From contig MU646379.1 in the NCBI GenBank assembly GCA_026770585.1, positions 41,429 through 65,584 of the forward strand: DNA of 24,156 nt, given 5' to 3'. Position numbers and translations under genes: made by a program. The notes under the pieces are model-generated. The model was not told the origin of the DNA. It made no database searches and was given only the letters and a program-made list of their open reading frames with translations. Source of the stretch: Baffinella frigidus (Eukaryota; Cryptophyceae; Cryptomonadales; Baffinellaceae). Each line of letters begins with the position of its first letter. The stretch's first letter is position 1. Positions 1 to 24,156 of the stretch are shown here, in pieces.

Positions 1-192
1 TACAGTGGACCTACCCTAACACATACCCGTCGGGGCCGGACTGATTGAGTATGTGTGGAGGGTAGGTATGCGTTATGGTGTCCACCCTTCAGGCATACTT
101 CCATGCAGGGGGAAATCGGGGGCCGGCCGAAGGAGTATGTGTGGAGGGTAAGTATGTGTTACGGTAGCCTGTGTTAGGGTAGGTGGACTGTA
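1..192. mobile_element. Tc1/mariner-type MITE, first copy
   Basis: 192 bp from TACAGTGGACCTACCCTAAC to GTTAGGGTAGGTGGACTGTA with terminal inverted repeats, opposite orientation to 15391-15582 and very similar throughout. No transposase is encoded. Confidence 0.85.
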
Positions 193-532
193 TCTCCAAA
201 GCAATGCGAAGCCTGGCCGGGTACTTTCCCCCACGCCAGATTCTTGAAAGGGCTTGCCAAAAGTCAAGTTCCCCCCAAGGCAGTGGTTTTCAAAAGTCAA
301 AGAACCCCACCATTGGCGTTTTTTTCCAAAAATCAACACCCTCCTCCACTCTGGCGTGGCTGCCTCCGGGTGAGAGGGAATACATGGAGGCCGTGTTGGC
401 ATTATCATTATTTGTTATTAATTTATTTTTGGTCATTTTTTTGTTAATGCCAACACCGAGAAACGTGACGTGACCCTGCCTGCAATCGCGAGAAACATAA
501 AAAAAAAGGAGAACGTAAAAAAGGGGTCGCAC
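193..532 (-). other. Intron downstream of exon 24
   Basis: No coding signal. It begins with the donor GTGCGA of exon 24. A stretch at about 230-330 (TTCAAAAGTCAAAGAACC, AAAATCAACACC) resembles the 3.66-3.79 kb and 10.7 kb repeat family. The rest is AT-rich and unremarkable. Confidence 0.45.
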
Positions 533-741
533 CTGGAACTTGGCGACGCGTCCCTTGACCTCCTCGAGCCGCTCGGTCGCAGGGTGTGCCATCGGCGCGG
601 CCCGGTCCGTCGTTTCCTCTCTGCGGCAATGCGGATCGCGGGAGGTCATGTTCCGGACATTCGAAACGTAAGGGGCCTCCTCGTCCTTGAGGTCCTTTAG
701 GTTGTTCGAGCTCCCAACATAGGCGGACACTGGACGTGGTT
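533..741 (-). CDS. Exon 24: segment beginning VSAYVGSSNNLKDL, possibly the next C2
   Basis: Acceptor ATTCTTTTCTGCAG, two bases plus 69 codons, donor CAG|GTGCGA. It includes PVSAYVGSSNNLKDLKDEE, APYVSNVRNMTSRDP and a charged ERLEEVKGRVAKFQ end. The start resembles a C2 opening (strand, NLKDL, then xxPYV), but loop aspartates are weak. A second reading frame is also open; this one was chosen for C2 likeness and phase with exon 23. The gene continues left of the window. Confidence 0.68.
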
Positions 742-1107
742 CTGCAGAAAAGAATGCGTCCTTTCGGATCACATCAGGCCCCCCGAGCCTCTCGGTCGAA
801 TAATGGAGTCTTTTCCGCTGCACGGTTAACGAATTTGTACCACATACCCAGAATGTCAATTTGAAAATAGGCCTATTTTGTCTGCTCCGACCACTCCCAG
901 GGTTTAAAAAACCTTTTTTAAAATACCTGGTTTTGTGAGCGACTTTGGGGAGGGTGACGTCGAGGCGCAGAGAGAGAGAGAGAGAGAGCGACAGAGAGAG
1001 AGAGAGAGTGAGACCTCTGCTTGTGAGCGCCTTTGGGGAAGGTGCCGTCAAGACGCAGCGAGAGAGAGAGAGAGAGCGAGCGAGCGAGAGAAACGGAGAG
1101 AGAGAGA

Positions 1108-1138
<31 letters not shown>

Positions 1139-2533
1139 ACGGAGAGAGAGAGATAGAGAGCGAGAGCGAGAGAGGGAGAGCGAGAGAGAGCGAGCGAGAG
1201 AGAGAGAGCGAGCGAGAGAGAGAGAGACAGAGAGAGAGACACAGAGAGCGAGAGCGAGAGAGAGAGCGAGCGAGGGAGAGAGACGGAGAGAGAGCGAGAG
1301 AGAGAGAGCGAGAGAGAGAGAGAGCAAGCGAGCGAGCGAGACGGAGAGAGAGAGAGCGAGCGAGAGAGAGAGAAAGACCTCTGCTTGAGAGCGCCTTTGG
1401 GGAGCGTGACGTCAAAGCGCAGGGCGAGCTTGGTTTTGAACCCCGCGGAGTTGCGCAGCGGGATTTTGTCGGACTTCATCAGGGGGATGGAGACCGCGAA
1501 CCTGCGGGTGGGGTTTGGGGTTTGGGGTTTGGGGTTTGGGGTTTGGGGTTTGGGGTATGGGGTTTGGGGTTTGGGGTTTAGGGTTCAGGGATTGGGGTTA
1601 AGAGTTTAGGGGGATACCCCCCGGGTGAGCCAGCAGCAACGGCGAGGTTGGGGTTTGGGGGCGAGGATTGGGTATTTTAAAGTTGAGGGTTTAGGGTTGG
1701 GGTTTTCGGGTTTAGGGTTTGGGGTTACCCTTCGAGGGAGCCAGCCGCGACCGTGAAGTTAGGTTTTGGGGTTTGGGAGGTTTAAGTTTCGGGTTTAGGG
1801 TTGGGGATTGTTGGGTTTAGGGTTTAGGGTTTACGGTTGGGGATTGTAGGGTTTGGGGTTTCGAGTTGGGTTGTTCCCTCCGAGTGAGCATGCAGACAAA
1901 GTGAGGTTTGGGAGTTTTAGGTTTCGGGTTTAGGGTTTGGTTGTACCCTCCGAGTGAGCCTGCCGCTACCGCGAGGTCGAGCGGAATCTTCACGAATCCT
2001 GGGAGTGAGGGCTGATGGTTTATGGTTTGTGGTTTGTGGTTTGTGGTTTGTGGTTTGTGGTTTACGGTTTATGGTTTAGGGCTAAGGATGCTGGGCACAC
2101 CAACGACGGCCTTTTTCATGCCGAACGCCTCTTCGTCGAGAAGCGTCACGCGGAGCGTCCGCCCCTCGTGTAGAAGGACACGACACGTGTGCACACGGTG
2201 TGTAGAAGGACACACCAAGTGTCTAGACGGACACGCAAGGTGTGTAGAAGGACACGACACGGGGGGGGGGCACACCGACAACGTTGGCTTTCTTCATGCC
2301 GAACGCCTCCTCGTCGAGAAGAGTCACGAGGAGCGTCCGCCCCTCCACGCCTCCGTCGATCAAAATCTGAAAATCAAATCATTTTATTGTGAGATATAAT
2401 CTACATGACTAAAACGCCAACGTGATAGTCAAGGTGCAGACGGACAACTGATTCCGGGATGAATCGGATTTCGGCATTCCGATGGGTGCTAGGGAGTGAG
2501 AACGAGAGAGATCGGATTGGAGAGAGAGGAAAT

Positions 2534-2600
<67 letters not shown>

Positions 2601-5600
2601 GTAAGTTTGTTGGGGGGGGGGAGAGAGAGACCAAAAGGGAGAACACACGGAGGAAGGAGGGGTGACCATGAGCGTCTCATCCCATGCGGGATTCAACGTC
2701 CCGCGCTGCACTGTCGTCAGTGCCTGCACAGCGAAAACACGCCGTAAATATTCACACAAGAGCGCATTTAGCTCAAGGAGAAATTCGTGGTGTGTCGGGC
2801 CACACGGCCCAATTCGTGGTAATTCGGGCCACATGCCCAAACATTTGCCCATTTTCGGCTGTCACTCTAGTCAGCACTCACCACTTAGTGAGCGTCTCCT
2901 AGGACGCTGGGGTCCAAGGTTGTTCGGCCTCCGTTCGTGTGGGGGGAGGATCGGCACATGCCCGATTCGTTTTCAGGATTCTTGAAGGACCCTGCGACCC
3001 ATGGCCCTGCGACCCTGGAGTAGGGGGCCAAGGTTTGGAGGGATCGGGGCATGACCGATTCGTTTTCGGGTTTCTTGAAGGAGCCGTCTCCGCCTGAGAC
3101 CCTGCGCCCTGAACCCTCAACCCGGGATCTCTTACGCATACATTTATGATTTATAAACTGGATGTCAATGAAAATTACTACACGTCTGCTTTAATATTAC
3201 TAGTAAATATCGTTCTGTGTAGTAACTTTCATTGAATCCAGTTTATAAATTCTAAGTGTTTGCGTATGAGATCGGGGCATGACCGATTCGTTTTCGTGTT
3301 TCTTGAAGGAGCCGTCTCCTCCTGAGATTCTGCGCGGCGCCTCGTCGAGCACCGTGATGCGTACCTGCGTCGCAAGAGAGAGATTGGTAATTTATTCCCA
3401 AACAACCAGCGTCAGCGCCGCACATGCTCGACGCATTGTGCCACTTACTGTACCCCGTGTCAGCCGCGCATACGAGCATTTTCCGGATGGATTCTAACTC
3501 CACCTCCTACATCCTGCGTCGCAACAGAGTGTAGGGGGTGGTCTGTTCAGGAACCAACTCACCATGGAAAACGTACGGGGGTTCTGCTGGTCTTTTCCGG
3601 CTCGGGATTGAGCAATTCTGGCAAAAGTTGCCATTGCGTCGCAACCCGGTTTAGAGGGTTTGCTGCCTCCACGCCAGGCCCTTGGGTGGGGTATTCCATG
3701 TGGGTACATGGAGCCATGAGTGCGTTCTTGGAGCCGTTTTCTTCTAAAACTTGACCTTTGAATACCGTTTTCCCTTGAAAAATTGACTTTTAAATACCCC
3801 CCCCCCAAGAGCCCTCCGTGGGCCCCAACGATAAAATTGATTGGATACCCATACAATCACGTGCTTTCAGAACCACGTGATTGGATAAGGCGTTTCGGCA
3901 CAGACCTCATCTCCACACAAGTATTAATCAATTGCTTTTGGCGCAACGAAATTTACTACACAAATGCTCTACTATTACTTGTATAGGCAAATCGTGTAGT
4001 AATTTTCGTTGCCAGACAGCAATTAATTAATACTTGTATGGAGATTAGACCTGGGGGTCGCTTTTCCCGCTCTTGTCCGTCGCTGGTATGCGCTCCGCAG
4101 AGACCACGGTGACCTGCAGGAGGAAAAATGGGTTTCAATAAATTGTCAAAGACTTGTAGGGTTTGGGGTTACCCTCCAAGGCTTGGTCGCGTATCTGACA
4201 GATTTCTGTCAGATACGTGACCAAACGCCCCTATTTGTGTGAAAATTACCACACACCTCTTTCCCCCCTTCACTTGTAAAAGAATCCCTGTTTTAAAATA
4301 GTCACATTTCTAGCCTCGAGTGGGTCCTCCACCAAGTTTCTGTCGCGAGTAGAGAGCGGTTTGAGATCTGGCGGCCACGAGGAACAAGAGGCGCATTCAT
4401 AGGCTAACGGCCTGAAAATGGGGTAGTTAGGCATACGGCATGGCCTAGGACCTCCTACCGTAGGCCGAGGGATCCTAGGACCAAAAAGTCTCGGCCTACG
4501 GTAGGAGGTCCTAGGCAATGCCGTGGGCCTAACTACCCCATTTTCAGGCCGTTACCCTATTAGCATGGCAAACCTTCACGATTCCGGTACAACAACAGAT
4601 CGACTAGTTCGGAACTAGGAAATAAACATAGTGTTTATCAGATTTCAGTGTGTCTGGTGCGTGTATGGGTTTAGGGTTTAGGGTTTATAACAACATTGGC
4701 GGGAAGGACGAACTCGTCGGATCCGCCCGTGCGTGTCTGGTGCGTGTTTGTCTTATATCTGATATGGAAATTAAAATTTGTCTCAATATATGGAAATACG
4801 TAAGGGTTTCGGGTGCGTGTACCTGAAGCTCGAAGGTGAAAATGGACCCCTATGTGTTCATAGGAGTTGGACGACGGTTAATTAGGGCCCTAAGTAAATT
4901 TAATTAGGACCAGAACCCGGTTTGATAGGTAATTTTCGTTTAAATTAAACATGTCCCCGGATGAATACCTGGAGCTCGAATGACGGGGCGTTGGCGAGAG
5001 AGGCTGAGAGGGCCTCGACGTCTACCCCTGCTTGCCAGTGCTTCAGGGTTTATGGTTTATGGTTTATGGTTTATGGTTTATGGTTTAGGGTTGAGGGGTT
5101 TTAGGGTTTGGAGTTTAGGGTTTTGGGGTTTGGGGTTTGGTCTTTGGGGTTTATGGGTTAGGCTTGAGAGTGTAGTGTTCAGGGTTTAGAGTTACGGGTT
5201 TAGGGTTTAGTGTTTCGTGTAAACCCTCGTGTAAACCTAGGTCTAGGGTTTACAAGGAGCCGAGGTTGCGGCCCGTGTTGAGAGGGAAGGCTTTTTGAGA
5301 GGGAAGGATTCGCAGTAAAGCAACTGACCACGGAATGATTCGCAGTAAAGCAACTGACCACGGAAGGCTTCGCAGTAGAGCAACTGACCACGGAAGGCTT
5401 CGCAGTAAAGCAACTGACCATTCTAAAACAACGAAGGGCTTCGGGTGGGGGGTATGTTTCCTGCGGGGGGCAGGAACATGTGGTCTTACCCCCCCCCTAA
5501 ATGTGGGTATCTAGGCTCTAAGGGCATCTAAGGACGCAAGGTTATGAGGACGTCGGACGCCCTTAGAGCCTAGATACCCACACTAAAAAACCAAAATCGT

Positions 5601-8600
5601 TGACTTGGGAGGATTTCGGAGGGCGGGTGACAAACCTCGAAAAGCCAGATTCACGGTTTGGTCCTCTTCGGATGGCGGTGGTTCCTGGTCATGCAACAAG
5701 CTATCGCCAGCGAGCCCCTTATTTGGACGCGACTCCGTACAAAATTTATAATGTATCTTTTTTCAGGGTTTTAAAAGCCCCGAAATTGTTTTTAAAATCA
5801 TTTTAGAGCCTGTAAGCCCCTCGCCAGAGGACCACCTAAGGGGTCCGCTGGCGAAAGCTTTTGGCATTAGGAGCCATTCACAAGAGTCTCAAGTGGATAA
5901 CATCGAGGACGGATCATGCGCCATTTCCCTCGTCAGACGGTTCAAATTCAAACGTCTGCAGCAGGATTTGGCTTGGGGTGCATCCTCGTTTGATCCACTT
6001 CGTGACTTCGAGCGATTTCAGGGGGGGGCAGGTTCCTGCCCGCCTGGTACGAATCTCATATCGAAACACTAATAATTTATAAACTGGGTTCAATGAAATT
6101 TACTACACATAACGGTCTTTATTAGTAATATTAAAGCAAACGTGCAGTAATTTTGAGTGAAATCGAGTTTATAAATTACAAGTGTTTCCGTATGAAATCT
6201 GCCCTTCGACACGCGATGAGCGTGAGGAGAGGAGACTGGACCGTGTGAGATGAACCATCAAGATCCTTCACGTGGGAGGGCTTCCACACGAGGCTATCCA
6301 TGCGAACAGAATCAAAGAACACTTTAAAATCTGTGGGGAAATGATCAAATGCTGACTTTTGGCTTGTTTCCTGGGCAATAATCCAATAATTAACTTATGA
6401 ATCTGTTCGCATGGATAGATTCGTGTGGAGCCTCGAAACGTCAGATTCGCGATGAAATCTGCCCTTCGACACGCGATGGACGTGAGGAGAGGAGACTGAA
6501 CCGTGTGAGGTGAACCATCAAACTCCATCACGTGGGAGGGCTTTCATAGGGTAACGGACCAAAAATGGGGTAGTTAGGCCTACGGGATTGCCTAGGACCT
6601 CCTACTGTAGGCCAAAATCCCAGGACTTTTTGGTCATAGGAGCCCTATGGCCTACGGTAGGAAATTCCGTAGGCCCAACTACCCCATTTTTAGTCCGTTA
6701 GCCTATGAGCTTCACTGGGGGGTAGGTTCATGCAGGGGGCAAAAGGTGGTCCTCCCCCCCCCTAGACGATCAAAACCATAGACTTGGGAGGATTTCGGAG
6801 GGCGGGTCGTGAATCTGACTTTTCGAGGCTTGCCAGGCGGAAATCGAAAAAGCTAAAATCGGGATTTGTTCCTCTACGGAAGGCGAGTGGTTCGGGGAGG
6901 GGGAGGTTCCTGCAGGAACTATTGTAAAGCAACTGACTTCACTGCAAAGCAACACAGGGCGTCGAACCACCAACCCTCACGGCTTTCGATTTGGGATTTC
7001 AAGGGGGTTGACGTCGGAATCCGTCTCCAACGGCTCCAATTCCCCTTGAAATCGGGAAATCAAAAACCGTCGGTTTGCCCAGGTTATGGGGGTTGGTGGA
7101 AGGGTGGGTAGGTTCCTGCAGGGGGCGGGAAGAGTTGGTCCTGTTCGCGCTGCAAATGGAACTTGAGGTTGATCCTCGCGTTCGCCCCGTCCTGCGGTCG
7201 CGTCCGTCTTCAGTACCAGTCTTGTCCGTGATTAGTACCAGAGCATGCCGGTCGTGTCCGTGATTAGTACCAGAGCATGCCGGTCTTGTCCGTGATTAGT
7301 ACCAGAGCATGCCGGTCTTGTCCGTGATTAGTAACAGGATCCGTCGCGGTCACCACTTCCAAAATTTCCCCTCTCTCTCCTCTCTCTGAGAAGAAAAGGC
7401 ACCCACCCCTTGACGATACCGGAGCAATTTGGCGTTGTAACTTCAAAAACGTCTCTTCTTCCCTGAACTCTGAACCCTCAACCCTCAACCCTAAGCCCCA
7501 CACTCTCTCTGGGAACACGAGACAACCTTGCCCTTCACAATGCTCGAGCCGTTGGGGGTGCGTAGTTCGTAGAACTGCTCGAGGTCCCCCTCTTCCCCGC
7601 CGCCCTCCGCCTTGTTCATGATCGAACAAACTGCGTGCGGGCAGGGTATATCAGATTTTACGATGTGGAAATACAGTGAAAATAAACATTTTTGCGAGAT
7701 GGAGATAAAGATTCGTCTCGTTATGATGACTACATACGCGGGTGTACGTTATCGCTTCTGGCACGGCTGCGAGACATCCCCCCAGAAGAAGAGAACTGCT
7801 CGAGGTCGGACCCCTCTTCCCCGCCGCCCTCCGCCTTGTTCATGATCGAACACACTGCGTAGCGGAGGGCATATATCAGATGTACACCAGGGAAACACGC
7901 CACAAGTGTTGGGAATTGGAGCCCTTCGTGGGCGCTGCAATGTTTTTTTGTACCACGACTAGCGCGAAACGTTGCGTGTGAAATTCCCACTTGTGACATG
8001 GCGTTGCATATTTATCTCGATATGATGGGTGTATATCGATATGATGCGAATGCAGAACTGCTCGAGGTCTGACCCCTCTTCCCCGCCGCCCTCCGCCCTG
8101 TTCATGATCGAACACACTGCGTGGCGGAGGGCGTATATCAGATATACATATACGACATGGAAATGGCGGAGGGCATATATATCAGATACACATATACGAC
8201 GTGGTTCATGATCGACACACTGCGTGTGGGGGGAGGGCATATCAGATATATATATCTAATATGGAAATTAAAGTGTGTCTCGATATATGGAAATACGTGC
8301 GGGTTTCGGGGAAACACCAGACACACACGGGCGGATCCGACGAGCTAGTCCTTTCCCATCGTGTTCTTGAAACCCCTTGGTTACGATATGGAATAACGAT
8401 TCGTCTGGATATGATGAGTGTATATACGGCTGCGAGGCAGTGTGCTCGATCAAGCAGTCCTCTTTTTCTAGCCCCTAGAAGAAGAGGACTGCTTGATCGA
8501 GCACACTGCCACGCGGTCACGCGGTGGTCACGCGGTGCTAGTGCCCCCATTAACCGACGGATAACGTCACGCAGTGGTCACGCGGTGCTAGCGCCCCCAC

Positions 8601-11600
8601 TCACCGAAGGATAAGAGCCAGGTCACACGCCAGACCACACATCAGAATTGAAGGGCGGGGCACCCTCCTCTTAAGAGCGTTTCCTGGTACAAATGAAACA
8701 TTATTGCGCATGACAATAGCTCCAATTTCTGACTTTGAACCGCTCGAGATCCGACCCCTAAACCCTAAACCCGAAAACCAAAACGCACCAGGCACACGCA
8801 CGGACCCCACGAGCTCGTCCTTCCCGAGGGTGTTCTTATCAAAGATCTGAACCCTAAATCCACCTCTTAGCAGCCACTGGAGCCTTCAATGATGTGTCCA
8901 TCTACACGATTCTGGTACACATTGCAGATACGGGGCTTGAAATGCCCTCAGAAATCCGGGGGGGAAGGGCCACGGTGGCTGCTAAGTGGATACGCGATCT
9001 GTCCTTCCTGTTGGTGTTCTTGTAAACCCTAAAACCGAAACCCAAACACGCACCCGGCACACGCACAGATCCGACGGTTAGCTCATAGAGTTAAGTGTTT
9101 AGTATCTAGTATTTAGAAGTTGCGGTTCAGTGTTTGAGTTTTCGGGGCCAGGAAAAATACCAGGCACACGGACTGACCCCACGAGCTCGTCTTTCCCGAG
9201 AGTGTTTTTGTCGAAGAGCTGAATGTTGATGTTGCCTTTGATGTTCTTGCGATCCGTGAAGGTGACCTCTTCGTCGTTCCACGACCCCGCGTACCCCTTC
9301 ATCACCTGGTATAGGGTTTAGGGTTCAGGGTTTATGGTTTGTGGTTTGTGGTTTGTGGTTTGTGGTTTGTGGTTTGTGGTTTGTGGTTTGTGATTTATGG
9401 TTTATGGTTTATGGTTTATGGTTTATGGCTTATGGTTTAAAGTACAGGATTTAAGCGTTTATGGTTTATGGTTGATGGTTTCTGGTTTGTGGTTCAGGGT
9501 TTAAGTTTATGGTTGTCCCGGCGTACCCCGTCATCACCTGGTCACGTCCCATCAGCAGATTATGGTCACGTCCCATCAGCAGATTAGATGGCCTGGTCGC
9601 CTGATCAACATCCTCCCTCTTCGTATTCTTCCCTCTTCTTCGGAGGGCTGATGCAAGTCCTACTGAAGCTCCGTGGCGTGCCTTTCGAATTCTATCCGGG
9701 GTCTCGAAGGGGCCGTAACGTGACCAACTTTTGAGCGAATATTTTCAAAATTCACACGATCATCAATGAAATTGGACACGATCAGCCATTTTGTCAAGAA
9801 AAAAGATAAAAAGTGGACACGATTAACAAAAAATTCGTTAAAAGTTGGTCACGTTACGGCCCCTTTGAGACCCTGGAGAGGATCCGAAAGGCACGCCACG
9901 GAGGTCCAGTAGTCAGGACGGCATCCAGTCGGCAGCCAGCAGACGACAGGTCCTGGTACAAAACATTGCATAGTTCGGTCAACTGCTCCCATCCACGTAC
10001 GAAAGCTGACTCATAAGACGGTCATGATGACGCGGAAGGGGGTCGTTTGGCGGACGAGACCTTGGTCTCGTGTCGCTCTTGTCCCAGCGCGATGACAAGG
10101 TACGGGTCGATCGTCGAAAATTAACTGACAGACCGGTCAAGAAGACTCGGGAGGGGGTCGGTTAGGGTTTAGACGGGCGGGACCTTGGTCTAGCGTCGCT
10201 CGTGTCCGAGAATGATGACACGATACGGGTATACGTCGGTCACGAAAACACTCAAGGGGGTCGTTTGGAGGTCATGATAACGCGGAAGGGGTCGTTTGGC
10301 GGACACGGGGGTCATTTAGGGTTTAGGCAGACGGGACCTTGGTCTCGCGTCGCTCGTGTCCGAGCATGATGGCACGATACGTGTACAAGACGGTCATGAT
10401 GACGCATACGACGGTTATGCACACACAGAAAGGGGTCGTTTGGCGGACAAGGGGGTCGTTTGGCGGACGAGACCTTGGTCTCGCGTCGCTCGTGTCCGAG
10501 CATGATGACAAGATACGGGTCGATCGTCCCGAGACGGTCGGTCTTCGGGAGGTGCTTGTACCTGCACACGATAGCCCCATTATGATTATGATTATTATTA
10601 TTATTTTAATTTTATTTTATTTGTTTCATCCTCACTTTATTAATAAGCACGGGAAGCGCTCCACGGGACGATGCCCCCACGCAGGGCTGGAGGGGGGGGT
10701 ACTCAACAGTAATTTTTCAGGGACATGGTTCTCAAAAGTCATCTTTTACCAGTAAAACGGCTCCAAGAACGAGCAAACGGCTCCAAGAACGAGCATGGAA
10801 TACCCTACCCAAGGGCCTGGAGTGGCCAGGACGATGACTGTGCCGTACAAGATTTCTCGAGTGTCAGAGAGGTTCAGTGTTTCGGGTTTGGGAGAGGGGC
10901 CGCACCCAACAGCAGTGACCGTGACCGACCACTTTTGGTGCTCCTCCTCCCCAAAGTCACCCTCCTCCTCCTCGCCCCCCTCCTCCCCCCCTTCGTGATG
11001 TTTGAACGCGATCTGGACCGCAGTGCGCTTGCCGTTGTGTCCGTAGAGCGGCTGCCACTCCTCGGTTGACATCTGCCGCCATAAGTCAACTCAGTTGAGA
11101 AGTCAACTCAGTTGACATCGGGCCTCAGTTGACATTTGCCGTTGTGTCCGTAAAGCGGCTGCCACGCCTCGGTCGACATCTGCCGCGCACTGTCGTCAGC
11201 AAAATGTGACAATAATTCAAAACTGATACCCGTCAGTATTAAGCATGCGGGCTTGTTTGAAGTAGGGTGTGGGGTGTAGGGTGCAGGGTGTGGGGGGCCC
11301 TTGCGGTCCTTTAGGTTCTTCGAGCTCTAAACCCTAAATTCTACACCCTAAACCTTAACCTCAACCCTCCGCCCTCCGCCCCAAGTTTTTGGACTCGTAA
11401 CGGTTGCGACTTGTGATCCGTAGAGTGGCTGCCACGCCTAGGTTGACACCTGCCAAACGCGCGGTCGTATAGGTTATGAACACCAATGATCTGATGCGGG
11501 TAGATCATACAGTCCCATGGGACCAGATATGCGAGCGTAGGCTGAGAGTGGCTGCCACGCCCTCGGTTGAAATCTTGAAATCTGCCGGGAAGAGATTTCG

Positions 11601-14600
11601 CTCAGACCGCCCCGTGGGCGGGCTGGGTTCTGGGCGGGAGGTTCCATCCGTGCCTCCTGAGAACCGTCCAGGACCAACCGCCGGATCCAGAGACATTTCT
11701 AGTCAACTATCTGATGCCTTTAGGTGTTGCCTGATACCGCGCACATGCTGTGTCGTGTGCCCCGGGGGACTCTTCCTTAAGACGGGATGTACCAATCTGA
11801 TCGCGTCGAGTATCTATTAATACTCTCCGCCCATAGGGAATTGGTGACCAGTAGGCTCATACGCCCTACCGTAGGGCCCTAGGACCTGCCTAGGGCTTTG
11901 TTTCGGAAGTCCGGGCGTGTGCGGCCGGTGGCCTTCTTTCTGACGGGAACGCTCTAATTTCCTAGAGCGAGTATCTAAAGTATTGGACAAAATAGGTGAG
12001 CGCAGGCTGAGAGTGGCTGCCATGCCTCGATTGACCTCTGCCGGCAGAAGTCAAAACTCAGTTGACATCGGGCCTCAGTTGACATTTGCCGCACCAAAAC
12101 AATAAAACAATGCCGAAAGTTGACACCTGCCGCGCGCACCCAAACGGTCGAGTCATCTGTTTGCTGAATGACGCGAAAGAAATTTCTTTAAAAGTCATTT
12201 TTCAGGGACATGGTTCTCAAAAGTCATCTTTTACCAGTAAAACGGCTCCAAGAACGAGCAAACGGCTCCAAGAACGAGCATGCGGAACTGTTTCAAGTAG
12301 GTTCTTGGACCCACACTCGGCGTCTGGGAAGCGCGTTCGCCCCCAGCGCCGCCTGAAACACCGGTTTGTGTTATCTTACAGGTGAAATTTGGTATCTTAG
12401 CCCTGGATATAGCTTTACCATCGAACACGCCCCACACGTAAGATAGCACATCTTGGACCCGCACTCAGTGGGATTCGAAGGAGATTTCGACCGAAAGTCC
12501 GATCAAATTTCGGTTAATAGAATGTCTTTGTACCGAGAAATTCTTAATTATCACCACAAAAATGAAAGTACCGATTTACCAAGCCCACTCTGTGGTCGGA
12601 AAGTCCGCTTCACTTTCGAGAATTCCACCAACCCTCACAGTCTGGGCAAATCGGGAAAAATGGCTCCAAAAATCCCCTTGAAGGCCGTCGGATTCCGACG
12701 GCCTCCAAGGGGATTTGGTGTTTTTGACTTTTTCGATTTGCCCAAGTTGTGAGGGGTGGTGGTTGGAGAACTGAATGAGATGAATGGTCTTCTGGTCGAG
12801 GGATGAGAGGTCCACTTGCGCGACGCCCAGGAAGTCTGCCTTCTTCCACACGTGGCTATCCATGCGAACAGAATAAAAGGACATTTTAAAATTTGTGGGG
12901 AAATGATCACGTTTCCGTACGCATGTCCGTACGGAAACGTGATCAAATGCTGACTTTTGGCGTGTTTCCTGGGCAATGATCCAATAATTAACTTATGAAT
13001 CTGTTCGCATGGATAGCCTCGTGTGGTCTCGGCCCCTCATCAAACAAACATCGGCAAATACTCCAGTACAAAAAACGTCAAAATGTCTTGCATATGTAGT
13101 TCGTGAGGGGACAGATAAACAGACCTGAATGAGATGGGTGGTGCTCTGATCGAGGGATGAAAGGTCGACTTGCGCCACCCCCAGGAAGTCCGCCTGCTTC
13201 ATCTGTTGTTTGAGGTTTAGGATGTTAATGGGGTAACGGCCTGCTTCATCTGTTTGCCACGCGCAGTTTCATAGGGTAACGGCCTGAAAATGGGGTAGTT
13301 GGGCATACGGCATTGCCTAGGACCTCCTACCGTAGGTCGAGGGATCCTAGGACCAAAAAGTCTCGGCCTACGGTAGGAGGTCCTAGGCAATCTCGTAGGC
13401 CTAACTACCCCATTCTCGGCCATCTGTTTGCCACACGCAGTGAGCGCCTTTGTTTGCATCGTTTGGCCCCGCACAAAAAGAAAACGCCAAACGGTGACGG
13501 CGCTGGTAGTAAACTGTCAGCTTTTGGCTTTGTTGGGTTGTGTTCGTGGCTTGGGGTTGAGGGGACGAGAGGTCGACTTGCGCGGCCCGGAATTCGGCAT
13601 GCTTTACTGGTTTAGGGTTTGGGTTAAGCGTTTGCGGTTGAGGATTCGTTTCGTGGCCAACGGATGTGAAGAACACTCTATACAAAAGGCATAGGAAACG
13701 TTACCGTGTTGTGGGCGTAGGGATTGATTCGGAGATCGGCAATTAGGATCCGGCGAGCAGGGTTTGGAGTTTCGAGTACTACACTGCTATAAAAACAGCA
13801 TGAAAAACGTTACCGTGTGGTGGTCGTAGAGATTGGTTTGGAGCTAGGCGTGAGGATCCGGTGAGGGGTTCTGACGCTACACGCCAAATCTTATTCGCAA
13901 ACACTTATAATTTATAAACCGAATCCAATGAAATTTGATACACATAACGATCTTTAGTAGTAATATCAAAGCAAACGTGTAGTAATTTTGATTGATTGAT
14001 TCCGGTTTATAAATTATAAGTGTTTCGATATGAAGTCGTAACGATCTCATCGCGTCCCTCCATCGATTCTATCTCAGATTTCAGCGGGGCTTGGAGCCAT
14101 TCTGTACATTTAGAAGCTTTAATTTTTTTCGATCTGTGCCAGAAATCGTTTACATGGACAGTTTCTGAAATACAATCTATGAGGGGGCCCGATGAGATCC
14201 GGACCGAGGGGTGCCCATTCTGATCTCCATACAAGTATTGATTAATTGCTTTCTGGCAACGAAAATTGCTACACGATTTGCTTATACAAGTAATAGTAGA
14301 GCATTTGTGTAGTAAATTTCGTTGCGCCAAAAGAAATTAATTAAATTAATTAATACTTTTGTGGAGATGAACTCAGATCGACCCAGAGAGGTTGTGACCC
14401 TACACGCCTGATGAGATAAAAACAGCATGGGGAACGTTACAATGTTGTGATCGTAGAGATTGACCCCCAGCAGGGCGTGGGCCCCTACCTAGACCTGGGT
14501 AGGAGAGTATTGGGCTACTCGCCACTGAAAGGAGAAACACAGCGTGGGGAACGTTACCGTGTTGTGATCGTAAAGATTGGTTCGGAAAATCCCTTGTATG

Positions 14601-17600
14601 ATCTGGCGTGCAGGGTTTGGAGTTTCGAGCACTACACTGCTATAAAAAAACAGCACGGGGAAGGTTACCGTGTTGTGATCGTAGAGGTTGAGCTCCACGA
14701 GGCCCTCCGGATCCGCCCCCGCGAAGAAAAACGGCTGCGCGAAACGCCACGTCAGGGGTCTGCTGATTCCATCGCGTCATCTAACAGATTATATTGCGCA
14801 AATACACCACCTCAAGGATTCCCGGTGCAAATCATGAAATTCTTCGAAGAAAAACGACTGCCGGGAACCCATGTCAGATGTTTCATGTAGTCGTTGTTTG
14901 TCTGTAGTCCCGCCCAGCTGTGCTTTCTCAATCAAGCACCTCTCTTTCTCTCAGAGACAGGGATCTGATGGAACATACACCCCTCGAATCGCAATATTCT
15001 CAAGGCCCCAGGGTAATAAAGAAGAAGAACCACGACCGTAGGGCCCTACGCATTGGCCTACTGTAGGTTCCTAGGGGGGGGCGGTTTCATATGAGCGAGG
15101 TACCCCTGTAACCACTGGGCTCCGCGGGGAATCTCCGTCAACTTTGACGGCATGGCCACTTATATGTGGCAGGAGGGCTATCCCTTCCACACGAGAATTC
15201 TAGAGGGACCTGATTCAAACCGATGTGCTTTTCAAAGTGGGCGTTTTTGTAGTAAGTTTCGTTGATTGGTCACGCAACTAGCCGAAATAAGTCCAGGCGC
15301 GAGGTTGGAACACCCTATCCTGGTACAGATATTTACAACCCCACATTTAAATAGGACCCTCCAGCATTCTCGAGTGGAAGGACGGAGGCGTACAGCCCAC
15401 CTACCCTAACACAGGCTACCGTAACACATACTTACCCTCCACACATATTCCTTCGGCCGGCCCCCGATTTCCCCCTGCAAGGAAGTATGCCTGAAGGGTG
15501 GACACCATAACGCATACCTACCCTCCACACATACTCAATCAGTCCGGCCCCGACGGGCATGTGTTAGGGTAGGTCCACTGTACATCGTCGTCGAATTTGG
15601 CGTCGTAGCAGTTGCTCTTGTGCTTCGTGGTGCGTGTCTCTCCCTCGTACTGCGGCGCCAGGCAGACAGCTTCAGGCTTCAGGGTTTGGGGGATAGACGT
15701 TGGGAAATAGGGCGCCATCCAAGTCGAGACAAGTCGGCACCCACCATATTCATAGTGACGCAACCTATAATTCGTTTTGTAAAGTAACTCGTTCCTGGTA
15801 CAAATTATAAAATGAAACTTCGTTTAAAAAGGAATTGGAGCCCTTTTTAGTTTTAAATGGACTTTGTTTTATAATTTGTACCAGAACGAGTTACTTTACA
15901 AAACTTAATATAGGTTGCGTCACTATTAATATCCAAGCTAGATCGACATCTACCATACTGGGTGACCGTTTTCGTGTCAGCGTCGACGTGTCAGCAGAGC
16001 TCCCTCTCCCTCTCTCCCTCTCCCTCCCTCTCTCCTTCTCCCGCTCCCTCTCCCTCTCTACCCCTGGTTTCCTCCCCCAATCGCCCTCTCTGGCCCAGAG
16101 AAAGAAGGTGACGGGATGACCGTCTTCGTAGCAGAGAACATGAGCGAGTCAACGCGGCGACGTTAGACGAGGCTGTCCGACACTTCAATCACCATAAAAG
16201 TATTAATTGATTGCTTTTCGGCAACGAAACTTACTACACGATTCGCTCATAAAAGTAACAGTAAAGCATTTCTGTAGTAGACTTCGTTGCGCCAAAAGCA
16301 ATTGATTAATACGTTTGTGGAGATGAACTTCGCGAAAGAAACGCGTACCAGGTAAAAAGTGCACACTAGTTCTATGCCATAACATAGTGGGTATACATCC
16401 CTTTCCCAGCCCCTCCTAAAAACAGCCGTTTGGTTCATTGGTGTAGAGCGCTGTGCAGAGAAGTTGGCCACGGGAAATCATGAGAAATCGAGAAATTGGA
16501 GCCATTTTGTCAACTTTTTAGAAATTTAGTACCATGAATTTCTCAAAAGTGGACAAAATGGCTCCAATTTCCCCATTTCCCCATTTTTCGGTGGCCCTCT
16601 TGCAAACAGCCGTATGGTTCATTGGTGTACAACGGGCAGGCTCAGATAAATTTGAAGGAGAGGGCTCAAATTTGAACGGGAAGGCTTTTGTAAATTTGAA
16701 CGGGAAGGCTCATATTTGAACGGGAAGGCTACCTTGATCTCGACGAAAGGGTCGCATTTGCCCATCATGTCCGCCTGCGTCGATTTTTGGGTTCAGGGTT
16801 TGTGGTTTATGGTTTATGGTTTATGGTTTATGGTTTATGGTGTATGGTTTATGGTTTATGGTTTATTGTTTATTGTTTATTGTTTATTGTTTATTGCCTA
16901 TGGTTTATGGTATATGGTATATGGTGTAGGGTTTATGGTTGAGGGTTTGTGGTGTAGGGTTATCCAACGAGACCCATCACCTGACGAGACGTCCTCATCA
17001 CGTTCCCTAAACCCCAAACCCTCAACCCTATTTTATTTGTGACGCGCGATCTTCTCGACCGCCTAGGCCCAGCCACCCATTCTCCACGGTCCCGCCTCGC
17101 ACGATTCGCAATGGATACGCTGATCACGTACTTCAGGCTTGATCTATCACGATGTCACACCATAAATATAGCCCTTTCCTGATACACGGCGTTTGCTTCA
17201 GGAAAGGATGGAAAACTGTGAATTCATGTGACCACGTCTTTGTCACGTACCTTGGGGAGGTTATTGACGGACACGATCACGATCGACACACCCTCCTGGC
17301 CTTTCTACCACGAATTCATCTTATCACATCCACATCACGCCCACACACGCACCTCGGGGAGGTTTTTAACGGACACAATCGCAATGCACACACTGGTCAC
17401 GTACCTTGGGGAGGTTCTTGACGGACATGATGACGATCGACACACCCTCCTGGCCTAGCGTGCCAGACGGGCACGCAATCGAGTCCATGCCCACCACGTC
17501 CCCCCCTCCCTCGCTGAACGACGTCTGGATGTAGAGTTGCCCGCAGCAGGGAATCCCCCCTTCCAAAAGCCCGTGGAGCGTCAACTCCTTGTCGAGCTGC

Positions 17601-20600
17601 GGCAGGTTCAGAACCTGTGTGTGGAGAGATTTTCAGATCTAAAAGCGGCGAGTCTTGACTTCCACCAACCCTCACGGAAGGGCCAAATCGATTGATTTCG
17701 ACCTGTTCCCAAAAGTTGATTTTCAAGCAAGATTGGGACTTCTTAAGTTGTAGACACCCCAGATCTGGGGTGTCTGCAAGGTGAATCTGAGGTCGGAAAA
17801 TCGACGATTTGGTCCTTCCGTAAGGGCTGGTGGTTTCAATGCCCCCCGCCCGGTCAGCCCGTAGGGAATTGGAGCCGTTATCGTAATATCTGAAGAAAAA
17901 GCTCCAATTCCCTATGGCAGCGGGTATTTAAATTACATACGGGATCCCACCCTCCAGCAAGTGCCTGCAGCTTCAACTTCTTGTCCAATTGCGGTAGGTT
18001 CAAAACCTGTGTAGTGCAATTTTCAGACTCGCACAGAATTGAGGGTTTAGGGTTTAGGGTTGATGGTTGATGGTTTAGGGTTTAGGGTTTAGGGTTTGGG
18101 GTTTGGGGTTTAGGGTTTAGGGTTCAGGGTCCAGGGCTCAGGGTTTCGGGTTTCGGGTTTCGGGTTTAGGGTTAAGGGTTTAGGGGTTTGAGTCATAAAG
18201 CGCCCCGGGGATGGAGTGAGAGGGGGTTTGAATTTCAAACCCTAAACCGAAACAGTAAACCCTGTTCTCTAAACCCTAAACCCTCACAGTTGCAATGCAG
18301 ACATTAGGGTGCAGAGAGTAGGGATGGACCGGACACGAGGCTTCTCCCATGTTGTGCGGTGCGTGGAACAGCCCCGCCGGCAGGCTCGTGAACGCCCGCG
18401 TGACCGGTCACGCGGACACCGAAGCCAGACGGTCGGTCGTGACTGCCTTGCGTGTTCCTAGATGGTGGTGGGAGTAGAGAGTAGGGATGGACCGGACACG
18501 AGGCTTCTCCCATGTTGTGCGGTGCTACCTACCATGAACCCTCAACCCATCTCTGGCGTACCTGGGTTTGGAACCAACGGCAAAGAAATTTACTACACAA
18601 AGGCTACACACATCTCTCTACAAACCGATTCGGGATTTGGGGATTAGGGTTGGACCTGACAGAATGCTTCGCCCATGTTGCGCGGGGCCGCGCCTCTCTC
18701 CCAGACCTAACTCCTAAACCCTTAACCCTTACCCGTAAACCCAGTTCTTTAAACCCTAAAGCCGGACAGTTGCAACGCATGATGTAGGGTGTAGAGAGAA
18801 GGGTTGGGCCGGACACGAGGCTTCGCCCATGATGAGCGGGACTACCTACCAGGAACCCTAAAAGCACCTGAAAATCTCTCTACAAACCGATTGGGGATTT
18901 GGGGATTAGGGTTGGACCGGGAGCGAGGCTTCGGCCATGTTGCGCGGGACTAGCAACCAGGAACCCTTCACCCACCTGGCAATCGTGCTACCAACCGATT
19001 CGGGATGAGGGATTCAGGTCTGACCGGACAGGATGCTTCCCCCATGTTGCGCGGGGCCCCTCCTCTCTCCCAGTCGAGCACGTTGAGCTGTGCGTGTGGG
19101 GTTCCGGGGTAAGGACTTCGGGTTCAGAGTTTTTCAAGGTCAAGGGCCTAGGGTTTTAAGGTTTAGGATGAAATCGTGAGGGGAGAGTGCGCTCCTCTCT
19201 CCCGGTCGAGCACGTTGAGCTGTGTGGTACATAGGGGTTTGGTGTTTGGTGTTTGGTGTTTGGTGTTTGGTGCTTGGTGCTTGGTGTTTGGTGTTTGGTG
19301 CTTGATGTTTTGTGTTTGGTGTTTTGTGTTTGGTGTTTGGTGGTGCTTGGTGCTTGGTGTTTGGTGTTTGGTGCTTGATGTTTGGTGTTTGGTGTTTGGT
19401 ATTTGGTGTTTGGTGTTTGGTGCTTGGTGTTTGGTGTTTGGTGTTTGGTGTTTGGTGTTTGGTGTGTGGTGTTTGGTGCTTGGTGTTGGGTGTTTGGTGT
19501 TCAGAGTTTGGGGTTTGGGATTTAGGGTTTAGGGTTTAGGGTTTAGGGTTTAGGGTCTAGGGTTTAGGGTTTAGGGTTTAGGGTTTAGGGTTCAGGGTTC
19601 AGGGTTCAGGGTTCAGGGTCTAGGGTTTAGGATGAAATCGTGAGGGGAGGGACTGACCTCGAGCACGGACTTTGAGGAAGTGCACGAGAATTGGAACGCC
19701 TGCACACCAGGGTTTGGGTTTCAGGAATTAGGGATGAGGGATGAGGGTTTAGGGTTTAGGGTTTAGGGTTTAGAGTTTAGGGTTCAGGGGTTATGGTTTA
19801 GGGTTTAGGGTTTCGCCGAAACACCAAGGACCAAAAAACGTTTGAACCAGCAGGAAACGCGAAGGGAAAAACCTCGTCCCAGCGGGGGTTGAGAGTGCCC
19901 TTCCGAACGCTCGTCTTCTCTGACGCCCCGTCCACCGTCAACACCACGAAGGGGTCCGCCTGGGGTAGATGTTAGGGTCAATGGAAATGGACTGGCAAAC
20001 GGGATCATGGCTCCAAGGAAATTTATTTAGGGGCCTAATTAATCTTAGTCCAGCTCCTATGCTCAATAAGGACTGGGGAACGCTGGTCTTTTCAGACGCT
20101 GTCATCACCACGAAGGGATCCGCCTGGGTCAGGGTTAAGGGTTAGTGGAAATGAACTAGCAAAAAGCTCTCGCGATCCGCACCGTGAGCATTCAAAAAAC
20201 TTTGCAAATAAAATGTACTACACAGAACGATCTTTACTAGTAATATTAAAGCAAACGTGTAGTAAGTTTCATTGAAATCCAGTTTTTTAAACTAAACGAT
20301 TTTCCACATTAGATCCGCACCGTGACCATTCCCGACACTTCTTTCTCGCACCGAAAATTACCACACAATGGGGCCATACTACTAATAGTAAAGCATTTGT
20401 ACAGTAATTTTCGTCGGCCAAAACCCCCCATAATTTATTCGTTTCCGGAGTTAAGGTTTGTAGGGACGGAGTTAAGGTTTGTAGGAGGGGGCGTGTGCCT
20501 CCGGAGTTAAGGTTTGTAGGGGGCGTGTGCCTTATGGGTGAAGGTATCCATCTTAGGCAACCCCTCGCCTCTCTTGACCCGCACCGTCAGCGTTCCTGGT

Positions 20601-22601: not shown

Positions 22602-22795
22602 CTGAAAGTCAATTGTGGAAAGTCACACAGCGGACTTCGAAGGGATCTTGAATAACCCCTAAGGGATAAGACCTAGGACCCTACAGTAGGCAACCCGTAG
22701 GGACATAGAAGGTTTCCTACGGATAAGGTAACGGAGACTCGGGCTCTCAGCGCCCGAAAATCACTTCGTGGCCCGCTGTGTGGGATCTCGTGGTT

Positions 22796-22935
22796 AGTCT
22801 CCGAAAGTTGCTGATTCGTGGTACAAATGTACCACGAAAGTTGATGATTCGTGGTACAAATGTACCACGAAAGGTGATGATTCGTGGTACAAATGTACCA
22901 CGAAAGTTGCTGATTCGTGGTACAAATGTACAAAT
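22796..22935 (+). repeat. 33-bp tandem repeat of a palindrome, four copies
   Basis: Units of ATTCGTGGTACAAATGTACC plus ACGAAAGTTGATG; each contains the palindrome CGTGGTACAAATGTACCACG. The 33-bp period keeps all frames open, which explains the repetitive ORFs there. Confidence 0.88.
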
Positions 22936-22949
22936 GTTAAAAATACGTC

Positions 22950-23015
22950 TGGCGTTGTCGTGGGCGACCACCGTCCCTTTCTTGGCCAAGAAGATCACAG
23001 TCTGCCGCGCGCCAA
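22950..23015 (-). pseudogene. Acceptor-side echo of exon 1
   Basis: RQTVIFLAKKGTVVAHDNA copies PQTVTFTDKKGTVVGHDKT; lies upstream of exon 1. Confidence 0.78.
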
Positions 23016-23202
23016 CGCATCATTCGACACGAAAGATGCAACACACCGTCAGATAATGAAATATACATGATGTCCACACAGCGGGTACAAAGAGATTTTT
23101 GGCCCAAATGGGGCCACCGTTCCGTTACCTTATCCGTAGGAACCTCCCCTGTGTCCCTACGGATTGCATACAGTAGGGTCCTAGGTATATACATGATGTT
23201 AA

Positions 23203-23368
23203 CAGGGTAACGTCCTGCAAACCGGGTAGTTAGGCCTACGGTATTGCCTACGGTAGGCCGTAGGGCTCCTAGGAACTTATGTTTCGTAAGAACCCCCCTA
23301 GGCCCCTACGGCCTCCCGAAGGCAATACCGTAGGCTTAACTACCCGGTTTTCAGGGCGTTAGTCTATG
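23203..23368. mobile_element. Foldback MITE, family B, divergent
   Basis: CAGGGTAACGTCCTGCAAACCGG left arm and CCGGTTTTCAGGGCGTTAG..CTATG right arm, with TACGGTATTGCCTACGG inner arms. Confidence 0.8.
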
Positions 23369-23751
23369 AACGTATTATTTGGTACTATGTACGCCTGGTA
23401 CTAGTGTACAGCGCACGGGTCATGCCGATGAAACATACCATCAGATAATGAAATATCACTTACGTGGCGAGTAGGCTCATACGCCTCACGGTAGGACCCT
23501 GGGACCTGCCTAGGGCGAGTTAGGGCGAATATTCGCCCGTCCAGGGCGAATATTCGCCCGTTCGCCACTTAAGGGATACCTGATACATTACTTGGTACTA
23601 TGTACTCCTGGTAAAAGTGTACATCGCACGGGTCATGCTATGTTAACCTGGATTTCACGAGTCAACGATGCACACGTGGTGGACGTCTGTATCACTCATC
23701 GTCAGGCTTGAAACTCCAGGAGCACCTCATAAATCGCGTGCAGCCTGTGAC
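23369..23751. repeat. Direct repeat pair and short palindromes
   Basis: TTGGTACTATGTACKCCTGGTA with GCACGGGTCATGC occurs at 23379-23427 and 23590-23638. AGGGCGAATATTCGCCC is duplicated at 23522-23562. Remainder unassigned. Confidence 0.7.
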
Positions 23752-23793
23752 GTTCATGGGCTCGTAAGGGTGATGGGTCAAAAAGGCGAGGGT
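23752..23793 (-). CDS. Tentative 42-nt exon, C2-like TLAFLTHHPYEPMN
   Basis: CGGCAG acceptor, 14 codons reading TLAFLTHHPYEPMN, then AAC|GTCACA. The length equals three other exons of this gene (42 nt), the phase is 0/0, and it would join the preceding VPQ and following PKPQTV segments without a frame change. An acceptor-side partial copy (LFVKVA) lies upstream at about 23886-23935. C2 identity rests on position more than on motifs. Confidence 0.42.
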
Positions 23794-23825
23794 CTGCCGC
23801 GGGTGGTGGTCAGAATGGAGACCTG

Positions 23826-23935
23826 AGGGATGGCCCGGGCGGTATCAAGAAGGTCCATACAAATCCTCTAAACGAAATTTTACGCAGCCACTTTCACAAA
23901 AAGGCCTGGGTCCGCCGCGAGTGGTGGCCCCAAAC
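23826..23935 (-). pseudogene. Echo pair around the tentative exons
   Basis: LLDTARAIPQ|GTCTCC (23826-23855) and CCCAG|..LFVKVA (23886-23935) look like donor-side and acceptor-side copies of the tentative exons at 23967 and 23752. Confidence 0.5.
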
Positions 23936-23966
23936 CCTACACCCCCAATCCTCAAAGGGTGGAAAC

Positions 23967-24003
23967 CTGGGGTACGGCGGTGTTGACGAGGAACCCTTTG
24001 AAC
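23967..24003 (-). CDS. Tentative exon, FKGFLVNTAVPQ
   Basis: After a weak AAAAAAG acceptor, an open stretch reads FKGFLVNTAVPQ and ends CAG|GTTTCC in phase 0. A degenerate donor-side copy reading LLDTARAIPQ|GTCTCC lies downstream at about 23826-23855, the same pattern seen for the firm exons. The acceptor abuts a foldback element at 24012, so the true 5' boundary may be disturbed. It could be an echo rather than a used exon. Confidence 0.3.
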
Positions 24004-24011
24004 CTTTTTTC

Positions 24012-24156
24012 GCTAACGGCCTGAAAATGGGGTAGTTAGGCCTACGGCATTGCCTAGGACCTCATACCGTAGGCCGAGGGATCCTAGGACCAAAAAGTCT
24101 CGGCCTACGGTAGGAGGTCCTAGGCAATGCCGTAGGCCTAACTACCCCGTTTTCAG
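24012..24156. mobile_element. Foldback MITE, family B, cut by window end
   Basis: GCTAACGGCCTGAAAATGGG to CTAACTACCCCGTTTTCAG; the last bases of the right arm lie outside the window. Confidence 0.85.

What the first reader, a model, noticed from the sequence alone, without database searches (positions are those of the whole stretch)
533..22601. Exon-edge echoes: introns built from ordered partial copies of their flanking exons
Nearly every exon is accompanied by 1-5 degenerate copies of one edge, each holding exon end, splice junction and some intron. By my count about 18 copies of exon starts lie upstream of their exon and about 32 copies of exon ends lie downstream, with three clear exceptions (LTVRI at 20.2 kb, inverted exon 15 copy at 4.7 kb, SSKNL at 11.3 kb). 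This ordering is what repeated local duplication seeded at splice junctions would leave. I know of no described mechanism with this signature; consequences could be decoy splice sites, alternative exon ends or junction-directed repair.
Basis: seen in the sequence. Interest (0 to 1): 0.95.

Follow-up and report, generated by a model that had tools for sequence, protein, structure and literature searches.

The report
Insertions that duplicate nearby exon edges
In this unnamed 382-Mb eukaryotic genome, introns hold many short local copies of exon edges in a strict order, most likely because DNA inserted by break repair duplicates some tens of bases around the break and only insertions that leave the exon whole survive.

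Summary
The window holds a minus-strand multi-C2-domain gene (23 modelled exons). Farther copies are more diverged (rho -0.42, n=31).

It is not special to this gene: 24 kb of other open stretches have the same density of local direct duplications (29.7% against 30.7%), and a WD40 gene there shows the same order. The order needs no junction seeding: a duplication spanning one edge leaves its spare copy on that side, because the working exon is the copy still joined to the rest; unbiased simulations give the same order. 14 of 46 edges are hit, within the simulated range. A modest preference for exons is not excluded: 16 of 27 families touch one, more than in most runs.

Young copies at offsets over about 50 bp are short (median 46 bp) and parted by about 160 bp, in half the cases mainly a recognisable insert. 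This fits staggered-break repair with filler, known from Daphnia and rice. Splicing roles are unproven.

The parts
23967..24020 (-). E1 (uncertain); acceptor lies in the end of a foldback element
   Evidence: (dispersed foldback hits across the edge)
22518..22601 (-). E2
   Evidence: likeness to homologue columns judged by eye
20912..20965 (-). E3 (uncertain)
20531..20595 (-). E4 (inferred GC donor)
19873..19959 (-). E5
19658..19699 (-). E6
19025..19087 (-). E7
17405..17614 (-). E8
16733..16774 (-). E9
15584..15649 (-). E10 (corrected end)
14669..14734 (-). E11 (corrected start)
13125..13193 (-). E12
10906..11072 (-). E14
10474..10561 (-). E15
9161..9305 (-). E16
7527..7630 (-). E17
4051..4113 (-). 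E18
3563..3583 (-). E19 (uncertain)
2667..2723 (-). E21
2276..2366 (-). E22
1947..1998 (-). E23
1379..1501 (-). E24
533..741 (-). E25 (start uncertain)
22955..23005 (-). copy of E2 start region, upstream
22346..22389 (-). copy of E2 end, downstream, GT kept
21331..21892 (-). copies of E3, upstream; the one at 21603-21670 keeps both AG and GT
20078..20163 (-). copy of E5 start, upstream, AG kept
19192..19224 (-). copy of E7 start, upstream, AG kept
18286..18948 (-). five copies of E7 end, downstream
17941..18027 (-). copy of E8 start, upstream, AG kept
17242..17393 (-). two copies of E8 end, downstream, GT kept
13673..14579 (-). four copies of E11 end, downstream, GT kept
12767..12846 (-). near-whole copy of E12, downstream, donor lost; foldback element 12846-13026 lies between it and E12
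11136..12092 (-). copies of E14 start, upstream
10036..10384 (-). three copies of E15 end, downstream, GT kept
9517..9538 (-). copy of E16 start at the far end of the heptamer array
9307..9514 (-). heptamer (telomere-type) array between E16 start and its copy
8787..8851 (-). copy of E16 end, downstream, GT kept
8312..8369 (-). copy of E16 end, downstream, GT kept
4689..4741 (+). inverted copy of E16 end (exception)
7792..8247 (-). three copies of E17 start, upstream, AG kept
2093..2167 (-). copy of E22 end, downstream, GT kept
1615..1893 (-). copies of E23 end (1615-1648 GT kept, 1870-1893 GT lost) lying among heptamer arrays
933..1058 (-). copies of E24 end, downstream, abutting GA-rich arrays
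3042..3335 (.). intron-only example: 66-bp direct repeats (3042-3107, 3270-3335) on either side of foldback 3126-3273
6192..6546 (.). intron-only example: 95-bp direct repeats (6192-6286, 6452-6546) on either side of a relative of element 12843-13026

Best explanation
Shown: short stretches (tens of bp) of this genome are duplicated locally in direct orientation at high density, in introns and across exon edges, with other DNA often lying between the two copies. Inferred: these are scars of staggered DNA-break repair. Nicks on opposite strands some 20-100 bp apart are filled in, so the stretch between them ends up on both sides of whatever filler is joined in (foldback element, telomere-type or other simple repeat, or unknown sequence). 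When such an event straddles an exon edge, one copy stays joined to the rest of the exon and still works; the other becomes a spare in the intron, upstream for exon starts and downstream for exon ends, by geometry. Events wholly inside an exon break the protein and are lost. Repeated hits, and duplication of earlier copies, push older copies outward. No seeding at junctions is needed.
For: Order: 34 of 38 copies, 15 of 17 edges. Unbiased simulation puts 396 copies on the predicted side and 16 on the other (printed totals of eight settings summed by hand). Farther copies are more diverged, rho -0.42, n=31, p=0.02 (copies not independent). Same density elsewhere: 4,836 of 16,286 usable bp outside (29.7%), 5,150 of 16,759 in the window (30.7%); same order, 9 of 9 copies, around four exons placed by eye in another stretch with a WD40 match. 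Young pairs at offsets over about 50 bp: 0 of 33 head-to-tail, median block 46 bp, median gap 162 bp, 16 of 33 gaps mostly array, foldback or dispersed repeat. At offsets 12-65 bp, 26 of 35 are head-to-tail, as expected when no filler is caught. Arrays flanked by abutting direct repeats: 5 of 44 against 1.0 expected, p about 0.003; foldbacks 3 of 46 against 0.8, p 0.04 (strict setting). Printed precedents.
Against: In 17 of 33 young pairs the sequence between the copies is unidentified. At the strict setting 39 of 44 arrays and 43 of 46 foldbacks have no abutting repeat, and the foldback excess fades at other settings (p 0.02 to 0.69). With insertion-type events the simulated share of families touching an exon is 0.21-0.49; the observed 16 of 27 (0.59) was reached in 7 of 240 runs, all with the longest duplications tried; with plain tandem duplication in 22 of 240. 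In settings whose duplicate coverage is nearest the real one, mean edge counts are about 8-13, so 14 is on the high side though within range. Some copies break the rule: an inverted one 4.4 kb away and one 10.6 kb away. Exon and intron parts of copies are about equally diverged (1097 of 1286 and 620 of 747 identical), whereas a constrained exon should lower divergence; truncation of local alignments may hide that. Arrays were masked, so a tandem unit containing an array would look spaced (3 of the 33).
Confidence: 0.6

Rival explanations
1. Plain head-to-tail tandem duplication, with later insertions between the copies; the order again follows from which copy stays joined to the exon.
For: Head-to-tail duplications exist (26 of 35 at offsets 12-65 bp; the E15 and E7 families). 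Unbiased simulation reproduces the order and the edge count in many settings.
Against: Among young pairs at offsets over about 50 bp none of 33 is head-to-tail although the copies are 88-97% alike; later insertions would have to fall exactly between the two copies.
Confidence: 0.18
2. Junction-directed duplication: breaks or insertions are drawn to exon edges (for example by transcription or splicing structures), so echoes are more than chance.
For: 16 of 27 families touch an exon, above most simulated runs. Simple arrays lie within 30 bp of an acceptor at 7 edges against 2.9 expected, p=0.003; all edges 10 against 5.7, p=0.005; within 60 bp 12 against 9.0, p=0.07.
Against: The edge count, 14 of 46, is within the simulated range. 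11 families are intron-only. The simulations have no masked repeats, which in the real window hide intron-only families. Arrays near acceptors may be kept because they help splicing.
Confidence: 0.12
3. Echoes are kept by selection as decoy or alternative splice sites.
For: The splice dinucleotide is intact in 23 of 26 junction-crossing copies against 19.2 expected from other dinucleotides in the same alignments, P=0.054. One E3 copy (21603-21670) keeps both AG and GT.
Against: Not significant, copies not independent, and the test left out beforehand the E3 end, both E12 edges (where two of the losses lie) and the edges E1 start, E10 end and E18 end with dispersed hits. An E15 copy at 10181-10228 carries a stop.
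Confidence: 0.05
4. Copy-and-paste of short segments by template switching or via RNA.
For: Distant or inverted copies exist: 4689-4741, 11299-11327.
Against: Random pasting would put copies on either side of the exon; 34 of 38 are on one side.
Confidence: 0.05

Closest known systems
Staggered double-strand-break repair in new introns of Daphnia pulex (PMC4202315; passages read)
   Same: [quoted passage not shown] repeated internal breaks lengthen introns; 55 of 90 neointrons have internal direct repeats unlikely by chance.
   Different: There the exon-derived repeats are 4-12 bp and the introns are new; here blocks are tens of bp, with up to five copies per edge, and the introns' ages are unknown.
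Patch-mediated break repair giving tandem duplications in rice (PMC7971508, passages; Vaughn and Bennetzen 2014 and Schiml et al. 2016 seen only in its reference list)
   Same: Short local duplications; their share of insertions falls above 125 bp; not tied to junctions in the passages seen.
   Different: Rice events are described as tandem duplications; here most visible young ones at larger offsets enclose filler.
Small tandem duplications from Pol alpha-primase fill-in at broken ends (PMC8355091, passages)
   Same: Fill-in of complementary 3' overhangs (about 50 bp in the tests) duplicates up to that length.
   Different: Mouse and human cells, engineered breaks, no large filler in the passages seen.
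Intron gain by tandem duplication across an intron-exon boundary in potato RdRp (PMC4974935, introduction)
   Same: One duplication crossing one boundary.
   Different: A single event that made a new intron; here dozens of copies at introns of one gene.
Interstitial telomeric repeats inserted at breaks in mammals (PMC2246262, passages)
   Same: Telomere-type repeats as filler, sometimes with duplication of the target (6 of 130 rodent, 4 of 25 primate loci).
   Different: Heptamer type here, denser, with a strand bias towards CCCTAAA on the coding strand.

Membership tests
Staggered-break repair scars with filler | Direct repeats flank the inserted DNA | tested here: inconclusive
   5 of 44 arrays and 3 of 46 foldbacks have abutting direct repeats, against 1.0 and 0.8 expected (strict setting); 16 of 33 young gaps are mostly recognisable insert
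Staggered-break repair scars with filler | Insertion and duplication arise in one event (empty site known) | not testable with these tools
   no second allele or relative held; most of what was fetched is withheld
Staggered-break repair scars with filler | Occurs irrespective of exon edges | tested here: inconclusive
   same density in other stretches, 11 of 27 families intron-only, but the share touching exons is high
Head-to-tail tandem duplication | Copies adjoin, block length equals spacing | tested here: not met
   0 of 33 young pairs at offsets over about 50 bp; met by 26 of 35 loci at offsets 12-65 bp, of which one in the window touches an exon (E8)
Introner elements | One mobile family creates many introns and supplies splice sites | tested here: not met
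   edge copies are copies of their own exon; dispersed elements lie across or within 3 bp of only three edges (E1 start, E10 end, E18 end), each a different family
Duplicated alternative exons | Second complete exon with both splice sites | tested here: not met
   copies hold one edge only, apart from E3 and E12 copies; the downstream E12 copy has lost its donor, one E3 copy (21603-21670) keeps both AG and GT. Splicing itself could not be tested
Multi-C2-domain protein gene | C2 domains (PF00168) | tested here: met
   4 stretches, E 4.3e-59; homologues P0001-P0003 at 32-37% identity in the alignment

The most novel reading that the evidence does not exclude
Exon edges, acceptors above all, are preferred sites of breakage and of insertion of telomere-type repeats in this lineage, each event copying the edge outward, so that introns grow from their ends by a repair pathway that reuses splice junctions.
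Probability: 0.15. Interest if true: 0.85.

Novelty: new variant of a known kind. Interest (0 to 1): 0.5.

Why it matters
If right, intron growth in this lineage can be read as a layered record of repair events with exon edges as fixed reference points: insertions that would wreck an exon survive because the duplicated stretch rebuilds it. It links break repair, telomere-type filler and intron length in a testable way, and warns gene finders that partial exon copies with intact splice dinucleotides are common here.

Tried and rejected
Junction seeding as the default was set aside after the simulations and the comparison with other stretches, with the reservations stated. My own first idea, plain tandem duplication, was weakened by the spacing of young copies. 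BLAST self-comparison appears to drop pairs at offsets under about 50 bp (a rule I recall; the head-to-tail arrays were indeed missing), so I scanned those offsets separately; the simulations used the same BLAST route. The first-pass E10 end and E11 start were wrong by frame and corrected; the edge count stayed 14 of 46, while searches used the old ends. Two stretches first printed as E13 and E20 were left out of the model by judgement. Dispersed repeats in the window were judged against 50 kb of flanks of which only 3,169 bases were open, helped by a foldback filter, so some dispersed copies may remain among the local ones. The percentages are invalid because withheld bases were counted as usable; one search replaces them. 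tblastn of homologues against the flanks is uninformative for the same reason. The genome-wide family search did not complete. No structure prediction or RNA-family search was made, and the organism was not identified.

Full report
What is there. The window is bases 41429-65584 of contig 77 of a genome of 382,457,362 bases in 1364 contigs. On the minus strand lies a gene for a protein of several C2 domains: joined exon translations match PF00168 in four stretches (E 4.3e-59), and three unnamed homologues align along it (32-37% identity; by BLASTP 29-36%, covering 62-99% of the query). I modelled 23 exons; E10 and E11 were corrected later. E1, E3, E4 end, E19 and E25 are uncertain and at least one exon between E17 and E18 is missing.

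The copies. Masked self-comparison gives 181 pairs; 73 are direct, within 3 kb, and not flagged as dispersed or foldback. They form 27 families, of which 16 touch a modelled exon. The exceptions are three E3 copies seen from its end edge (three E3 hits from its start edge count on the right side) and the near-whole E12 copy. Per edge it is 15 for, 1 against, 1 tie. Rows dropped before these counts: hits over 30% dispersed, hits overlapping exons, inverted hits, hits beyond 5 kb, and hits with fewer than 5 exon or 2 intron bases. Across 31 copies with at least 8 exon and 5 intron bases, identity falls with distance (rho -0.42, p=0.02); copies in a family are not independent.

Why the order is expected. 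If a duplication spans one exon edge, the copy that remains joined to the rest of the exon is the working one, so the spare copy of a start is upstream and of an end downstream. A simulation with random duplications, rejected when they break an exon and partly when they copy a whole exon, put 396 copies on the predicted side and 16 on the other (59, 22, 74, 35, 80, 32, 62, 32 against 0, 0, 6, 0, 5, 0, 1, 4).

Is there seeding at junctions? Edges spanned by at least 5 bp on both sides: 14 of 46. Means per setting run from 8.1 to 22.8 with plain tandem duplication and from 6.7 to 18.3 with insertion-type events; an earlier set of eight settings, with a different overlap rule that leaves out whole-exon copies, gave 2.2 to 7.8. 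Duplicates cover 22.9% of the whole real window and 30.7% of its usable intron; settings with coverage near that gave means of about 8 to 13 edges. So 14 is on the high side but within range. The share of families touching an exon, 16 of 27, is higher still: reached in 22 of 240 and 7 of 240 runs. The simulations have no masked repeats, whereas part of the real window is masked simple repeat (2,749 bases) or foldback (3,383 positions), which hides intron-only families; how much that explains is my inference. A preference of up to about twofold is not excluded.

Is it this gene only? No. I fetched 200 kb from ten contigs and 50 kb of flanks; most was withheld, leaving 24,138 open bases in six stretches. 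Near direct duplications cover 29.7% of their usable bases and 30.7% of the window's; shuffled sequence gave none. One open stretch (L026 and L027 joined) holds a WD40 match (PF00400, E 2.1e-7): the exon near 9413-9513 has start copies at 9170 and 9313 upstream and an end copy at 9771 downstream; three other exons placed by eye add two start copies upstream (412, 8242) and four end copies downstream (862, 986, 1917, 2042), 9 of 9 in order. In L015 a 36-bp stretch, perhaps an exon start, occurs three times with CCCTAAA-type arrays exactly between.

What the copies look like. Young pairs (at least 88% alike, at least 28 bp) at offsets over about 50 bp: none of 33 is head-to-tail, median block 46 bp, median gap 162 bp; 16 of 33 gaps are mostly simple array, foldback element or dispersed repeat and 17 are unidentified. 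Counting all ages in the window, 3 of 49 adjacent pairs have a gap of 20 bp or less. At offsets of 12-65 bp, 26 of 35 loci are head-to-tail. Inserts abutted by direct repeats exceed random placements at the strict setting: 5 of 44 arrays against 1.0, 3 of 46 foldbacks against 0.8; over the nine settings tried p runs from 0.001 to 0.04 for arrays and from 0.02 to 0.69 for foldbacks. Clear cases: E16 start, then a heptamer array (9307-9514), then the copy; 3042-3107 and 3270-3335 around foldback 3126-3273; 6192-6286 and 6452-6546 around a relative of element 12843-13026.

Mechanism. The best account is staggered-break repair: fill-in duplicates the stretch between two nicks and filler may be caught between. 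The pieces are in print for Daphnia neointrons (PMC4202315, passages: exon-derived repeats of 4-12 bp), rice (PMC7971508, passages), mouse and human cells (PMC8355091, passages) and telomere-repeat insertions in mammals (PMC2246262, passages). A single potato case crosses an intron-exon boundary (PMC4974935, introduction). A survey of short direct repeats near intron borders exists too (PMC11782384, abstract). I found no paper on ordered, tens-of-bp exon-edge copies at this density in the listings, which cover open-licence papers only.

Function. The splice dinucleotide survives in 23 of 26 junction-crossing copies against 19.2 expected (P=0.054; E3 end, both E12 edges and three edges with dispersed hits were left out beforehand): a hint, not a result. 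No transcript data were available.

Noticed in passing
15391-15582 and 1-192: A 192-bp element with inverted ends occurs twice (98% identical, opposite strands). The copy at 15391-15582 starts in the 5' splice site of E10, whose donor reads GAT|GTACAG with TACAG from the element's end; an insertion at a TA that left the donor usable is my inference.
   Followed up: partly
window, C45o (L026+L027), L003, L014, L015, L016: Telomere-type heptamers show a strand bias: CCCTAAA-type on the coding strand 161:39 in the window and 154:29 in C45o, where homology gives the strand; 13:2 in L003 and 33:5 in L015, where I judged the strand by eye. L014 (15:4, TTTAGGG-type on +) and L016 (12:3, CCCTAAA-type on +) have no assigned strand. 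TTTAGGG holds AG and, when repeated, GT; CCCTAAA holds neither, so selection against cryptic splice sites is a possible cause.
   Followed up: partly
exon starts E4, E6, E9, E15, E16, E23, E24: Simple arrays lie within 30 bp upstream of 7 acceptors against 2.9 expected when arrays are placed at random within their introns (p=0.003); they may serve as pyrimidine tracts (inference).
   Followed up: partly
24012-24156, 4399-4560, 6544-6708, 13268-13421, 21070-21228, 23208-23361: A foldback family recurs; one copy ends in the acceptor of E1.
   Followed up: no
3906-4048: A foldback element of another recurrent family starts within 3 bp of the end of E18.
   Followed up: no
10705-10797 and 12190-12282: 98% identical 93-bp pair 1.5 kb apart across E14, related to 3669-3822 inverted.
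   Followed up: no
4701-4813 and 8251-8356: One stretch holding an E16-end copy was copied 3.5 kb away, part direct and part inverted, across E17.
   Followed up: no
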